64,000 nt of DNA, taken from Dyadobacter chenhuakuii (lineage in GTDB: Bacteria > Bacteroidota > Bacteroidia > Cytophagales > Spirosomataceae). Every line of letters starts with the position of its first letter. Position 1 is the stretch's first letter. The notes under the pieces were generated by a model that was not told where the DNA came from, ran no database searches, and saw only the letters and a program-made list of their open reading frames with translations. The stretch covers positions 4,092,001 to 4,156,000 of the forward strand of contig NZ_CP098805.1 of assembly GCF_023821985.2 (NCBI RefSeq). The letters are read 5' to 3'. Positions 1 to 64,000 of the stretch are shown here, one piece after another. A program made the position numbers and the translations under genes.

Positions 1-376
1 CGATCAAAGCACGTTTGATTTCCAGGTTTTTAAGCTGGTTAACCTCGATCAAACCTTTCAGATATTCCTCTTTCTCTTCCAGTCTCTGCAACAATGGAAC
101 AAAGTCCCCGAGTGCATCAAAACCTTTAAGCTTACGTTGAAGCTGGATCAGCTTGGTAAGATAAGAACCCTTGTTAAGTGCCTCATCTATTTCTTGTTCC
201 AACTGCTCCACTTTGTTCAGAACGATGTTAAAACGATTTTTAAAGTAATCAATCGCTTCCTGCTCAGTTCTCTTTACTTCTCCAATTTGCCGGTCGGGGA
301 ATTCCAAATACCCCTTTAAAAATACTTTGCTGTCTTTAACATAGCCGTATTCATCATTCAATGTGGCATTTTCCAT
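1..376 (-). CDS. DUF349 domain protein, N-terminal part (cut by window edge)
   Basis: Reading leftward from the ATG at 374-376 gives an open frame to the window edge, about 125 residues with no stop. The product starts MENATLNDEYGYVKDSKV and continues with FLKGYLEFPDRQIGEVKRTE, then a charged helical stretch. I recognise this as the N-terminus of the DUF349 proteins common in Bacteroidota, which are long helical proteins of unknown function. The frame is inferred from the reverse complement. The 3' part lies outside the window. It is divergent from ettA, with about 70 bases between the two starts. Confidence 0.75.
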   Translation of the reverse strand, partial: MENATLNDEYGYVKDSKVFLKGYLEFPDRQIGEVKRTEQEAIDYFKNRFNIVLNKVEQLEQEIDEALNKGSYLTKLIQLQRKLKGFDALGDFVPLLQRLEEKEEYLKGLIEVNQLKNLEIKRALI

Positions 377-446
377 TCTTTCAATTTTTTATCTGCTAAG
401 TGTAGGGATAATAACGATATTTGTTATCGCACAAATTAAACAAAAA

Positions 447-2114
447 ATGAGTAACGAAACCATTATTTTCTCAATGTCGGGGGTTAACAAAATCATTCCT
501 CCAAACCGGCATATCATTAAAAACATCTATTTATCCTTTTTTTATGGTGCTAAAATTGGGGTTTTAGGTTTAAACGGATCAGGTAAATCAACGCTTTTGC
601 GCGTTATAGCAGGAATTGATAAGGACATACAGGGAGACGTGGTTTTCTCTCCCGGTTACTCCGTTGGAATGCTTGAACAAGAGCCCAAACTGGATCCCAC
701 AAAGACTGTAAGAGAAGTTGTAGAAGAAGGTGTTCAGGAAATAGTTGACCTGTTAAAGGAATTTGAGCAGATCAATGAGGCATTCGGAGAAGAAGATGCG
801 GACTTCGATAAGCTGCTGGAACGCCAGGGTGAAGTGCAGGAAAAGCTGGATTCAACAGACGCCTGGAACCTGGATAACCGACTCGAAATAGCGATGGACG
901 CCCTGCGCTGCCCGCCTTCGGATACATTGGTTGCAACGCTTTCGGGTGGTGAAAAACGCCGGGTTGCATTATGCCGCCTGCTCCTTCGCCAGCCTGATGT
1001 ATTGCTGCTGGATGAGCCTACCAACCACTTGGATGCGGAGTCGGTTTTATGGCTGGAAGAGCATTTGAGACAATATAAAGGAACGGTTATCGCCGTAACC
1101 CACGATCGTTACTTCCTGGATAATGTGGCTGGCTGGATTCTCGAACTGGACCGCGGCGAAGGCATTCCATGGAAAGGAAATTACACTTCCTGGCTGGAAC
1201 AAAAGCAGGAACGTTTGAAGAAAGAAGAAAAAACAGAGTCAAAACGTCAGAAGACATTGCAGCGCGAGCTGGAATGGGTGCGTATGGGTGCGAAAGGACG
1301 CCAAGCCAAATCCAAAGCCCGTTTGGGTGCTTACGAGCGCTTATTGGGTGAGGAAGGGCGCGAGAAAGAAGAAAAATTGGAGATCTTTATCCCGGCGGGA
1401 CCCCGTCTCGGGAACAAGGTCATCGAAGCGCACAATGTCTCAATGGGTTTTGGGGACAGGCTTTTATACGAGAACCTAAGTTTTGCATTGCCTCCCAACG
1501 GGATCGTTGGCATTATCGGGCCGAATGGTGCGGGTAAAACCACACTTTTTAAACTCATAACAGGGCAATTGAAACCATTGAGTGGACATTTCGATGTGGG
1601 CGACACGGTGGAACTGGCCTATGTGGACCAGGAACATGATAATCTGGATCCTGCCAAAACGGTTTACCAAAGTATTGCAGATGGCAACGACTGGATCATG
1701 ATCGCAGGCAAGCAATCGAACGCACGGGCCTATGTAAGCCGTTTTAATTTTGGCGGCGGCGATCAGGAAAAGAAAGTCGGTAACCTGTCCGGCGGAGAAA
1801 GGAACCGCGTGCACTTAGCCATGACATTGAAGGAAGGCGGCAATTTACTTTTGCTCGATGAGCCTACCAACGACTTGGATATCAATACGTTGCGTGCACT
1901 GGAAGAAGGTTTGGAAAACTTTGCAGGCTGCGCAGTAATCATCTCCCACGACCGGTGGTTCCTGGATCGCGTAGCAACGCATATCCTTGCTTTTGAAGGT
2001 GATTCGCAGGTGTATTGGTTTGAAGGTAACTTCTCTGAATATGAGGAAAACCGTAAGAAGCGATTAGGCTCCGACCTGACGCCGAAGCGGATTAAATATA
2101 AGAAACTAGCTTAG
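447..2114 (+). CDS. ettA: Energy-dependent translational throttle protein EttA (ABC-F ATPase)
   Basis: Two tandem ABC ATPase domains without membrane segments, so an ABC-F protein acting at the ribosomal E site. The ATG at 447 is chosen because it gives 555 residues, the length of E. coli EttA; the frame also has an upstream GTG at 363 that would add a 28-residue hydrophobic stretch not expected in this family. Walker A GLNGSGKST is at residues 41-49, followed by LSGGE and LLLDEPTNHLD. The second domain has GPNGAGKTT, LSGGE and LLLDEPTNDLD. Between them lies a basic helical linker (rich in K, E and R) matching the tRNA-interacting motif. The ATG of mpl follows 23 nt after the stop, so co-transcription is likely. 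Confidence 0.92.
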   Translation: MSNETIIFSMSGVNKIIPPNRHIIKNIYLSFFYGAKIGVLGLNGSGKSTLLRVIAGIDKDIQGDVVFSPGYSVGMLEQEPKLDPTKTVREVVEEGVQEIVDLLKEFEQINEAFGEEDADFDKLLERQGEVQEKLDSTDAWNLDNRLEIAMDALRCPPSDTLVATLSGGEKRRVALCRLLLRQPDVLLLDEPTNHLDAESVLWLEEHLRQYKGTVIAVTHDRYFLDNVAGWILELDRGEGIPWKGNYTSWLEQKQERLKKEEKTESKRQKTLQRELEWVRMGAKGRQAKSKARLGAYERLLGEEGREKEEKLEIFIPAGPRLGNKVIEAHNVSMGFGDRLLYENLSFALPPNGIVGIIGPNGAGKTTLFKLITGQLKPLSGHFDVGDTVELAYVDQEHDNLDPAKTVYQSIADGNDWIMIAGKQSNARAYVSRFNFGGGDQEKKVGNLSGGERNRVHLAMTLKEGGNLLLLDEPTNDLDINTLRALEEGLENFAGCAVIISHDRWFLDRVATHILAFEGDSQVYWFEGNFSEYEENRKKRLGSDLTPKRIKYKKLA

Positions 2115-2137
2115 TTAGAAACAGTTAATCATTATCA

Positions 2138-3520
2138 ATGAGTCAGATTTCATCTCTGGATAAAATACATTTTATATCGATCGGCGGCAGCGTAATGCAT
2201 AATCTTGCGATTGCCCTGCATTTAAAAGGTTTTGTAGTAACGGGGTCCGATGACGAAATATATGAACCCTCGGCAAGCCGCCTTTCTAAACATGAATTGC
2301 TTCCGGCGGTTACTGGCTGGTTTCCTGAAAAAATAACAGCCGATCTATCGGCTGTTATTTTGGGTATGCATGCCAGGCAGGACAATCCGGAGCTGGCAAA
2401 AGCAAAGGAACTAAGCATTAAGGTGTATTCATATCCCGAATATATTTTTGAACAAAGCGTAAACAAACAACGCGTGGTGATCGCAGGAAGCCATGGTAAA
2501 ACGACCATTACTTCCATGATTTTACACGTTTTGAATCATAATAAGCGTGTTTTCAACTATTTGGTAGGTGCCCAGATCGAAGGGTTTGATAACATGGTGA
2601 AGCTTTCGGAAGAAGCACCGCTGATCGTGATCGAAGGCGACGAATATTTCACTTCGCCCCTCGATCCTACCCCGAAATTCATGCATTACCAGCCGCACAT
2701 TGCTTTGATCAGCGGCATTGCCTGGGATCATTTCAATGTTTTCCCAACTTGGGAATCCTACGTGAAGCAATTTGAACTACTGGCCGACTCGTTGCCAAAA
2801 GCAGGCGGGATTATCTTCGATGAAACCGACGATATGCTGAATGTTATCGGGCAAAAAGAGCGTGCAGATGTTGTGAGCACACCCTATCATGCCCATCCCT
2901 ACAAGATTGAAGATGGCAAAACAATCCTCATCACGCCTGATAATAAGGAAGTTCCTGTGCTGGTTTTTGGTAATCACAACATGAAAAATATCAGCGGAGC
3001 TTATGCAGTTTGTGAACGCCTGGGCATTACCGACGATGAATTTTATGAAGCCATTCAAAGTTTCAAAGGTGCTTCCAAACGCCTGGAACTGTTGGGTAAA
3101 AGCGAAACCGTCAACATTTACCGCGATTTCGCGCATGCGCCGTCAAAAGTAGAGGCTACGACAGCTGCATTGAAAGAACAATATCCGGAGCGCACATTGG
3201 TTGCCTGCGCAGAGCTGCACACATTCAGCAGCCTTAACAAAGCGTTTTTGAGCCAATATCGCAGAAAATTAAAGGCAGCAGACATTGCAGTGGTTTATTA
3301 CAATCCGCAAACAGTTGAACACAAGCGCCTTGAACCGATCTCGGAAGAAGACATTCGCACAGCTTTCAAGCGCGACGATCTGAAAGTTTTTACCGATTCC
3401 GCGGAAATGGTGGCGTTCTTGAAAACATTAATTTGGGAAAATGCCAATCTCCTTTTGATGAGCTCAGGCACTTACGGCGATCTCGACTTAAAAGCGTTGG
3501 CAACAGAATTGCTTGATTAA
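2138..3520 (+). CDS. mpl: Mpl-type UDP-MurNAc:tripeptide ligase (peptidoglycan recycling)
   Basis: A Mur-ligase family protein of 460 residues. It starts with the Rossmann-like GGSVMHNLAIAL stretch typical of Mpl/MurC N-termini. The ATP-binding loop GSHGKTTITSM is near residue 113, followed by the central EGDEYF segment and a C-terminal domain containing YRDFAHAPSKVEATT. Mpl joins recycled L-Ala-gamma-D-Glu-meso-Dap to UDP-MurNAc in the cytoplasm. MurC is the alternative, but the length and the YRDFAHAP segment fit Mpl better. It sits between ettA and a LOG-family gene with short gaps, consistent with a rightward transcription unit. Confidence 0.85.
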   Translation: MSQISSLDKIHFISIGGSVMHNLAIALHLKGFVVTGSDDEIYEPSASRLSKHELLPAVTGWFPEKITADLSAVILGMHARQDNPELAKAKELSIKVYSYPEYIFEQSVNKQRVVIAGSHGKTTITSMILHVLNHNKRVFNYLVGAQIEGFDNMVKLSEEAPLIVIEGDEYFTSPLDPTPKFMHYQPHIALISGIAWDHFNVFPTWESYVKQFELLADSLPKAGGIIFDETDDMLNVIGQKERADVVSTPYHAHPYKIEDGKTILITPDNKEVPVLVFGNHNMKNISGAYAVCERLGITDDEFYEAIQSFKGASKRLELLGKSETVNIYRDFAHAPSKVEATTAALKEQYPERTLVACAELHTFSSLNKAFLSQYRRKLKAADIAVVYYNPQTVEHKRLEPISEEDIRTAFKRDDLKVFTDSAEMVAFLKTLIWENANLLLMSSGTYGDLDLKALATELLD

Positions 3521-3552
3521 CAGAACCATACAGTAACACTATATATTAAACT

Positions 3553-4149
3553 ATGCAATCAATCGTAGTCTATTGCGGTTCCAATCCCGGTAAAAAAACG
3601 ATCTATGCGGAAACTGCGTACACGTTAGGCGCGGAGTTGGCAAAGCGAAACATCAGACTCATTTACGGCGGCGGCAACATGGGCCTAATGGGCCGCGTGG
3701 CGGACGGAGCCATGGAAAACAATGGTTCTGTGACCGGGATCATTCCCAACTTTCTTGCCAAACTTGAAGTAGCGCACAAAACGCTGACTGAAATCCACTT
3801 TACCGAAACCATGCATGAGCGTAAGGCTAAAATGGTTTCCCTTACGGACGGCGTTATTGCGCTTCCGGGTGGTTATGGCACATTTGATGAGCTTTTTGAA
3901 ATACTAACCTGGTCGCAGCTGAAAATTTTCAAAGGGCCAGTCGGGCTTTTGAATGTTAGCGGATTTTACGATCTGTTGCTTTTGCAACTTGATAAAATGG
4001 TGGAGGAAGGATTTTTACACCCTGATAATCAAAAGCTTTTGGTGGTAGCTGACAATGCTGCTGACCTTTTGGAAAAAATGGAGGCATTTCGTGTACAAAA
4101 CATAGAAAATAAGCCTCTGGATAAGTCGTTATATGTAGATAATAACTAA
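3553..4149 (+). CDS. LOG-family protein (TIGR00730, nucleotide 5'-monophosphate phosphoribohydrolase-like)
   Basis: 198 residues with a Rossmann-like fold. The family signatures are visible: YCGSNPGK near the start, IYGGGNMGLMG, the MHERKAKM segment, and PGGYGTFDELFE, the PGGxGTxxE motif of LOG proteins. Family members hydrolyse AMP or cytokinin riboside monophosphates to base plus ribose 5-phosphate. The bacterial substrate is often not cytokinin, so I do not assign one. It lies 32 nt after mpl and 19 nt before the OmpA-family gene. Confidence 0.88.
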   Translation: MQSIVVYCGSNPGKKTIYAETAYTLGAELAKRNIRLIYGGGNMGLMGRVADGAMENNGSVTGIIPNFLAKLEVAHKTLTEIHFTETMHERKAKMVSLTDGVIALPGGYGTFDELFEILTWSQLKIFKGPVGLLNVSGFYDLLLLQLDKMVEEGFLHPDNQKLLVVADNAADLLEKMEAFRVQNIENKPLDKSLYVDNN

Positions 4150-4168
4150 GTCACCCTTCCAAAAAACG

Positions 4169-5740
4169 ATGCGCATTTCGACACTGGCCGTGCTGTTTCT
4201 TTCCGTTTCCCTTTGCGCCCATGCGCAGCTGGAAAATCTCGGAAAAACGGTAAACACCGAATACAATGAAATTAACCCCATTATTTCGCCTGATGGCAAG
4301 ACCATCTACTTTTCAAGGGTAAGCCATCCGCAAAATACGCATGGCGCAAAGGGCAGTCAGGACATCTGGTTTTCGGAATTAAAAAACGACAAGTGGACGC
4401 AAGCCCGCCGCCTTCCCCAGCCGTTAAACAAGGAAGATTACAACAGTCTTTACAGCATTACACCCGATGGTAACACGTTACTGATCAAGGGCTCATACAA
4501 AAACGGTGTGTATGAAACGCGCGGATTTTCGACCAGCAAAAAAACGACACGCGGGTGGGCTGCTCCCAACAAGATTGATATTCCGGGTTATGCCAAAATC
4601 AGCAAAGGGCAGTTTGACTGCGGCTATCTTTCAACGGATGGTAAAACACTGGTGATGTCATTCAGCGAGAAAAAGAACAGCAAGGTGGACGACATTTATG
4701 TGAGTTTCAAGGCTAAAGATGGTTCCTGGTCCAAACCTATGAACCTGGGCAATGAGATCAATTCAGAAGAATTCACCGAAACAACACCTTTTCTCGCTCC
4801 CGACGGGGTAACATTGTATTTTTCGAGTGACCGCAAAGGCGGCCAGGGAAGCAACGACATTTATTACAGCAAACGCATTGATAAAACCTGGAAACGGTGG
4901 AGCAGGCCCGTAAACCTGGGTCCGGCCATTAATTCCGACGGTTATGACGCATACTATACCATTTCGGCCGTGGGCGATTACTCCTATATGGTCTCGTTTA
5001 AAGACACGGAGGGCAAAGGGGATGTGGTTCGTTATAACCTGAAACCGAAAGAGGTTCCCGGCGACACGGCCGAAGCCCCGATTGCCAGCGTTCCTGTCTC
5101 CGACCCTGTTGTCATGATCAGTGGTAAGGTAATTGACTCCAAAACAGGGAAACCTGTTGAGGCGACGATCATTTATGAAAGCCTGGCCGACGGTGAGGAA
5201 GTCGGAACCGCGACGACCAATCCAACCACCGGTGAATACAAAATCGTCCTTCCGTATGGTCAGAAATACAGCATGCGTGCCGTAGCGCCGGACTTTATTG
5301 CCGAAGGCGAGAACATTGACCTGAGTGATTCCACCGCTACCAAGGGTTTTAAAGAAATCACCAACAAATCTTTGAAGCTGATCCCGATCGAAGAAGGCCA
5401 GATTGTGCGGCTTAACAACATTTTCTTCGCCACAGGCAAGTCAACATTAAGCCCGGAGTCCTTTCCAGAATTGAACAGGATCGCCATTTCAATGACGGAA
5501 AATAAGACGCTGGCCATTGAATTGGGTGGGCATACAGACAACACCGGCAGCGCGGAATTCAACATTAAGCTATCCCAGGACCGGGCCGATTCTGTCCGGG
5601 AATATCTGATCGGAAAAGGAATCGAGCCGGACCGGGTAGGCAGCAAAGGTTATGGTGAGACGGTTCCGGTTGCCAAAAACGACACGCCCGAGGGCCAGCA
5701 GCAAAACCGCCGTGTTGAGTTCAAGATCTTAAAGAAATAA
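4169..5740 (+). CDS. OmpA-family outer membrane protein with PD40 repeats
   Basis: 523 residues with an N-terminal signal peptide ([20 protein letters not shown]). Four or more PD40/WD40-like blades follow, each with a core such as [22 protein letters not shown] or [13 protein letters not shown]. Next is a carboxypeptidase-regulatory-like domain beginning [16 protein letters not shown] near residue 317. A C-terminal OmpA peptidoglycan-binding domain closes the protein, with [13 protein letters not shown] and [13 protein letters not shown]. The blade, CRD, OmpA order resembles PorE of the T9SS, but the TPR part usual in PorE is missing, so it is called only by domains. It probably anchors an outer-membrane assembly to peptidoglycan. 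Confidence 0.85.
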
Positions 5741-5750
5741 CATCTCTCAC

Positions 5751-6992
5751 ATGAATGACAAACGTTCTCCCGCACTTGGTTTTATTTTTGTCACTCTGTT
5801 AATAGATGTAATCGGCCTCGGCATTATCATTCCGGTAATGCCCAAACTGATCAGCGAGCTCACCGGCGACAGCATTAGTGCTGCGTCCCGTGATGGCGGC
5901 TGGCTTTTATTTGCTTACGCATCCATGCAATTTCTTTGCGCGCCCATTATTGGCGGGATCAGTGACCGGTTTGGCCGCCGGCCTGTGTTGCTTGCCTCGT
6001 TGTTTGGTTTCGGCATTGACTACATTTTTCTTGCTTTTGCCCCTACACTCGCGTGGCTGTATGTCGGGCGCATCATTGCGGGTATCATGGGCGCGAGCTT
6101 CACAACTGGCGCCGCGTACATTGCGGACATCAGCACACCCGAAAAACGGGCGCAAAACTTCGGCTTGCTTGGTGCTGCGTTTGGCCTTGGCTTCATTATT
6201 GGTCCGGTTGTCGGCGGTTTGCTCGGTCAATATGGAACCCGCGTTCCGTTCATCGCTGCTGCTGCATTCTCCTTGTTAAACTGCCTTTACGGCTATTTTA
6301 TCTTACCCGAATCACTTTCAGTCGAGCACCGCAGGAAATTTGAATGGTCACGGGCAAACCCGATTGGCTCCTTAAAAAACCTAAAACGATACCCAGTCAT
6401 TTACGGATTGATATTCTCTCTTGGGCTGCTTTATGTAGCATTGCATGCGGTGCAAAGCAACTGGTCGTTTTATGTTATTGAAAAATTTGGCTGGGACGAG
6501 GCGCATATTGGCTATTCATTGGGCGCTGTGGGTGTGCTGAGTGCATTTGTACAAGGTTATTTAATACGGCTAATTTTACCGAAACTTGGGCAGAAGCGAG
6601 GTGTTTACATTGGTTTACTCCTGTATGCCGTTGGGTTTATATTATATGCATTTGCCACGCAGGGCTGGATGATGTACGCCTTTATGGTTCCTTACATTAT
6701 GGGAAGCATTGCAGGGCCGGCGTTACAAGGCATCATTTCTACGCAGGTGCAACCCAATGAGCAAGGCGAAATTCAGGGTGCATTAACCAGCCTGCAAAGC
6801 CTGACATCCATCATTGGCCCACCATTAATGACCAATCTATTTTCCTTTTTCACGCAGCCTGCCGCGCCTGTCTACTTGCCGGGCGCACCCATGATTATGG
6901 CGGCTGTTCTCACATTACTGAGCACATTCCTTGCCAGAAGGAGCCTAAAACGTAATTTCTCAGGAAGCGTTAATAAAGAAGGATCGAACTAG
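5751..6992 (+). CDS. MFS transporter of the TetA-like DHA1 group
   Basis: 413 residues with about 12 hydrophobic segments. The MFS loop 2-3 motif appears as [14 protein letters not shown], and motif C-like glycines occur in [18 protein letters not shown]. Similarity in style to TetA places it among drug:proton antiporters of the DHA1 family. Bacteroidota genomes carry many such genes in core regions, so a tetracycline phenotype should not be assumed. It starts 10 nt after the OmpA-family stop, and its 3' end overlaps the convergent oxidase gene by 4 bases. Confidence 0.85.
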
Positions 6993-7600
6993 TAAAGGAC
7001 GATAAGGAAGAGAAATACAACGAGCCAGAGTGCACCGGTAAAGTGCCAGTATCTTGTCAACAACTTAATTTTTAACTTATTAGGTGCATTCACACTGTAA
7101 ATGAACGAATCTATGTAAGTCCGGTTCTTAATCGCTTTTTGGAAAAGAATGCTTAAATAAATCACACCGGCAACGATATGCAGCAGGTGTAATCCGGTGA
7201 GGAGATAAACTAGCCCGCTGGAAGTTGTGACCCCTCCAAATACGCCTGCATTAAGCATTTCAGCCCATCCGCCAACTTGTAGTAAGATAAATGTGATTCC
7301 CAGAACGAGCGTTGCGCCAAGGAATACGCGGTAATGCAAAAAACGCTCACTCGCAAAAGCCAGGTTGGCTTCGTGTAATGTAATACTACTGAACAGGATC
7401 ACTAATGTGCTGAGCCAGAACATATCTGGTAAAACCATCATATGCCCGGTTTCCCTTTGCACCCTCACCAGGAAAATAATGAAGATGGAAGTAAACAGCA
7501 ACGAGCTTCCGACCACGCCCAGCCAAAGCATAAACCCGAGAGGTTCCCGCCGTTTGGTGAAAGGGTTTTCCTTTAATTTGGTCGTTGGTTTGGCGCTCAT
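6989..7600 (-). CDS. Heme-copper oxidase subunit III family protein
   Basis: 203 residues with five to seven hydrophobic segments and no signal peptide. Family signs include [13 protein letters not shown] in an early helix and [16 protein letters not shown], with the two histidines and glycine usual in cytochrome c oxidase subunit III. The C-terminal [21 protein letters not shown] matches the final helix of the family. It is a solitary gene: no subunits I or II are nearby, so it is probably an extra copy of a subunit encoded elsewhere. It ends convergently with the MFS gene, overlapping 4 bases. Confidence 0.85.
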
Positions 7601-7682
7601 TTACAACTCTTTCTCTAATGGTTTGCAAGCGGGAGGTGAATATAACTACTATTTCCCGCGTTTTGTAGCCTGCTAATATTTT

Positions 7683-8492
7683 TTAATCCAATGGCCCTTG
7701 CCAGACTTTGTAATCGGCAAAATGCTTCTGCAAATCCTTTTCCAGCTCAAATATTCCAAACAAGGTTGACCCCGAACCGCTCATAGCAGCATACAAGGCT
7801 CCTTGCTGATACAATGCTTCTTTTATTTCTCCTAAGAGAGGATATATAGGGAAAAGCGTTGCTTCAAAATCATTTTTTACTTTAAACTTCCAATTTTCTA
7901 TCGGCTCTTTCAACACATTATGCAGATCATGCTCACTCCGTTTCGGGACAATGCCTGAATATGCTTCAACAGTTGAAATATGCAAACCGGGATTTACCAG
8001 AACAATGCACTTTCCCTTCAAATTCAGGTCGATATCCTCAAATTCATCCCCTTTCTGAAAACAATAAGCAGGCTTGTTCGAAATGAAAAAAGCGCAATCA
8101 CTCCCTAATCTACGTGCGTAATCAAGCTGTTTTTCAAAAGATATTTTAAGGTCAAACTGCTCATTCAACGCCTTTATCACAAATGCAGCATCCGCCGAAC
8201 CTCCACCAAGCCCCGCTCCGATCGGAATGCTTTTTAATAAATGCATTTTCACTGCCGGCAAAGCATAATCTGCTGCGATCATTTGATAAGCCTTTGTACA
8301 AAGGTTATCAGATGAATTTCCCGGGATCACTATTCCATCACTTCGGAAGGAAAATTCGTCTGCCAACGTTATCTCCAGCGCGTCGGACCAGCCAACGGGA
8401 TAGAAACAAGATTCAATATTATGGTAACCGTCAGCACGTTTTTCAACGATATTGAGGCCTATGTTAATTTTTGCGTTCGGAAATACAAGCAT
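7683..8492 (-). CDS. ispE: 4-diphosphocytidyl-2-C-methyl-D-erythritol kinase
   Basis: 269 residues of the GHMP kinase family. The N-terminus MLVFPNAKINIGLNI is typical of IspE. The ATP loop PIGAGLGGGSADAAF is present, and a C-terminal GSGSTLFGIF matches GHMP motif 3. The enzyme phosphorylates CDP-methylerythritol in the non-mevalonate isoprenoid pathway in the cytosol. It follows the M28 peptidase gene by 9 nt on the same strand, so the two are probably co-transcribed, with no obvious functional link. Confidence 0.93.
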   Translation of the reverse strand: MLVFPNAKINIGLNIVEKRADGYHNIESCFYPVGWSDALEITLADEFSFRSDGIVIPGNSSDNLCTKAYQMIAADYALPAVKMHLLKSIPIGAGLGGGSADAAFVIKALNEQFDLKISFEKQLDYARRLGSDCAFFISNKPAYCFQKGDEFEDIDLNLKGKCIVLVNPGLHISTVEAYSGIVPKRSEHDLHNVLKEPIENWKFKVKNDFEATLFPIYPLLGEIKEALYQQGALYAAMSGSGSTLFGIFELEKDLQKHFADYKVWQGPLD

Positions 8493-8501
8493 TACTAGGT
8501 T

Positions 8502-9965
8502 TTATTGTTCCCACCGCCACTCCTGCCCGATGACCAATTCTTCCTTCAACCCCTGTGAGATCAGAAAATCCCTCGTTTTGGTATCGGAAAGCTTGGAAAC
8601 GGCTATGGTTTCGGTGTTTGCCAGCGCATATAAATACATGGACGCAATGCGAACGGTATTTTCAAACTGATCTTTGTTTACAAGACTAAAATCATCACAA
8701 TCAGCGTGGTAACATTGCAAAACATTCGGATCCAGATGACCGGATAATCCTGCTATGGGAACGCCTTCAAGCATGAATGGCTGATGGTCGCTGTGCAAGC
8801 CAGCACGGTTAGACGATTCGTTCTTAAAGCTTTGGTCTACATGCTGAATGGCACTGCCTACACCTGTAAAGAACTCGTTCATTTCGTCCCTTCCAAAAGC
8901 ATTAACGCCTTTCGGATCGTTTGTCATATCCAGGTTCATCATATAACTCACCTTATTAATCTCTCCCGATTTCTTCAGTTCGCCCACGAAGTGCTTTGAT
9001 CCCAAAAGGCCCTGCTCTTCGCCCATGAATAATACAAACTGAATCGTGCGCTCGGGCTTCAGTTTCAACGCTTTGAAGGTCCTGGCAATATCCATTACTG
9101 CAAATGATCCTATGCCATTGTCGATTGCGCCGGTGGCCAGGTCCCAAGAATCCAGGTGGCCGCCGATGATCACTTTCTCATCTGTTTTTCCTCTTAATGT
9201 CGCAATCACATTCCTTGCTTTGATCGGTTTCGAAATGTTGTGCATATCAATGTGCGCTTCCAGCGGGCCCTCCTCTTTCAGCCATTTGCGAAGCTCACCG
9301 CCGCTTTCGTTTGAAATACAAACCGCCGGAATCGAAATGATAGCACCAGTTACAGAAGCTGTTCCCGTAAGCAAGATCTTGCCCGGCGCTCCATTAACCA
9401 TGATCACACCAGTTGCGCCATATTTGATTGCCAAAGCCGTTTTCTCTGAACGGTGCAGGTTTTTCTTACCAGGAGATCCTACTAAGTTAATGTTCGCAAG
9501 AGCTACTTTGCCTTTTATTCGCTCTTTAATCGCCTCAAAGTCTTCTTCAAGACCATTGCCTACATCCACGATTTCTCCCTGAAGTTTGGATTCCACAGGT
9601 GAGTGGGCCAGTGAAACAACCGGAACTTCTCTGAAATTATCGCTGCTGCTTGGTGCAATAGACAATGTTACCGTATCGCGCATCCACGCTTCAACCTCAA
9701 ATGGCTGAAAGGCAACATCAGTAAACCCGTAACTTTTCAGGAGCTGAAATGCATATTCTTCGGCTTTTTCTCCATTCACACTGCCGGTAAGCCTATGCCC
9801 GATCGTTTTTGTTGCTTCACCAAGCGTCTGGTACGCTTTGCTGTTCTTTCTTACCTCACTATCCAGCCGGGAGAAGGGTTTTTCCCACTTTTTTTCGATG
9901 GGACGGAATCCGGCGAACATCACAATAAAGCCACCAATCAAAACCACTTGTACAATTTTTTTCAT
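8502..9965 (-). CDS. Secreted M28-family metallopeptidase
   Basis: I choose the ATG at 9965, which opens with MKKIVQVVLIGGFIVMFAGF, a signal peptide or anchor; an ATG three codons upstream is possible. About 487 residues. A PA-like insert (GVIMVNGAPGKILL region) precedes the M28 catalytic domain. Zinc-ligand motifs are visible: GGHLDSWD, GAIDNGIGS, MGEEQGLLGS, NLDMTND and HSDHQPF. These supply the His, Asp, Glu-Glu, Asp and His set of co-catalytic zinc aminopeptidases. It probably trims peptides in the periplasm. Followed closely by ispE. Confidence 0.88.
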   Translation of the reverse strand: MKKIVQVVLIGGFIVMFAGFRPIEKKWEKPFSRLDSEVRKNSKAYQTLGEATKTIGHRLTGSVNGEKAEEYAFQLLKSYGFTDVAFQPFEVEAWMRDTVTLSIAPSSSDNFREVPVVSLAHSPVESKLQGEIVDVGNGLEEDFEAIKERIKGKVALANINLVGSPGKKNLHRSEKTALAIKYGATGVIMVNGAPGKILLTGTASVTGAIISIPAVCISNESGGELRKWLKEEGPLEAHIDMHNISKPIKARNVIATLRGKTDEKVIIGGHLDSWDLATGAIDNGIGSFAVMDIARTFKALKLKPERTIQFVLFMGEEQGLLGSKHFVGELKKSGEINKVSYMMNLDMTNDPKGVNAFGRDEMNEFFTGVGSAIQHVDQSFKNESSNRAGLHSDHQPFMLEGVPIAGLSGHLDPNVLQCYHADCDDFSLVNKDQFENTVRIASMYLYALANTETIAVSKLSDTKTRDFLISQGLKEELVIGQEWRWEQ

Positions 9966-10172
9966 AATACCCATTGACGGATGCTCCGTTTTCTTAAAAT
10001 TTACACCTTGAAATTAACAATCAGCTATTTGGTGCTTTGCTTCGATAACACAAATAAGACTACAAATAGATTCAAATTGTTTCAATATCTTCATTAAAAT
10101 AGTGAATTTTTCCGGCACTGGATATCTTTTTCGTTTTTCGTGGTAAAAGCGGTTAGACAGTAAGAAAATAAA

Positions 10173-10193
10173 TAAGTGTAATATTTACACTTA
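10173..10193. promoter_or_regulatory. Perfect palindrome, candidate operator for xylB
   Basis: TAAGTGTAA, a TAT spacer, then TTACACTTA: two 9-base arms with perfect complementarity. It lies 4 bases upstream of a TTTG -33 element and 90 bases before the xylB ATG. The size and placement suit a dimeric sugar-responsive regulator. No regulator gene is adjacent, so its identity is unknown. Confidence 0.6.
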
Positions 10194-10197
10194 ACAG

Positions 10198-10229
10198 TTT
10201 GCTTTTTCAAAACCGAGGGAACATTTTTG
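10198..10229 (+). promoter_or_regulatory. Candidate xylB promoter (Bacteroidota type)
   Basis: TTTG at 10198-10201, a 20-nt spacer, then CATTTTTG at 10222-10229. This is one mismatch from the TAnnTTTG -7 consensus of the Bacteroidota primary sigma factor. It would give a leader of about 50 nt before the ATG at 10284. Confidence 0.5.
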
Positions 10230-10283
10230 TATTTTTTTCGGCTTATATTTAAATATTACAGCAATTTTAATCATAATAGCACA

Positions 10284-11768
10284 ATGTATTTCCTGGGATT
10301 CGATTTAGGCAGTTCGTCCGTAAAAGCATGTTTGATCCACGCAGACTCGGGAGCAGTGGCTGCCGCTGCATTTTATCCTGAACGGGAAATGACGATCGCC
10401 GCACCCAAGCCGGGCTTTGCGGAGCAACAGCCTGAAATGTGGTGGCAGAATGCCTGTCTGGCTTCAAAGGCAGTAATCCAGAAAGCTGGCATTTCACCGG
10501 ACGAGGTTGGCGCGATCGGGATATCATATCAAATGCACGGTTTGGTGGTTGTAGACAAGGACATGAATGTGTTGCGTCCATCCATCATCTGGTGCGACAG
10601 TCGCGCCGTTGAGGTTGGAAATAAGGCAATGGAAGCATTGGGCGAAGAATACGTGCTTCCGCACCTGCTTAATTCTCCTGGCAATTTCACGGCATCCAAA
10701 TTGGGTTGGGTTAAGGAAAATGAACCTGATGTTTATGCAAAGGTTTATAAATTCATGCTTCCGGGCGATTACCTGGCGGCACGCATGACCGGCGACATTG
10801 TTACCACGCCATCGGGGTTATCCGAAGGTATTTTCTGGGATTTTGTCAATGACCGGCCGGCAGATTTCCTTTTCGATTACTTTGGTTTCAATCACGAGAT
10901 TATGCCGGAGGTTTTACCCACATTCTCGGAACAAGGGAAAGTTACGGCATCCGCAGCGGAAGCATTGGGACTTCGCGCTGGCATCCCTGTCACTTATCGC
11001 GCGGGTGATCAGCCTAATAATGCATTCTCGCTGAATGTCCTCGAACCGGGCGAAGTTGCGGCAACTGCCGGAACATCCGGCGTGGTTTATGGCGTGAGCG
11101 ATCAGGTGAAATTTGACGCAAAATCCCGTGTAAATACATTCCTGCACGTAAACCCCATATCAAAAGCATCGCGTTACGGCGTATTGCTTTGCGTGAACGG
11201 CACCGGAAGTCTGAACGGCTGGCTGCGCAATTCGTTGTTCCAAGGCAATGTTTCCTATCCCGAAATGAATGCACTTGCTTCACAGGCCCCTGTCGGCGCT
11301 GATGGGCTGTTCTGTCTTCCTTTCGGAAATGGTGCAGAACGGATGCTTGAAAACCAGGATCCCGGAAGCACATTCAAAGGCTTACAATTCAGCCGCCACG
11401 GTCTGAACCACTACACACGCGCTGCACAGGAAGGCATTGTTTTCGCCTTGTACTACGGCATGGAAATCATGGAAACCGTTGGCGTATCCCTGAAAAATAT
11501 CCGTGCAGGTGAGGCAAACATGTTCCTGAGCCCCGTTTTCCGAGAAACATTTGCCAATGTCTCCGGGGCAACTGTGGAACTCTACAACACAGATGGCGCC
11601 CAGGGCGCTGCCCGTGCAGCAGGATTCGGACTCGGTTATTACCAAAACCGGTCTGAGGCATTTGTAGGCCTGTCTGCATTAAGCACCATTGAACCTGACC
11701 AAGCACTGACAGAAGCCACCAAGGAAGCTTACGGCAACTGGAAAGCAGCGTTGGAAAACAGCCTGTAA
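10284..11768 (+). CDS. xylB: Xylulokinase (FGGY carbohydrate kinase)
   Basis: 494 residues from the ATG at 10284, which opens directly with the phosphate-binding loop FLGFDLGSSSVKACLI. The frame extends 19 codons upstream, but that part is AT-rich leader. Other FGGY features are SYQMHGLVVVD, IIWCDSRA, the RAGDQPNNAFSL segment with the likely catalytic Asp, TAGTSGVVYG, and a C-terminal NTDGAQGAARAAG. The enzyme phosphorylates D-xylulose before the pentose phosphate pathway. No xylA or transporter is adjacent. A palindrome upstream suggests sugar-dependent control, and a hairpin terminator follows. Confidence 0.85.
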   Translation: MYFLGFDLGSSSVKACLIHADSGAVAAAAFYPEREMTIAAPKPGFAEQQPEMWWQNACLASKAVIQKAGISPDEVGAIGISYQMHGLVVVDKDMNVLRPSIIWCDSRAVEVGNKAMEALGEEYVLPHLLNSPGNFTASKLGWVKENEPDVYAKVYKFMLPGDYLAARMTGDIVTTPSGLSEGIFWDFVNDRPADFLFDYFGFNHEIMPEVLPTFSEQGKVTASAAEALGLRAGIPVTYRAGDQPNNAFSLNVLEPGEVAATAGTSGVVYGVSDQVKFDAKSRVNTFLHVNPISKASRYGVLLCVNGTGSLNGWLRNSLFQGNVSYPEMNALASQAPVGADGLFCLPFGNGAERMLENQDPGSTFKGLQFSRHGLNHYTRAAQEGIVFALYYGMEIMETVGVSLKNIRAGEANMFLSPVFRETFANVSGATVELYNTDGAQGAARAAGFGLGYYQNRSEAFVGLSALSTIEPDQALTEATKEAYGNWKAALENSL

Positions 11769-11775
11769 CATCATT

Positions 11776-11818
11776 CCTGGTCTTAGTAACCTCCTTGTTG
11801 TTAAGACCAGGCTTTTTC
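11776..11818 (+). terminator. Rho-independent terminator after xylB
   Basis: Ten-base arms CCTGGTCTTA (11776-11785) and TAAGACCAGG (11802-11811) enclose a 16-base loop. They are followed by CTTTTTCTT. Confidence 0.75.
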
Positions 11819-11858
11819 TTCCGCACTCCCGCTAGACCATTGGCAGCTAGCATTCGTT

Positions 11859-12200
11859 TTAAGCATTCGCCTCCTGCGGCTCTTTTCTGACAATCTCCTC
11901 CACTTTAAAAGCCACAATTTCCACCGCCCGCACTGGTTGATTATCCTTATTTATGTACTGGCGATAACTTAGTTTTCCTTCCACAGACACCATTTTTCCT
12001 TTTTCAAGCATAGCTTCGCAACGCTGCGCAAGCGGTCCCCACGCAATAATTGAATGCCATGAAGTCGATTTGACCTCCTCTTTGTTCTTATTGATATAAT
12101 TTTCATCCGTTGCCAGCGAAAAAGTTACCGCTCTTCCGCCTTCAAACTCCTTCACATTAATTTCCCGCCCTACATTTCCGATTAGCTTTACTGAATTCAT
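11859..12200 (-). CDS. ssb: Short single-stranded DNA-binding protein
   Basis: 113 residues forming one OB fold: MNSVKLIGNVGREINV, then TSWHSIIAWGPLAQRCE and VEGKLSYRQYINKDNQPVR, all typical of bacterial SSB. It lacks the glycine- and proline-rich tail and the acidic DDDIPF-like tip that recruits replication proteins; the protein ends EEIVRKEPQEANA. It is therefore probably a secondary SSB rather than the essential replicative one, which would be elsewhere. The gene stands alone. Confidence 0.88.
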   Translation of the reverse strand: MNSVKLIGNVGREINVKEFEGGRAVTFSLATDENYINKNKEEVKSTSWHSIIAWGPLAQRCEAMLEKGKMVSVEGKLSYRQYINKDNQPVRAVEIVAFKVEEIVRKEPQEANA

Positions 12201-12332
12201 AATTTCTGTTTGTTTAAAAATGAATACTTAACCTTACAAATCGATCGTGATCAATCGACAATGCAAATGTGCTGGATCGGTGGGATACGATTCGGTTATT
12301 AACTATTTACAGTCAGGTACAAGCATTTGCAG

Positions 12333-12346
12333 CCGTTTGCAAACGG
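12333..12346. promoter_or_regulatory. 14-bp perfect palindrome upstream of the zinc-ribbon gene
   Basis: CCGTTTGCAAACGG lies in the 257-base region between divergent ssb and the 118-residue gene, 29 bases upstream of a TAATTTTG -7-like element. It could be an operator, but 14-bp palindromes also occur by chance. Confidence 0.35.
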
Positions 12347-12375
12347 GTAAATCCGTTAGTTTATCGCTGAAAAAG

Positions 12376-12383
12376 TAATTTTG
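12376..12383 (+). promoter_or_regulatory. -7 element TAATTTTG, candidate promoter
   Basis: It matches the TAnnTTTG consensus and lies about 75 nt before the ATG at 12458. I see no clear -33 TTTG at the right spacing, so support is partial. Confidence 0.35.
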
Positions 12384-12457
12384 CTATATTGCACTAAGAG
12401 ATCACATATGCACACTTACCGGATTCCGTAAAGCGGATCTGAATAAACGTTGACAAA

Positions 12458-12814
12458 ATGAAGAATTGCCTGGAATGCGGGAAACCACTGATGGGGAGGG
12501 TAGATAAAAAATTCTGCTCGGATATGTGCCGGAACAGCTACAATAACCGGTTAAATTCAGATTCTTATAACATCGTCAGGACCATGAACAACCAGCTCCG
12601 GAAAAATCGCCGGATACTGGAAGAAATCTGCCCCGAAGACAAAATCAAAACAACAAAAAGCCTGCTGACAGGCAAAGGATTCGACTTTAATCTCATCACC
12701 AGCATTCGCCCAACACTCAAAGGGAACATTTACCATTTTGTGTATGATTACGGTTATCTCGAACTGGAAAACGATATTTATCTGATCGTAAAAGATAAAC
12801 GTTTGGATAAATAG
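12458..12814 (+). CDS. Conserved hypothetical protein with N-terminal zinc ribbon
   Basis: 118 residues. The N-terminus has CLECGKPLMGRVDKKFCSDMC, a CxxC-x12-CxxxC arrangement typical of a small zinc ribbon. A basic helical stretch follows (NNQLRKNRRILEEI). The C-terminal half is predicted beta-rich, with GNIYHFVYDYGYLELENDIYLIVKD. I recall similar proteins only as uncharacterised Bacteroidota proteins. Nucleic-acid binding is a reasonable guess but not shown. The aldo/keto reductase gene starts 33 nt after its stop. Confidence 0.75.
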   Translation: MKNCLECGKPLMGRVDKKFCSDMCRNSYNNRLNSDSYNIVRTMNNQLRKNRRILEEICPEDKIKTTKSLLTGKGFDFNLITSIRPTLKGNIYHFVYDYGYLELENDIYLIVKDKRLDK

Positions 12815-12847
12815 ATATTTTTGCACCAGCATTCAAACATCCGCCTT

Positions 12848-13723
12848 ATGAAAAAAGTTAGTTTAAGCGACTCTGGCCCCAAAGTTTCCGAAGCAATTTA
12901 CGGCTTCTGGAGGTGGACAGACGAAGGTGCCCAAACCACGTCTCAAATTGAAAAAACTGTCAATCTCTGTCTGGAACTGGGTATCAATACTTTTGATCAT
13001 GCCGATGTTTATGGAGATACTGCGATTGAAGAGCATTTCGGGAAAGTAGTTCAGAATAAATCTTTTAAAAGAGACGAAATCGTCTTGTTTGGCAAATGCG
13101 GGATCAGAAAATCTGCTGATAAAAACCTGACTTATTACGACACATCCCGTGACCACATTGTCAACAGCATTAACGGATCGCTGAAACGCCTCAAGACGGA
13201 TTATCTCGACATTTTTTTACTGCATCAAAGTGATTTTCTGGCCGATCCGGAAGAAACAGCGACAGCGCTTGCAGAAATTGTAAAGTCAGGAAAAACGAAA
13301 CATATCGGCGTTGCCAACTTTACCGTTTTCCAGCATCAGTTGCTGGCTTCCTATTTGAGGATCCCGATCGTTACCAATCACATCGAGTTAAATTTGATGA
13401 ATACGACGGCTATTGAAGATGGTCGTATCGATTTTATCAAACAAAATTTCAGCAAGCCGCTCGCATGGGCACCGCTCGCGGGTGGAAAAATTCTGAACGG
13501 AACAGAAGAAAAAGCTGTGCGCCTTAGAGCCAAACTTGATGAGATCGGTAAAAAATACGATGCAAATATCGAGCAAACTGCCGTTGCCTGGCTGATGAGA
13601 CTGGGGACTCTGCCCATTATCGGCTCACTTTCTGAAACACGCATCAGAAATGGCGCAAGCGCATCGGATATAAAACTGAGCCACGAAGACTGGTACGAAA
13701 TTTACCATGTTGTAAGCAAATAA
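12848..13723 (+). CDS. Aldo/keto reductase (YdhF-like)
   Basis: 291 residues from the ATG at 12848 (MKKVSLSDSG); an in-frame ATG nine codons upstream falls in the gap after the previous gene and adds nothing typical. The AKR features are FDHADVYGDTAIEEHFG with catalytic Asp and Tyr, LFGKCGIR carrying the Lys, and IFLLHQSD with the His. The C-terminal NADPH-binding part includes WLMRLGTLPIIGSLSETRI. A cytosolic NADPH-dependent carbonyl reductase is expected; the substrate cannot be told. It precedes the GH3 gene by 31 nt. Confidence 0.88.
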   Translation: MKKVSLSDSGPKVSEAIYGFWRWTDEGAQTTSQIEKTVNLCLELGINTFDHADVYGDTAIEEHFGKVVQNKSFKRDEIVLFGKCGIRKSADKNLTYYDTSRDHIVNSINGSLKRLKTDYLDIFLLHQSDFLADPEETATALAEIVKSGKTKHIGVANFTVFQHQLLASYLRIPIVTNHIELNLMNTTAIEDGRIDFIKQNFSKPLAWAPLAGGKILNGTEEKAVRLRAKLDEIGKKYDANIEQTAVAWLMRLGTLPIIGSLSETRIRNGASASDIKLSHEDWYEIYHVVSK

Positions 13724-13754
13724 TGATTTTGGTCAATTAAAAGCACAACTAAGC

Positions 13755-15275
13755 ATGGCGGTAATCGGAGAACTGATAAAAAAGGCAATTGATTTTACAG
13801 GAATGATTACCAGTGATCCTGATCCTGTCAAAGCTCAGGAAAAAGTTTTACGAAACCTGCTTGAAACTGCTAGATTGACCGCTTTTGGCAAAGCTTATGA
13901 CTTTTCGGAGCTTCTGAAAGCTGATAATATTGTTGCTGCGTTTCAGGACAAAGTGCCCGTTCACGATTATGACAAAATGTTCGGTGAATGGTGGCACTAT
14001 CTGCTTGAAGGCCACCAGAATGTGACCTGGCCCGGCGGACAGCAGTATTTTGCGCTGAGCAGCGGGACCACAAGTGCCAGCAAATACATTCCTGTTACTG
14101 ATGATATGTTAACCGCGATCAGAAAAGCAGGCATTTCAGAAATTACGAACATTCATGCATTCAATTTGCCCGGTGATTTTTTTACCAAACAGATTTTAAT
14201 GCTGGGCAGCAGCACTTCCTTAATCCAGAAAGACGACCACCAGGAAGGTGAGATCAGCGGGATCAGTGCCAGTAACCTGCCGACCTGGTTTGGCGGATTT
14301 TACAAGCCGGGGAGAGAAATTGCAGATATTGCCGACTGGGACGAGCGCGTGAAAAGAATTGCAGAAGAAGCCCCAAAATGGGATATCGGATGCATTTCAG
14401 GAATTCCGGCATGGGTTGAGTTAATGCTGAAAGAGATTATCAGCCATAATAAGTTGAACAACATTCATGAAATATGGCCGAATCTGATGGTTTATACAAC
14501 CGGTGGAGTCGCATTTGAGCCTTATCGGAAGAGCCTTGAACAATTATTCGCTCATCCGCTTGTTTACATTGACACCTATCTGGCCTCCGAAGGGTTTATC
14601 GCTATTCAAAAACGCCCTGATACAAACTCCATGGCGCTTTTTCCTGATAACGGCATCTTTTATGAATTTGTGCCCTTCAATGGCGACCATGTGGATGAAA
14701 ACGGTTTGGTGAAACCCGGTGCGCCTGTCTTGTCTCTGGCAAATGCAGAGGAAAATGTCGAATATGTATTGTTATTATCCACAGTATCAGGCGCATGGCG
14801 CTATATGATCGGCGATACGGTACAAATTACAGACAAGGCAAAAGCCGAAATAAAAATCACCGGTCGCACCAAGCATTTTCTGAATGTAGTAGGTTCGCAA
14901 CTTTCAGTGAATCAGATGAATGATGCATTGCGGGTTCTCGAACAGGAATATAATGTGGTGATCAAAGAATTTATCGTTGCAGCTGTACACAGAGGAGAGG
15001 ATTATATTCACAAATGGTTTTTAAGTTGTGATAAGTCACCGGATCCTATTAAAGTTGCTGAATCATTGGATAAAACGCTTCGGGAAAATAATAAGAACTA
15101 TAATGTAGCGCGTGGACGTGCTTTGAAGGGCATCGAAACGGAACTGATCCCGGAAGATATTTTCTATAAATGGAGCGAAGGGACTAAAAAACTCGGTGGG
15201 CAGGTAAAAATCCCACGCGTGATGAAAGAAGAAGACTTTCTTGAATTTGAATCCTTTGTCAGGAATTACTCCTGA
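13755..15275 (+). CDS. GH3 family acyl-adenylate-forming protein
   Basis: 506 residues matching the GH3 family, named for plant auxin-amido synthetases. The adenylate motif region YFALSSGTTSASKYIPVT is near residue 97. A second segment is VYTTGGVAFEPYRKSLEQLF, followed by the TYLASEGFIA block. The RYMIGDTVQIT and KITGRTKHFLNVVGSQLS segments match the hinge to the C-terminal lid. In plants these enzymes link amino acids to acyl acids through acyl-AMP. The bacterial substrate is unknown. The last 10 bases overlap the convergent metallopeptidase gene. Confidence 0.85.
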   Translation: MAVIGELIKKAIDFTGMITSDPDPVKAQEKVLRNLLETARLTAFGKAYDFSELLKADNIVAAFQDKVPVHDYDKMFGEWWHYLLEGHQNVTWPGGQQYFALSSGTTSASKYIPVTDDMLTAIRKAGISEITNIHAFNLPGDFFTKQILMLGSSTSLIQKDDHQEGEISGISASNLPTWFGGFYKPGREIADIADWDERVKRIAEEAPKWDIGCISGIPAWVELMLKEIISHNKLNNIHEIWPNLMVYTTGGVAFEPYRKSLEQLFAHPLVYIDTYLASEGFIAIQKRPDTNSMALFPDNGIFYEFVPFNGDHVDENGLVKPGAPVLSLANAEENVEYVLLLSTVSGAWRYMIGDTVQITDKAKAEIKITGRTKHFLNVVGSQLSVNQMNDALRVLEQEYNVVIKEFIVAAVHRGEDYIHKWFLSCDKSPDPIKVAESLDKTLRENNKNYNVARGRALKGIETELIPEDIFYKWSEGTKKLGGQVKIPRVMKEEDFLEFESFVRNYS

Positions 15276-15850
15276 CCTTCCTTTTTTTGAGCATTGAGCT
15301 GAGCAGCTTCCAGTTTTCTGACTTGCTCCATAATGTCGTCCGGTGAAAGATACAGCCGGGCGATTTTGCTTTTATATTTCTCCGACAAACTCGCGTGATT
15401 GAGTATAAAACGCTTTGTCTTAACGATATAGCTTCCCAGTCCATGATTCACTGCATAGGTGTCGGCGACTCTTTCCGCTTGCTGGATATATTTGGTTGAA
15501 AATAAATAACCAATCCCAAACCGCATCATTCCTATAACATCCCTCTTTTCATAATCCATCACATGACCCAGTTCGTGGCCTATCCAGCCAACCATAATGT
15601 CCGGCGGAATCTGGTGAATCGGGATCGCGGAAGTAGTTAAACGGAAAAGCGCACTAATATTAATGTTATAGCCACGTTTTGTCCCAAACATCGTCCCAAT
15701 TTTGGGTTGCGCCTGCATGACGGATCGCTTAATGTTGCGCTTGAACACAAAATCAATCCGCGTCTCCCGCAACTCAGGGTAAAAAGACAAAGCCTTTAAA
15801 ACCTCATTCTCAATAACTTTCGGAATTGTCTTATTAATAGGAGCTTGCAT
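15266..15850 (-). CDS. Small HELGH metallopeptidase-like protein
   Basis: 194 residues, no signal peptide or clear membrane anchor. GHELGHVMDYE at residues 91-101 supplies a HExxH zinc site (H92, E93, H96). A downstream AERVADTYAVNHG gives E126 and D130, which resembles the third-ligand ExxxD pattern of M48-type gluzincins. The charged C-terminus is lysine- and glutamine-rich. It may be a minimal cytosolic protease, or an outer-membrane-side enzyme whose signal is not recognisable. Its 3' end overlaps the GH3 gene by 10 bases, and the lipoprotein gene lies 58 nt upstream on the same strand. Confidence 0.75.
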   Translation of the reverse strand: MQAPINKTIPKVIENEVLKALSFYPELRETRIDFVFKRNIKRSVMQAQPKIGTMFGTKRGYNINISALFRLTTSAIPIHQIPPDIMVGWIGHELGHVMDYEKRDVIGMMRFGIGYLFSTKYIQQAERVADTYAVNHGLGSYIVKTKRFILNHASLSEKYKSKIARLYLSPDDIMEQVRKLEAAQLNAQKKEGQE

Positions 15851-15908
15851 GGAGAAAAGGAGCAGCGATTTTTACTTTAATTCTTTAAAAAAGTATTCCG
15901 GACATAAA

Positions 15909-16490
15909 TCAATCCTTCAACTGCTTCGCATCCAGCTTTCTGATGATGTCTTTTTTGTTGAACAATAGTCGCCATACTGCGAATGGTGTTTCGTCTTTTG
16001 GGAGGCATGATTTGCAGATGATGCTTTCTACAGGGACGGGCACATTGTAGACCAGTAGTGTGTCGCTGAGTTGCTGGAGATTGTCGCTGGCGACGGATTT
16101 GCTTTTGGCGCTGTAAAGATATGCGTCAAGCAATTCCCGCTCTTTTGGCGCGAGGTCCGGATTTTTAAGATCGGTCATATCCAGAAGCTCAACTTTAACA
16201 CCATATTCTTTCTGCAATGCGGCAACAACCGGGATTTCGGCTAATTTTTGGCAGATTTCTCCGGCTTTTTCCGGATGCCTTTCCAATTCGTTGGCCAGCG
16301 CCTTTTCAGCGATCTTAGCGATTTTTTTACCCCAGGCATCGGCCGAATAAATAAGCTGCGTGTTGGTCACACGTTTTATTTTTGACGCATTTATTTCGTT
16401 AGACAGCTCCTTCGTATTCTCAACGCGGTTTCCCGTATCGCAGCCCGTCATAAATATGATCAGCGCCGCAACAACCAATATTTTTTTCAT
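15909..16490 (-). CDS. Lipoprotein resembling the DUF3365 (Tll0287-like) fold
   Basis: The ATG at 16490 gives 193 residues starting MKKILVVAALIIFMTGCD, a lipoprotein signal with a TGC lipobox; ATGs at 16502 and 16496 add only a few residues. The body has LKNPDLAPKERELLDAYL and a late VPVPVESIICKSCL. These segments resemble DUF3365 proteins, in which a CxxCH motif binds heme; here the motif reads CKSCL, so the histidine is absent and heme binding is unlikely. The family call is an inference from motif order. A strictly conserved role is not known to me. Confidence 0.6.
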   Translation of the reverse strand: MKKILVVAALIIFMTGCDTGNRVENTKELSNEINASKIKRVTNTQLIYSADAWGKKIAKIAEKALANELERHPEKAGEICQKLAEIPVVAALQKEYGVKVELLDMTDLKNPDLAPKERELLDAYLYSAKSKSVASDNLQQLSDTLLVYNVPVPVESIICKSCLPKDETPFAVWRLLFNKKDIIRKLDAKQLKD

Positions 16491-16584
16491 TTCCATGCAC
16501 ATTATAAATGGGTAACAGTATTCCGAAGCATCTAATTCACAAGCCCGCCGATATCTCAGAAAACCTTCATTTATCTAAAATGCG

Positions 16585-16592
16585 TATCTTTG
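16585..16592 (+). promoter_or_regulatory. -7 element TATCTTTG, candidate prfA promoter
   Basis: An exact TAnnTTTG match lying 37 nt before the prfA ATG. No good TTTG is visible at -33, which is common for strong housekeeping promoters in this phylum. Confidence 0.45.
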
Positions 16593-16629
16593 TGCCCCGA
16601 ATGCGTGGTGCCAAAGATATTCAATAAAG

Positions 16630-17703
16630 ATGATCGATAAATTAGAAGCCATAAAAGAACGTTTCGAAGAAGTTTCGCAACAAATTATACAACCGGAAAT
16701 CGTTTCGGACTCTGCCCGTTATTCCAAAATAAGCAAAGAATATAAGGATCTGGGAAAGATCGTGGAGCAGTATGCCCTTTATTTAAAATTGCAAAAAGAC
16801 ATAGCCGGAACCAAAGAACTCATCTCGACCGAAAAGGATGAAGAGCTTCGGGAAATGGCAAAAGAAGAACTGGACGACCTGACCCCGAAATTGGAGCAGC
16901 TCGAACAGGCGATCAAGGAGCTGCTTATTCCAAAAGATCCTAATGATAGCCGCAACATTATTCTCGAAGTCCGCGGCGGAACCGGTGGCGATGAAGCTGC
17001 GATATTTGCGGGCGATATGTTCAGAATGTATCAGCGATTTTTTGAAAAAATGGGCTGGCGTTCTTCTATCATGGATTTTACCGAAGGCACCAACGGCGGA
17101 TATAAAGAGATTATCTGTAAAGTTGAAGGTGAGGACGTTTACGGGAAAATGAAGTTTGAATCGGGCGTACACCGCGTTCAGCGCGTTCCGCAAACTGAAT
17201 CGCAGGGTCGCATCCATACATCGGCCGCCTCCGTGGCTGTGCTGCCAGAAGCAGAGGAAGTGGATGTTCAGATTAATATGAATGATGTCCGCGTAGATAC
17301 ATTTCAATCGTCAGGTGCTGGTGGACAGTCGGTTAACACCACTTATTCCGCGGTTCGTCTGACACACATTCCATCCGGATTGGTGGTAAGCTGCCAGGAT
17401 GAGCGTTCACAGTTGAAAAATAAGGACCGCGCATTGAGTGTTTTGCGTTCGAGGCTGTACGAGATTAAACTAAAAGAGCATAACGACGCCATCAGCTCGC
17501 AAAGAAAATCAATGGTGGGAAGCGGTGACCGCTCCGATAAGATCCGCACCTACAATTACCCGCAAAGCCGCATTACCGATCACCGCATTGGCTACACAGT
17601 TTACAATCTTCCCGCAGTTATGGAAGGTGACATCGGAGAATTTATCGAAAGACTACGCATCGCAGAGAACGCAGAGCGCATGCAGGAGGGAGAGACGGTT
17701 TAG
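16630..17703 (+). CDS. prfA: Peptide chain release factor 1
   Basis: 357 residues, the usual RF1 length. The catalytic GGQ loop is at residues 231-233 in SSGAGGQSVNTTYSAVRL. The stop-codon recognition segment carries the PxT-like RVPQTESQGRIHTS that marks RF1 (RF2 would have SPF). The N-terminal helical domain and the C-terminal RKSMVGSGDRSDKIRTYN are standard. It terminates translation at UAA and UAG in the cytosol. It ends before a long inverted repeat that may also serve as its terminator. Confidence 0.95.
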   Translation: MIDKLEAIKERFEEVSQQIIQPEIVSDSARYSKISKEYKDLGKIVEQYALYLKLQKDIAGTKELISTEKDEELREMAKEELDDLTPKLEQLEQAIKELLIPKDPNDSRNIILEVRGGTGGDEAAIFAGDMFRMYQRFFEKMGWRSSIMDFTEGTNGGYKEIICKVEGEDVYGKMKFESGVHRVQRVPQTESQGRIHTSAASVAVLPEAEEVDVQINMNDVRVDTFQSSGAGGQSVNTTYSAVRLTHIPSGLVVSCQDERSQLKNKDRALSVLRSRLYEIKLKEHNDAISSQRKSMVGSGDRSDKIRTYNYPQSRITDHRIGYTVYNLPAVMEGDIGEFIERLRIAENAERMQEGETV

Positions 17704-17730
17704 ATTAATGCGTCCCTCCAGAGTCGACAT

Positions 17731-17898
17731 GCAAAATCCCAGAGGGATGACATATTGGTAGAAAATCGGACCGCCACCCATTTAAAATCCCGGAGGGATG
17801 CAACAACTTACATGTCGTTACATCCCTCCGGGATTTTAAATGGTGGTTATAATGAATTTTCTACCAATATAGCATCGCTCCGCGATTTTGGTTCTGCA
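17731..17898. repeat. Long imperfect inverted repeat with CCCGGAGGGAT core (REP-like)
   Basis: The right arm 17821-17870 mirrors the left arm 17752-17800 almost completely. The inner parts pair ATCCCGGAGGGATG with CATCCCTCCGGGAT around a 20-base loop, and the outer parts pair ATATTGGTAGAAAAT with ATTTTCTACCAATAT. A degenerate second copy flanks it: AAATCCCAGAGGGATGAC at 17734-17751, and CGCTCCGCGATTTTGG near 17877. It lies between convergent prfA and the thioredoxin gene. It looks like a dispersed REP-type element and could act as a two-way terminator; neither is proven from one copy. Confidence 0.7.
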
Positions 17899-17909
17899 TA
17901 AATAAGATA

Positions 17910-18467
17910 TTACTTACCCGCAAACAACTCATTGTAAGTCTTCGATTTATAAGTATCGAAGGCTTCTTTTTTGTGGTAATCTTCTCCTATGAATGTGATT
18001 ACCTGGTGGAATTCTTTGGGTTTCATGTAGCCGGGCAAAGGCTGGATCATGTTGAATTTATCGTCCAGGAAAACGGTGGTTGGGTAACTGGGTTGGTTGT
18101 TGGTAAGAGCTAATGCGAGTTGATGTACACCGCGCCCGCCTTCGGAGAGAAATTCAAATTTTTTGTCTCCTAATGTGATGGCTTTTTTCTGTTCTGCATC
18201 GAGCTTGACGGCGTAGTATTTGTGGTTGACGTACTCAACAACTGCTTTATTTTTGAATGTCTCGCGGTCCATCACTTTGCACCATCCGCACCAATCAGTA
18301 TATACATCGATCAAAACCTTGCGGGGCTCTTGCTGAATTTTAGCGTAGGCTTCTTCAATTGTTAACCATTGAATGCCTTCCGCGGGCCTGTTTTTGTCGG
18401 ATCTGAAACCCGAGGCCACTGTTAGGATGGCCAAAAATAGAAAAAATGATGCAGCTGATCTTTTCAT
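17910..18467 (-). CDS. Periplasmic thioredoxin-like protein
   Basis: The ATG at 18467 begins MKRSAASFFLFLAILTVASG, a signal peptide; an upstream ATG would add 12 residues before it. About 185 residues. The thioredoxin active site is VYTDWCGWCKVMDRETF, with CGWC. The late segment QPSYPTTVFLDDKF contains the cis-proline usual in thioredoxin folds. It is probably a periplasmic thiol-disulfide reductase of the DUF255/thioredoxin_7 type. The neighbouring leftward DMT transporter gene ends 65 nt upstream. Confidence 0.85.
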   Translation of the reverse strand: MKRSAASFFLFLAILTVASGFRSDKNRPAEGIQWLTIEEAYAKIQQEPRKVLIDVYTDWCGWCKVMDRETFKNKAVVEYVNHKYYAVKLDAEQKKAITLGDKKFEFLSEGGRGVHQLALALTNNQPSYPTTVFLDDKFNMIQPLPGYMKPKEFHQVITFIGEDYHKKEAFDTYKSKTYNELFAGK

Positions 18468-18532
18468 AACTTCATTTGATTTCAATGAATGAACAAATTT
18501 CACGGTGGAATAATTGTGCTTAATGGCTGACT

Positions 18533-19474
18533 TTATTCCGGATCGGCTGCCATAGCGGGCTTTCTTTTTGCCAGCGAAACCATAACTCCTCCTCCTACGA
18601 TCAGCAACATGCCTGCGAACATAGAGAATGAAGGAATGGCCTCTCCCATGAAAAAACCGATCAGAACGGAGAACAGAATATTGGAATAACCAATGGCAGC
18701 AACGCGCCCGGCTTTGTCAAATGTGAAGGATTGCGTCAGCATTCTCTGACCCATTAGCGCCGTCAGTCCGAGCGCCAGAAAGCCAAGCCATTGCGAAATG
18801 TGAGTTGGCCAGGTGAATGTGCCAATCAGGAAATCCAGATTTTCCATAGGATAGTAAGTCCCGACGAGCATGGAAATAATGGGCATCACAATGCCGCTCA
18901 ACATAAAAGAAAGAATGATGGCGCGTGAGTCATAAACAACACCTAACTGCCTGATTGACAAATAAGAAATTGCTGTTAACAATGCATTGCCAAGCCCTAA
19001 GGCATTGTCCCGCAGCGAAATGGAAAGGTCGGGCCGGAAAACGAACAGGATGCCGGTAAAGCCAACAAAAATAGCTGCCCACTCACGGGAATTGAGCGTT
19101 TCGCCGATCAGCAGCCAGGATAGCAATGCGAGGAAAATGGGATAAGTGTATTGGTATGTGGAGGCGCGGCCAAGCCCCAACGTTTGTATCGCATAAAAAA
19201 GCATATACAACGACAATGTGCCCACAACGCCGCGGAAAATAAGCAGCCCCAGCTTGCCTCCCTGCTGCCTTACAGGACGTCGCCAAATGCTGGTGACTAC
19301 AAACACAACCCCAACAATGTTCCGGAAAAATACAAGCTGTACAATGTGGAAATCACGGCCGAGCCACTTGGAAATTGCGGAGGTGAGGGAAAAGAAAAAT
19401 GCAGCACCGAGCATCAGATAAATGCCTTTTTGCGAAGAAGTTGCAGTCGGATTTTGAGCAGGAGCAGCCAACAA
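18533..19474 (-). CDS. DMT-superfamily transporter (EamA domains)
   Basis: About 313 residues with ten hydrophobic segments and two EamA repeats, as in drug/metabolite transporters. The first is KGIYLMLGAAFFFSLTSAISKWLG; the second ends with FSMFAGMLLIVGGGVMVSLAKRK. The frame opens with TTG at 19472-19474; the first ATG, 20 codons inside, would cut into the first helix, so TTG is favoured but uncertain. The substrate is unknown. It is divergent from the cobalamin riboswitch, so it is not under riboswitch control. Confidence 0.82.
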   Translation of the reverse strand: MLAAPAQNPTATSSQKGIYLMLGAAFFFSLTSAISKWLGRDFHIVQLVFFRNIVGVVFVVTSIWRRPVRQQGGKLGLLIFRGVVGTLSLYMLFYAIQTLGLGRASTYQYTYPIFLALLSWLLIGETLNSREWAAIFVGFTGILFVFRPDLSISLRDNALGLGNALLTAISYLSIRQLGVVYDSRAIILSFMLSGIVMPIISMLVGTYYPMENLDFLIGTFTWPTHISQWLGFLALGLTALMGQRMLTQSFTFDKAGRVAAIGYSNILFSVLIGFFMGEAIPSFSMFAGMLLIVGGGVMVSLAKRKPAMAADPE

Positions 19475-19490
19475 TGATCAGGATTTTGGT

Positions 19491-19498
19491 CAAAGATA
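19491..19498 (-). promoter_or_regulatory. -7 element TATCTTTG on the minus strand, candidate DMT promoter
   Basis: CAAAGATA on the plus strand reads TATCTTTG leftward, an exact TAnnTTTG match, 17 nt before the TTG start of the transporter. Confidence 0.4.
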
Positions 19499-19557
19499 AA
19501 GCATATCATACAGAAGATAAAGGATATGTTACCGCGTCGGAAATCCCGCCAATTCAC

Positions 19558-19565
19558 TACCTTTG
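19558..19565 (+). promoter_or_regulatory. -7 element TACCTTTG, candidate promoter of the B12 uptake operon
   Basis: An exact TAnnTTTG match placed just before the first conserved bases of the cobalamin riboswitch, as expected if the transcript begins near 19570. Confidence 0.5.
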
Positions 19566-19569
19566 CACC

Positions 19570-19745
19570 TTTGGCGCTGAAAGCTGCTTCAATGCGGCAT
19601 GAAGGCTTAATAGGGAATTCCGTTGAACCGGAAGCTGTCCCCGCAACTGTGAGTCTGTTTATATTGATCCAATCCCCTATGCCACTGTTCCTCGAACGGG
19701 AAGGCCACGGACCAAAAAGACGAGCCAGGAGACCTGCCAGAAGCT
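19570..19745 (+). ncRNA. Cobalamin riboswitch
   Basis: The conserved blocks appear in order: GGCTTAATAGGGAA near 19603-19618, CCGGAAGCTGTCCCCGCAA at 19628-19646, GCCACTG at 19681-19687, CGGGAAGGCCACGGAC at 19697-19712, and the B12 box AGCCAGGAGACCTGCC at 19723-19738. This is the adenosylcobalamin-class aptamer core. A short hairpin follows (TTTGTTTT against AAAACAAA, about 19757-19781) and may form part of the expression platform. It precedes a BtuB-like receptor and a BtuG-like lipoprotein, so the uptake genes are expected to be shut off when B12 is plentiful. The 334-base gap 19475-19808 holds nothing else. Confidence 0.95.
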
Positions 19746-19808
19746 GATCTATCAAATTTTGTTTTCGGAGGAAAAACAAAGCTGATAACGCTACATATTT
19801 GACACCAG

Positions 19809-21725
19809 GTGATTATTGACCGGAAGTTTTTTTTGGCTTTGACCATTGCCACATGGCTTTTCCGTCCGGAAATGCTCGTTGCACAGTCGGATAGCATTCG
19901 TTTGGAACCTATTATCGTAAAGGGTTTTGTTCCTGAAAAATTCATGAGCGGGCTCAAAATCCAAAAGTTCGATTCGGCGTCTCTGAATCTTTTCCGCTTC
20001 CAGAATATCAGCGAGCTGCTTTCACTTTACACGCCGATTGCATTTAAAAATTACGGCCCCGGTCAGCTTAATACGGCCTCTTTCCGCGGAACGTCGGCTA
20101 ACCATACCGCTGTGTTATGGAATGGTTTGAACATTAATTCTCCTATCCTTGGCCAGACAGATTATTCAACCATCCCAGTTACCGGTTTTGATCAGCTTTC
20201 TGTCCAATATGGCTCTGCTGCCAGCATTGTAGGCAGTGATGCCGTGGGTGGAAGTATTTTGCTGGGAAGCGCTCCATCGACCCAGCCTTTGCAGCTTTCA
20301 ATCGGTCGGCAGCAGGAAAGTTTCAACAACCACCAGACCCAGGTTACAGCCCGCTATGCGGCGGTGATCAGTGATCAGTGGAGCTTTTCAGGCAAGACAA
20401 ATGTGTATGACGGTCGTATGAACAACGATTTTCCATACACCGAGCGAAATCAATATACTGTTTTGCCATCCACTTCTTTCCAGCGCGGTCTGGTGCAGGA
20501 TTTGTTTTTCAATTCAAAAAATGATCATCAGATTTCGGCGCATGTATGGCTAACCCGTAACCGGCTCACGTTAACACCGGAAGACAAAGCTGGCCGCGAA
20601 CTGACCTTAACGGAGGCTTACAGGACCATGTTACGTTATCAATTTAAAGACTTCACAATCCGCACTTCGTGGGTGAGAGACATTATTGATTATGCCAAAG
20701 GTGATTATAGTCAGCTGGACCATGCGGTAACAGACAAGTTTTCAAACCGTGTTGAACGCGATTTTCAATTCAATGCAATTCAGATTAAAGCAGGAGGCGA
20801 ATGGGCACATTACCGAGCCCAGGTCGCTGGCTATGATAAAGCATTGGTGACAGAAAACAGAGGTGACATTTTTCTGTTAACGCGCTGGCAGGCCACCGCC
20901 CGACTGGTCATTTCTGCGAATTTAAGGCAGGCATTTGTAACTAAATTTGATCCGCCATTCACGCCTTCATTAGGAGCAGACTATTTTATAGTCCAAAAAG
21001 AAACCCATAATCTGAAATTAAAAGGCTCAATAGGAAGAAGTTACCGCGTGCCTACATTGAATGAACGCTTCTGGAAAGAACTCGGAAACCCGGATATCAG
21101 GCCGGAAAACGGGTGGAACAAAGAAGTTAGCCTCGAACAAAACATTGTTATCGATGCTAACCAAACATTTTCAGCTTCCCTGACGGCATATCACAACCGC
21201 ATTAAGGACTGGACTTATTGGAATCCTACGCAAAGTTACCGTGTAGAAAACTTGCAGCAAGTGCTCGCGCGTGGAATTGAAGCGCAGGCTGGGTGGCGGC
21301 ATCAGATAAATGACTGGAAATCAGGCATCAACCTAGGGTATGCGCTAAATAAAAGTGCTCAGGAAAAAGCTTATGATGCCTATTCCTCGGATATTATCGG
21401 CAAGCAGCTTGTATTTGTGCCGATGCATTCAGGAAATTTGAATGCATTTATCCAATATAAAAATACGAGGCTCACAGGTCAGGCGCAGACGATCAGCAAG
21501 CGTTTTAGCACATTTGATAATACGCAATTTTTAGAAGGATATACGCTCACAAATTTGCTGGCAGAACATACTTTTGTCTGGGATAAAATAAAAATGCGGT
21601 TGCAGGGACAGATCAATAATCTGGCAAACACGTTTTATCTAAATGTAAGAAACAATGCAATGCCTGGCAGAAGCTTTGCATTAAGTTTAATTTTAATTTA
21701 TGACCCGCCACATTCCGCAAAGTAA
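19809..21725 (+). CDS. btuB: TonB-dependent cobalamin receptor, BtuB-like
   Basis: 638 residues. The frame is closed by a TGA at 19800, so the start is the GTG at 19809, giving MIIDRKFFLALTIATWLF and a signal peptide cleaved near VAQS. The plug domain is clear: NISELLSLYTPIAFKNYG, TASFRGTSANHTAVLWNG and VQYGSAASIVGSDAVGGSILLG. The remainder is a beta-barrel ending in a strand with aromatic residues (SFALSLILIYDPP). There is no carboxypeptidase-like N-domain or SusC feature. The riboswitch immediately upstream identifies the likely substrate as cobalamin or a relative. It is followed by the BtuG-like gene after 51 nt. Confidence 0.88.
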   Translation: MIIDRKFFLALTIATWLFRPEMLVAQSDSIRLEPIIVKGFVPEKFMSGLKIQKFDSASLNLFRFQNISELLSLYTPIAFKNYGPGQLNTASFRGTSANHTAVLWNGLNINSPILGQTDYSTIPVTGFDQLSVQYGSAASIVGSDAVGGSILLGSAPSTQPLQLSIGRQQESFNNHQTQVTARYAAVISDQWSFSGKTNVYDGRMNNDFPYTERNQYTVLPSTSFQRGLVQDLFFNSKNDHQISAHVWLTRNRLTLTPEDKAGRELTLTEAYRTMLRYQFKDFTIRTSWVRDIIDYAKGDYSQLDHAVTDKFSNRVERDFQFNAIQIKAGGEWAHYRAQVAGYDKALVTENRGDIFLLTRWQATARLVISANLRQAFVTKFDPPFTPSLGADYFIVQKETHNLKLKGSIGRSYRVPTLNERFWKELGNPDIRPENGWNKEVSLEQNIVIDANQTFSASLTAYHNRIKDWTYWNPTQSYRVENLQQVLARGIEAQAGWRHQINDWKSGINLGYALNKSAQEKAYDAYSSDIIGKQLVFVPMHSGNLNAFIQYKNTRLTGQAQTISKRFSTFDNTQFLEGYTLTNLLAEHTFVWDKIKMRLQGQINNLANTFYLNVRNNAMPGRSFALSLILIYDPPHSAK

Positions 21726-21776
21726 TGTTTTACAAGAGGTTATGTGGCAAAAACTTTACAACTAATAAAGCAAAAA

Positions 21777-22859
21777 ATGAAAAAACAGTTATTCAGATTA
21801 GCATCTCTTACCTCTTTGTCTCTTTTCGCATGGTCGTGTAACCAAAGCGACCCGGCTCCGAAGGGTGATTATATCCAGGGTGTATTTGTGGTGAATGAAG
21901 GGAATTTCTCTCAAAATAACGGAGCGATCTCGTTCTTTACGAGAGAACAAACCACTGCGGAGATTGACATTTTCAACACGGCAAACGGAACTACATTGAA
22001 AGGCGGCGTGCAGGATTATGTGGCCCTGGACGCAACCGGGATCATTCTTGTGGACAATATGTCTGCCGGCCAGGATAAGGTTGAGATTGTCAACAGCAAC
22101 ACTTTCCAGAGAATTGCGACCATTGGCGCTCCGGAAATTGAGAATCCACGGGAAGTGGTTTTTGGGACCAACAACAAAGCATATGTGTCTTGCTGGGGAA
22201 CCAATGCCGATTTCAAATTCACGACCGGTTATGTAGCTGTCGTTGATTTAGTTACCAATAAAGTGGTTGACCAAATCGAGATCACATCGGGCGGGCCGGA
22301 AAATCTGGTTTTGAATAACGGCAAGTTGTTTGTGGGAAAGGTTTCCTATGGTGGGGGCACAACATTGACGGTGATCAATACGACCACAAACGCAATTGAT
22401 AAATCAATTTCATTTGAAAACGCACCAAACCCGATCGGGATTGATGCGGATGGAAAACTTTGGGTAAATGATGGCATTAAGGTCATTAAAATGAACCCTG
22501 ATTCTTACAATGCAGACGCTACATTGTCATTGGGAAGCGATGCGACCAAATCTGCATCCAACTTTGCTTTCAGCCCGGATAAGAGAACGGTTTTCTTTGT
22601 TCTGTCATACTTTGATGCTGCCGGCGAACATGGAGGAACTTATAAATTCGGCATCAGCGATGCGCAGGTGAATGTTACGACGCCATTAATCAAGAGAATT
22701 TTCACAGGTCTGGCAGTTGACCCTACGCAAGGGCTTTTGTATGCAGGTGTAACGCCTTCGTTCGCGCAGGCAGGTTATGCGCTCCGTTACCGCGCAGACG
22801 GATCACTTGTTGATTCAGTAAAAGTGAATGTTGCGCCAACAGGCTTCTTCTTCAAATAA
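21777..22859 (+). CDS. BtuG-like surface lipoprotein (YncE/DUF5074 beta-propeller)
   Basis: 360 residues from the ATG at 21777 (MKKQLFRLASLTSLSLFAWSC), with a lipoprotein signal and cysteine near residue 21. The body is made of repeated strands of the YncE/DUF5074 beta-propeller type: GVFVVNEGNFSQNNGAISFF, GYVAVVDLVTNKVVDQIEI, TTLTVINTTTNAIDKSI and NPIGIDADGKLWVNDG. In Bacteroides the lipoprotein BtuG is such a propeller, captures B12 at the cell surface and hands it to BtuB. Position directly after a riboswitch-controlled btuB supports the same role here. The propeller fold is well supported; B12 binding is inferred. Confidence 0.75.
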   Translation: MKKQLFRLASLTSLSLFAWSCNQSDPAPKGDYIQGVFVVNEGNFSQNNGAISFFTREQTTAEIDIFNTANGTTLKGGVQDYVALDATGIILVDNMSAGQDKVEIVNSNTFQRIATIGAPEIENPREVVFGTNNKAYVSCWGTNADFKFTTGYVAVVDLVTNKVVDQIEITSGGPENLVLNNGKLFVGKVSYGGGTTLTVINTTTNAIDKSISFENAPNPIGIDADGKLWVNDGIKVIKMNPDSYNADATLSLGSDATKSASNFAFSPDKRTVFFVLSYFDAAGEHGGTYKFGISDAQVNVTTPLIKRIFTGLAVDPTQGLLYAGVTPSFAQAGYALRYRADGSLVDSVKVNVAPTGFFFK

Positions 22860-22883
22860 CAGAAGGCATATTCATCACAAACG

Positions 22884-22914
22884 AAAAAAGTCTCCTTCGC
22901 GGGAGACTTTTTTT
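22884..22914. terminator. Bidirectional terminator after the B12 uptake operon
   Basis: AAGTCTCC and GGAGACTT arms (22888-22895 and 22902-22909) enclose a 6-base loop. An A-run precedes and a T-run follows, so it can serve both the BtuG-like gene and the convergent TPR gene. Confidence 0.8.
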
Positions 22915-22934
22915 ATGTATATCAAATTGAAAAC

Positions 22935-23675
22935 CTATTTGAAGAAACCTTGCGGATCCGGCTTCCTGGCTTTTAAAAGCTCCACAAAATCAAGGTTCAT
23001 CTGGTTAAAATCGAGCGATCTTCCTTTATGCAAATGCTCCCACGATTTATCAAGATCATTGAGATTGTAATGTAACAAAGCCAGGTTGTATTGGCCTAAT
23101 GCATAAGTAGAATCTATTGCAGTTGCCCTGTTAAGCAGTTCGGCCGCTTCATCCAGTTCTTCCTTTCGGCTTGTTATCGCGTACAATTTCAGATCAACGG
23201 TTGACAAATCGACAAGCAGCGGCACATTTTCACCCTGCAAACCAATTCCCCGGCTTAGCATTCTTTTGGCCTCCACCCAGTTTTCGCGCTGGTAGGAAAT
23301 AACGCCCAGGCCCCAATATGCTTCCACATTTTTATCATTGAGTAAATGCGCGAGATTGAAGCGATAGCAAGCGGTATCCAATGCTCCTTCCTGCAAATAT
23401 TCCCAGGCACGTGCGGTAAAAAAGCTGCTCGCCTCAGCGCGACTTGTAAATGACTTGTCGCATTCACTCAAAAAACGGATTTCCTCGTCAATCTGATCAG
23501 AAGTTTTGCTTACTTCCCCAAAAAGCGGGAGCACGCGTCTTTCTTTTAAATCTAAGGGCTTTTTTTGGGCAAGGTTCGTATCTGTATTCGGTCCGGCACT
23601 CGCGAGATGGGTGTTTTGTGCAAGGCCAAATACTGGGATAAGAATAGCAAGCCAAATAACAACGGACTCTTTCAT
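22935..23675 (-). CDS. Secreted TPR protein
   Basis: The ATG at 23675 gives MKESVVIWLAILIPVFGLAQ, a signal peptide; an ATG 13 codons upstream is less likely. About 246 residues. Tetratricopeptide-like helices are visible: FFTARAWEYLQEGALDTACYR, VEAYWGLGVISYQRENWVEAK and YALGQYNLALLHYNLNDLDKS. Probably a periplasmic scaffold; no specific role can be assigned. It ends convergently with the B12 operon and shares its terminator. Confidence 0.75.
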   Translation of the reverse strand: MKESVVIWLAILIPVFGLAQNTHLASAGPNTDTNLAQKKPLDLKERRVLPLFGEVSKTSDQIDEEIRFLSECDKSFTSRAEASSFFTARAWEYLQEGALDTACYRFNLAHLLNDKNVEAYWGLGVISYQRENWVEAKRMLSRGIGLQGENVPLLVDLSTVDLKLYAITSRKEELDEAAELLNRATAIDSTYALGQYNLALLHYNLNDLDKSWEHLHKGRSLDFNQMNLDFVELLKARKPDPQGFFK

Positions 23676-23744
23676 AGGTGACTTTAATAGAGAAACAGGT
23701 TTTCTATTGTCCAAGTTAAACGGTTTTATCTAAATAGTATTGCA

Positions 23745-25082
23745 TTATTTCCGTTTACTTCTTCCGGACGAATTACGACGGTTTGACCCTCCTTTATTGG
23801 GTTGTTTCTGCGCCGGGCGATACGTTTTTTTCTTCTCGTGAAAGGCTCCCAAAAACGTCGGATCTTCCTTTCTTTTTTGGTTATCTATCTCCCTCAGCAT
23901 GTCCTGGCGTTCTGTAACGGGCGTTGAAGCGACTTCCAGATCCTCAGGCAACTCCATCCGCGGGATTTCCATGCGGATCATTTTTTCGATTTTCCGGATG
24001 TGATATTCGTCGGCCATGGTCATGAATGTGATGGCCTGTCCAATGCGGTTTGCACGGCCCGTTCTGCCGATCCGGTGCACGTAATCTTCGTAAATCAGCG
24101 GAACGTCGAAATTGATGACGTGGCTTACTTCCGTGATATCAATGCCCCGGGCTACCACGTCCGTTGCCACCATTACGCGCACGGAACCTTCTTTAAATGC
24201 TTCCATTGCATTGGTCCGCGTGTTCTGTCCTTTGTTGGCATGGATTACTTTCAATTCATCCTCGCGCACCACCCTATCGAGCAGATTCTGATGGACCAAT
24301 CCGGCCACTTCCCGGCTCCTCGTAAAAATCAAGACACGGTTGAATGCTTCCCGATCTTTCAGTAAATGGGTCAAAAGATTGATTTTCGTGCGAAAATTGG
24401 GCAATTCGTAAATGGATTGGGAAACCATTTCGGCCGTTGTGGCCTGAGGTGTTACTTCAATGCGCGTTGGGAATTCGAGAAATTCGAAGGACAGCCTTTC
24501 CACTTTATCCGAGAATGTGGCTGAAAAAAGCATATTCTGCCTTTTTGTGGGAATGATTTCGAGCAATTTCCGGATCTGCGGCATGAAGCCCATGTCCATC
24601 ATTTTGTCGGCTTCGTCCAGGATCATCACATTCAGATGCTTGACAATGACCTCTTCCTGAAAATAAAGATCCATGAACCTGCCGGGCGTGGCCACAATGA
24701 TGTCAACGCCTTTCCGTATCGCCTCGATCTGTGCCTTGGCTCCTACTCCACCGAAAAGCACAACTGTACGGATATCGGTGTATTTGCTCAGCTGCGCGAT
24801 GGCTTCTGAAATTTGCATGGCCAGCTCGCGCGTAGGAGCCATAATTAATGCCCGGGCGTGCTCGCCCTGGGCATATTTAATCCGCATTAAGAGCGGCAAT
24901 GTATAAGCGGCGGTTTTGCCTGTGCCTGTTTGGGCTATGCCCAGAATGTCCTGTCCGGATAAAGCGAGCGGGATGGCCTGTTCCTGGATGGGCGTCGGCT
25001 CGGTGTATCCCGCTTCTTCAATGGCATTGAGTAATTGACGGTTAAGCTTGAATTGCTCAAATTTGTTTTGCGTAGTCTGCAT
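23745..25082 (-). CDS. DEAD-box RNA helicase (RhlE-like)
   Basis: 445 residues with all the usual motifs: Q motif PTPIQEQAIP, motif I AQTGTGKTAAY, Ia PTRELAMQI, DEAD as LDEADKMMDMGF, SAT, and motif VI HRIGRTGRANR. The C-terminal tail is basic and low in complexity (KKKTYRPAQKQPNKGG), typical of RhlE-type enzymes that act on ribosomal RNA or mRNA. A TACCTTTG element ends only 4 nt before the ATG, so the mRNA may be leaderless. It follows valS by 24 nt. Confidence 0.93.
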   Translation of the reverse strand: MQTTQNKFEQFKLNRQLLNAIEEAGYTEPTPIQEQAIPLALSGQDILGIAQTGTGKTAAYTLPLLMRIKYAQGEHARALIMAPTRELAMQISEAIAQLSKYTDIRTVVLFGGVGAKAQIEAIRKGVDIIVATPGRFMDLYFQEEVIVKHLNVMILDEADKMMDMGFMPQIRKLLEIIPTKRQNMLFSATFSDKVERLSFEFLEFPTRIEVTPQATTAEMVSQSIYELPNFRTKINLLTHLLKDREAFNRVLIFTRSREVAGLVHQNLLDRVVREDELKVIHANKGQNTRTNAMEAFKEGSVRVMVATDVVARGIDITEVSHVINFDVPLIYEDYVHRIGRTGRANRIGQAITFMTMADEYHIRKIEKMIRMEIPRMELPEDLEVASTPVTERQDMLREIDNQKRKEDPTFLGAFHEKKKTYRPAQKQPNKGGSNRRNSSGRSKRK

Positions 25083-25086
25083 CGCG

Positions 25087-25094
25087 CAAAGGTA
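25087..25094 (-). promoter_or_regulatory. -7 element TACCTTTG directly before the DEAD-box gene
   Basis: CAAAGGTA on the plus strand is an exact leftward TAnnTTTG. Only 4 bases (CGCG) separate it from the ATG at 25082, so transcription from it would start at or next to the start codon. Confidence 0.4.
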
Positions 25095-25106
25095 CGAAAA
25101 CTACCA

Positions 25107-27749
25107 CTAACCCAACCTTGCAAGCGCTTCTTTCAATGTTTCCAGCTTGGCTTCGGCATCCGCCTGCTTCTGGCGTTCCTTCTCCACAATGTCGCCTTTT
25201 GCATTTTGGACAAAGCGTTCGTTGGATAATTTCTTAATCACCGAATCCAGAAACCCCTGCGTGTAATCCAATTCGCGTTGCAGGTTTTCACGCTCCGTTT
25301 CCACATCGAGCTCATCCGCCAGGCTTACAAAAAACTCATCCGATTTCACCCGGAAGGCAGTTCCTTCACCTTCGTCAGTCACATAGCCAATGTTCTCAAC
25401 ATTCGCCAGTTTTAGTATTAATGGCTCTAATCCCGAGTAACGCGCCTGGTTATCCGTGCGTATAGCCAGTGGAAGCGCAATTTTTGGACTGATATTCTTT
25501 GCATTTCTTAAATTCCGGATCGAAGATATCACTTCAAAAAGCACTTCAAAATCATTCAGCAGTGACTGATCAATGTTGCCAGCTTGCGGGAATGGAGCTA
25601 TGCAAATGGAATCCTTTTCTTTTCTTTCAATAATATTCTGCCAGATTTCTTCTGAAATAAATGGCATGAACGGATGCAAAAGGCGCATTAACCGGTCGAA
25701 AAATTCCAATGTTGCATCGTAAGTCTGCTTATCGATCGGCTGCTCGAAGCCAGGCTTGATCATTTCCAGATATTGCGCGCAGAAATCATCCCAGATCAGT
25801 TTATAAACCGAGTTAAGGGCATCCGAAATGCGGAATTTGGAGAAATGATCCTGCACTTCCAGAATGGTCTGGTTCAGTTTACTTTCAAACCATTGGATCG
25901 CCAGTTGCGAACCCGCGGGCGCTGGCAAGCTGTCGGAAACCTGGAAACCTTCAACCAAACGGAACGCATTCCATATTTTATTACCAAAATTCCTTCCTTG
26001 CTCAACCAACTTATCATCATAAGGAAGGTCATTGCCTGCCTGTGAGCTGAAAAGCATGCCCGTACGAATGCTATCAGCGCCATATTGGTTGATGAGATCG
26101 ATCGGATCGGGCGAGTTACCGAGTGATTTCGACATTTTTCGCCCTTGCTTATCCCGTACAATTCCTGTGAGATAAACATTCTTAAACGGATACTGTCCTT
26201 TGTATTCATATCCCGCAATGATCATCCGCGCCACCCAGAAAAAGAGAATTTCGGGTGCAGTAACAAGATCATTGGTAGGATAATAATAGTTAATGTCTGC
26301 ATTATCCGGCTCCTTAATGCCGTTGAAAACAGTAATCGGCCACAGCCAGGCTGAAAACCAGGTGTCCAAAACATCCGGGTCCTGCTCAATGTCCTCTTCT
26401 GTCAATGCGAATAACTGATATTCATGCTGCGCCTTATGCAATGCATCGCGCTTGGATTTTGCTATAATGGTCGTTCCGTCTTTCAAATAATAAGCCGGAA
26501 TGCGGTGGCCCCACCAAAGCTGACGGCTGATATTCCAATCATGAACATTCTCCATCCAGTGCCGATACGTGTTCTTGAACTTGGCAGGAATCAGCTGCAC
26601 CGTGTCATTCATGACATTTTCCAGTGCAGGCTTGCTGATTTTATCCATTTTTAAAAACCACTGCTCCGAAAGCCGCGGCTCGATCACCGAATTGGTCCGC
26701 TCGGAATGGCCTACATTGGATTTGTATTCTTCTGTTTTAACAAGATTACCCGATTCTTCGAGCAGCTTAATGATCTTTTTACGTGCTACGAAGCGATCTT
26801 CACCAACCAGAATCTGCGCCTTCTCATTCAATGTGCCATCTTCATTGAGCAGATCGATAACCGGCAGATCGTGTCTTTTGCCCAACACATAATCGTTCGC
26901 ATCGTGCGCAGGCGTCACTTTCAGACAGCCAGTTCCGAATTCCATCTCCACATATTCGTCGGCAATGATCGGAATGGTGCGGTTGATCAGCGGGATAGCA
27001 ACTTGTTTCCCTATTAAATGCTTGTAACGCTCGTCGTGCGGGTTTACACAAATGGCGACGTCAGCCATAATGGTTTCCGGACGCGTGGTGGCAATAATGA
27101 TCGCTTCGTCCGTAAGCGCTTCGCCGATTTCATCTACAAGGGGATATTTCAGGTAAACCAATTTTTGATTCACCTCCTTCATGATCACTTCTTCATCCGA
27201 GACCGTCGTCCGTGCCTGCGGGTCCCAGTTCACCATGCGGTGACCGCGGTAAATGTCTCCTTTATTATAGAGGTCAATAAAAACGTCGATAACCGAATCG
27301 TACAAATCAGGCTCCATCGTGAAGCGCGTGCGGTCCCAGTCGCAGGAAGCGCCCAGCTTACGCAATTGTTGGAGGATGATGCCGCCATATTTGTGCGTCC
27401 ATTCCCAGCAATATTCTAAAAACTCGTCGCGGGTTAGGTCACGTTTGTTGATACCGCGTTCTTTGAGCATCGCAACCACTTTGGCTTCCGTTGCAATGGA
27501 AGCATGGTCGGTTCCAGGCACCCAGCAGGCTTCTTTGCCTTCCATACGGGCTTTCCGGATCAGAATATCCTGTATTGTATTATTGAGCATATGCCCCATA
27601 TGCAGCACGCCCGTTACATTTGGGGGAGGAATTACGATTGAGTAAGGTTCCTTATCAGGATTTGGTTTTGAATTGAAGAACTTGTTTTCAATCCAGTAGG
27701 AATACCATTTATCCTCTATTTCCTGGGGGGCATATGTTTTGGAAATCAT
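25107..27749 (-). CDS. valS: Valyl-tRNA synthetase
   Basis: 880 residues from the ATG at 27749 (MISKTYAPQEIEDKWYSYW); an upstream ATG would add 13 untypical residues. Class I synthetase signatures are PPNVTGVLHMGHML (HIGH) and RKMSKSLGNSPDP (KMSKS). The editing domain segment TTRPETIMADVAI and the tryptophan-rich core GHRIPAYYLKDG are present. The C-terminal coiled coil (ERENLQRELDYTQGFLDSVI, ending LETLKEALARLG) is typical of ValRS. It charges tRNA-Val. The DEAD-box gene follows after 24 nt. Confidence 0.95.
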   Translation of the reverse strand: MISKTYAPQEIEDKWYSYWIENKFFNSKPNPDKEPYSIVIPPPNVTGVLHMGHMLNNTIQDILIRKARMEGKEACWVPGTDHASIATEAKVVAMLKERGINKRDLTRDEFLEYCWEWTHKYGGIILQQLRKLGASCDWDRTRFTMEPDLYDSVIDVFIDLYNKGDIYRGHRMVNWDPQARTTVSDEEVIMKEVNQKLVYLKYPLVDEIGEALTDEAIIIATTRPETIMADVAICVNPHDERYKHLIGKQVAIPLINRTIPIIADEYVEMEFGTGCLKVTPAHDANDYVLGKRHDLPVIDLLNEDGTLNEKAQILVGEDRFVARKKIIKLLEESGNLVKTEEYKSNVGHSERTNSVIEPRLSEQWFLKMDKISKPALENVMNDTVQLIPAKFKNTYRHWMENVHDWNISRQLWWGHRIPAYYLKDGTTIIAKSKRDALHKAQHEYQLFALTEEDIEQDPDVLDTWFSAWLWPITVFNGIKEPDNADINYYYPTNDLVTAPEILFFWVARMIIAGYEYKGQYPFKNVYLTGIVRDKQGRKMSKSLGNSPDPIDLINQYGADSIRTGMLFSSQAGNDLPYDDKLVEQGRNFGNKIWNAFRLVEGFQVSDSLPAPAGSQLAIQWFESKLNQTILEVQDHFSKFRISDALNSVYKLIWDDFCAQYLEMIKPGFEQPIDKQTYDATLEFFDRLMRLLHPFMPFISEEIWQNIIERKEKDSICIAPFPQAGNIDQSLLNDFEVLFEVISSIRNLRNAKNISPKIALPLAIRTDNQARYSGLEPLILKLANVENIGYVTDEGEGTAFRVKSDEFFVSLADELDVETERENLQRELDYTQGFLDSVIKKLSNERFVQNAKGDIVEKERQKQADAEAKLETLKEALARLG

Positions 27750-27826
27750 TGTATAATCTGAAATTTCCCGCAAACCGCGGTTGGTCATCTAAAAAGATGG
27801 CAAGTTAGGCGTTGCCGACGAAATTT

Positions 27827-29653
27827 CTAAACTAATTGTTCCTCTTTGCTAATGGGCAGCCAGACTGTAAATGTGCTTCCTTCGCCTGGTTTGCTTTGCA
27901 CGTGAACGGTTCCATCATGCGCTTCCACCATCTTTTTAACATAGCTCAATCCGAGTCCGAAACCCTTCACATCATGCACATTACCGGTGGGAATGCGGTA
28001 GAATGTATCAAAAATGCGGTGCTGCTGTTCCCGGCCCATGCCAATCCCGCTGTCGGAAATGGCAATGTTAATGCCATCGTTCTCATTCCAGGTCCTGATG
28101 CGGATGTGCAGTTTCTCAGGCGAGTATTTGATAACATTGTCAATCAGGTTATTAAGGACATTTGAAATGTGAATTTCATCGCCTGAAACCACTTCATGCG
28201 TCGCTTCGAAATCAAGATCGATCTCACCATCGCGCTGCTCGATCTGAACACTCTGCGCATTTAAAGCTTTACCGATCAGGTCGTGCACATCCGCCTGGCT
28301 GATCTTTAATTTAACATGTCCTTTATCAAGAAGCGCCATTTGCAACACTTTTTCGACATGCGTTCCCAGTCTTTTATTTTCTTCCTTAATGATGCCCAGA
28401 TACCGGTCGAGCCTCGAACCGATTGCGGCCTGCTGGATCGCGGACGAGTTTTCCTGCGCCATTTCCGCTGCCAATGCAATGGTTGAAATCGGCGTTTTGA
28501 ACTCGTGGGTCATGTTATTGATAAAGTCATTTTTAATGTCGGAAAGCTTTTTCTGGCGCAAGATCGTAGTAACCGCCATGTAAAAGCAGGCCATAATAAC
28601 GATTATCAAGATCCCCGAACCACCGAACATTACTCCCATATTGCTCAGAATGTACTTTTGCTGATCAGGGAAGTATACATATAAAGAATTAGGTGCATTA
28701 ATTGTCTCACTAGGAAAAAGATCCGCTTTGTAAGACTTTTCTTCCCATTCCCTCGGCCTGAGGCTTGCCGTGGAAAAGATCAGGCTGTTGTCTGACCGGC
28801 CCCTCACGGCAAATTCGTAGGGTAGCGTGATGCCGCTTTCAACAAATTCCTTTTTTAATAATGTATCCAGCAAGAAACGGTTAACGCGCTGCTCAATAGG
28901 TCTTTTAGTATAAATAAAATCCTTCATCACCTCTTTCAGCAATGATGCCCGATCGGGTTCTGCGTCGCTGATCGCAGCATTAGTGCTTTTGCCATTTTTT
29001 CTTGACTCGGGAATAGCCACCTGGCGGTTTGCGATCCTTCTCTGAGATGAATCAGGATACATTCCATTGCCTGTCTGATATTTCTTGGCATCACTATCCT
29101 GCATTCCTCTGAATGCATTGCCTAAACGCCTTTCGTCGTCTAATCTTCTGCGCATGAATTCGTCAATCCCGGCTGCGCCATACTGCTGAGCCTGGAAAAA
29201 TTCTTCCATAATCTGCTGCTGGTGCTCAACCATCACCCGGAAATTGGGGCTGAGCACATCCGTAGGAACGGCTTCGGTAATGATCTGATAGTGAATCTCC
29301 TCGCCGTTGGGTCCAATTGCGATCTCCATGCGGGGCTGTGTTCGCTGAGCGAGCTCACGGGCAGGTTTGGTTTTGGCCGCCGGCGTCTTTTTGATGGGCG
29401 TATGCCGCAGCTGGGTAATGCGGTTCAGCTTGCTTTTCTGTTGTTCGGTTTCAATCCTGCGTTGCAGCAGATACATCATTTCCTGCTTTTCGAGGCGATG
29501 CACCACTTGCTGTACAGATTCCGAAACCTTTTGGTTGAACTGCTCATTGCGGATTGCAATCGCCTCACGGATCCAATACCATTGAAATCCAATAAGGCCT
29601 ATGAGCGCAATGCACATTAAGCCGACTATTATCTGAATTTTCCTCTTCGTCAT
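27827..29653 (-). CDS. Membrane sensor histidine kinase
   Basis: 608 residues. A first membrane segment (IIVGLMCIALIGLIGFQWYWI) is near residues 8-28. A large extracytoplasmic region of about 310 residues follows, with coiled-coil and Q-rich parts, then a second segment (GILIIVIMACFYMAVTTIL). The dimerisation domain has FINNMTHEFKTPIS with the phospho-acceptor His. The ATPase has an NVLNNLIDNVIKYS N-box, DSGIGMG and GFGLGLSYVKKMVEAHDG. No response regulator gene adjoins it here, so it looks like an orphan kinase. It is divergent from a small secreted protein. Confidence 0.9.
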   Translation of the reverse strand: MTKRKIQIIVGLMCIALIGLIGFQWYWIREAIAIRNEQFNQKVSESVQQVVHRLEKQEMMYLLQRRIETEQQKSKLNRITQLRHTPIKKTPAAKTKPARELAQRTQPRMEIAIGPNGEEIHYQIITEAVPTDVLSPNFRVMVEHQQQIMEEFFQAQQYGAAGIDEFMRRRLDDERRLGNAFRGMQDSDAKKYQTGNGMYPDSSQRRIANRQVAIPESRKNGKSTNAAISDAEPDRASLLKEVMKDFIYTKRPIEQRVNRFLLDTLLKKEFVESGITLPYEFAVRGRSDNSLIFSTASLRPREWEEKSYKADLFPSETINAPNSLYVYFPDQQKYILSNMGVMFGGSGILIIVIMACFYMAVTTILRQKKLSDIKNDFINNMTHEFKTPISTIALAAEMAQENSSAIQQAAIGSRLDRYLGIIKEENKRLGTHVEKVLQMALLDKGHVKLKISQADVHDLIGKALNAQSVQIEQRDGEIDLDFEATHEVVSGDEIHISNVLNNLIDNVIKYSPEKLHIRIRTWNENDGINIAISDSGIGMGREQQHRIFDTFYRIPTGNVHDVKGFGLGLSYVKKMVEAHDGTVHVQSKPGEGSTFTVWLPISKEEQLV

Positions 29654-29711
29654 AAATTTAAATTCTCCGGTGCAACGCGAACGCCGTATCCACCGACATT
29701 CTTGCTGAAAA

Positions 29712-29719
29712 CAAATTTA
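29712..29719 (-). promoter_or_regulatory. -7 element TAAATTTG, candidate kinase promoter
   Basis: CAAATTTA on the plus strand reads TAAATTTG leftward, 58 nt before the kinase ATG. A -33 match is not evident. Confidence 0.35.
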
Positions 29720-29783
29720 ACGCATCCGCCCGGGTCAATCTTGTTTTTAACAAAATTTAACACCCACTGGAAATCGCTTCTGA

Positions 29784-29791
29784 TAATTTTG
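29784..29791 (+). promoter_or_regulatory. -7 element TAATTTTG, candidate promoter of the secreted-protein gene
   Basis: An exact TAnnTTTG match, 33 nt before the ATG at 29825, and divergent from the histidine-kinase promoter candidate. Confidence 0.4.
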
Positions 29792-29824
29792 TAATTCATT
29801 CATACACATAACCTAATCTTACTT

Positions 29825-30628
29825 ATGAGGACTTCTTTTTTAAACAAAATCATGTTGTCATTGCTGCTTACCGGCGCAACTGCAATGTTAGCACAGGCAC
29901 AGGAAGATAAACCGGAAAAACCCGGAAAGGAGGAAAAGGCAACCATTCGAATCAAGGTTACCGGGGAAAAGGATGGCAAAACGGAGAGCAAGGAGCGGAG
30001 TTATCGCGTGGGCGCTATGACGGACGACGAACGGGATAAGTTTGTGGACAAAGTCTTGGACTCACTGGGTGTTGATAAAAAGAAAAATAACCAGATGGTT
30101 TCGGTGACCATTGATGACGGCGATGAGGATATGGTCGCGAAAAAGCGGCGTAAAGTGATCATTGACCACCGCGATGACCGGGAGCCGCTGGCTTACCATT
30201 GGAAAGGCGATTTTTCCAATGATTTTGAATTCAATACCGAGAATCTCAAAAAGCATATGCGGACTTTTGAAAACGAATGGAAACCAAAGACCAAAATGCT
30301 TATGCGTGATATGGAGCATTTTGGAAATGAAATGGGTGAATTCTGGAATAAGGAAGTCGTGAAACCGGCAAGTGTGCGTTCGCTGACTGCTTATACAAAT
30401 AATCCTGATAATGGTGTCCTGAACCTTAAATTCGGCGTTCCGCAAAAAGGCGATGTGAGTGTAATTGTTACGGATACAAAAGGGAAAGAAGTCGGAAAGA
30501 AAGAAATCAAGGACTTTGAGGGTGAGTTTGTGGGGCAGGTTGAATTAAAGAAAAATACAAAAGGAACCGTTTTCGTAACCGTTGTCCAAAATGAAGACGG
30601 AGCCGTCAAACGGGTCGTTATTCCCTGA
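29825..30628 (+). CDS. Secreted protein with T9SS-like C-terminal domain
   Basis: 267 residues with signal peptide MRTSFLNKIMLSLLLTGATAMLAQAQ. A very charged, lysine- and glutamate-rich middle follows. The C-terminal 70 residues (LNLKFGVPQKGDVSVIVTD through VFVTVVQNEDGAVKRVVIP) look like the beta-sandwich of a T9SS type A sorting domain, ending in the usual basic/hydrophobic strand. The function is unknown. The gene stands opposite the histidine kinase, a layout sometimes seen for signal targets, but no link is shown. Confidence 0.7.
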   Translation: MRTSFLNKIMLSLLLTGATAMLAQAQEDKPEKPGKEEKATIRIKVTGEKDGKTESKERSYRVGAMTDDERDKFVDKVLDSLGVDKKKNNQMVSVTIDDGDEDMVAKKRRKVIIDHRDDREPLAYHWKGDFSNDFEFNTENLKKHMRTFENEWKPKTKMLMRDMEHFGNEMGEFWNKEVVKPASVRSLTAYTNNPDNGVLNLKFGVPQKGDVSVIVTDTKGKEVGKKEIKDFEGEFVGQVELKKNTKGTVFVTVVQNEDGAVKRVVIP

Positions 30629-30651
30629 TTTATTCTAAAAAATATTCCATG

Positions 30652-30685
30652 TCCTCCTGATTTTAAGCCATCAGGAGGATTTTTT
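30652..30685 (+). terminator. Rho-independent terminator
   Basis: Arms TCCTCCTGAT (30652-30661) and ATCAGGAGGA (30670-30679) enclose an 8-base loop, followed by six T. Confidence 0.82.
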
Positions 30686-30732
30686 ATTGTAAAAATACTA
30701 CTAACTATTAGGCTGGCATTTATTTAGAATTG

Positions 30733-30740
30733 TAAATTTG
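30733..30740 (+). promoter_or_regulatory. -7 element TAAATTTG, candidate adk-obgE promoter
   Basis: An exact TAnnTTTG match 44 nt before the adk ATG, downstream of the preceding terminator. Confidence 0.45.
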
Positions 30741-30784
30741 CCGAAAAACACCATTCCACCGCGACATCAATTTTTTTTGCAACT

Positions 30785-31366
30785 ATGCTGAATCTTATAC
30801 TGTTTGGCCCTCCGGGTGCAGGTAAAGGCACTCAAAGTGAAAATATTATTGCTAAATACAAACTGATACACCTTTCGACAGGTGATCTGCTGCGTTCAGA
30901 AATCCAGGCAGGATCAGAATTGGGCCTTCAAGCAAAAACATTGATGGATCAGGGCATTTTGGTTCCTGATGAGGTGGTGATCGGCATGATCGACAATAAG
31001 CTGAAAGAGCACCGGGATGCTGCCGGCTTTATCTTCGATGGATTCCCGCGGACTGTAAAGCAATCGGAGGCGCTTGACCAGCTTCTGGCCAGCTACAATG
31101 AAAGTATTTCTGTAATGATTGCACTTGTTGTAGACGATAATGAGCTGCTTGCTCGTTTGCTTAACCGTGGAAAGACTTCCGGCCGTCCTGATGACCAGAA
31201 TGAAGAACTGATCAGCAAACGCATCCAGGAATATAACAGCAAAACCAAACCGGTTGCTGACTATTACCAGGAACAAGGCAAATTTGTCGCGATCGACGGA
31301 ATTGGTGAGATTGATTTCATTTTTGAAGAAATTACCAAAGCAATTTCGACGGTTACCATTAAATAA
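30785..31366 (+). CDS. adk: Adenylate kinase
   Basis: 193 residues. The P-loop is [15 protein letters not shown] at residues 6-20. Next come [24 protein letters not shown] and the [20 protein letters not shown] segment. The lid is of the short type, which explains the length below the 214 residues of E. coli. It balances ATP, ADP and AMP in the cytosol. obgE follows after 20 nt, so the two form one unit. Confidence 0.95.
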
Positions 31367-31386
31367 TTTACTCATTCACTATACAC

Positions 31387-32394
31387 ATGGCTTCCTCCAA
31401 CTTTATTGATTACGTCAAAATTAATGTGCGCTCCGGTTCTGGTGGTGCGGGTTCACTGCATTTCAGAAGGGAAAAACACGTTGAAAAAGGCGGGCCGGAC
31501 GGCGGCGACGGCGGACGCGGCGGTCACGTAATCCTGAAAGGGAATAGCCAGCTATGGACATTGCTCCACCTGAAATACACCAAGCACATCAAGGCCTTTG
31601 ACGGAAAAGGCGGCGAAGGCGGAAGACGTTCAGGCTCGATCGGTAAGGACATTATCCTCGAGGTGCCGCTAGGCACCATCGCCAAAAATGCCGAAACCGG
31701 TGAACAACTTTTTGAAATTACGGAAGACGGTCAGGAAGTGATCTTGCTGAAAGGCGGTCGCGGTGGAATGGGTAACGACCATTTCAAATCAGCCACGAAT
31801 CAGACTCCGCAACATGCGCAGACAGGAGAGGCTGGCCTCGAAGCCTGGATTATCCTGGAATTGAAGGTGTTAGCAGATGTCGGCCTGGTTGGTTTCCCAA
31901 ATGCAGGCAAGTCCACATTGCTTTCCGTTGTTTCGGCTGCAAGGCCGGAAATCGCTGATTATCCTTTCACTACATTGGTGCCCAACCTGGGCGTAGTTTC
32001 TTACCGGGACTACAAATCCTTCGTGATGGCCGACATTCCCGGCATTATCGAAGGCGCATCACAAGGAAAAGGCCTTGGCTTGCGTTTTTTACGGCACATA
32101 GAAAGAAATTCCATCTTACTGTTCATGGTTCCGGCTGACAGTGAAGACATTAATGCCGAATACGAAACATTGCTCCAAGAGTTAAGAATATACAATCCTT
32201 CCCTTCTCGATAAGAGTCGCATTCTCGCGATCTCAAAAACTGACGTTCTTTCCGAAGAGGAACGCGCCGATTTAAAATCACAAATTCCAGCATCCATACC
32301 CAGTATTTTCATTTCTGCAATTACCCAAGAAGGAATTGAACAATTGAAAGATCAGATATGGAACCTCATCAATTTGCCGTTGTCCGTAAAATAA
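31387..32394 (+). CDS. obgE: GTPase Obg/CgtA
   Basis: 335 residues. The N-terminal Obg domain is glycine-rich ([20 protein letters not shown], then [14 protein letters not shown]). The GTPase has P-loop [12 protein letters not shown], switch region [15 protein letters not shown]3 [17 protein letters not shown], and a G4-type SKTD. It lacks the extended acidic C-terminus of longer versions. Obg acts in late 50S ribosome assembly and growth control. Co-directional with adk. Confidence 0.94.
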
Positions 32395-32468
32395 TATTTT
32401 CTTGAAACAGGCAACCAATTGATGCAATTTGTGTGTCTAAGGAGTTATTCTAATGAATTATATTACTC

Positions 32469-35400
32469 ATGAAGCACTATCTACCATACTTGTTCTGGGT
32501 AGGATTAATCTTTCTTTCGTTCACCTCTTCTGCACAAGTAAACATTGACTTTCCAACAGATCGAGCTGTCTTTCAACGGGGTAAGGGCAATCAAGCCAAC
32601 ATTTACATTTCAGGCACATACACTAAAATCACTACACGCATTGACGCGCGGCTAGAAGCCATCAACGGGCAAGGGATCTCCACTGACTGGAAAGAAATTT
32701 CGAACAATCCGCAGGGTGGCTTGTACACAGGCGCCATCGAAGGGACGGGAGGCTGGTATACACTTTATGTACGCGCTTTCAATGGCGACCAGCAGCTCGG
32801 TGAACCTGCCCGGATAGACCATGTAGGCATAGGAGAAGTGTTTATTATTGCTGGCCAGTCCAATGCAGAAGGTTTCGAACATTTCGGTTCCCAAGGTGCG
32901 CAGGACGACCGTGTAAGCACCGTAAACAGGCTCTATAATCAGCCTTTTCCTGAGACTTATGACCGCCATCCGCAATTTAGCCACTTAGATGCCGAGACAA
33001 AGATCAGCCCCCGTGGACAGTCTGCATGGAGTTGGGGAAGGCTTGGTGATCAGCTTGTTAACAAACTCCAGGTGCCCGTTTTATTTTTCAATGTAGCCTG
33101 GACAGGAACTGCTGTCCGGAACTGGAAAGAGAGTATAGATGGGCCGACGCAATCGGTGTATGCGCCAGTTAACTTTGAACCCTTCGGGATGCCCTATGGA
33201 AACATGCGTAATGTTATTCAACGCTTGACGCCGATTACCGGGTTGAGAGGCATTCTCTGGCAACAAGGCGAGTCTGATAATGTTACACCAACAACAACTA
33301 CTGATTCCTATTTCAACGATCTAAAAAAAGTGATTGAAACCAGCAGAAACGATGCTGGTGAAAACATTTCGTGGGTTGTATCAATTACTTCTTACGATAA
33401 CCGGCTCGGAGCAACTTCCCGTGTTACGGACGGACAGCAACGGGTTATCAATAATGTCCCTAACGTATTCCAGGGACCGAACACGGATTTGCTCCAAATC
33501 CCACGTCCGGCAGAAGGTGAAGGCGTTCACTTCAAGGATGACGGGCTGAGGCAGCTGGGCGATGCCTGGGCGCAGCAACTGAACGATAACTTTTTTGCAA
33601 ATTCAAACCCATACCAAGGCGTTAGACCGTTAAGGGTAAGCGCATCCTGCGCTGGCAATGGTAACCTCAACCTGGAGGCCGACAATGTTGGTCTTTCCCA
33701 ATTCAGCTGGAGCAATGGTTCGAATTCAAGCAATACCCAGGTTGGAAACGGCACGCATAGCGTTAGCGCCCGCGATGGAAAAGGACGTTATATTTTCTCT
33801 CCGAATATCAGGATCAATGACAACATTCAACCTAATAAGCCGATTATACAGCTTGAAGGAAGCAATCCGGTTTGCCTAGGAAATACGGCAACATTGATAT
33901 CCAACACTTCTGAAAACATCAGATGGAGCAATGGCTCCACCAGCGATCGCGTGCCTGTGACCACAGGTGGAGAATATTTTGTTACAACCAGGAATTTTTA
34001 TGGCTGCGAATCGACGTCCGACAAGATTACAATGACGGTCTCTACTTCGCCCTTGCCACCAAAACCAAAGATCGCGGCCTCGGGCGTGCTCGAATTCTGT
34101 GACGGCGGCGAAGTAAGCCTTACTTCCGACTCAAAGTTGAAAAATGCCTGGTCAAACGGCGGAAACACATCGACCATTGTCGTAAAATCTTCCGGTGAAT
34201 ATCGGGTAAGAGCATTGGATGAAGTTGGGTGCTATTCCCCTGATTCTGACCCCGTTAATGTTAAGGTTAATGCATTACCGCAAAAGCCTGTGGTTGCTTT
34301 GAGCGGCAACACTACTTTTTGCCAGGGTGAGAATTTGATCATGACTTCCAACTACGATAGCGGGAACATATGGAGCACAGCCGCAACTTCAAAAGCGATT
34401 ACGGTAACTGCCTCAGGCACATTCTCTTTGAAACAGCGTGATTCCAATGGCTGTGAATCAACTTCGGACGAGATAGCGGTGAAAGTAAATGCTCTTCCTG
34501 CAACACCAGCCATCACTGCTCTTCGTCCAACCACATTCTGCCTCCGGGATTATACGACATTAAGAAGCAGCGAAGCGTTCTCTTATGTGTGGAGCAACGG
34601 CGAAACCGGCAGGGAAATCGAGATCCGCAATTCCGGTAATTTTACAATTGCTGCGAAAGATGAAAACGGCTGTGTTTCTCCGGTGTCACCCGTGGTAAGG
34701 GTTGTAGCAAACGTTCTTCCTGAAACGCCAACAATCCGCGCCGACGGCCCTACGGTTTTCTGCGCAGACCTTAGCGTTAATTTGCAATCCTCACCGGCGG
34801 CGGCGTTCCTATGGAGCAATGGCGCTTCGACACAATCATTGAAAGTGACCACGCCCGGAACATTCTCCGTGCAAACGATCAACGAGTTCCAATGCTTTTC
34901 TGATCCTAGTAACCAGATCACAACAGAAACACTTGCCCTGCCGCCAGCTCCGAATATTGCTGCGGAAGGTGCCACCACTTTCTGCGACGGTGACTTTGTG
35001 GTGCTGAAGGCAACATTAGGAAATACATTCTTTTGGAACACCCTGGAAGAAGGCGAAAGCATTCAGGCAGATACAACGGGCAGCTATGCCGCCAGGGTCC
35101 GGGATGAAAAAGGCTGTTACTCACCATTCTCGAGATCAATCCAGGTGGATGTAAAGCCTACGCCTACGCGGCCGACCATTAAGCAGATCGGTGTGTTTAC
35201 GTTGCTGGCAGAAAACAATTTAAATTCAGGAGATCACGTCTGGAAGCTTAACGGACAGGAACTGACCGAAAACGGAACAACATTGAAAGCGATCCAGTCG
35301 GGAACTTATGTAGTTAATAATACGGTGGTTTACAGCCCGACATTGACTTGTTTTTCAGATTTTTCTGATCGCTTCAGTTTTATTGCAGACACCCGGAATC

Positions 35401-35645
35401 CAGGTTTCGTTACTTATCCAAACCCGGTTGTCGACGGCAAGATCACTATTGAAACATTACAAAACCTGAATAACGCCGAAGTTCAGATCATCGACAGCCG
35501 CGGGGTTATTCACAGAACCTTCACAGTAAAGAAATTTGACAGTCAGCAATTCTTTAATATCCAGGGCTTATCAAGTGGTTTGTACGTGGTGCGGATTGTT
35601 TCGGTGGCGTTTACTGCATCCCAAAAGCTGATTATCGTTCAGTAA
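32469..35645 (+). CDS. T9SS-exported sialate O-acetylesterase-like protein with eight repeat domains
   Basis: 1058 residues with signal peptide ending SFTSSAQ. Residues about 110-375 form an SGNH/SASA esterase domain. FIIAGQSNAEGF places the nucleophile at Ser131, with WTGTAVRNW, ILWQQGESDN and GVHFKDDGL for the catalytic His. Roughly residues 388-970 hold eight repeats of about 75 residues, most with a P-x-I opening, an FC pair, WSNG, GxY and GC (for example TTFCQGEN and RDSNGCES). The end is a T9SS type A sorting domain (FVTYPNPVVDGKITI to SGLYVVRIVS). Probably secreted and surface-attached, acting on acetylated glycans. A shorter paralogue follows. Confidence 0.85.
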   Translation: MKHYLPYLFWVGLIFLSFTSSAQVNIDFPTDRAVFQRGKGNQANIYISGTYTKITTRIDARLEAINGQGISTDWKEISNNPQGGLYTGAIEGTGGWYTLYVRAFNGDQQLGEPARIDHVGIGEVFIIAGQSNAEGFEHFGSQGAQDDRVSTVNRLYNQPFPETYDRHPQFSHLDAETKISPRGQSAWSWGRLGDQLVNKLQVPVLFFNVAWTGTAVRNWKESIDGPTQSVYAPVNFEPFGMPYGNMRNVIQRLTPITGLRGILWQQGESDNVTPTTTTDSYFNDLKKVIETSRNDAGENISWVVSITSYDNRLGATSRVTDGQQRVINNVPNVFQGPNTDLLQIPRPAEGEGVHFKDDGLRQLGDAWAQQLNDNFFANSNPYQGVRPLRVSASCAGNGNLNLEADNVGLSQFSWSNGSNSSNTQVGNGTHSVSARDGKGRYIFSPNIRINDNIQPNKPIIQLEGSNPVCLGNTATLISNTSENIRWSNGSTSDRVPVTTGGEYFVTTRNFYGCESTSDKITMTVSTSPLPPKPKIAASGVLEFCDGGEVSLTSDSKLKNAWSNGGNTSTIVVKSSGEYRVRALDEVGCYSPDSDPVNVKVNALPQKPVVALSGNTTFCQGENLIMTSNYDSGNIWSTAATSKAITVTASGTFSLKQRDSNGCESTSDEIAVKVNALPATPAITALRPTTFCLRDYTTLRSSEAFSYVWSNGETGREIEIRNSGNFTIAAKDENGCVSPVSPVVRVVANVLPETPTIRADGPTVFCADLSVNLQSSPAAAFLWSNGASTQSLKVTTPGTFSVQTINEFQCFSDPSNQITTETLALPPAPNIAAEGATTFCDGDFVVLKATLGNTFFWNTLEEGESIQADTTGSYAARVRDEKGCYSPFSRSIQVDVKPTPTRPTIKQIGVFTLLAENNLNSGDHVWKLNGQELTENGTTLKAIQSGTYVVNNTVVYSPTLTCFSDFSDRFSFIADTRNPGFVTYPNPVVDGKITIETLQNLNNAEVQIIDSRGVIHRTFTVKKFDSQQFFNIQGLSSGLYVVRIVSVAFTASQKLIIVQ
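33630..35395 (+). repeat. Eight in-frame Ig-like repeats within the first esterase gene
   Basis: The coding DNA holds about eight units of 220 bp. Each encodes a roughly 75-residue Ig-like domain with the recurring order LP-P-I, FC, W(SNG), SGxY or TxxY, GC and a closing beta strand. The units differ in sequence, so this is an old protein-domain expansion rather than a recent DNA repeat. Confidence 0.65.
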
Positions 35646-35711
35646 ACGGTCGTAGCGCCAGTGATGTAATCAAAAAAACGGAATAGTGATATTTTAGCAA
35701 AAATAATCATT

Positions 35712-35719
35712 TACATTTG
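35712..35719 (+). promoter_or_regulatory. -7 element TACATTTG, candidate promoter of the second esterase gene
   Basis: An exact TAnnTTTG match, 88 nt before the chosen ATG at 35808. No clear -33 TTTG is seen. Confidence 0.35.
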
Positions 35720-35807
35720 TGACCGTTTTGTAATGGCGCACACGCCGAAGTTGAAAAAATCCAACATCCATCAGATATACAAATTTTTACCCTGTTTAAG
35801 AATTCCA

Positions 35808-37958
35808 ATGCGTTATAGAATTATTCTCCCGGTTGTGGCAAAGGCATTGCTGTTAATCAGTATTATATCTTCAACAGCTTTCTCGCAAATCCGAATCACT
35901 TCACCGGCTTTCCAGGCTGTATATCAGCAAAGTGTTAGGGGACAGAGAGAGATAACCGTTACAGGAACATTTACTGTCCCTATGGACAAAGTTGAAGCCC
36001 GCGCCGTGCCCGTAGTGGAAGGTCAGGGCTTTCCGACACCTTGGGAAACTTTGCAGCAAGCTCCGAAGGGCGGCGTTTTTAAAGGAAATATTACATTAAT
36101 GGGTGGCTGGTATTCGCTTGAAGTCCGTGGACTTTCAGATGGAAAAGTTGTTGGCCGCGACATTCTTTCCAGGTTAGGCGTAGGCGAAGTTTTTATCATC
36201 GCAGGACAGTCTAATGCACAAGGATTAAAGAAATATCCGGGACCATCCGCTCAGGATGACCGCGTTATGTATATTTCAAACTATAACAATGACGATGTCG
36301 ATCGTTTGACCGATCCTGTCCCACCCGCTTTTTCTAAAATATCAAGAGACCTTGGAATAATGTCTCCGAGAGGCCAGTCGGCATGGTGCTGGGGCGTATT
36401 GGGTGATTTGCTGGTTGCGAAACTGAATGTTCCGATATTGTTCATCAATGCAGCCTGGGAAGGAACTTCCATCGAGAACTGGGCGAGCAGCGCAAAGGGT
36501 TTAACTACAAAAAATAAATACGGCGGTTTCGTCTATCCTCCCCAAATGCCATTTGCCAACCTGAGAATTGCGGCAAGAAATTATGGCAATCAATATGGTG
36601 TGAGAGCGGTGTTGTGGATGCAGGGAGAAACGGATGCTTTGTTTAAAACTCCTGCGGCGTCTTACCGTGAAGATCTTCAATTCATTATGAACAGGTTGGG
36701 TGCTGAAACAGGGGACAAGCGCATTACCTGGGTTATTGCCCGGACTTCCAGAACGTCGGCGGGTGACAGGATCCCTTCTACAATAAATCCTGAGATCATT
36801 GCTGCTCAGAATGCCGTTTTGGATACACGTTTTAATCCTACATACCCTGGACCTGAAACGGACCCATTAGTTCCCAACCGCGGTGATAATACGCACTTTG
36901 TTGGAGAAAGCCCATCGGATTTTGAGGGCACGAACCGGGCGCTTACAATCCTTGCAAATGCCTGGAATGAAAGCCTTGATGCTAACTTTTTCTCAACGGC
37001 TACGCCAACGAACCCTGCTCCAATTCCTGATATCGAAGCAGCTTGTGTAACTGAAAATAATGCTGTTACCATCACTTTACCAACCGGTTTTGCTTCGTAC
37101 CAATGGACGAACGGCGCCACCGGGAACAGCATTACGGTTTCTGAAGCAGGAACTTACCGCGCAACCGTAAAAGACAATGCTGGCAATTCAATTTTAACTT
37201 CTGTTGTTGTGCTGGATAATGGTGCAAAACCGGTTCAGCCCACGATTCAGCAACAGGGCGATCAGCAGGCTTGCTTTGACTCTGCTTTCCAATTCTCCGT
37301 GGCCGATGGAACGGACATTTACAGCTGGTACAAACAAGGATCAAACACAGTGGTGGCAACCGGCGCAACTGCACAGATTGCGGAAAGCGGTAATTACTAT
37401 GTGAAGGGAAGAAATATCTTCGGCTGTGTTTCTGAAAATTCAGCTGCTTCCTCACTCATCATCAGACCTGAAATTCCTAAACCGGTTATTGAACCATCAG
37501 GCCCTTTCAGCATTATGGCTTCCATACCGGCAGATCTGGATGCGAAATTCCTGTGGCGCAGGCCAGGAACAGAGTCGGATACGACTGCTAACCTGGTCAA
37601 AATTCTGAAAACAGGCGAGTACTCGGCAAGAGCACAAGTGGTTTTCCAGCTTGGCGATGATTTGCTGACTTGCTATTCAGACACGGCTTCCCGCGAGTTT
37701 AAAACGAATGAGCAAAACGAAGTTGTAATTTACCCGAATCCAAGCGAAGGTAATTATGTTTATATCGAGTCAAGAGACAACATCCGCAATGCAGCCGTAA
37801 CTATCTTTGACATTTATGGAAGGGTGATCAGAACAACGACACCAAGACTTCTGGACAGCCGCATTGAAATTGATACAAGATATCTGCCAACAGGAAAATA
37901 CATTCTGAGAGTAACTGGCGAAGGTCAAAGCCTTACCAAGCAGATTGTGATCCGATAA
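35808..37958 (+). CDS. T9SS-exported sialate O-acetylesterase-like protein, shorter paralogue
   Basis: 716 residues from the ATG at 35808 (MRYRIILPVVAKALLLISII, signal ending AFSQ); the frame continues 25 codons upstream without a signal-like start. The SASA esterase domain has FIIAGQSNAQGL with nucleophile Ser135, WEGTSIENW, VLWMQGETDAL and NTHF for the His. About three Ig-like repeats follow (for example SWYKQGSN, FGCVSEN). A T9SS type A sorting domain ends the protein (VVIYPNPSEGNYVYI to LPTGKYILRVT). It shares domain order with the preceding gene but has fewer repeats, so the pair is a tandem duplication that has diverged. Confidence 0.85.
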   Translation: MRYRIILPVVAKALLLISIISSTAFSQIRITSPAFQAVYQQSVRGQREITVTGTFTVPMDKVEARAVPVVEGQGFPTPWETLQQAPKGGVFKGNITLMGGWYSLEVRGLSDGKVVGRDILSRLGVGEVFIIAGQSNAQGLKKYPGPSAQDDRVMYISNYNNDDVDRLTDPVPPAFSKISRDLGIMSPRGQSAWCWGVLGDLLVAKLNVPILFINAAWEGTSIENWASSAKGLTTKNKYGGFVYPPQMPFANLRIAARNYGNQYGVRAVLWMQGETDALFKTPAASYREDLQFIMNRLGAETGDKRITWVIARTSRTSAGDRIPSTINPEIIAAQNAVLDTRFNPTYPGPETDPLVPNRGDNTHFVGESPSDFEGTNRALTILANAWNESLDANFFSTATPTNPAPIPDIEAACVTENNAVTITLPTGFASYQWTNGATGNSITVSEAGTYRATVKDNAGNSILTSVVVLDNGAKPVQPTIQQQGDQQACFDSAFQFSVADGTDIYSWYKQGSNTVVATGATAQIAESGNYYVKGRNIFGCVSENSAASSLIIRPEIPKPVIEPSGPFSIMASIPADLDAKFLWRRPGTESDTTANLVKILKTGEYSARAQVVFQLGDDLLTCYSDTASREFKTNEQNEVVIYPNPSEGNYVYIESRDNIRNAAVTIFDIYGRVIRTTTPRLLDSRIEIDTRYLPTGKYILRVTGEGQSLTKQIVIR

Positions 37959-37983
37959 GGTTCAAACCTCCTATTTTTTGTTC

Positions 37984-38009
37984 ATAAGCCCCGGCCATCC
38001 GGGGCTTAT
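37984..38009 (+). terminator. Hairpin terminator before the nuo operon
   Basis: Arms ATAAGCCCCGG (37984-37994) and CCGGGGCTTAT (37999-38009) enclose loop CCAT. Only a short T-rich tail follows, so termination strength is uncertain. Confidence 0.65.
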
Positions 38010-38048
38010 TTAGTATCATACTAATTAGGCAAAAGATAAAGTAAAGAA

Positions 38049-38080
38049 TTTGATTGATAAATTTGCAAAGGCTAATTTTG
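38049..38080 (+). promoter_or_regulatory. nuo operon promoter (Bacteroidota consensus)
   Basis: TTTG at 38049-38052, a 20-nt spacer, then TAATTTTG at 38073-38080, a full match to the -33/-7 consensus. It lies 75 nt before the nuoA ATG and after the preceding terminator. This is the best promoter in the window. Confidence 0.8.
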
Positions 38081-38155
38081 AGAAACCAGAAAGAAAGTAA
38101 CCGCAGACAACATTTTCGCGTTGATTTCGTAGATAGTAACTGAATAACTGACTCA

Positions 38156-38530
38156 ATGAACAATTCATATTTCCCTTCTGATTACCTGCCGATATTGGTA
38201 CAATTCATCCTCGCTGCCGGCTTCATTGGTGGCACAATGATTGTAACGCACTTAATTGGCCCAAGCAGGAAAAGCAAGCTAAAAGACGATCCGTTTGAAT
38301 GTGGTATCGAATCCGTGGGCGATGCGCGCACGCCGATATCCGTAAAATATTTTCTTGTTGCCATCCTATTCGTCCTTTTTGATGTTGAGGTGATATTTAT
38401 GTATCCCTGGGCGGTAAATTTTAAGGGTTTAGGAATGTTTGGGTTTGTAGAAATGTTATTGTTCATGGCATTGCTGCTTTCCGGATTCTATTATGTGATC
38501 CGCAAAGGAGTTTTGAACTGGGAAGAGTAA
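38156..38530 (+). CDS. nuoA: Complex I subunit A
   Basis: 124 residues with three membrane helices. KDDPFECGIESVGDARTPISVKYFLVA is the conserved ECG-containing loop of NuoA, and VLFDVEVIFMYPWA follows in helix 2. It forms part of the membrane arm near the quinone site. First gene of the operon; nuoB begins 27 nt later. Confidence 0.93.
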   Translation: MNNSYFPSDYLPILVQFILAAGFIGGTMIVTHLIGPSRKSKLKDDPFECGIESVGDARTPISVKYFLVAILFVLFDVEVIFMYPWAVNFKGLGMFGFVEMLLFMALLLSGFYYVIRKGVLNWEE

Positions 38531-38556
38531 TCAACAAACTTGAATAACTGGAAATT

Positions 38557-39099
38557 ATGAAAGAAGTAACGATTGTGGAGGCTCCGCAAGGACATAGCGG
38601 ATCTGGTTTTTTTGCAACTTCATTTGATGAAGCCATAGGTTTGGCAAGAAGTTATTCCCTCTGGCCACTTCCTTTTGCAACTTCTTGCTGCGGAATTGAA
38701 TTCATGGCAACGATGGGTGCACATTACGATATATCCCGGTTTGGATCGGAAAGACCTAGTTTTTCACCTCGCCAGGCAGACTTGCTGATGGTTATGGGAA
38801 CGATCGCCAAGAAAATGGCGCCCGTGGTGAAGCAGGTTTATTTACAAATGTCTGAACCCCGCTGGGTGATGGCCGTTGGTGCGTGCGCTTCAAGTGGCGG
38901 TATCTTCGACACTTACAGCGTTTTGCAGGGAATCGACCGGATCATCCCGGTTGACGTGTATGTTCCCGGCTGTCCGCCCCGTCCTGAGCAGATCATTGAT
39001 GGCTTGATGCATATTCAGCATTTGGCACAAAATGAAAAGCTTCGCCGCAGAAATACAGACGAGTATTCTGAATTATTAGCATCATATAATATTCAATAA
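38557..39099 (+). CDS. nuoB: Complex I subunit B, carries cluster N2
   Basis: 180 residues. The N2 [4Fe-4S] ligands are visible: the CC pair in TSCCGIEFMAT, the Cys in GACASSGG, and the Cys in PGCPPRPEQIIDG. N2 is the last cluster before quinone. It has a short N-terminal extension and ends with a charged tail. nuoC follows after 7 nt. Confidence 0.95.
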   Translation: MKEVTIVEAPQGHSGSGFFATSFDEAIGLARSYSLWPLPFATSCCGIEFMATMGAHYDISRFGSERPSFSPRQADLLMVMGTIAKKMAPVVKQVYLQMSEPRWVMAVGACASSGGIFDTYSVLQGIDRIIPVDVYVPGCPPRPEQIIDGLMHIQHLAQNEKLRRRNTDEYSELLASYNIQ

Positions 39100-39105
39100 T
39101 CCCCT

Positions 39106-39606
39106 ATGCTAAGTAACCAGGAGGTAGCCGAAGCGCTTTTGGAAAAATTTGGTGATCAGGTTTTTGACTTTGAAGAGCCTTACGGATTGCTGACGCTTTC
39201 AACCTCTCGTGAGGAAATAATCCCGCTATTAGAATTTTTGCACAAGCATAAAACCTACCAGTTTATCTTTTTAACAGATATTACCGGAATACACTATCCT
39301 GATAATGCAGGACAGGAGTTTATGGTTGTGTATCATATGCACAGTTTTGTGCACAACTTCCGTGTTCGCATCAAGGTTAGCCTTGCCGAAGCGGACATTC
39401 ACATTCCAACGGCAACAGGATTGTTTGCTTCCGCCAACTGGATGGAGCGGGAAACATACGATTTCTTTGGGATCATGTTCGACGGACACCCCAATTTAAA
39501 GCGCATTCTGAACATTGAGGAGATGGATTACTTCCCGATGAGACGGGAGTTTCCGATGGAAGACGCGACGCGCGAAGACAAAACAGATGCCCTTTTTGGC
39601 CGATGA
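39106..39606 (+). CDS. nuoC: Complex I subunit C (30 kDa)
   Basis: 166 residues. The family motif appears as ANWMERETYDFFGIMFDGHPNLKRI, with the later FPMRREFP. It is a peripheral-arm subunit beside NuoD. It is not fused to NuoD, unlike E. coli. nuoD starts 19 nt after the stop. Confidence 0.93.
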   Translation: MLSNQEVAEALLEKFGDQVFDFEEPYGLLTLSTSREEIIPLLEFLHKHKTYQFIFLTDITGIHYPDNAGQEFMVVYHMHSFVHNFRVRIKVSLAEADIHIPTATGLFASANWMERETYDFFGIMFDGHPNLKRILNIEEMDYFPMRREFPMEDATREDKTDALFGR

Positions 39607-39624
39607 CCCTATACTGAGTAAGAT

Positions 39625-40851
39625 ATGGCAGATATTGAATTATTACCACATAATGTTCCCGCTAACGCCGATCTACCTGAGCTGGTTGAAGAACTGACCA
39701 CGCTTAACCTCGGTCCTACTCACCCTGCAACCCACGGTATTTTCCAAAATATCCTGAAAATGGATGGGGAAAAGATCGTTTCCGGTGAACAAACAATTGG
39801 ATACATACACCGTGCATTTGAGAAAATAGCCGAAAGAAGGCCATTTTACCAAATCACGACCCTTACCGACCGCATGAATTACTGCTCCTCCCCGATCAAC
39901 AATCTGGGATGGCATATGACGGTTGAAAAGTTGCTGAGCGTGGAAGTGCCGAAAAGGGCCCAATACATCCGGGTGATTATGATGGAGCTTGCTCGGATTA
40001 CGGACCACCTGATCTGCAATAGTATTTTGGGTGTGGATACGGGCGCTTTTACCGGGTTCCTGTATGTAATGCAGAAGCGTGAGGAAGTTTACGAAATATA
40101 CGAGGAAGTTTGCGGTGCGCGTCTTACGACCAATATGGGCCGTGTAGGCGGAATGGAAAGAGATCTTTCTACCACAGCGATCCGCAAGATCCATGAGTTT
40201 ATTAAATCATTCCCGCCTGTTCTGAAAGAGTTTGAGAAGTTGCTCAACCGTAACAGGATTTTCATGGACAGGACCATTAATGTAGGTGGTATCTCCCTGG
40301 AACGGGCATTATCCTATGGTTTCACAGGCCCTAATCTTCGTGCAGCCGGTTTGGATTATGATGTAAGGGTGATGAATCCTTACTCTTCTTATCAGGATTT
40401 TGAATTTGATATTCCTGTTGGCCAGCATGGCGATACTTATGACCGCTATATGGTCCGGAATGAGGAAATGTGGCAAAGTCTTAAAATCATAGAGCAAGCC
40501 ATTAATAACCTTCCCGAAGGCCCTTATTATGCCGATGCGCCTGAATATTATCTGCCTCCCAAAAATGAGGTTTACAGGAGCATGGAAGCCCTTATTTATC
40601 ATTTTAAAATTGTAATGGGAGAAATTGACGCTCCTATCGGCGAAGTTTACCATGCAGTGGAAGGCGGCAATGGCGAATTAGGGTTTTACCTGATCAGCGA
40701 TGGCGGCCGGACTCCTTATAGACTGCATTTCCGTAGACCAAGCTTTATTTATTACCAGGCATATCCCGAAATGTGCAAAGGAAGCACGCTTTCTGACGCC
40801 ATCCTGACCATGAGTAGCCTGAATGTAATTGCAGGTGAGCTGGACGCCTAA
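39625..40851 (+). CDS. nuoD: Complex I subunit D (49 kDa)
   Basis: 408 residues. NLGPTHPATHGIFQNIL is the hallmark N-terminal HP motif lining the quinone cavity, and GYIHRAFEKIAE follows. Later features are LARITDHLICNSI and VGGISLERALSYGFTGPNLR. The protein ends LNVIAGELDA, with the usual DR-less C-terminus of this family. nuoE starts 14 nt downstream. Confidence 0.95.
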   Translation: MADIELLPHNVPANADLPELVEELTTLNLGPTHPATHGIFQNILKMDGEKIVSGEQTIGYIHRAFEKIAERRPFYQITTLTDRMNYCSSPINNLGWHMTVEKLLSVEVPKRAQYIRVIMMELARITDHLICNSILGVDTGAFTGFLYVMQKREEVYEIYEEVCGARLTTNMGRVGGMERDLSTTAIRKIHEFIKSFPPVLKEFEKLLNRNRIFMDRTINVGGISLERALSYGFTGPNLRAAGLDYDVRVMNPYSSYQDFEFDIPVGQHGDTYDRYMVRNEEMWQSLKIIEQAINNLPEGPYYADAPEYYLPPKNEVYRSMEALIYHFKIVMGEIDAPIGEVYHAVEGGNGELGFYLISDGGRTPYRLHFRRPSFIYYQAYPEMCKGSTLSDAILTMSSLNVIAGELDA

Positions 40852-40864
40852 AAATATTCAAGAA

Positions 40865-41362
40865 ATGACTGAATCATTAAATCCGGTTGCATTTACACCG
40901 GAAAGACAGGAAAAAGTAAAAGAGATCATAGCACGTTATCCTGAGGGCCGTCAAAAATCGGCTCTTTTGCCTGTTTTACACGTAGCCCAGGAACAATGGG
41001 GCTGGTTGAGCAGCGAAGTAATGGATCATGTGGCCAGCTTATTAAGCCTGGAACCCGTTGAAGTCTATGAAGTTGCGACTTTTTACACCATGTATCACCT
41101 GGATCCTGTCGGGAAGCATGTAATTGAATATTGCCGCACAGGTCCTTGCTGCTTAATGGGCGGTGAAGACGTATATGGACATTTGAAACAAAAACTGGGC
41201 ATCGAGGCCGGACAAACAACTGCGGACGGACTTTTCACATTGAAAGAAGTGGAATGTCTGGCAGCATGTGGCTGGGGACCTGTTTTTCAGATTCGTGAGA
41301 AATATTACATGAATCTGACGAATGAAAAAGTGGACGGAATTATTGAAGAGTTGAGTAAATAG
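40865..41362 (+). CDS. nuoE: Complex I subunit E (24 kDa)
   Basis: 165 residues from the ATG at 40865 (MTESLNPVAF); an upstream ATG at 40829 lies inside nuoD and is less likely. The N1a [2Fe-2S] ligands are CRTGPCCLMGG and CLAACGWGPV. The thioredoxin-like domain is preceded by the standard helical N-terminus. It pairs with NuoF in the NADH module. nuoF follows after 23 nt. Confidence 0.93.
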   Translation: MTESLNPVAFTPERQEKVKEIIARYPEGRQKSALLPVLHVAQEQWGWLSSEVMDHVASLLSLEPVEVYEVATFYTMYHLDPVGKHVIEYCRTGPCCLMGGEDVYGHLKQKLGIEAGQTTADGLFTLKEVECLAACGWGPVFQIREKYYMNLTNEKVDGIIEELSK

Positions 41363-41385
41363 CGTAAGCTGAAATTGATCCTCAA

Positions 41386-42726
41386 ATGGCTATAAAGATC
41401 TTAACGGAACATATTAATACACCGGGCATCGAAACTTTCGACGTTTATCGTCAAAAGGGAGGATATACGGCCGTTGAAAAAGCAATAAAATCCATGACTC
41501 CGGAAGAAGTTGTGGAAGAAGCAAAGAAGTCGGGTGTGCGTGGAAGAGGCGGTGCAGGATTTCCAATGGGCATGAAATGGGGCTTTTTGGCTAAACCAGA
41601 AGGCGTTCCGCGTTATCTGGTGTGTAATGCGGATGAATCCGAGCCGGGAACATTCAAAGATCACCATTTGATGAAATGCATTCCGCATTTGCTGATTGAA
41701 GGAATGATCATATCCAGCTTTGCATTGGGCGCCAACAAATCGTTTATATACGTGCGTGGCGAGCTGATGTATGTGATCCGGATTTTGGAGAAGGCCATTG
41801 AAGAAGCAAAAGCACAGGGTTTTCTTGGCAAAAATATATTAGGAAGCGGTTACGATCTCGAACTGATCGTTCAGCCGGGAGGAGGCGCATACATTTGCGG
41901 TGAAGAAACGGCGCTTTTGGAATCATTAGAAGGTAAAAGAGGAAACCCAAGAAACAAGCCGCCATTCCCGGCAGTAAAAGGTTTATATCAAAGCCCTACT
42001 GTGGTGAATAATGTGGAGTCTATCTCCAATATGCCTTGGATCATTAACAATGGCGGAGATGCTTATGCAGCCATTGGTGTAGGCCGCAGCACAGGAACGA
42101 AGCTGATTTCTGCTTCGGGACACATTAATAAGCCCGGGGTTTACGAAATTGAATTGGGTGTCAGTGTTGAAGAATTCCTGAATTCCGACGAATACTGCGG
42201 TGGTGTCAGAAGAGGACATCATTTGAAAGCACTAGTTGCGGGAGGATCTTCTGTCCCCATTCTGCCAGCGCACCTGATCATGAAAACGGCTAATGGTGAA
42301 GATCGCCTGATGAGCTATGAATCACTGTCGGATGGTGGATTTGCGACGGGAACCATGTTAGGTTCGGGTGGTTTCATTGTTTTTGATGAAACAGCTTGTA
42401 TCGTTCGCAACACCTGGAATTTCTCCCGTTTTTATCACCACGAATCGTGCGGACAATGCAGCCCGTGCCGCGAAGGAACTGGCTGGATGGAAAAAGTGCT
42501 TCACCGTATTGAGCATGGCCACGGAAGCATGCATGACATTGATTTGTTGGTTGATATATCTAAAAAAATAGAAGGTAACACCATTTGTCCATTGGGAGAC
42601 GCCGCTGCCTGGCCAGTTGCCAGCGCGATCCGGCATTTCAGGGATGAGTTCATGTGGCACATTACCCATCCACACGAAGCATCGCAGCCCGGCGCAGTAT
42701 ACCAGGGCGAAATGGCATTAGTATAA
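41386..42726 (+). CDS. nuoF: Complex I subunit F (51 kDa), NADH- and FMN-binding
   Basis: 446 residues. RGRGGAGFPMGMKWGF and CNADESEPGTFKDH are the NADH/FMN segments. YICGEETALLESLEGKRGNPR follows. The N3 [4Fe-4S] ligands are SCGQCSPCREGTGW plus the Cys of TICPLGDAAAW. It is the entry point of electrons from NADH. Its stop codon overlaps the ATG of the next gene by one base (TAATG), which implies translational coupling to the inserted membrane protein. Confidence 0.95.
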   Translation: MAIKILTEHINTPGIETFDVYRQKGGYTAVEKAIKSMTPEEVVEEAKKSGVRGRGGAGFPMGMKWGFLAKPEGVPRYLVCNADESEPGTFKDHHLMKCIPHLLIEGMIISSFALGANKSFIYVRGELMYVIRILEKAIEEAKAQGFLGKNILGSGYDLELIVQPGGGAYICGEETALLESLEGKRGNPRNKPPFPAVKGLYQSPTVVNNVESISNMPWIINNGGDAYAAIGVGRSTGTKLISASGHINKPGVYEIELGVSVEEFLNSDEYCGGVRRGHHLKALVAGGSSVPILPAHLIMKTANGEDRLMSYESLSDGGFATGTMLGSGGFIVFDETACIVRNTWNFSRFYHHESCGQCSPCREGTGWMEKVLHRIEHGHGSMHDIDLLVDISKKIEGNTICPLGDAAAWPVASAIRHFRDEFMWHITHPHEASQPGAVYQGEMALV

Positions 42727-44243
42727 TGGAAATCAATAAATCGCTGATTTGGGTCCGGGATAAGTCCTTCATGATCGCTTTGTTCTTCGGGCTCATCAGC
42801 GCATTGATATTACTGATAATCAAATTCCAGGCATCCATCAGCTATCACCCCGACATTTCAGGAAGCGAGGGCAGCACGATTGTCCCTATTCAGCTTCTCG
42901 TATCGGGCAGCCCAATTTACCTGGATCCGGAGGATGCACCATTCAGGTTATCGCAATACGCACCGATTTACTCGACCATCGTTGCCACCTTTTGCAAGAT
43001 CGTGGGTTGGTCGGCGCTTGAAGTGCATAAGATTTACCTTGCAAGCCGGTTATGGTCAAATATTTTTGTTTTGGCTACGGTTGGACTGGCTGGGCTATTT
43101 CTGAACCGGGTTACCAAAAAGCCGTTCATTGCCATCATTGCAGCTTTATACATTTTTCACGTCCTGAGCTTCTGGCTTTTAACCACTTCACGACCTGATA
43201 GTTTACTGATACTGCTAACCACTGTCTTTATATTTTTCTGCTACAATGCATTGAAGGAAGATGGCAACCCATTTTGGTTCTATGCCGCCATTTTCATTGC
43301 AGTAACGGCATTTTTTGTAAAGCAAAGTGGAGCGATCCTGGCTATTTCTGCCGGGGTTTACTGGATATTAAAGCGAGAGTGGAAAACGCTGGTGAGCCTG
43401 ACTGCGTTTGGTATTTTGATAATGGGCTTTTACCTCGCGATCCTCCCTATTAATTCGATTGAGCTGTTTTTTACCAACATTATCGGAGGTGTTGCCAATT
43501 CAGCAAGCTGGGAATGGTTTTACGACTGGACGTTTCAACACTGGCTTTTGCAATTTGCGCCCCTGATCATTGCTAACGTTATTGTAAGCGGTTATATCGT
43601 TTATCACAAGTATTCCAATTTCCTTTTGTTTCTGACACTTTGCTGCTTTTTGTCTTTTATTTTCTCGACTTCAACAGCATTCAAAATTGGTGCGGGCGTT
43701 GGCTATTATCAGGATTATCTTTTGCTGGCAGTGATCCAGGTTACACTTTTCATTGCGCATCCGGCTAATGCATATCGTTTTGATCAGAGTCTTTTGAAAA
43801 TGGGAGCGTCATTCTATATGGTGCTCGCGTTTTTGCATTGTACACTGTTTGTTTTTATGAAATACAAATCGGTGATCCATTCAAACTTTGAGCGCCATTA
43901 TATAGATGAGCGTAATGTCTCGGAATATTTATATAAAGAGAAAAACTTGAAACCGAAGGAGTGGGTTTATATTTGCGGCGGGAATCAAATGGAAGGTTAT
44001 TTCCTGAATCATTTTTTAGTCAATAATGCGTTAATCCCATTTCCGGACCTTGTTTATCTGGCAGATCTGAACGGAACCTTTCGCTTTGACAAATTTAAGA
44101 GCATGGTTAGGAGAAAGGATATTAAATATGTAATTTCATTGAAAGGGATTGTGCCTGTTAACATTCTCAATGTTGATTTTACAAACACTTTAAAATATAG
44201 CTCAACCGTGGGCCCGTACGATATTTACGAGGCCGACAAATAG
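42726..44243 (+). CDS. Polytopic GT-C-like membrane protein inserted in the nuo operon
   Basis: 505 residues with about 10-11 hydrophobic helices, chosen to start at the ATG at 42726 that shares one base with the nuoF stop. The first large loop after helix 1 holds HPDISGSEGS (Asp43, Glu48), which resembles the acidic catalytic loop of GT-C glycosyltransferases such as GT39/ArnT types. The C-terminal 110 residues are soluble (YICGGNQMEGYFL and VISLKGIVPVN). It is not a complex I subunit. The call rests on topology and the acidic loop, not on a decisive motif. nuoG starts 22 nt later, so it is transcribed within the operon. Confidence 0.72.
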   Translation: MEINKSLIWVRDKSFMIALFFGLISALILLIIKFQASISYHPDISGSEGSTIVPIQLLVSGSPIYLDPEDAPFRLSQYAPIYSTIVATFCKIVGWSALEVHKIYLASRLWSNIFVLATVGLAGLFLNRVTKKPFIAIIAALYIFHVLSFWLLTTSRPDSLLILLTTVFIFFCYNALKEDGNPFWFYAAIFIAVTAFFVKQSGAILAISAGVYWILKREWKTLVSLTAFGILIMGFYLAILPINSIELFFTNIIGGVANSASWEWFYDWTFQHWLLQFAPLIIANVIVSGYIVYHKYSNFLLFLTLCCFLSFIFSTSTAFKIGAGVGYYQDYLLLAVIQVTLFIAHPANAYRFDQSLLKMGASFYMVLAFLHCTLFVFMKYKSVIHSNFERHYIDERNVSEYLYKEKNLKPKEWVYICGGNQMEGYFLNHFLVNNALIPFPDLVYLADLNGTFRFDKFKSMVRRKDIKYVISLKGIVPVNILNVDFTNTLKYSSTVGPYDIYEADK

Positions 44244-44264
44244 CATAATGATATAATTTTTGGC

Positions 44265-45380
44265 ATGGAAGAGACCAAACCTCAGTTAGTAAAAATTACA
44301 TTCGACGGCATTGAAGTCGAGGTGGAACCGGGAACAACGATCATGCAGGCTGCGCGGAAGATTGCGGAAGCGGACGAAAGTCAGGCTGCGCTCGTGCCTC
44401 CTGCAATGTGTTTCTATAAGCCATTGACTGCCTCCGGTGGCAAGTGCCGGGCGTGCCTTGTGCGCGTAGCGCAAGGTTCAGCAAAAGATCCGAGGCCAAT
44501 GCCGAAGCTGGTCCCATCTTGCATTACCCAGGTTCAGGAAGGAATGGTTGTTGAAAACACAACAAATCCGGCCGTACTTGACACGCGAAAAAGCATTGTT
44601 GAATTCCTGCTGATCAACCACCCGCTCGACTGCCCTATTTGCGATCAGGCGGGAGAATGTCATTTGCAGGATTTTGCATTCGAGCATGGCTCTGTAAAAA
44701 CGCGTTACGAGGAAGATAGGAGGACTTTTGATAAAATCGACATTGGTCCGTATGTGCAGCTGCACATGACGCGCTGCATTCTTTGCTATCGCTGCGTTTA
44801 CACGGCCGACCAGATCACAAACAAGCGTGTACACGGTGTAATGAACCGCGGAGATGCTTCTGAAATCAGCACTTACATTGAAAAAGCGATCGATAATGAT
44901 TTCTCCGGGAATGTGATCGACGTTTGTCCCGTAGGCGCTTTGACCGACAAAACTTTCCGTTTCAAAAACCGCGTTTGGTTTACCAAACCTGAGGATGCGC
45001 ACCGTGATTGCGACAAATGTTGCGGTAAAACGACAGTTTGGTACAGAGGAGACGAAATTATCAGGGTTACTGCCCGCAAAAATACCTGGGGAGAAGTCAA
45101 CGATTTCATTTGCAACACCTGCCGTTTTGAAAAGAAAAAAACCAGCGACTGGGTGCTCGAAGGTCCTACCAAAGTAAAACGCAGTTCTGTTATTTCAGCC
45201 AACAAATACCGCGCTGATCTTGTGAAGAAACCTGATTTCGCTATAAAACTGGCGGACAGTTCTTACAAAAAAATTGACGATACACGTCCTTTCGTTACGG
45301 ATGAAGAAACGATCCGTCACCAAAGCATCGAAAACAACGACAAAGCAAATCACCGCTCATTGTTGGCAAAAAATAACTAG
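44265..45380 (+). CDS. nuoG: Complex I subunit G, shortened form
   Basis: 371 residues, against about 700-900 in enterics. The N-terminal [2Fe-2S] segment has GGKCRACLVRV. DCPICDQAGECHLQDFAFEHG and MTRCILCYRCVYTAD supply N5 and N4 ligands. A region with CDKCCGK and ICNTCRF resembles the start of the molybdopterin domain and could hold an N7-like cluster. The rest of that domain is missing and replaced by a short charged tail. I recall the shortened form in other Bacteroidota, so it is not a local truncation. Confidence 0.88.
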   Translation: MEETKPQLVKITFDGIEVEVEPGTTIMQAARKIAEADESQAALVPPAMCFYKPLTASGGKCRACLVRVAQGSAKDPRPMPKLVPSCITQVQEGMVVENTTNPAVLDTRKSIVEFLLINHPLDCPICDQAGECHLQDFAFEHGSVKTRYEEDRRTFDKIDIGPYVQLHMTRCILCYRCVYTADQITNKRVHGVMNRGDASEISTYIEKAIDNDFSGNVIDVCPVGALTDKTFRFKNRVWFTKPEDAHRDCDKCCGKTTVWYRGDEIIRVTARKNTWGEVNDFICNTCRFEKKKTSDWVLEGPTKVKRSSVISANKYRADLVKKPDFAIKLADSSYKKIDDTRPFVTDEETIRHQSIENNDKANHRSLLAKNN

Positions 45381-45422
45381 TTCAACGGCCTGACAGCCTG
45401 TTTTTAACCTTGTTTACAAAAA

Positions 45423-46502
45423 ATGGATTTAACGGAGTTTCTCATTAAAACCGCAACAATATTCGTTGTTTTTGTTCTTACCCTGGTCATTGCCATGTAT
45501 TCAACCTGGGGCGAACGCAAAGTTGCCGGCTTTATCCAGGACAGGATGGGCCCTAACCGTGCAGGACCGGGTGGCTTGCTGCAGCCGCTTGCTGATGCGG
45601 GTAAAATGTTTTTCAAAGAAGATTTCATTCCTGCGCTTGCTAACAAATGGCTTTTTATCGCCGGACCGAGTTTGGCGATGCTTACGGCTTTGCTTGCGAG
45701 TGCTGTAATTCCTTTTGGAAGCACTTTCCGGATCAATGGTCATGAAGTTGCTTTGCAAGGCGTGGAATCCAACATTGGTATCCTTTACGTTTTTGGTGTT
45801 GTGGCACTGGGCGTTTACGGCATTATGGTCGGCGGCTGGGCTTCCAACAATAAGTTTTCGCTGCTGGGCGCCATTCGTGCGGCCTCGCAGAACATTAGTT
45901 ATGAAGTGGCTATGGGCCTTTCGCTGATTGCTATCCTCATGATGAGCAGCTCGCTTTCGTTGGGAGAGATTGTAGCGCAGCAGCATGGCGGTAACTGGAA
46001 TATTTTTTACCAGCCATTAGGCTTTATTATCTTCATCACCTGCTCGTTCGCTGAATGTAACCGTGTGCCTTTTGACCTTCCGGAATGTGAAACTGAGCTT
46101 GTAGGCGGTTACCACACAGAGTATGGAAGTATGAAACTCGGCTTTTATCTCTTTGCCGAGTACATTAACATGTTCATTTCGTCGGCCATTATCTCGGTTC
46201 TTTATTTTGGCGGATATAATTATCCTGGAATGGACTGGGTTTATACGCAACTGACGCAGGCATTCGGTCCAGAAACGGGACATAATGCTGCTACATTGAT
46301 CGGAACAGTGGTATTTTTCGGAAAAGCGTTGTTTTTCATCTTCTTCTACATGTGGGTGCGCTGGACTATTCCACGTTTCCGCTACGATCAGCTGATGAAC
46401 CTGGGCTGGAAGAAACTGATCCCGCTTGCTATTTTTAATATTATTATCACCGGTGCTGCCGTGCTTTTCCTTAAGCCGCTGGTAACTGCGTGGTTGAATT
46501 AA
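45423..46502 (+). CDS. nuoH: Complex I subunit H
   Basis: 359 residues with about eight helices. TWGERKVAGFIQDRMGPNRAGPGGLLQPLADAGKM is the conserved quinone-access loop (only partly quoted by motif: GERKVAGF, QDRMGPNR, ADAGKM). Later, ECNRVPFDLPECETELVGG is equally diagnostic. It forms the quinone channel between the arms. nuoI follows after 15 nt. Confidence 0.95.
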   Translation: MDLTEFLIKTATIFVVFVLTLVIAMYSTWGERKVAGFIQDRMGPNRAGPGGLLQPLADAGKMFFKEDFIPALANKWLFIAGPSLAMLTALLASAVIPFGSTFRINGHEVALQGVESNIGILYVFGVVALGVYGIMVGGWASNNKFSLLGAIRAASQNISYEVAMGLSLIAILMMSSSLSLGEIVAQQHGGNWNIFYQPLGFIIFITCSFAECNRVPFDLPECETELVGGYHTEYGSMKLGFYLFAEYINMFISSAIISVLYFGGYNYPGMDWVYTQLTQAFGPETGHNAATLIGTVVFFGKALFFIFFYMWVRWTIPRFRYDQLMNLGWKKLIPLAIFNIIITGAAVLFLKPLVTAWLN

Positions 46503-46517
46503 TAAAAACACATTGCC

Positions 46518-47111
46518 ATGCAACTGACAAATCGCTCTAAGCAAGTAAGCAATAAAGAAATGACGCTGATGGAACGCGCCTACTTGCCTGCTATTGCAAC
46601 AGGACTAGCGATCACCATTAAGCACTTTTTTGCGAAAAAAGTAACCATTCAATATCCTGAAGTGAAGCGTTACCTGGGCCCGGTTTTCCGGGGAAGGCAC
46701 ATTTTGAAAAGGGATGAAGATGGCCGGGAACGTTGCACAGCCTGCGGGTTATGCGCCGTTGCTTGTCCGGCAGAAGCCATTCAAATTGTGGCTGCTGAGC
46801 GTGAAAAAGGAGAAGAAGAGCTGTATCGCGAAGAAAAATATGCGGCGGTTTACGAAGTGAATATGCTGAGATGCATTTTCTGCGGACTTTGCGAAGAAGC
46901 TTGTCCGAAACAAGCCGTTTATTTACGCCACGATGAGTTCGTGCCAGTATTTGCGGAGCGCGACCAGGTGATCTGGGGAAAAGACCTGTTGGTTGAAGAC
47001 ATGACCAACAGATATACCCGCGAGGCCTGGACCAAAGAAGAAGCCCGCGCATTGGACTTGAAAAAAGCCAGCGGTGAAGTTACCAATGTTGTTCCGAGAG
47101 CCATTCCCTGA
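46518..47111 (+). CDS. nuoI: Complex I subunit I (23 kDa ferredoxin)
   Basis: 197 residues with two [4Fe-4S] motifs, CTACGLCAVACP and CIFCGLCEEACP, for clusters N6a and N6b. The preamble RYLGPVFRGRHILKRDEDG is typical of NuoI. The ATG at 46518 is used; a second ATG at 46560 would still keep both clusters. nuoJ follows after 34 nt. Confidence 0.94.
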   Translation: MQLTNRSKQVSNKEMTLMERAYLPAIATGLAITIKHFFAKKVTIQYPEVKRYLGPVFRGRHILKRDEDGRERCTACGLCAVACPAEAIQIVAAEREKGEEELYREEKYAAVYEVNMLRCIFCGLCEEACPKQAVYLRHDEFVPVFAERDQVIWGKDLLVEDMTNRYTREAWTKEEARALDLKKASGEVTNVVPRAIP

Positions 47112-47145
47112 ACACATTCATTGAGCATATCAGCTATTTAATTTT

Positions 47146-47664
47146 ATGAATTCAGTTATTTCGTTTTTCTATTTCCTGTCATTCCTGACTGTCCTCAGCG
47201 CAGTAATGGTGGTTGTTTCGCGCAACCCGATCCACAGCGTCCTGTATCTGATCCTGACGTTCTTTACGCTCTCAGGACATTACATCCTGCTTAATGCGCA
47301 GTTTCTGGCGGCTGTTAACATTATCGTCTATGCGGGAGCAATCATGGTTCTCTTCCTCTTCGTGATCATGTTCTTGAATATGAAACAGGACAATGAAGAG
47401 TCTAAAACCAACTTAACCAAAATTGCGGCTACAATTGTCGGCGGAACTGTATTTGTGATCCTTTTCGGGGCATATCGCAAAAGCATTATCCCAGGATTTG
47501 ATCCTCAGCAGTTTGATTCACAAATCGGGATGATCGAAAACCTTGGACATTTACTTTTCAGGGATTATCTGCTTCCATTTGAGTTGGTTTCCATTCTCCT
47601 TTTAGTAGCGATGGTGGGTGCGGTGATGTTGGGTAAAAGAGAAATTGGCGAAAGACATTTCTAA
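47146..47664 (+). CDS. nuoJ: Complex I subunit J
   Basis: 172 residues with five membrane helices. NPIHSVLYLILTFFTLSGHYILL and IVYAGAIMVLFLFVIMFLN are the family segments. It is the last nuo gene here: nuoK, L, M and N do not follow. A 23-bp-stem terminator begins 18 nt after the stop. Confidence 0.93.
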   Translation: MNSVISFFYFLSFLTVLSAVMVVVSRNPIHSVLYLILTFFTLSGHYILLNAQFLAAVNIIVYAGAIMVLFLFVIMFLNMKQDNEESKTNLTKIAATIVGGTVFVILFGAYRKSIIPGFDPQQFDSQIGMIENLGHLLFRDYLLPFELVSILLLVAMVGAVMLGKREIGERHF

Positions 47665-47682
47665 GCAATACTTGCTTCATTA

Positions 47683-47732
47683 ATAAAAGAAAAAAGGAAA
47701 TGCTCGGTCGAGCATTTCCTTTTTTCTTTTAT
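47683..47732. terminator. Near-perfect 50-base hairpin terminator between nuoJ and gcvP
   Basis: A 23-bp fully paired stem with loop GGTC (47706-47709). The GC core is GGAAATGCTC against GAGCATTTCC. A-rich left and T-rich right arms make it work in both directions, for the rightward nuo operon and the convergent gcvP. Confidence 0.88.
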
Positions 47733-47753
47733 GATCAAAAATAAATCCTTTGA

Positions 47754-47883
47754 TCTCCAGGATAAATCTTTTGTTATCCCCAGGATAAATCCTGGGGCAA
47801 AGTATAGATTGCCGCTATGCGGCTTGTAAGATGCCAGCCGGGTCACCGGCGACCCATATTTCGCCCAGGATTTTAATCCTGGG
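47754..47883. repeat. Compound palindromic repeat with four hairpins (REP-like)
   Basis: Four hairpins in series: CCCCAGGAT/ATCCTGGGG at 47778-47797, GCCGC/GCGGC at 47811-47823, GCCGG/CCGGC at 47837-47850, and CCCAGGATT/AATCCTGGG at 47864-47883. A partial CCAGGATAAATC precedes them at 47757-47768. Similar outer palindromes flank two small hairpins. It lies in the 247-base gap between nuoJ and gcvP and holds no ORF. I recall such elements dispersed in Bacteroidota genomes. Confidence 0.65.
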
Positions 47884-47911
47884 AAAAAGGGCTAGCTATA
47901 ATATTTATCGC

Positions 47912-50806
47912 TCAATTGGCTTCAACTTCTGCATAAGCTTCAACAGGGATGCAAGAGCAGATCAGATTGCGATCTCCATAAGCGCTGTCGACTCGGCTTA
48001 CACTTGGCCAGAACTTATTAAAACGTAAATGCGGCAATGGGAATGCTGCTTTTTCGCGGCTGTAAGATCTGTTCCAATTTTCACTTAAAAGGATCCGGGA
48101 CGTATGCGGCGCATTTTTAAGCACATTATCCGTGCGATCTGCAACACCATCCTGAATCTCCCGAATTTCATTTCTGATCGCAATCATTGTGTCACAAAAA
48201 CGATCCAGTTCAGCCTTCGATTCAGATTCCGTCGGTTCGATCATCAATGTTCCTGCAACAGGGAATGACAATGTTGGCGCGTGGAACCCGTAATCCATCA
48301 GACGTTTCGCCAGATCTTCCGCTTCCACACCAGCCGCTTTGAAAGACCGGCAATCCAGGATCATTTCATGTGCGCAGCGACCGTTTGTGCCTGTATAAAG
48401 CACATCGTAATGTCCGCTCAGGCGCTCTTTGATATAATTGGCATTCAGAATGGCATATTTGGTTGCATTCGTTAGTCCCGCCTCTCCCATCATGGCAATG
48501 TATGCGTAGGAAATGGTCAGGATGCTGGCGCTTCCGTAAGGTGCGGCAGAAACGGCTCCTGCTTCGCCTGCTGGCAAATGCTCTGGCTGCGTGCTGAAAT
48601 TAACGTGACTTGGAAGGAAAGGCATCAAATGTTCAGCCACACCAATCGGGCCAACGCCGGGTCCGCCACCACCGTGAGGGATACAGAATGTTTTATGCAG
48701 ATTCAGATGGCAAACATCAGCGCCAATGGTTGCCGGACTGGTAAGCCCAACCTGCGCATTCATATTGGCACCATCCATATAAACCTGACCGCCAAACGAA
48801 TGGATCATTTCGCAAATTTCAATGATACTCTCCTCATATACACCGTGTGTTGAAGGATAAGTGACCATTAAGCAAGAAAGCTCGTCTTTATATTGCTCCG
48901 CTTTCGCTCTCAAATCGGCTACATCAATGTTTCCTCTTTCGTCACATTTGGTAACCACCACTTTCATTCCTGCCATTACAGCCGATGCAGGGTTGGTGCC
49001 GTGAGCCGAAGAAGGGATTAATGCAACATTCCGGTGCACGTCGCCACGACTTTCATGATAAGCACGAATCGCCATTAAGCCGGCATACTCGCCTTGTGCG
49101 CCCGAATTAGGCTGGAATGACATTGCTGCAAATCCGGTGATTTCGCAAAGCCAGATATTCAGCTCGCTTACCAGCTGCGCATAACCACCAACCTGATTGG
49201 TAGGAGCGAACGGGTGGATCGCACCAAATTCCGGCCAGGTCAACGGGATCATTTCAGCCGTTGCATTCAGTTTCATGGTACAGCTGCCCAACGAAATCAT
49301 GGAATGCACCAGTGATAAATCTTTATTTTCAAGTGATTTCAAGTAACGCAGCATTTCGTGCTCGGTATGATGCGTATTGAAAACAAGATGTGTCAGATAT
49401 TCGGATGTGCGGGCAAGATTTGCTGGCAGATCCAGTTCAAGTTCTTCATCAATTACCATTTCACCCTGGAAGCCAGAAACTTCGGCAAACACATTCAATA
49501 GCGAAATGACATCGTCAAAGGTTTTGGCCTCATCAAATGAAACCGAAACGCTTTCCTCACCATTGTATTTGAGGTTAATGCCCCACTTCACCGCGGTTTC
49601 ACGCAGTTTTCTGGTCAAACCAGTCTTAACCGTGACTGTATCAAAGTAATGTTCAGTTACGACTTCGTAATGGAACTGCTTGATGGTGTCAACAAAAAGT
49701 TTTGTAAGTCCGTGAACGCGGGCGGCAATGTTCTTGATGCCTTCCGGTCCGTGATAAACGGAGTAAGCACCTGCAATCACTGCCAAAAGAACTTGTGCAG
49801 TGCAAATATTGGAAGTTGCCTTTTCCCGACGGATGTGTTGTTCCCGGGTCTGCAAAGCCATGCGCAACGCACGATTCCCTTCCGTATCCACAGAAACACC
49901 GATAATCCGGCCTGGTATATGTCTTTTGAATGAATCTTTCGTTGCGAAATAAGCCGCGTGCGGGCCGCCGTAACCCATAGGAACGCCAAATCGCTGCGAG
50001 GAACCCACAACCACATCCGCTCCCATTTCGCCTGGTGATTTCAGCAATGTTAATGCAAGTAAATCAGCAGCCACAGCAACCGAAAGTCCTTGCTCATGCG
50101 CAGAGGCGATAAAGTCTGTGTAATCAATGACTTCACCATTGGTTGCCGGATATTGGACTAGCACACCGTATAAATTCTCGTCTGTAAGATCCACGGTTGC
50201 GTGGTTTCCTACGATAACGTCAATGCCAATGGGCTTCGCTCTCGTATGAATCAGGTCAATGGTTTGCGGATGGCAAAGTTCCGACACGAAAAATGTGTTT
50301 GCTTTTTTACGTGATGCCGGACGCAGGCTGTGCAGCATGGTCATTGCCTCCGCAGCCGCCGTCGCTTCATCCAGAAGCGAAGCATTTGCTATCTCCATTC
50401 CTGTCAAATCCGTAATCACGGTCTGGAAGTTCAATAGCATTTCGAGCCTGCCTTGTGCGATTTCGGCTTGGTAAGGCGTGTAAGCCGTGTACCAGGCTGG
50501 ATTTTCCAGAATGTTCCGCAGAATTACATTAGGCGTAATGGTGTCGTAATAACCTGTTCCGATGTATGATTTCAAAACAGCATTTTTGCTTGCGATCTTC
50601 CGGATACCCTGCAAAAATTCCTGCTCGGTTTTCGGTCTTGGCAAGTTCAACGGCTTTTGCAATCTGATGGCCGGAGGAAGTGTCTGGTCAATCAATTCAT
50701 CCAGAGATGCGGCTCCAATCGTGCTCAGCATTTCCTGCAACTCCTGCGCATCTTTACCGTGGTGACGGTTTTCAAATTTATCCTGGTTCCGAAGATTAAT
50801 TTTCAT
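47912..50806 (-). CDS. gcvP: Glycine dehydrogenase (decarboxylating), P protein
   Basis: 964 residues, the fused single-chain form. The N-terminal half begins near [17 protein letters not shown] and contains [20 protein letters not shown]. The C-terminal half carries [20 protein letters not shown], with the PLP lysine and the glycine-rich loop, and [11 protein letters not shown]. It decarboxylates glycine in the glycine cleavage system and passes the methylamine to the H protein. gcvH and gcvT are not adjacent. A TACTTTTG element at 50850-50857 may be its promoter. Confidence 0.95.
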
Positions 50807-50849
50807 TCAACTTGGGCTGACAACGTCAATATTAGATGGTTTTAAAAGA

Positions 50850-50857
50850 CAAAAGTA
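50850..50857 (-). promoter_or_regulatory. -7 element TACTTTTG, candidate gcvP promoter
   Basis: CAAAAGTA on the plus strand reads TACTTTTG leftward, 43 nt before the gcvP ATG. No clear -33 match is seen. Confidence 0.35.
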
Positions 50858-50937
50858 AGCAAATCCAATCGAATCTTTTAGAGAATGATGGCCCTGCTTA
50901 CTCTTGATTATATGCAATTTTTGATGCAATTCGAATG

Positions 50938-51150
50938 TCAATGATTGGGACAGCCGCAATCCGTTTTCCGCTTGAATATTCCCAGGAATTTCTTGGATTT
51001 CGGCTTTTTATAACCCTTATACTTTTTCTTTTTGCCTAAAAGCTCTGTCTTCGCGCTGGCTGGCTTTGCATTAACTGTGCTGACACCAGATATTCCGCAG
51101 ATCAATGCGAGTACGAGAAATAAGGAAGCAAATTTTGTCATCATATTCAT
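50938..51150 (-). CDS. Small secreted cationic protein
   Basis: 70 residues. The signal peptide is MNMMTKFASLFLVLALICGI, cleaved near NAKPA. The mature part is short and very basic (GKKKKYKGYKKPKSKKFLGI) and ends KTDCGCPNH, with a CGC pair that could bind metal or form a disulfide. I do not recognise a family. It stands alone between gcvP and the phosphoesterase. The strong signal peptide and a clean stop support a real gene. Confidence 0.65.
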   Translation of the reverse strand: MNMMTKFASLFLVLALICGISGVSTVNAKPASAKTELLGKKKKYKGYKKPKSKKFLGIFKRKTDCGCPNH

Positions 51151-51238
51151 TTTTAGGATTACAGAACCTCATATACTCAACGCATTTAGGCTGTTATCCT
51201 ATATAACTGATCCAACCCAATTACAAGTTCCCTAAATA

Positions 51239-52495
51239 TTACGCCCTAACCAACTCAATGATAGCGATTTCAGGCAAAATACCCACACGGCCCGGATAAC
51301 CCAAATAGCCAAAACCACGATTTACATACAAATGCTGGTCGTTTTCGGTGTATAACCCTGCCCATTGTTTGTATCTGTATTGCACCGGGCTCCATTTTAA
51401 TCCAGCGATCTCTACCCCAAACTGCATGCCGTGCGTATGACCGGCCAGTGCAAGATCAATATCCTTGTATTTGGGTAAAACCTGCGCTTGCCAATGGCTC
51501 GGATCATGTGAAAGCAATATTTTGACAGGAAAATCCTCCGTATGCTGATAAGCCTTTTGCAGGTTACCGTATTTGGCAAAATTCCCCGCACCCCAGTTTT
51601 GAATGCCTATCAAGCCGATTTCCTCTCCATCGACGCGGATAGCACGGTTTTCGTCCAGCATTAAATTCCAGCCCAGCAACTGATGGGCTTTTCTCAGATC
51701 CGCCAGATTGCTCGTTTTGGCTTCCACGCTCGGCCATTGGAAATAATCACCATAGTCGTGGTTGCCCAAAACCGAATGCACACCCAGCGGAGCCTTTATC
51801 TTATTAAAAATATCAATGTATTCCCGCACTTCCAGCGCGCGGTCATTCACAAGATCGCCGGTGAAAAACGCGATATCCGGCTTCTCCTTCATCAACATTT
51901 CCACGCCTCCTTTCACAGCTGTTCTGTTGAAAAAGCTTCCTGAATGAATGTCGGATAATTGGGCGATCTTAATGCCGTCAAATGCTTTGGGAAGATTTTT
52001 AAGTGGGATACGGACTCGGCGGATGCGGTAATCATGCGCCCCGGAGATGATCCCGTAAGCAAATGTGCCCATCAGGCCAGCTCCCGCCACCATCGCCGTA
52101 GTCGCCAAAAATTGGGAACGCGGAATGGCCGGCTCACCGGTTGCAGGCGGAACAGGCGCCGCCGATGGAAAGAAAAAGCTGGCTATCCATTGTAAAAAAC
52201 GACGGATGTCGTCCAGGAACAAAAGGAGAACGGCCAGCAGTTTGGACAAATAAGGAATGGCAATAAATGCGACAACAAATGTTCGCGTAGTGCTTTTGAA
52301 ATAGTCCGGCGGAAGAAGCTGCATCGAAATGTAGGCTCCTAATGTGGCTGCGGTGAAAATCCAGTAAGTTCCTCCGATCCAGCGTTGTGTAAGCGGCGTT
52401 AGATTCCGGATCGCAAAGCGCAATCCCTGCCAAACGTACCAATCAATTGCAAAAAGAATGAATGTTAAAAATATAAAAAAGAATGTCCGGTTCAT
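51239..52495 (-). CDS. Membrane-anchored metallophosphoesterase
   Basis: 418 residues. Four hydrophobic helices lie in the first 155 residues. The calcineurin-type domain follows, with its metal ligands in order: QLSDIHSGSF, FFTGDLVNDR, LGNHDYGD, LLSHDPSHW and LAGHTHGMQFG. It resembles the YkuE/YaeI-type phosphoesterases, some of which act on lipids such as UDP-diacylglucosamine, but the substrate is not shown. Divergent from the next small gene. Confidence 0.85.
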   Translation of the reverse strand: MNRTFFFIFLTFILFAIDWYVWQGLRFAIRNLTPLTQRWIGGTYWIFTAATLGAYISMQLLPPDYFKSTTRTFVVAFIAIPYLSKLLAVLLLFLDDIRRFLQWIASFFFPSAAPVPPATGEPAIPRSQFLATTAMVAGAGLMGTFAYGIISGAHDYRIRRVRIPLKNLPKAFDGIKIAQLSDIHSGSFFNRTAVKGGVEMLMKEKPDIAFFTGDLVNDRALEVREYIDIFNKIKAPLGVHSVLGNHDYGDYFQWPSVEAKTSNLADLRKAHQLLGWNLMLDENRAIRVDGEEIGLIGIQNWGAGNFAKYGNLQKAYQHTEDFPVKILLSHDPSHWQAQVLPKYKDIDLALAGHTHGMQFGVEIAGLKWSPVQYRYKQWAGLYTENDQHLYVNRGFGYLGYPGRVGILPEIAIIELVRA

Positions 52496-52537
52496 TTGGG
52501 GTGATTATTATCATATTTCTCGTAACACCGCACAGGA

Positions 52538-52568
52538 TTTTCTCGTTCGGCGACATTTCGTAATTTTG
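52538..52568 (+). promoter_or_regulatory. Promoter candidate TTTT/TAATTTTG
   Basis: TTTT at 52538-52541, a 19-nt spacer, then TAATTTTG at 52561-52568. It would give a very short leader, with the ATG at 52579 only 10 nt after the -7 element and the next ATG at 52591 in frame. Confidence 0.45.
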
Positions 52569-52578
52569 AAACCACTAA

Positions 52579-52812
52579 ATGAAACAAAATATGCCCGAAT
52601 TCGATTTTAAGCGATTTCACATCCGTTCGATGAATGCAGGCTCGGACGAGGATCGCGCGCAGATCAACCAGGAACTGAAAGACCTTTACGCTTCTCTGAA
52701 TGAAGAAGATAAGACGGATTTTAATGAGCAATTACAAAAATTCCTGACTAAGGAGGTAAGCAGGATCAAATCCGATTACGAATCTGTCAACGGGCTGGAC
52801 CGGCCTAACTAA
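52579..52812 (+). CDS. Conserved hypothetical small protein
   Basis: 77 residues from the ATG at 52579, or 73 from the ATG at 52591 (MPEFDFKRFHIRSMN). The sequence is hydrophilic and mostly helical, with DRAQINQELKDLYASLNEED and FNEQLQKFLTKEVSRI, and has no signal or membrane segment. The start at 52591 fits the promoter position better. I do not recognise a function. It ends convergently 12 nt before the YqgE gene. Confidence 0.65.
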   Translation: MKQNMPEFDFKRFHIRSMNAGSDEDRAQINQELKDLYASLNEEDKTDFNEQLQKFLTKEVSRIKSDYESVNGLDRPN

Positions 52813-52824
52813 CCGGATTTCGGC

Positions 52825-53373
52825 TTAATTGAGCCGCGGATCGATGGGATAATGGGCAATAGACCGGTATTCGCCGCCCATATTACGCAGGATTTCCCGC
52901 CAGAAATTTTCTGGTGGAGTTGTAAAAAGAAATTCAGAATCGGTGCTTGAAACAATCCAGGAATCCTGCTTCAATTCCTCATCCAGCTGGCCGCCGCTCC
53001 ATCCGGAGTAGCCGATAAAGAAACGGATATCGTCAGCGTGAAAGGTGTTCAGGTTCAAGAGCATTTTTACCTTGTCAAAGTCTCCTCCCCAAAAAACATT
53101 CGGCATAATTTCCGCCCCACCGGCAACCAGGTCGGGACGTCTGTGAATGAAATGCAGTGTGTTTTTCTCTACGGGTCCGCCCAGATGCAAAGCAATGTCC
53201 TGATAAATGGTTTCGTCCAAAACATCCCCCAGGAAAAGGTCGGTAATCTGGTTCAGTACAAAGCCGAAGCTGCCTTGCTCGTTGTGTTCGCACATCAGAA
53301 TAACGCCTCTTTCAAAATTGGGATCTCCCAGAAACGGTTTGGCAATTAACAGACTTCCTTTTGAAATTTTCAT
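52825..53373 (-). CDS. YqgE/AlgH family protein
   Basis: 182 residues from the ATG at 53373 (MKISKGSLLIAKPFLGDPNF), which is the usual YqgE start; an ATG 7 codons upstream adds untypical residues. The conserved parts are RGVILMCEHNEQGSFGFVLN and FFIGYSGWSGGQLDEEL, both characteristic of the family. The function is unknown; AlgH of Pseudomonas was linked to alginate control. Short gap to the divergent gamma-carbonic anhydrase gene. Confidence 0.9.
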   Translation of the reverse strand: MKISKGSLLIAKPFLGDPNFERGVILMCEHNEQGSFGFVLNQITDLFLGDVLDETIYQDIALHLGGPVEKNTLHFIHRRPDLVAGGAEIMPNVFWGGDFDKVKMLLNLNTFHADDIRFFIGYSGWSGGQLDEELKQDSWIVSSTDSEFLFTTPPENFWREILRNMGGEYRSIAHYPIDPRLN

Positions 53374-53504
53374 GGTTGATGGCATAGTGGGCATGACTTA
53401 AAGATCAAAAACGTAATATATTTAATTTTTGGCAACAATTTTGTCCCGATTTAACAAAAGGAAGATTCGTTTACCTATTTTACACAAATCGAAAAAAGAA
53501 AAAT

Positions 53505-54032
53505 ATGCCGTATATAAAATCTGTGCGAGGCTTTAATCCCACTTTCGGGAAAGCGTGCTGGCTTGCTGAAAACGCAACTGTTGTAGGTGATGTGGTGATG
53601 GGCAGCCATTGCACGGTTTGGTTTAATGCTGTGGTGCGCGGCGATGTGAACAGCATTCGGATTGGTGATTATTCCAATATTCAGGATGGCGCTGTGATTC
53701 ACTGTACTTATCAGCGTTTTGCGACCACTATTGGCAGTTATGTGTCGGTTGCGCACAATGCAATTGTACACGGATGCACGATTGAGGATCACGTGCTGAT
53801 CGGGATGGGCGCCATTGTAATGGATGGGGCTGTGATCGGCACCGGGTCCATTGTTGCTGCCGGCGCCATTGTCACACAGGGAACAAAAGTCCCACCGGGG
53901 ACAATTTACGCGGGCAATCCGGCAAAATATCTGAAAGATGTATCCACGGAGCTGAATGCTGCCATTGACCGGACGGCCAATAATTACATTACCTATTCAG
54001 GCTGGTTTAGCGAAGAAGAAGAAGGAAAGTGA
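53505..54032 (+). CDS. Gamma-carbonic anhydrase family protein
   Basis: 175 residues with left-handed beta-helix hexapeptide repeats. The zinc-binding His cluster appears as GAVIHCT followed by VSVAHNAIVHGCTI, giving the three His expected for the family. The GNPAKYLKD end is typical of YrdA-like trimers. Carbonic anhydrase activity is variable in this family, so it is called by family only. Convergent with DedA, separated by 3 bases. Confidence 0.9.
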   Translation: MPYIKSVRGFNPTFGKACWLAENATVVGDVVMGSHCTVWFNAVVRGDVNSIRIGDYSNIQDGAVIHCTYQRFATTIGSYVSVAHNAIVHGCTIEDHVLIGMGAIVMDGAVIGTGSIVAAGAIVTQGTKVPPGTIYAGNPAKYLKDVSTELNAAIDRTANNYITYSGWFSEEEEGK

Positions 54033-54035
54033 GCA

Positions 54036-54665
54036 TTAACCCATTTCCTTTCTTGCATTCAGATATCCTTTGATCACGGTGAATGTAGTGATCGCGAGGA
54101 AGAAAATGATAATGTACTGCACATAATCAACGATCCACGGAAAGCGCTCTCCGAAAAGGTAACCGCCACCCGTTAATGTCCCGATCCAGATTGCGCCGCC
54201 GGCAACATTGTTGATCATAAACGCAGGAACCGTCATTTTTACCAGGCCTGCCAAAATCGGTGCAAAAGTGCGGACGATTGGAAGGAAACGGCTGATAATC
54301 AATGTTCTGCTTCCATATTTATCAAAATATTTCCGCGTTGTTTCAATGTGTTTTTTCTTAAAAAAGAAAGAATCCGGCCGGTTTTCGAACATATCACCGA
54401 AGTATTTTCCGAAAATATATCCAACCAACGAACCTATTACCGCGGCTCCAAACAAACACAGCAGCAAAATTCCAATCGGAACACTCAGTATGCCTGTCCC
54501 GCAAAAAACGCCAGCCAGAAAAACCAGGTAGTCGCCAGGGAGGAAGAAGGCGAAGAACAAACCGTTTTCGGCAAAAACGATGAAAGTTATGACCAGCAGG
54601 CCGCCTGTGCGGATTAACTCTTCGGAATTAAGGATATATTGAAAAAACTCGGTGATTGAATTCAT
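54036..54665 (-). CDS. DedA family membrane protein
   Basis: 209 residues with five hydrophobic segments. Family features are FAENGLFFAFFLPGDYLVFLAG (near the start) and SRFLPIVRTFAPILAGLVKM, with the arginine and FAP motif. DedA proteins belong to the lipid scramblase-like superfamily and support membrane homeostasis, for example undecaprenyl phosphate recycling. The particular role is not told by sequence. Confidence 0.9.
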   Translation of the reverse strand: MNSITEFFQYILNSEELIRTGGLLVITFIVFAENGLFFAFFLPGDYLVFLAGVFCGTGILSVPIGILLLCLFGAAVIGSLVGYIFGKYFGDMFENRPDSFFFKKKHIETTRKYFDKYGSRTLIISRFLPIVRTFAPILAGLVKMTVPAFMINNVAGGAIWIGTLTGGGYLFGERFPWIVDYVQYIIIFFLAITTFTVIKGYLNARKEMG

Positions 54666-54716
54666 AATGCGGATTTAAACGGCTAATCGGAACAGAGGAT
54701 CACAATGCTGCCAAAT

Positions 54717-56627
54717 TTAAGCATTTTCAGATAGTTCAAGCCAGCGCATCTCCTTATCAGCCTGACTTTCGGTTAATTCCTCGATTTGCTTAGACCATTG
54801 TGCTAATTCTGCGTGTGATCCACCAGCGTGCAATTTGGCAACTAAACCCGTTTTCTGCTCTTCCATTTTGGCTATATCAGCTTCCAGCTGCTCCATTTCC
54901 TTCTGTTCTTTGTAGCTCAGCTTGCGCTTTGGCGTTGCAGCTGCAACGGGTGTTGGCGCTACGGGCGCTGCCGTTTCCTTCACAGGTTGAATTACGTGGG
55001 TTGTATTGCTTTTGCCTGCATTGCCTCCCGAAGCTTTTTTCTCAGCTTCCTGTTCGTCCTGATATTCACGCAGCTCCGTATAATTTCCCGGAAAATCACT
55101 AATCTTCCCTTCTCCTTCAAAAACAAAAATGTGCTGTACAAGCCTGTCGAGGAAATATCTGTCGTGGGAAACGATTACCAGGCAGCCTGGGAAGTTTAAT
55201 AAGAACTCTTCCAAAACATTCAAACTCGCAATGTCCAGATCATTCGTAGGCTCATCCAGGATCAGGAAGTTGGGCTGTTTGATCAATATTAAAAGCAGCT
55301 GCAGCCTGCGTTTTTCACCACCGCTTAGTTTTGAGATAAAATCATATTGTTTGGAAGGTGAAAAAAGGAAAGCCTGTAACAAATGTCCGACCGTAACCGT
55401 CTCACCGGTTCCCAGCTGCACCACCTCCGCAACATCTTTAACAATGTCGATCACCCGCTGATTTTCGTTAAAAACGAGATCAGACTGCTTGTAGTAACCA
55501 AACTGAACCGTTTCCCCTTTAACAATCTGACCTTTATCCGGCATTAATTCGCCCGTGATCATGTTCAGGAGCGTCGACTTGCCCATCCCGTTCTGGCCTA
55601 CAATACCAATGCGGTCGCCTTTTCGGAATGTGTATTCAAAGTTTTTAATCAATTGTCTTTCACCAAATCCTTTGCTCACATTTTCGAGCTCGATGATCTT
55701 GCTGCCCAGCCTCGAAGTGCGGACATTCAGTTCCATTTGTGTATCAAACTTCTTCTGGCTTGCCTTCTCCTTTAATTCCTCAAATGCATCCACACGATAT
55801 TTTGCCTTTGTCCCGCGTGCTTTGGGCTGACGGCGGATCCAGTCGAGTTCCTTGCGCATTAAGTTGCGCGCCTTATCAATGCCGGCTGCCTCCATTTCTT
55901 CTCTTTCCGCCTTTTTTTCGAGGAAGTAAGTGTAGTTTCCTTTATATGGATATGCTGAGCCGTGATCTAGTTCAAGCATTTGATTACAAACTGTGTCCAG
56001 GAAATACCGGTCGTGGGTTACGACCAGCAATGTTGTGTTGGACGTATTTAGATAGTTTTCAAGCCATTCCACCGTATCCAGGTCCAAATGGTTGGTAGGC
56101 TCATCCAGGATTAGTAAATCAGGATCTTCCAGCAAGACTTTCGCCATAGCCACACGCTTGCGCTGCCCGCCGGATAATGTTCCGAAAAGATTCTCCGTAT
56201 GGTGAATGCCAAGACGTCCCAGGATTTCCTTGGTCCGGTATTCAAAATCCCAGGCATTAAACTTGTCCATATCCTCCATCACTTCGGCAAGTTCGTCGTG
56301 GTTGTCGGTTTCAATGGCATGCTCGTAGCGCTTAACAACTTGCGCCACAGGATTGTTGGAAGAAAAAATCACGTCAATCACCGAAAGGCTTTCATCAAAA
56401 GCCGGGCTTTGATCCAGGTATCCTACCCGAATATCTTTCCGAATGCTTACTTCTCCCTGATCCGCCGGGATTTTGCCCGTCAGAATGTTCAGAAAAGTGG
56501 TCTTGCCCGTTCCGTTCGTTCCGATGAGCGCAACCTTGTCGCCCCTGCTGATTCCAAAATTGATGTTTTTAAAAAGCCACTGATCGCCAAATGACTTTGC
56601 TATATTTTCTGCTGAAAGGTAATTCAT
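54717..56627 (-). CDS. ABC-F family ATPase (Uup-like)
   Basis: 636 residues, two ABC ATPase domains. The first has GTNGTGKTTFLN, LSGGQRKRVAMAK and LLILDEPTNHLD; the second has GQNGMGKSTLL, LSGGEKRRLQLL and FLILDEPTNDLD. The linker is basic and helical. The C-terminus carries a coiled coil (YKEQKEMEQLEADIAKMEEQ) after an Ala/Pro-rich stretch, which is typical of Uup. It is the second ABC-F in this window and lies about 53 kb from ettA. It probably acts on the ribosome or DNA metabolism. Confidence 0.88.
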   Translation of the reverse strand: MNYLSAENIAKSFGDQWLFKNINFGISRGDKVALIGTNGTGKTTFLNILTGKIPADQGEVSIRKDIRVGYLDQSPAFDESLSVIDVIFSSNNPVAQVVKRYEHAIETDNHDELAEVMEDMDKFNAWDFEYRTKEILGRLGIHHTENLFGTLSGGQRKRVAMAKVLLEDPDLLILDEPTNHLDLDTVEWLENYLNTSNTTLLVVTHDRYFLDTVCNQMLELDHGSAYPYKGNYTYFLEKKAEREEMEAAGIDKARNLMRKELDWIRRQPKARGTKAKYRVDAFEELKEKASQKKFDTQMELNVRTSRLGSKIIELENVSKGFGERQLIKNFEYTFRKGDRIGIVGQNGMGKSTLLNMITGELMPDKGQIVKGETVQFGYYKQSDLVFNENQRVIDIVKDVAEVVQLGTGETVTVGHLLQAFLFSPSKQYDFISKLSGGEKRRLQLLLILIKQPNFLILDEPTNDLDIASLNVLEEFLLNFPGCLVIVSHDRYFLDRLVQHIFVFEGEGKISDFPGNYTELREYQDEQEAEKKASGGNAGKSNTTHVIQPVKETAAPVAPTPVAAATPKRKLSYKEQKEMEQLEADIAKMEEQKTGLVAKLHAGGSHAELAQWSKQIEELTESQADKEMRWLELSENA

Positions 56628-56765
56628 GATCCAAAGTAAAATTCAATTCCTACAAAGGTAGGACAGATCTCAAACAACAAAGAAAAAATTCGTTTTGAAA
56701 GGGTAAATAGCATAATATTGCTCTTTATATTTAGTTATATGGTTCCATAGAACACATTTTAAATC

Positions 56766-57752
56766 ATGTCCAAGCAATTTTTATTCCTATTCTCAACCGT
56801 TTTCATTTGTTTCACCGCAGCAGCACAAGACCCCAATTTTAAGAATTATACGCAAAAAATAGGAGGTAGCCCGCAAGTCTACGATATGGTCGCGATTCCC
56901 GGCGGCGAGTTTATGATGGGAAGTCCTGATTCCGAAAAAGGTCGCCGACCCGACGAAGGCCCGCAGCACAAAGTAAAGATCGAGCCCTTCTGGATGGGCA
57001 AAACCGAAGTGAACTGGGACATATATGACCTTTACGCTTTCAAAAACATGGAAAAGGAAATGGCAGCACGTCACCCTGATCCCGACAAAAGTGTTCAGAA
57101 GACCGATGCCAGCACCCGCCCGAGTCCTCCCTATGTAGATATGTCGTTCGGTATGGGAAGATCCGGATATCCGGCGATTAACATGACCCAATATGCTGCC
57201 ATTCATTTTTGCAAATGGCTATATGAAAAAACAGGTGTTTTTTACAGATTACCGACTGAGGCTGAATGGGAATACGCGTGCCGCGCAGGTTCAAAAACAG
57301 CTTACTCATTTGGAGCCGACGAATCTAAATTAGACGAATATGCATGGCATCGTAAAAACAGTGATGCCGCTTACAAGAAAATCGGATTGAAAAAACCCAA
57401 TGCTTTCGGCTTGCACGATATGCATGGCAATGTGATGGAATGGACATTGGATCAGTACATTCCTGATTATTATGCAAAACAACCTGCGGGAGAAAAATAC
57501 GCTCCGGTTACCGAGCTTTATCCAACGGCCGTTCGCGGTGGTTCCTGGGACGATGAGCCTGCTGACTTGCGGAGCGCTGCCCGCACGGCTTCAAAACCGG
57601 AATGGAAGATCCTGGATCCGCAGCTTCCAAAAAGCGAATGGTGGATGACAAGTGCATCATTTGTTGGTTTCAGGGTGGTTAGGCCACTGAAACAACCGTC
57701 TCAGGAAGAGATAAATGCTTATTACAGCCCAAAACTGATTGAAGATTATTGA
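56766..57752 (+). CDS. Secreted SUMF1-like protein
   Basis: 328 residues with signal peptide MSKQFLFLFSTVFICFTAAAQ. The FGE-sulfatase fold appears as MVAIPGGEFMMGSPDSEKG, RLPTEAEWEYACRAG, FGLHDMHGNVMEW and RGGSWDDEPADLRSAAR. The active-site Cys pair of true formylglycine-generating enzymes is not seen in the C-terminal region, so it probably does not modify sulfatases. The Gfo/Idh/MocA gene follows after 23 nt, so the two are likely co-transcribed. Confidence 0.85.
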   Translation: MSKQFLFLFSTVFICFTAAAQDPNFKNYTQKIGGSPQVYDMVAIPGGEFMMGSPDSEKGRRPDEGPQHKVKIEPFWMGKTEVNWDIYDLYAFKNMEKEMAARHPDPDKSVQKTDASTRPSPPYVDMSFGMGRSGYPAINMTQYAAIHFCKWLYEKTGVFYRLPTEAEWEYACRAGSKTAYSFGADESKLDEYAWHRKNSDAAYKKIGLKKPNAFGLHDMHGNVMEWTLDQYIPDYYAKQPAGEKYAPVTELYPTAVRGGSWDDEPADLRSAARTASKPEWKILDPQLPKSEWWMTSASFVGFRVVRPLKQPSQEEINAYYSPKLIEDY

Positions 57753-57775
57753 GATCATATTAAACTCTTAACATA

Positions 57776-59122
57776 ATGGAACAAAATAGACGTGATTTTT
57801 TAAAAGCAACCGGCCTGTTTGCAGCGGGCGGTGCAATGTTGAATCCGGTTCGCGGATATGGCTTTAACAGTGCGGTGGATGAGACGATCAAAGTTGCTTT
57901 GATCGGTTGCGGAGGAAGAGGAACTGGTGCGGCTGCGCAGGCATTAAGCACAACGCAAAATGTGCAGATCGTTGCCATGGCAGATGCTTTTAAGGACCGT
58001 CTGGACGAATCATATAAAAACCTGACTGCGAAAAAATACAAAAATGCAGCAGGAACGGTTGTGGATACAAAATTGAAAGTTGATGTTCCTGACGACCGTA
58101 AGTTTGTAGGTTTCGATGCATTCAAGAAAGCCATTGCTTTAAAAGACGTGGATGTTGTCATCCTGGCGACTCCTCCGGGATTCCGTCCTTCGCATTTTGA
58201 AGAAGCGGTGAAGAACAACAAGCACATTTTCATGGAAAAGCCGGTTGCCACAGATGCTCCCGGAATTCGTAAAGTGCTTGAAATTGCCGAAGAAGCGAAG
58301 AAAAAGAAGTTGAATGTGGTTGTGGGTCTGCAACGCCATTACCAGGCTAATTATCTGGCTGCGATCAAACGCATTCATGACGGTGCAATTGGTGATATCG
58401 TAGGCGGGCAAGTTTACTGGGTTGGCAGCAGCCCGTGGATGAAAGAACGCCAGCCAAACCAGACGGAAATGGAATACCAAATGAGAAACTGGTATTATTT
58501 CAACTGGCTTTGCGGTGACCACATTTCGGAGCAGCACGTGCACAACATTGACGTCGCTAACTGGGTGAAAAAGGGTTACCCTGTTTCAATTCAAGGAACC
58601 GGCGGTCGTGAAGTGCGTACCGGAAAGGCTTACGGAGAGATTTTCGATCACCATACATTGGATTTGGTTTATGCCGACGGAACCGTTATTTCCAGCCAAT
58701 GCCGTCAGTTTGAAGGCACCTGGAACAAGGTTGATGAGGCTTTCGTAGGAACAAAAGGCCGCATTGACAGCTTTGACGGCAAGAAAACCATTTTGAAAGA
58801 TTACAAAGGCGGCGTGATTTACCAGCACGACGATAAAGGTGATAAAAACCCATATCAGGTTGAACACGACGAATTGTTTGCGGCCATTGCAAAAGGTGAA
58901 TACAAATTTGCTGACGCAGAAAATGGTGCAAAAAGCACAATGACAGCCATTATGGGCCGTATGGCAACTTATTCAGGCAAGATGATCAAATGGGATGAGG
59001 CATTCAACTCAGACATCAATCTATTCCCGGACAAACTGGCCTGGGATGCTTCGCCAAAAATCCTTCCGGGTCCTGACGGACTTTATCCGGTTGCGGTTCC
59101 TGGTAAGACGCAGGTTATTTAA
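57776..59122 (+). CDS. Tat-exported Gfo/Idh/MocA-family oxidoreductase
   Basis: 448 residues. A twin-arginine signal is clear: NRRDFLKATGLFAAGGAML. The NAD(P)-binding Rossmann segment is KVALIGCGGRGTGAA, and EKPVATDA carries the typical EKP motif. The C-terminal domain is of the Gfo/Idh/MocA type. It probably oxidises or isomerises a sugar or glycoside in the periplasm; the substrate is unknown. Pairs with the upstream SUMF1-like protein. A terminator follows. Confidence 0.9.
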   Translation: MEQNRRDFLKATGLFAAGGAMLNPVRGYGFNSAVDETIKVALIGCGGRGTGAAAQALSTTQNVQIVAMADAFKDRLDESYKNLTAKKYKNAAGTVVDTKLKVDVPDDRKFVGFDAFKKAIALKDVDVVILATPPGFRPSHFEEAVKNNKHIFMEKPVATDAPGIRKVLEIAEEAKKKKLNVVVGLQRHYQANYLAAIKRIHDGAIGDIVGGQVYWVGSSPWMKERQPNQTEMEYQMRNWYYFNWLCGDHISEQHVHNIDVANWVKKGYPVSIQGTGGREVRTGKAYGEIFDHHTLDLVYADGTVISSQCRQFEGTWNKVDEAFVGTKGRIDSFDGKKTILKDYKGGVIYQHDDKGDKNPYQVEHDELFAAIAKGEYKFADAENGAKSTMTAIMGRMATYSGKMIKWDEAFNSDINLFPDKLAWDASPKILPGPDGLYPVAVPGKTQVI

Positions 59123-59135
59123 GTTAATATGCAGT

Positions 59136-59163
59136 AAAAAAGGGCTCCTGGGAGCCCTTTTTT
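59136..59163 (+). terminator. Terminator after the oxidoreductase gene
   Basis: AGGGCTC and GAGCCCT arms with a 4-base loop, flanked by A and T runs. Confidence 0.85.
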
Positions 59164-59247
59164 GTTTGTAAGTTGTGATAGAATTTCTAAATTGGAGTAG
59201 GATTGTCCATATGATGGAATTCTAATGTTGTACCAACGATATCATCA

Positions 59248-59442
59248 GTGAAACTTAGCCTGAGAAACGCTGTGCTCATTCTGCTAACCGGCATGCTTTT
59301 GCTTGCGGTCGGTGCCTCACTAAGATCGGATCAAAACAAATTCAGCAATCCTGTTATCCTCACCGCCCTGGCCATTGAATTCCTGGGAACAATCTGGCTC
59401 GTTCTGAGCCTGAACCAAAGGCGCAAACACAACAAGATTTAA
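59248..59442 (+). CDS. Small two-helix membrane protein
   Basis: 64 residues from a GTG at 59248. Two hydrophobic helices ([19 protein letters not shown] and [20 protein letters not shown]) with a short loop and a basic end RRKHNKI. No family is recognised. The topology, and a 3' end touching the aroC stop with a 4-base overlap, fit a real gene, but the start is non-ATG and no promoter is clear. Confidence 0.5.
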
Positions 59443-60518
59443 ACTTTGCTGGACCGGTTACGAAGGTAAAAATCGGCTAGTACCAATGCTGCCATCGCCT
59501 CTACAATCGGAACGGCGCGCGGCACCACACAAGGATCATGACGTCCTTTTCCCTGCACAATAGCCACATCCCCATGCTGATCAATGCTTTCCTGATCCTG
59601 CATAATGGTTGCCACCGGCTTGAACGCTACGCGGAAATAAATATCTTCACCATTTGAAATCCCACCTTGCACACCTCCTGAATGATTGGTGCGGGTGTGG
59701 ACTTTGTCTTCGTCATCAATAAAGAACGCATCGTTATGCTGAGAACCCAGTAATGTAACGCCTTCAAAGCCGCTGCCGTACTCAAATCCCTTCACTGCAT
59801 TAATGCTCAGCATGGCCTTTCCCATTTCCGCATGCAGCTTGTCAAACACAGGCTCTCCCCAGCCAGCCGGAACGCCTGTAATCACGCAATTCACAACGCC
59901 CCCTACAGAATCTCCCTGCTTTCTTACCGAGTCAATGTAATCGAACATTTGCTGCGCCATTTCAGGATCAGGACAACGGACGGCATTTGTTTCTGTTAAT
60001 GAAAGATCGAGATCCTGATATGATTTTTCGAGTTTTAATGTCCCGACCTGTGAAACGTAGGATTGAATATTTACGCCCAGATCAGCCAGGAGCAGCTTTG
60101 CCAGCGCGCCAGCCGCAACTCTTGCAGCAGTCTCCCTCGCAGAGCTCCTGCCGCCGCCTCTGTAATCGCGGACGCCATACTTCACCTGATACGTGTAATC
60201 CGCATGTGACGGACGGAACTGGGCAGCAATGTGCGAATAGTCTTTGCTGCGCTGATCTTCATTCCGGATGATCAAAGCAATGGGTGTGCCGGTTGTTTTG
60301 CCCTCAAACACTCCCGATAGCACTTCAAATTCGTCTGCTTCCTTCCGTTGCGTGGTAATTCTCGACTGTCCTGGCTTGCGCCTGGTCAGCTCGCTTTGTA
60401 TAAAGTCTGAGTCGAAATTGACGCCTGCCGGGCACCCTTCTATGATCACACCAATGCCCGCTCCGTGCGACTCACCGAATGTGGCTATTTTGAATATCTT
60501 ACCGTACGTACTTCCCAT
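59439..60518 (-). CDS. aroC: Chorismate synthase
   Basis: 359 residues. Family signatures: [19 protein letters not shown] at the start, [37 protein letters not shown], and a later [20 protein letters not shown]. It uses reduced FMN to convert EPSP to chorismate, ending the shikimate pathway. It follows the BatD gene by 7 nt on the same strand. Confidence 0.95.
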
Positions 60519-60525
60519 TAAAAAT

Positions 60526-61929
60526 TTACTTTCTGAATACCCAAACCATTGCGATCAATAGCAGAATCACTATGCCGTTGGTGGTGTCTTTTAAAATCTT
60601 TTTATAATCTATTGAATCTTTGCTGCTATCAAGGCTTTCCAGGTTGTCGTACAGCCCGGAAGAGCCGCTCAGTGATAAGTTGGCAAGCTTATAGTCCTCG
60701 CCCTTTACAGAAAGCATTTTTGCGGACCGCAATGTATCATACTTTGCTTTTGACGAATTGAAATATACCCATTGAAAATACCGTCCTAACGGAAATTCCC
60801 CGTCCTTTCTGGGAACAACAAAGTAATCGAAAGTTTTCTCCCCTACCACACTTTGGTAGCTTCTTTTAATGATTTGACTTACTTCCGGCGGATAAATGTC
60901 AAATGTAGAGTTGGATTGGATCGTCGGTGCCGGAATAGCGGCAATGTTCCCAACGCCTTCCACCTTGAACATGTAACGCACGCTCTCGCCGGGATAAACG
61001 AGCGTGCTGGACAGATTCTCCTTTAATGCATACTGCCCAACCGCAACCTGATCCCTTAACGGATGATCCGGCAACTGGCGCACGACAATAGCCGCCTTGT
61101 TCGACCTGAACGACCTCACCACTTTCCGCTCCACATTTACTGCCTTGCTGTTATCGATAACAAGCATTTGCAGGGCGATCGAAGGAAAAACAATGTCTTC
61201 GGTCGTGATCGGGAAAAGCCGGGCCTGGTACATGTTATATTCCGTATACCGGCGGCCTCTGATTGTTATGCGACGTTTGACAATTTCCTCAATGCCCACA
61301 TTCTCTTCCCAGCAATTCGCCGGCCGTAACTGTTTGAGGATAGATTGCAATTGCTCATTGAACCGGTAAAATTCCATTTGTACCGGCGCATTCTCAGCAA
61401 TGTATAGAGAAATGCGCAACGCAAATCCTTCCCTAATAAAAACTGCCTTTTTATCCGTCTGGACGGACAGGAAAATCCCGTCGCCTGTATCTTCCACATC
61501 CGCCTCAAAAGTAGGGCTCACGCCTACGGAAACAGCGTCTCCCGGGCTTGCTTGCTGAGAAAAGACAACCATTGTCTCTTCTGATTTTAATTTGAGGCTG
61601 TTGATCGTGATTACGAACGCGGGAATGAGGTAGTTCCCTGGCTTAGCTGCGAAGTATTCCTGTGTGATGGTTTGTATCACCACTTTCTTGCCATACACCG
61701 TGCTGATGGCACTGGTTGCTGACTTGCTTCTTTTTTCCAACCCGTTTATTTCCGGAAAAATAACCGCCGGCCGCGTTTCTGCATCACGCAGAACAACCGA
61801 TATAAGGAAAGGCTGATCCAATGATAAGTTTTTGGATCCTAATTCAATGGTAGAGGCGTCATTAATAGTCTGGGCCAGAAGCGTACCAGAAAAACACAAA
61901 ATAATATTTAATAACGCATATAATTTCAT
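60526..61929 (-). CDS. BatD-family protein
   Basis: 467 residues with signal peptide [20 protein letters not shown] and a C-terminal membrane helix ([16 protein letters not shown]). The central parts [19 protein letters not shown] and a second immunoglobulin-like half ([16 protein letters not shown]) match the BatD oxygen-tolerance family. The other Bat genes (batA, B, C, E) are not adjacent, so it is a solitary copy. Role in envelope stress is an assumption from family. Confidence 0.75.
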
Positions 61930-62034
61930 TAAATATTTTCGTTAGCTTTATTAGGAATTGCCGCTCTCAGACGTTTTTAATTTAATTCTGATGCATATTA
62001 TTCACTTCCCTAAACCACAAAATTACATAATACT

Positions 62035-62241
62035 ATGGCCTCCATGCTTGAATACATAAAAATTATTCTGCAGAAAGTTAGTTTCGACCGCAGATTGTTT
62101 GAAAAAGAACTTAGAAAAGCAATCCGTATGTTGATGCCAGCCGAGGTAAAAAGATTACGACAATGGTGTTACGATAATTACGGAACGGTTCATCTACCAG
62201 TACTCAATACTTGTTTTGCGCGCCTGTCTTCATTGGGCTAG
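62035..62241 (+). CDS. Conserved small hypothetical protein
   Basis: 68 residues, basic and helical, no signal: LEYIKIILQKVSFDRRLFEKE, then LRKAIRMLMPAEVKRLRQWC and a tail ending ARLSSLG. The pattern of R/K-rich helices suggests nucleic-acid or ribosome association, but this is a guess. Short proteins of this appearance recur in Cytophagales as I recall. A strong terminator follows. Confidence 0.65.
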   Translation: MASMLEYIKIILQKVSFDRRLFEKELRKAIRMLMPAEVKRLRQWCYDNYGTVHLPVLNTCFARLSSLG

Positions 62242-62255
62242 CATTTTTTAAATTT

Positions 62256-62305
62256 TTATAATGAAAGAAGCCGCTTGGATATCCAAGCGGCTTCTTTCAT
62301 TATAA
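62256..62305. terminator. 50-base perfect palindrome, bidirectional terminator
   Basis: Two 25-base arms with no mismatch. The centre is GGATATCC, and the GC-rich part is AAGCCGCTTGG against CCAAGCGGCTT. It lies between the convergent 68-residue gene and the TPR gene. The perfect symmetry would give a cruciform or a long stem in RNA. Confidence 0.8.
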
Positions 62306-62315
62306 CCTAACCGAA

Positions 62316-64000
62316 TTATTTTTTCTTCGGTGTTGCTGCTGCTTTTGTTTTAGCACCAGCTTTTGCGCCTGCTGCTGGCTGCGTTTCAGCTGTTGGCGTA
62401 GCTAATCCTAATGCTTCTTTTGCAGATATGTTATCCGGATCCACTTTTAGAAGTTTCTCCCAATATTCCTTCGCCTTTGCTTCATCTTTCAATGTAGTTT
62501 GAGCGTGGAATGCAAGATAGCCATAAGCCAATTTCAAATAAGACTTGTATTTGCTTGGATCTGGATCTTTTTCAGCCAGTTCAGTCAATCTCAAATAGTA
62601 AGGCTGAGAAATTCCCTTGTCAACGTTTTCTTGTCTGTCATATGCATTGTAAAGCGTACTTGCTCTCCAATAGTATCCATATGGCCAGTCAGGAAGTTTC
62701 TGAGTAACAGTCGCGAAGATCGAATCTGCTTTCAGGAATAATGTACGTCTTTCCATTGAAATCTTCGCACTGTCTGCATAGTTTGAATCTGCAGCAGTTG
62801 GAAGCACTTTCGCAGTTGCCATCTGGAAGTTAGACAAACCAGTGTAGTAATAGTCATTCGCGCTTGCTTTTGCAGTATCCAATGCGATACCTTTTTCAAA
62901 AGTTGCAGCAGCGTTCGGGAAATCTTTCGCAGCATAATACAGGGCAGCAACTTCTTTGTATGCAGTTGCAGCTTCTGCTTTGCTCGTATCCATATCAGCA
63001 CCTTTCAAAATGTAAGCAACACCGGTCGAGTCATATCCTTTTCCGTCTGTTACTTTCTGGTTGTATGCACGACCCAAATATTTGTAGTCATCACCAATTA
63101 CTTTATCCGGAGCAATTTTGATGAATTCTGTCAAGTTCTGGATAGCTTCGTCAGGCTTGTTAGTCTTGAAGTTAGACCAGCCATACATACGCAATGTGAT
63201 CGGGTTGTTGATTTTGCCTTTGATCTCTTCAAGCAATTGCAATGATTTTGCATAATCGTCAGCCGTAAATGCAAACTGAGCAGCACGCAATTTCATTTCA
63301 GGATCAGTAGTTCCGCTTTTCTGGATGTACAAATCGAAGTTTTCAGCAGCTTGTTTGTATTTCTGAGCCAGGAAGTACAACTCCGCAAGGTCTTTGTATG
63401 CCGGTGCAAAGTTAGGATCTGCTTCAATGGCCTTTTTGTAGTTTTCAAGCGCCAGGTTGTAGTTCTTACCACGAAGGTAAATCTGACCAATCGCGTTGTG
63501 AGCAGTTGCGTAGTTTGGTTTTGCTGTCAAAGCATATTCATAAGCCGTTACAGCAGCACCACCTTCATTACGTAACATTAATGCATCCCCTTTTGCAAGA
63601 TAGGCGTCAGCAAGATTTTTATCTCTCTTAACAGCTTCATCCAGCAATCTGATTGCCTCAGCAGGATCGTTGTTTTTCTCGAAAAGCGTGTAAGCCTCGC
63701 CTATTCTGAAAAGAACCTCAGCATCTTTTTTCTTTTTCTTCTCTGCTTCGTCGAAAAGCTCTTTCGCTTTTGCTTTTTCTCCTTTGGCAAGAGCAACTGT
63801 TCCCTGACCTACTTTATTCAAATAGGATTTATCATCAATCGTAAGACCTTTATCAAAGGCTTTTTGTGCTTCGTCCAGTTGATTGGTTTTTATATAGTAA
63901 TAACCAAGGTAATATTGGTTATCAGCAGAAGGCGTTGTTTCTGCGAGTTTTTTAAATAAATCACCTGCTTCATTGTAACGTTCTCCGTTGATCAATGCTA
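62316..64000 (-). CDS. Large TPR protein, C-terminal part (cut by window edge)
   Basis: About 561 residues are visible and the frame runs off the right end; the first visible codons (Ala, Leu, Ile, Asn, Gly) are mid-protein. Ten or more TPR units of about 34 residues follow, for example NYATAHNAIGQIYLRGKNYN and NFAPAYKDLAELYFLAQKYK. The C-terminus is Ala/Lys-rich low complexity (AGAKAGAKTKAAATPKKK). Probably a periplasmic or outer-membrane scaffold, but the N-terminus and any signal are outside the window. Confidence 0.8.
   Translation of the reverse strand, partial: ALINGERYNEAGDLFKKLAETTPSADNQYYLGYYYIKTNQLDEAQKAFDKGLTIDDKSYLNKVGQGTVALAKGEKAKAKELFDEAEKKKKKDAEVLFRIGEAYTLFEKNNDPAEAIRLLDEAVKRDKNLADAYLAKGDALMLRNEGGAAVTAYEYALTAKPNYATAHNAIGQIYLRGKNYNLALENYKKAIEADPNFAPAYKDLAELYFLAQKYKQAAENFDLYIQKSGTTDPEMKLRAAQFAFTADDYAKSLQLLEEIKGKINNPITLRMYGWSNFKTNKPDEAIQNLTEFIKIAPDKVIGDDYKYLGRAYNQKVTDGKGYDSTGVAYILKGADMDTSKAEAATAYKEVAALYYAAKDFPNAAATFEKGIALDTAKASANDYYYTGLSNFQMATAKVLPTAADSNYADSAKISMERRTLFLKADSIFATVTQKLPDWPYGYYWRASTLYNAYDRQENVDKGISQPYYLRLTELAEKDPDPSKYKSYLKLAYGYLAFHAQTTLKDEAKAKEYWEKLLKVDPDNISAKEALGLATPTAETQPAAGAKAGAKTKAAATPKKK

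Follow-up and report, generated by a model that had tools for sequence, protein, structure and literature searches.

A riboswitch-preceded BtuB-BtuG locus of Dyadobacter chenhuakuii, a probable vitamin B12 uptake unit of a kind common in its order

The descriptions of BtuG come from gut Bacteroides, where it serves to capture B12 very tightly. According to the available part of PMC10404256, BtuG2 of B. theta makes 13 hydrogen bonds with cobalamin, all from blades 1 to 4 of the propeller; to grow on B12, B. theta requires loop EL8 of the partner transporter BtuB, a loop in which Tyr538 of BtuB3 has a role. The same architecture is found in XusAB, where a TonB-dependent transporter carries as its lid XusB, a propeller lipoprotein of seven blades (PMC13142918, in the portion available). 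The locus described here lies in a 64,000-nucleotide stretch of the Dyadobacter chenhuakuii genome, which was analysed whole and is called the window below. The habitat of Dyadobacter, judged from the genus, is likely to lie outside the gut. The locus is considered to encode a BtuB-BtuG system for the uptake of vitamin B12 (corrinoids), with a probability of roughly 0.9.

Layout of the locus and assignment of its genes

The unit comprises an aptamer, two genes and a hairpin, and is read on the plus strand as follows:

19555-19755, plus strand: cobalamin riboswitch aptamer RF00174, full length (cmscan)
19809-21725, plus strand: btuB, assigned as a TonB-dependent cobalamin transporter of 638 aa with a predicted GTG start (PF07715, PF00593, 8p98)
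21198-21278, plus strand: BtuB residues 464-490, around extracellular loop EL8 (W471-x-P473, Tyr477; alignment of 84 BtuBs)
21777-22859, plus strand: btuG, assigned as a DUF5074 propeller lipoprotein of 360 aa, predicted to be at the surface, ATG at 21777 (PF16819, 8p97_B)
about 22884-22914, no strand assigned: terminator hairpin flanked by A and T runs (fold against shuffles)

The initial annotation had described a riboswitch followed by a TonB-dependent transporter with plug and barrel, a 360-residue lipoprotein and one terminator, all of which the Rfam, Pfam and fold scans confirmed; the limits it gave to the unit, 19558-22914, hold at the 3' end (about 22914) and not at the start, as the aptamer begins at 19555. 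The aptamer covers positions 1-189 of the 189 in the model (cmscan, 90.2 bits with gathering at 31.5, E=5.4e-21) and is the sole match in the 64-kb window at the Rfam gathering threshold. The terminator region (22880-22920) folds at -17.2 kcal/mol, with z=-5.56 and 0 of 200 shuffles as good; a consensus terminator scan named the hairpin at about 22884-22914 on the minus strand only, and since the scan found as many terminator-like sites (4) as shuffled sequences hold on average (4.0), the evidence for the terminator is the fold. Folding no better than that of shuffles was seen in the 51-bp gap between btuB and btuG (z=-0.36) and in the riboswitch expression platform at 19745-19815 (z=-0.43); sigma-70-like sites numbered 7 with 6.1 expected, and no promoter was assigned. 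Both flanking genes, for an EamA transporter (18533-19474) and a TPR protein (22935-23714), are on the opposite strand.

The assignment of the transporter as BtuB is supported by its two domains, the plug at 47.9 bits (PF07715) and the barrel at 111.5 bits (PF00593), and by B. theta BtuB3 as its top hit among PDB sequences (8p98, E=1.7e-52). A Foldseek search with a fused BtuB-BtuG model placed 8p97_A, 8p98_A and 8bmx_C first, so that BtuB3 and BtuB2 of the solved BtuBG complexes are nearest both in sequence and in fold; the best 50 matches listed are outer-membrane transporters only and are uninformative on the propeller. The NCBIfam BtuB equivalogs score below their cut-offs (TIGR01779 93.4 of 599.7 bits, NF007926 57 of 836 bits); as NF007926 is named for BtuB proper, the window transporter would not be close to that type. 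The lipoprotein matches DUF5074 (PF16819) at 66.4 bits with a cut-off of 27.2, and carries a lipobox recognized by eye, ...FAWSC, ending in Cys21; this column is Cys in 61 of 61 aligned rows of the order and 38 of 38 rows of alignment A5, and is invariant in alignment A1. Sequence search relates the protein to BtuG3 (8p97_B, E=1e-19), and a profile built from 28 homologues finds BtuG3 at 313 bits (E=2e-92) and BtuG2 at 292-299 bits, the homology to both spanning the full propeller; its assignment as BtuG is likewise supported. The same profile gives 1l0q_A, an archaeal-type surface-layer propeller, 186 bits over five stretches, above the 170 bits of BtuG1, and hence also responds to generic propeller repeats. 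The naming of the pair in the initial annotation is thereby borne out by sequence, the closest solved relatives being BtuB3 and BtuG3 of B. theta.

The BtuG pocket and the lid over BtuB

Alignment to BtuG2 shows that parts of the known B12 pocket are lost in the window's branch. The blade-1 NEGNF...N loop is kept in the window BtuG (N54, E55, G56, N57, F58, N62); the blade-5A loop is deleted in the protein and its branch, and of the five aromatics that the literature names for the BtuG2 pocket, not one is identical here (W194 is V, Y239 is deleted, W272 is S, Y316 is T and Y335 is F). As W194 and W272 are seldom retained across the order, their replacement here is nothing out of the ordinary. 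Given the absent blade-5A loop and the five altered aromatics, femtomolar affinity is not to be assumed for this protein, which would be expected to bind a corrinoid mainly through blades 1-4, possibly more weakly than BtuG2 does.

A BtuB-BtuG complex, in which the initial annotation had proposed to look for a B12 pocket between the partners, was predicted with folded domains and without a confident docking. The two genes share one frame, and the TAA stop was read as Gly to give AlphaFold a single read-through chain. An alignment of 91 rows, of which 18 in addition to the window were paired, gave the fusion a mean pLDDT of 90.9 and a pTM of 0.65, and one of 19 paired rows, the window row being shortened by its first 22 residues, gave 81.2 and 0.58; in both runs the BtuB and BtuG domains are folded and their mutual placement carries no confidence. 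By the topology of TonB-dependent transporters the linker of the fusion would begin at the periplasmic face of the barrel, which may handicap such a run. On the side of the transporter, EL8 is conserved; in the alignment of 84 BtuBs the window BtuB has its W-x-P (W471, P473) and an aromatic, Tyr477, which aligns with BtuB3 Tyr538.

It is improbable that B12 binds BtuB first, or BtuB only, with a loop-poor BtuG as a lid that performs no high-affinity capture; this would agree with the missing blade-5A loop, with the aromatics lost around the upper ligand, and with the low docking confidence (pTM 0.65, 0.58), but the hydrogen bonds of BtuG2 come from blades 1 to 4 (PMC10404256, available part) and the window protein retains the blade-1 loop, W194 and W272 are no special loss in an order that seldom keeps them, and EL8, on which growth with B12 depends in B. 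theta, is conserved. Import of another chelate such as a siderophore, in the manner of XusAB, is very unlikely; the shared architecture and the only partly kept BtuG2 pocket would allow it, but XusB belongs to DUF4374 (PMC13142918, available part) whereas the window lipoprotein matches only DUF5074 and no DUF4374 (Pfam, E 0.01), the best relatives of the transporter by sequence and Foldseek are BtuBs, and a cobalamin riboswitch stands upstream here and before most homologues in the order.

Distribution of the pair and its variants

By sequence, the BtuB-BtuG pair is ordinary in the host's order and commonly carried by relatives. Looked for at the order's other cobalamin loci, the pair is present: in 118 genomes of the order a cobalamin riboswitch lies upstream of at least 72 of the 94 short DUF5074 matches, and of the 80 named BtuB loci 79 have a BtuG alongside, in a sample biased by being the best matches to a BtuG-linked query. 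Counts made with Pfam DUF5074 are lower bounds, as our own profile recovered four BtuGs (L033, L045, L047, L051) in the order that the Pfam model overlooked; at a further locus, L165, the ORF rule gave no BtuG, yet the frame holds one of 355 aa. The tree contains 56 loci of the order besides the window with BtuG downstream of BtuB. The earlier suggestion that this capture strategy is general in the phylum is to be qualified: a BtuG match occurs in 162 of 296 genomes, ten riboswitch-linked BtuBs of the order have no neighbouring BtuG, and in other classes all nine of the long BtuGs bear a type IX sorting tail. A DUF4465 protein sometimes occupies the place of BtuG; such proteins were considered as BtuH, a name rejected in favour of BtuJ, which the available literature text uses for them.

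A regular expression for EL8 separated these groups poorly (60 of 70 BtuBs with BtuG, 3 of 4 with DUF4465 and 5 of 10 without), and columns W471 and P473 were used in its place, a choice made after the alignment had been viewed. The ten lid-less BtuBs form one clade in the tree and lack the W-x-P signature; as they are one clade, the link between EL8 and the lid may reflect ancestry alone, through one event. That the window genes are independent neighbours, a lid-free BtuB and an unrelated YncE-like propeller in one operon, is hardly credible: E. coli BtuB is not known to need a lid protein and ten BtuBs of the order have no adjoining BtuG, but adjacency holds in 79 of 80 named loci (the biased sample) and in the 56 loci of the tree, and the BtuBs that stand without BtuG fall into a clade of their own, in which W-x-P is absent as well.

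Proposed uptake route and comparison with known systems

Elsewhere in the same genome a second cobalamin riboswitch lies upstream of metE, and metH and methylmalonyl-CoA mutase genes are present; CobS had no match across the genome. A BtuFCD-like ABC operon, in which no riboswitch match was found, is 51-74% identical to two sets that stand behind a cobalamin riboswitch in other genomes; its permease and ATPase fall short of the curated BtuC and BtuD thresholds of NCBIfam, and so may instead serve iron transport.

With the riboswitch, the two assigned genes, the terminator that closes the unit, the conserved pairing and the other genes of the route in place, the BtuB-BtuG reading suggests the following sequence, in which surface exposure, B12 binding, lid docking, EL8 release and the sign of the riboswitch response are taken from the Bacteroides work. 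At low cell B12 the riboswitch would permit expression of btuB and btuG; BtuG, as a surface lipoprotein, would bind a corrinoid in its propeller mouth and form a lid over BtuB, and on lid closing EL8 would displace the vitamin from BtuG into the barrel. TonB-driven transport would then carry it to the periplasm, and the BtuFCD-like ABC transporter to the cytoplasm for use by MetH and methylmalonyl-CoA mutase; at high B12 the two riboswitches would turn off the importer and the B12-independent MetE.

The loci compared here add to the described systems a subtype without the blade-5A loop, a lid-less clade without W-x-P, BtuGs with type IX tails and replacement by DUF4465 proteins. A tentative generalization, which may well prove wrong, is that the lid is modular in Bacteroidota (none, a lipoprotein propeller, a type IX-secreted propeller or, in a few cases, a DUF4465 protein of the BtuJ type), that EL8 marks barrels built for a lid, and that the reduced pocket in the window releases B12 more easily, or accepts other corrinoids, compared with BtuG2. 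As BtuG stands by BtuB in much of the order and has another anchor in other classes, competition in the gut is unlikely to be its sole origin; natural variants with the pocket loop lost, the anchor swapped, or the lid absent or replaced are material for testing how the lid works and what EL8 contributes.

Among known systems, E. coli BtuB has the same transporter fold as the window BtuB at 16-17% identity (Foldseek). The xenosiderophore importer XusA-XusB likewise combines a transporter with a propeller lipoprotein, its lid being DUF4374 and its ligand a siderophore (PMC13142918, available part). In B. theta BtuB1-BtuG1 (8blw), too, a TonB-dependent transporter is paired with a propeller lipoprotein; the window BtuG stops after the propeller, whereas BtuG1, a chain of 663 residues, is a fusion of BtuG with BtuH (BtuGH) in the available part of PMC12751083. 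Unlike B. theta BtuB2-BtuG2 and BtuB3-BtuG3 (8bmx, 8p97, 8p98), the window unit has two genes, with the BtuFCD-like operon elsewhere and outside any riboswitch match, and its BtuG is without the blade-5A loop and has none of the five named aromatics in identical form; shared with both are the btuB-btuG adjacency, the cobalamin riboswitch, the plug and barrel, a DUF5074-type propeller lipoprotein with the blade-1 NEGNF loop, and the EL8 W-x-P with its aromatic.

The riboswitch–btuB–btuG unit and the predicted B12 route of its genome

The genome containing the window is 6.08 Mb in two contigs. The initial annotation had described a full riboswitch, a receptor with plug and barrel and a 360-residue lipoprotein before one terminator, and all of these are present according to riboswitch score, domain matches and hairpin fold.

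Features of the unit (window positions)
19555-19755, full cobalamin riboswitch (90.2 bits, E=5.4e-21)
19809-21725, TonB-dependent transporter BtuB, 638 aa, with plug and barrel domains
21777-22859, lipoprotein BtuG, 360 aa, Pfam DUF5074
about 22884-22914, hairpin terminator (-17.2 kcal/mol, z=-5.56)

The two genes are 51 bp apart, and the unit is flanked by genes for an EamA-type transporter and a TPR protein, both on the opposite strand. BtuB shares 97% identity with its counterpart in Dyadobacter alkalitolerans DSM 23607. Among solved structures, a sequence search with BtuB ranks B. theta BtuB3 first (8p98, E=1.7e-52; also 8p97) and gives BtuB2 (8bmx) E=1.3e-49, with BtuB1 (8blw, 3e-19) and E. 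coli BtuB (4e-10) as weaker relatives; Foldseek on the BtuB model places 8p97_A, 8p98_A and 8bmx at the top. The lipoprotein is closest to BtuG3 (8p97_B, E=1e-19) and then BtuG2; a profile of 28 BtuG homologues scores BtuG3 at 313 bits (E=2e-92) and BtuG2 at 292-299 bits, followed by the surface-layer propeller 1l0q_A (186 bits over five repeat stretches), BtuG1 (170), the ‘YncE family protein’ 8ptd/8ptf (158) and 9s6c (86 bits).

The riboswitch would control BtuB together with BtuG as its capturing lid; the lipoprotein is predicted to be surface exposed and to bind B12, and may dock on BtuB, with the unit presumably repressed by B12. The extracellular loop EL8 of BtuB would act as ejector of B12, after which TonB and then a BtuFCD-like transporter would carry import further. 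An operon for a periplasmic binding protein, a FecCD permease and an ATPase is present in the genome; compared with two sets lying 3' of a cobalamin riboswitch in genomes of the order (L038, L039), its permease and ATPase display 51 to 74% identity and its binding protein 55% identity to the sole counterpart found. In NCBIfam the permease is best matched by BtuC, at a score under the curated cut-off.

One more cobalamin riboswitch lies 5' of the MetE gene (L002:1501-1642; G000:C1:372049-372190 in genome coordinates); its other flank carries a divergently oriented gene for a TonB-dependent receptor that has a CarboxypepD_reg domain. MetH and methylmalonyl-CoA mutase are also encoded (above NCBIfam cut-offs in the stretches that the scan covered). 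Because CobS was not found in a search of this genome (10 of 14 control genomes were positive) and the single GATase_3 match is under its cut-off, the organism appears to import and use B12 and not to make it.

Occurrence of the pair in the order and the phylum

Across 118 genomes of the Cytophagales, the window's own among them, DUF5074 is matched in 84 and a cobalamin riboswitch in 101. The 94 DUF5074 hits in frames of up to 480 aa come from 82 genomes; for at least 72 of them, in 70 genomes, the listed riboswitches include one that lies 0.2 to 6.2 kb 5' of the hit and on its strand. In 53 of these the distance is 1.9 to 3.3 kb, roughly the length of one btuB; 22 hits have no such riboswitch among the matches listed. 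Sixty stretches cover 62 of the 71 paired places beyond the window; an intact BtuB is 5' of BtuG in 53, BtuB is broken in one and a BtuB match is absent from six, in five of which BtuG is directly 3' of the riboswitch. BtuG right after the riboswitch, in a piece without a BtuB match, is seen at L053-L057 and L045; at L056 a formiminotransferase-cyclodeaminase gene is 3' of BtuG.

Twenty of the genomes with a listed riboswitch have no short DUF5074 hit. Nineteen were inspected at the riboswitch, in stretches of mostly about 8 kb: four have a BtuG by a purpose-built BtuG profile, ten a BtuB without BtuG, three a BtuB with a DUF4465 protein after it, and two no BtuB; one of the ten genomes with a BtuG-less locus (G064) has a weak BtuG match (E=2.5e-15). 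Among 80 named loci, in genera including Dyadobacter, Hymenobacter, Pontibacter, Algoriphagus and Thermonema, BtuG adjoins BtuB in 79, of which 78 were recognised by rule and L165 by reading its sequence; the sample is biased because its loci are those that rank highest against a BtuG-linked query; the remaining locus, L191, has a DUF4465 protein at BtuG's place.

In the phylum, BtuG is matched at E<=1e-10 in 162 of 296 genomes and the riboswitch in 288; of the best 101 BtuG hits, 56 are in genomes with a riboswitch among the matches listed, BtuG being at most 10 kb 3' of it in 43 and not so in 13 on the same listed matches. At the level of sequence, the parts, the gene order and the conservation of the pair are shown. 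The genome of the window also has two frames of more than 1300 aa that match the DUF5074 propeller weakly (G000:C1:1929681-1929998 and 2692130-2692612); they lie apart from the B12 loci found.

The BtuG pocket and loop EL8

In BtuG2, 13 hydrogen bonds to cobalamin are reported, all from blades 1 to 4; W194, W272 and Y316 constrict the upper-ligand cavity, and loop 5A contributes to holding the ligand (PMC10404256). Aligned to BtuG2, the window BtuG retains N54, E55, G56, N57, F58 and N62 of the blade-1 loop, carries W194->V, W272->S, Y316->T and Y335->F, and lacks the blade-5A loop including Y239, the stretch 228-262 having 35 residues in BtuG2 and 23 here. In a further set of 38 aligned BtuGs (A5), this stretch has 22-23 residues in 22 of the 23 nearest rows and 25 in one, and at least 28 in 13 of the other 15; in the order set it has at most 26 in 19 of 61. 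Within the window's family a six-row clade including the window has the short stretch, and L033 and L067 possess the loop (40 and 36 residues). Of the 61 rows of the order set, few conserve W194 or W272, 50 retain Y316, and at position 335 there are 35 with F and 20 with Y. Since the blade-1 loop is kept, the 5A loop is missing, aromatics are altered and the bonds of BtuG2 come from blades 1-4, the window BtuG is expected from its sequence to bind corrinoid, with an affinity not necessarily that of BtuG2, which is given as femtomolar (PMC6143338) or, by inference, picomolar (PMC12751083).

EL8 is reported to be required for growth of B. theta on B12 and is thought to push B12 out of BtuG (PMC10404256). 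Its signature is Trp at window BtuB position 471 (66 of 70 BtuG-linked BtuBs, 4 of 4 DUF4465-linked, 0 of 10 lid-less) and Pro at 473 (65 of 70, 3 of 4 and 0 of 10, respectively). In a tree of these 84 sequences (70 linked to BtuG, 10 with neither partner, 4 with DUF4465 alone), built by a quick method and containing seven long terminal branches and many rows of odd composition, the ten lid-less BtuBs (L034-L038, L041, L043, L044, L049, L050) form a single branch (SH-aLRT 99; equal clustering in 0 of 500 shuffles). As they are one clade, absence of the signature counts as one event, and the difference may reflect ancestry alone. A profile search found no DUF4465 at the ten loci; five scanned for neighbours contain a diphthamide-synthase-like PP-loop gene (four), DUF6580 (three) and CobT with CobS (two).

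Anchor variants, DUF4465 proteins and known systems

The lipobox-column Cys is present in all 61 order and 38 A5 BtuGs aligned. Among 16 loci of the phylum outside the order, chosen partly for a long frame, nine BtuG-like propellers of 441 to 476 aa adjoin BtuB (L197-L200, L206-L209, L211), belonging to four family codes, none of them in the window's class; the N-terminus resembles an ordinary signal peptide by eye, all nine score over the TIGR04183 cut-off for a C-terminal T9SS type A sorting domain, and none of the six aligned has the lipobox Cys. The TIGR04183 scan did not find this domain in L201, a 348-aa BtuG form.

DUF4465 (BtuJ-type) proteins at btuB loci
L040:5174-6136, directly 3' of BtuB, without BtuG
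L046:5094-6038, directly 3' of BtuB, without BtuG
L048:5005-5949, directly 3' of BtuB, without BtuG
L191:6883-7848, directly 3' of BtuB, without BtuG
L106:2763-4559, between btuB and btuG
L107:3472-5091, between btuB and btuG
L108:2353-4038, between btuB and btuG
L109:4885-5859, between btuB and btuG
L110:4219-5601, between btuB and btuG

A type IX tail is matched above the Pfam cut-off in the BtuG-replacing proteins of L040 and L046 and below it in L191, and is found in three of four interposed proteins scanned with Pfam (L107, L108, L110). All DUF4465 proteins tested to date are reported to bind B12 (PMC13398666).

Wexler 2018 examined 313 human gut strains and reported btuG in 106 of their 109 btuB operons; under its BlastP settings, it reported no homologue outside Bacteroidetes (PMC6143338); structures of BtuBG complexes were described by Abellon-Ruiz 2023 (PMC10404256), and B. 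theta BtuG2 serves as a reagent in a soil study (PMC11287211). A literature search, with most subscription journals outside its scope, found none that treats environmental or type IX-tailed BtuG in the titles and abstracts listed. The siderophore lid XusB belongs to DUF4374 (PMC13142918), whereas the window lipoprotein is a DUF5074 protein with no DUF4374 match in a domain search. The system itself is ordinary; the modest additions to it are the pocket reduction in the window's branch, the lid-less BtuB clade, the type IX-tailed BtuG and DUF4465 at BtuG's place.
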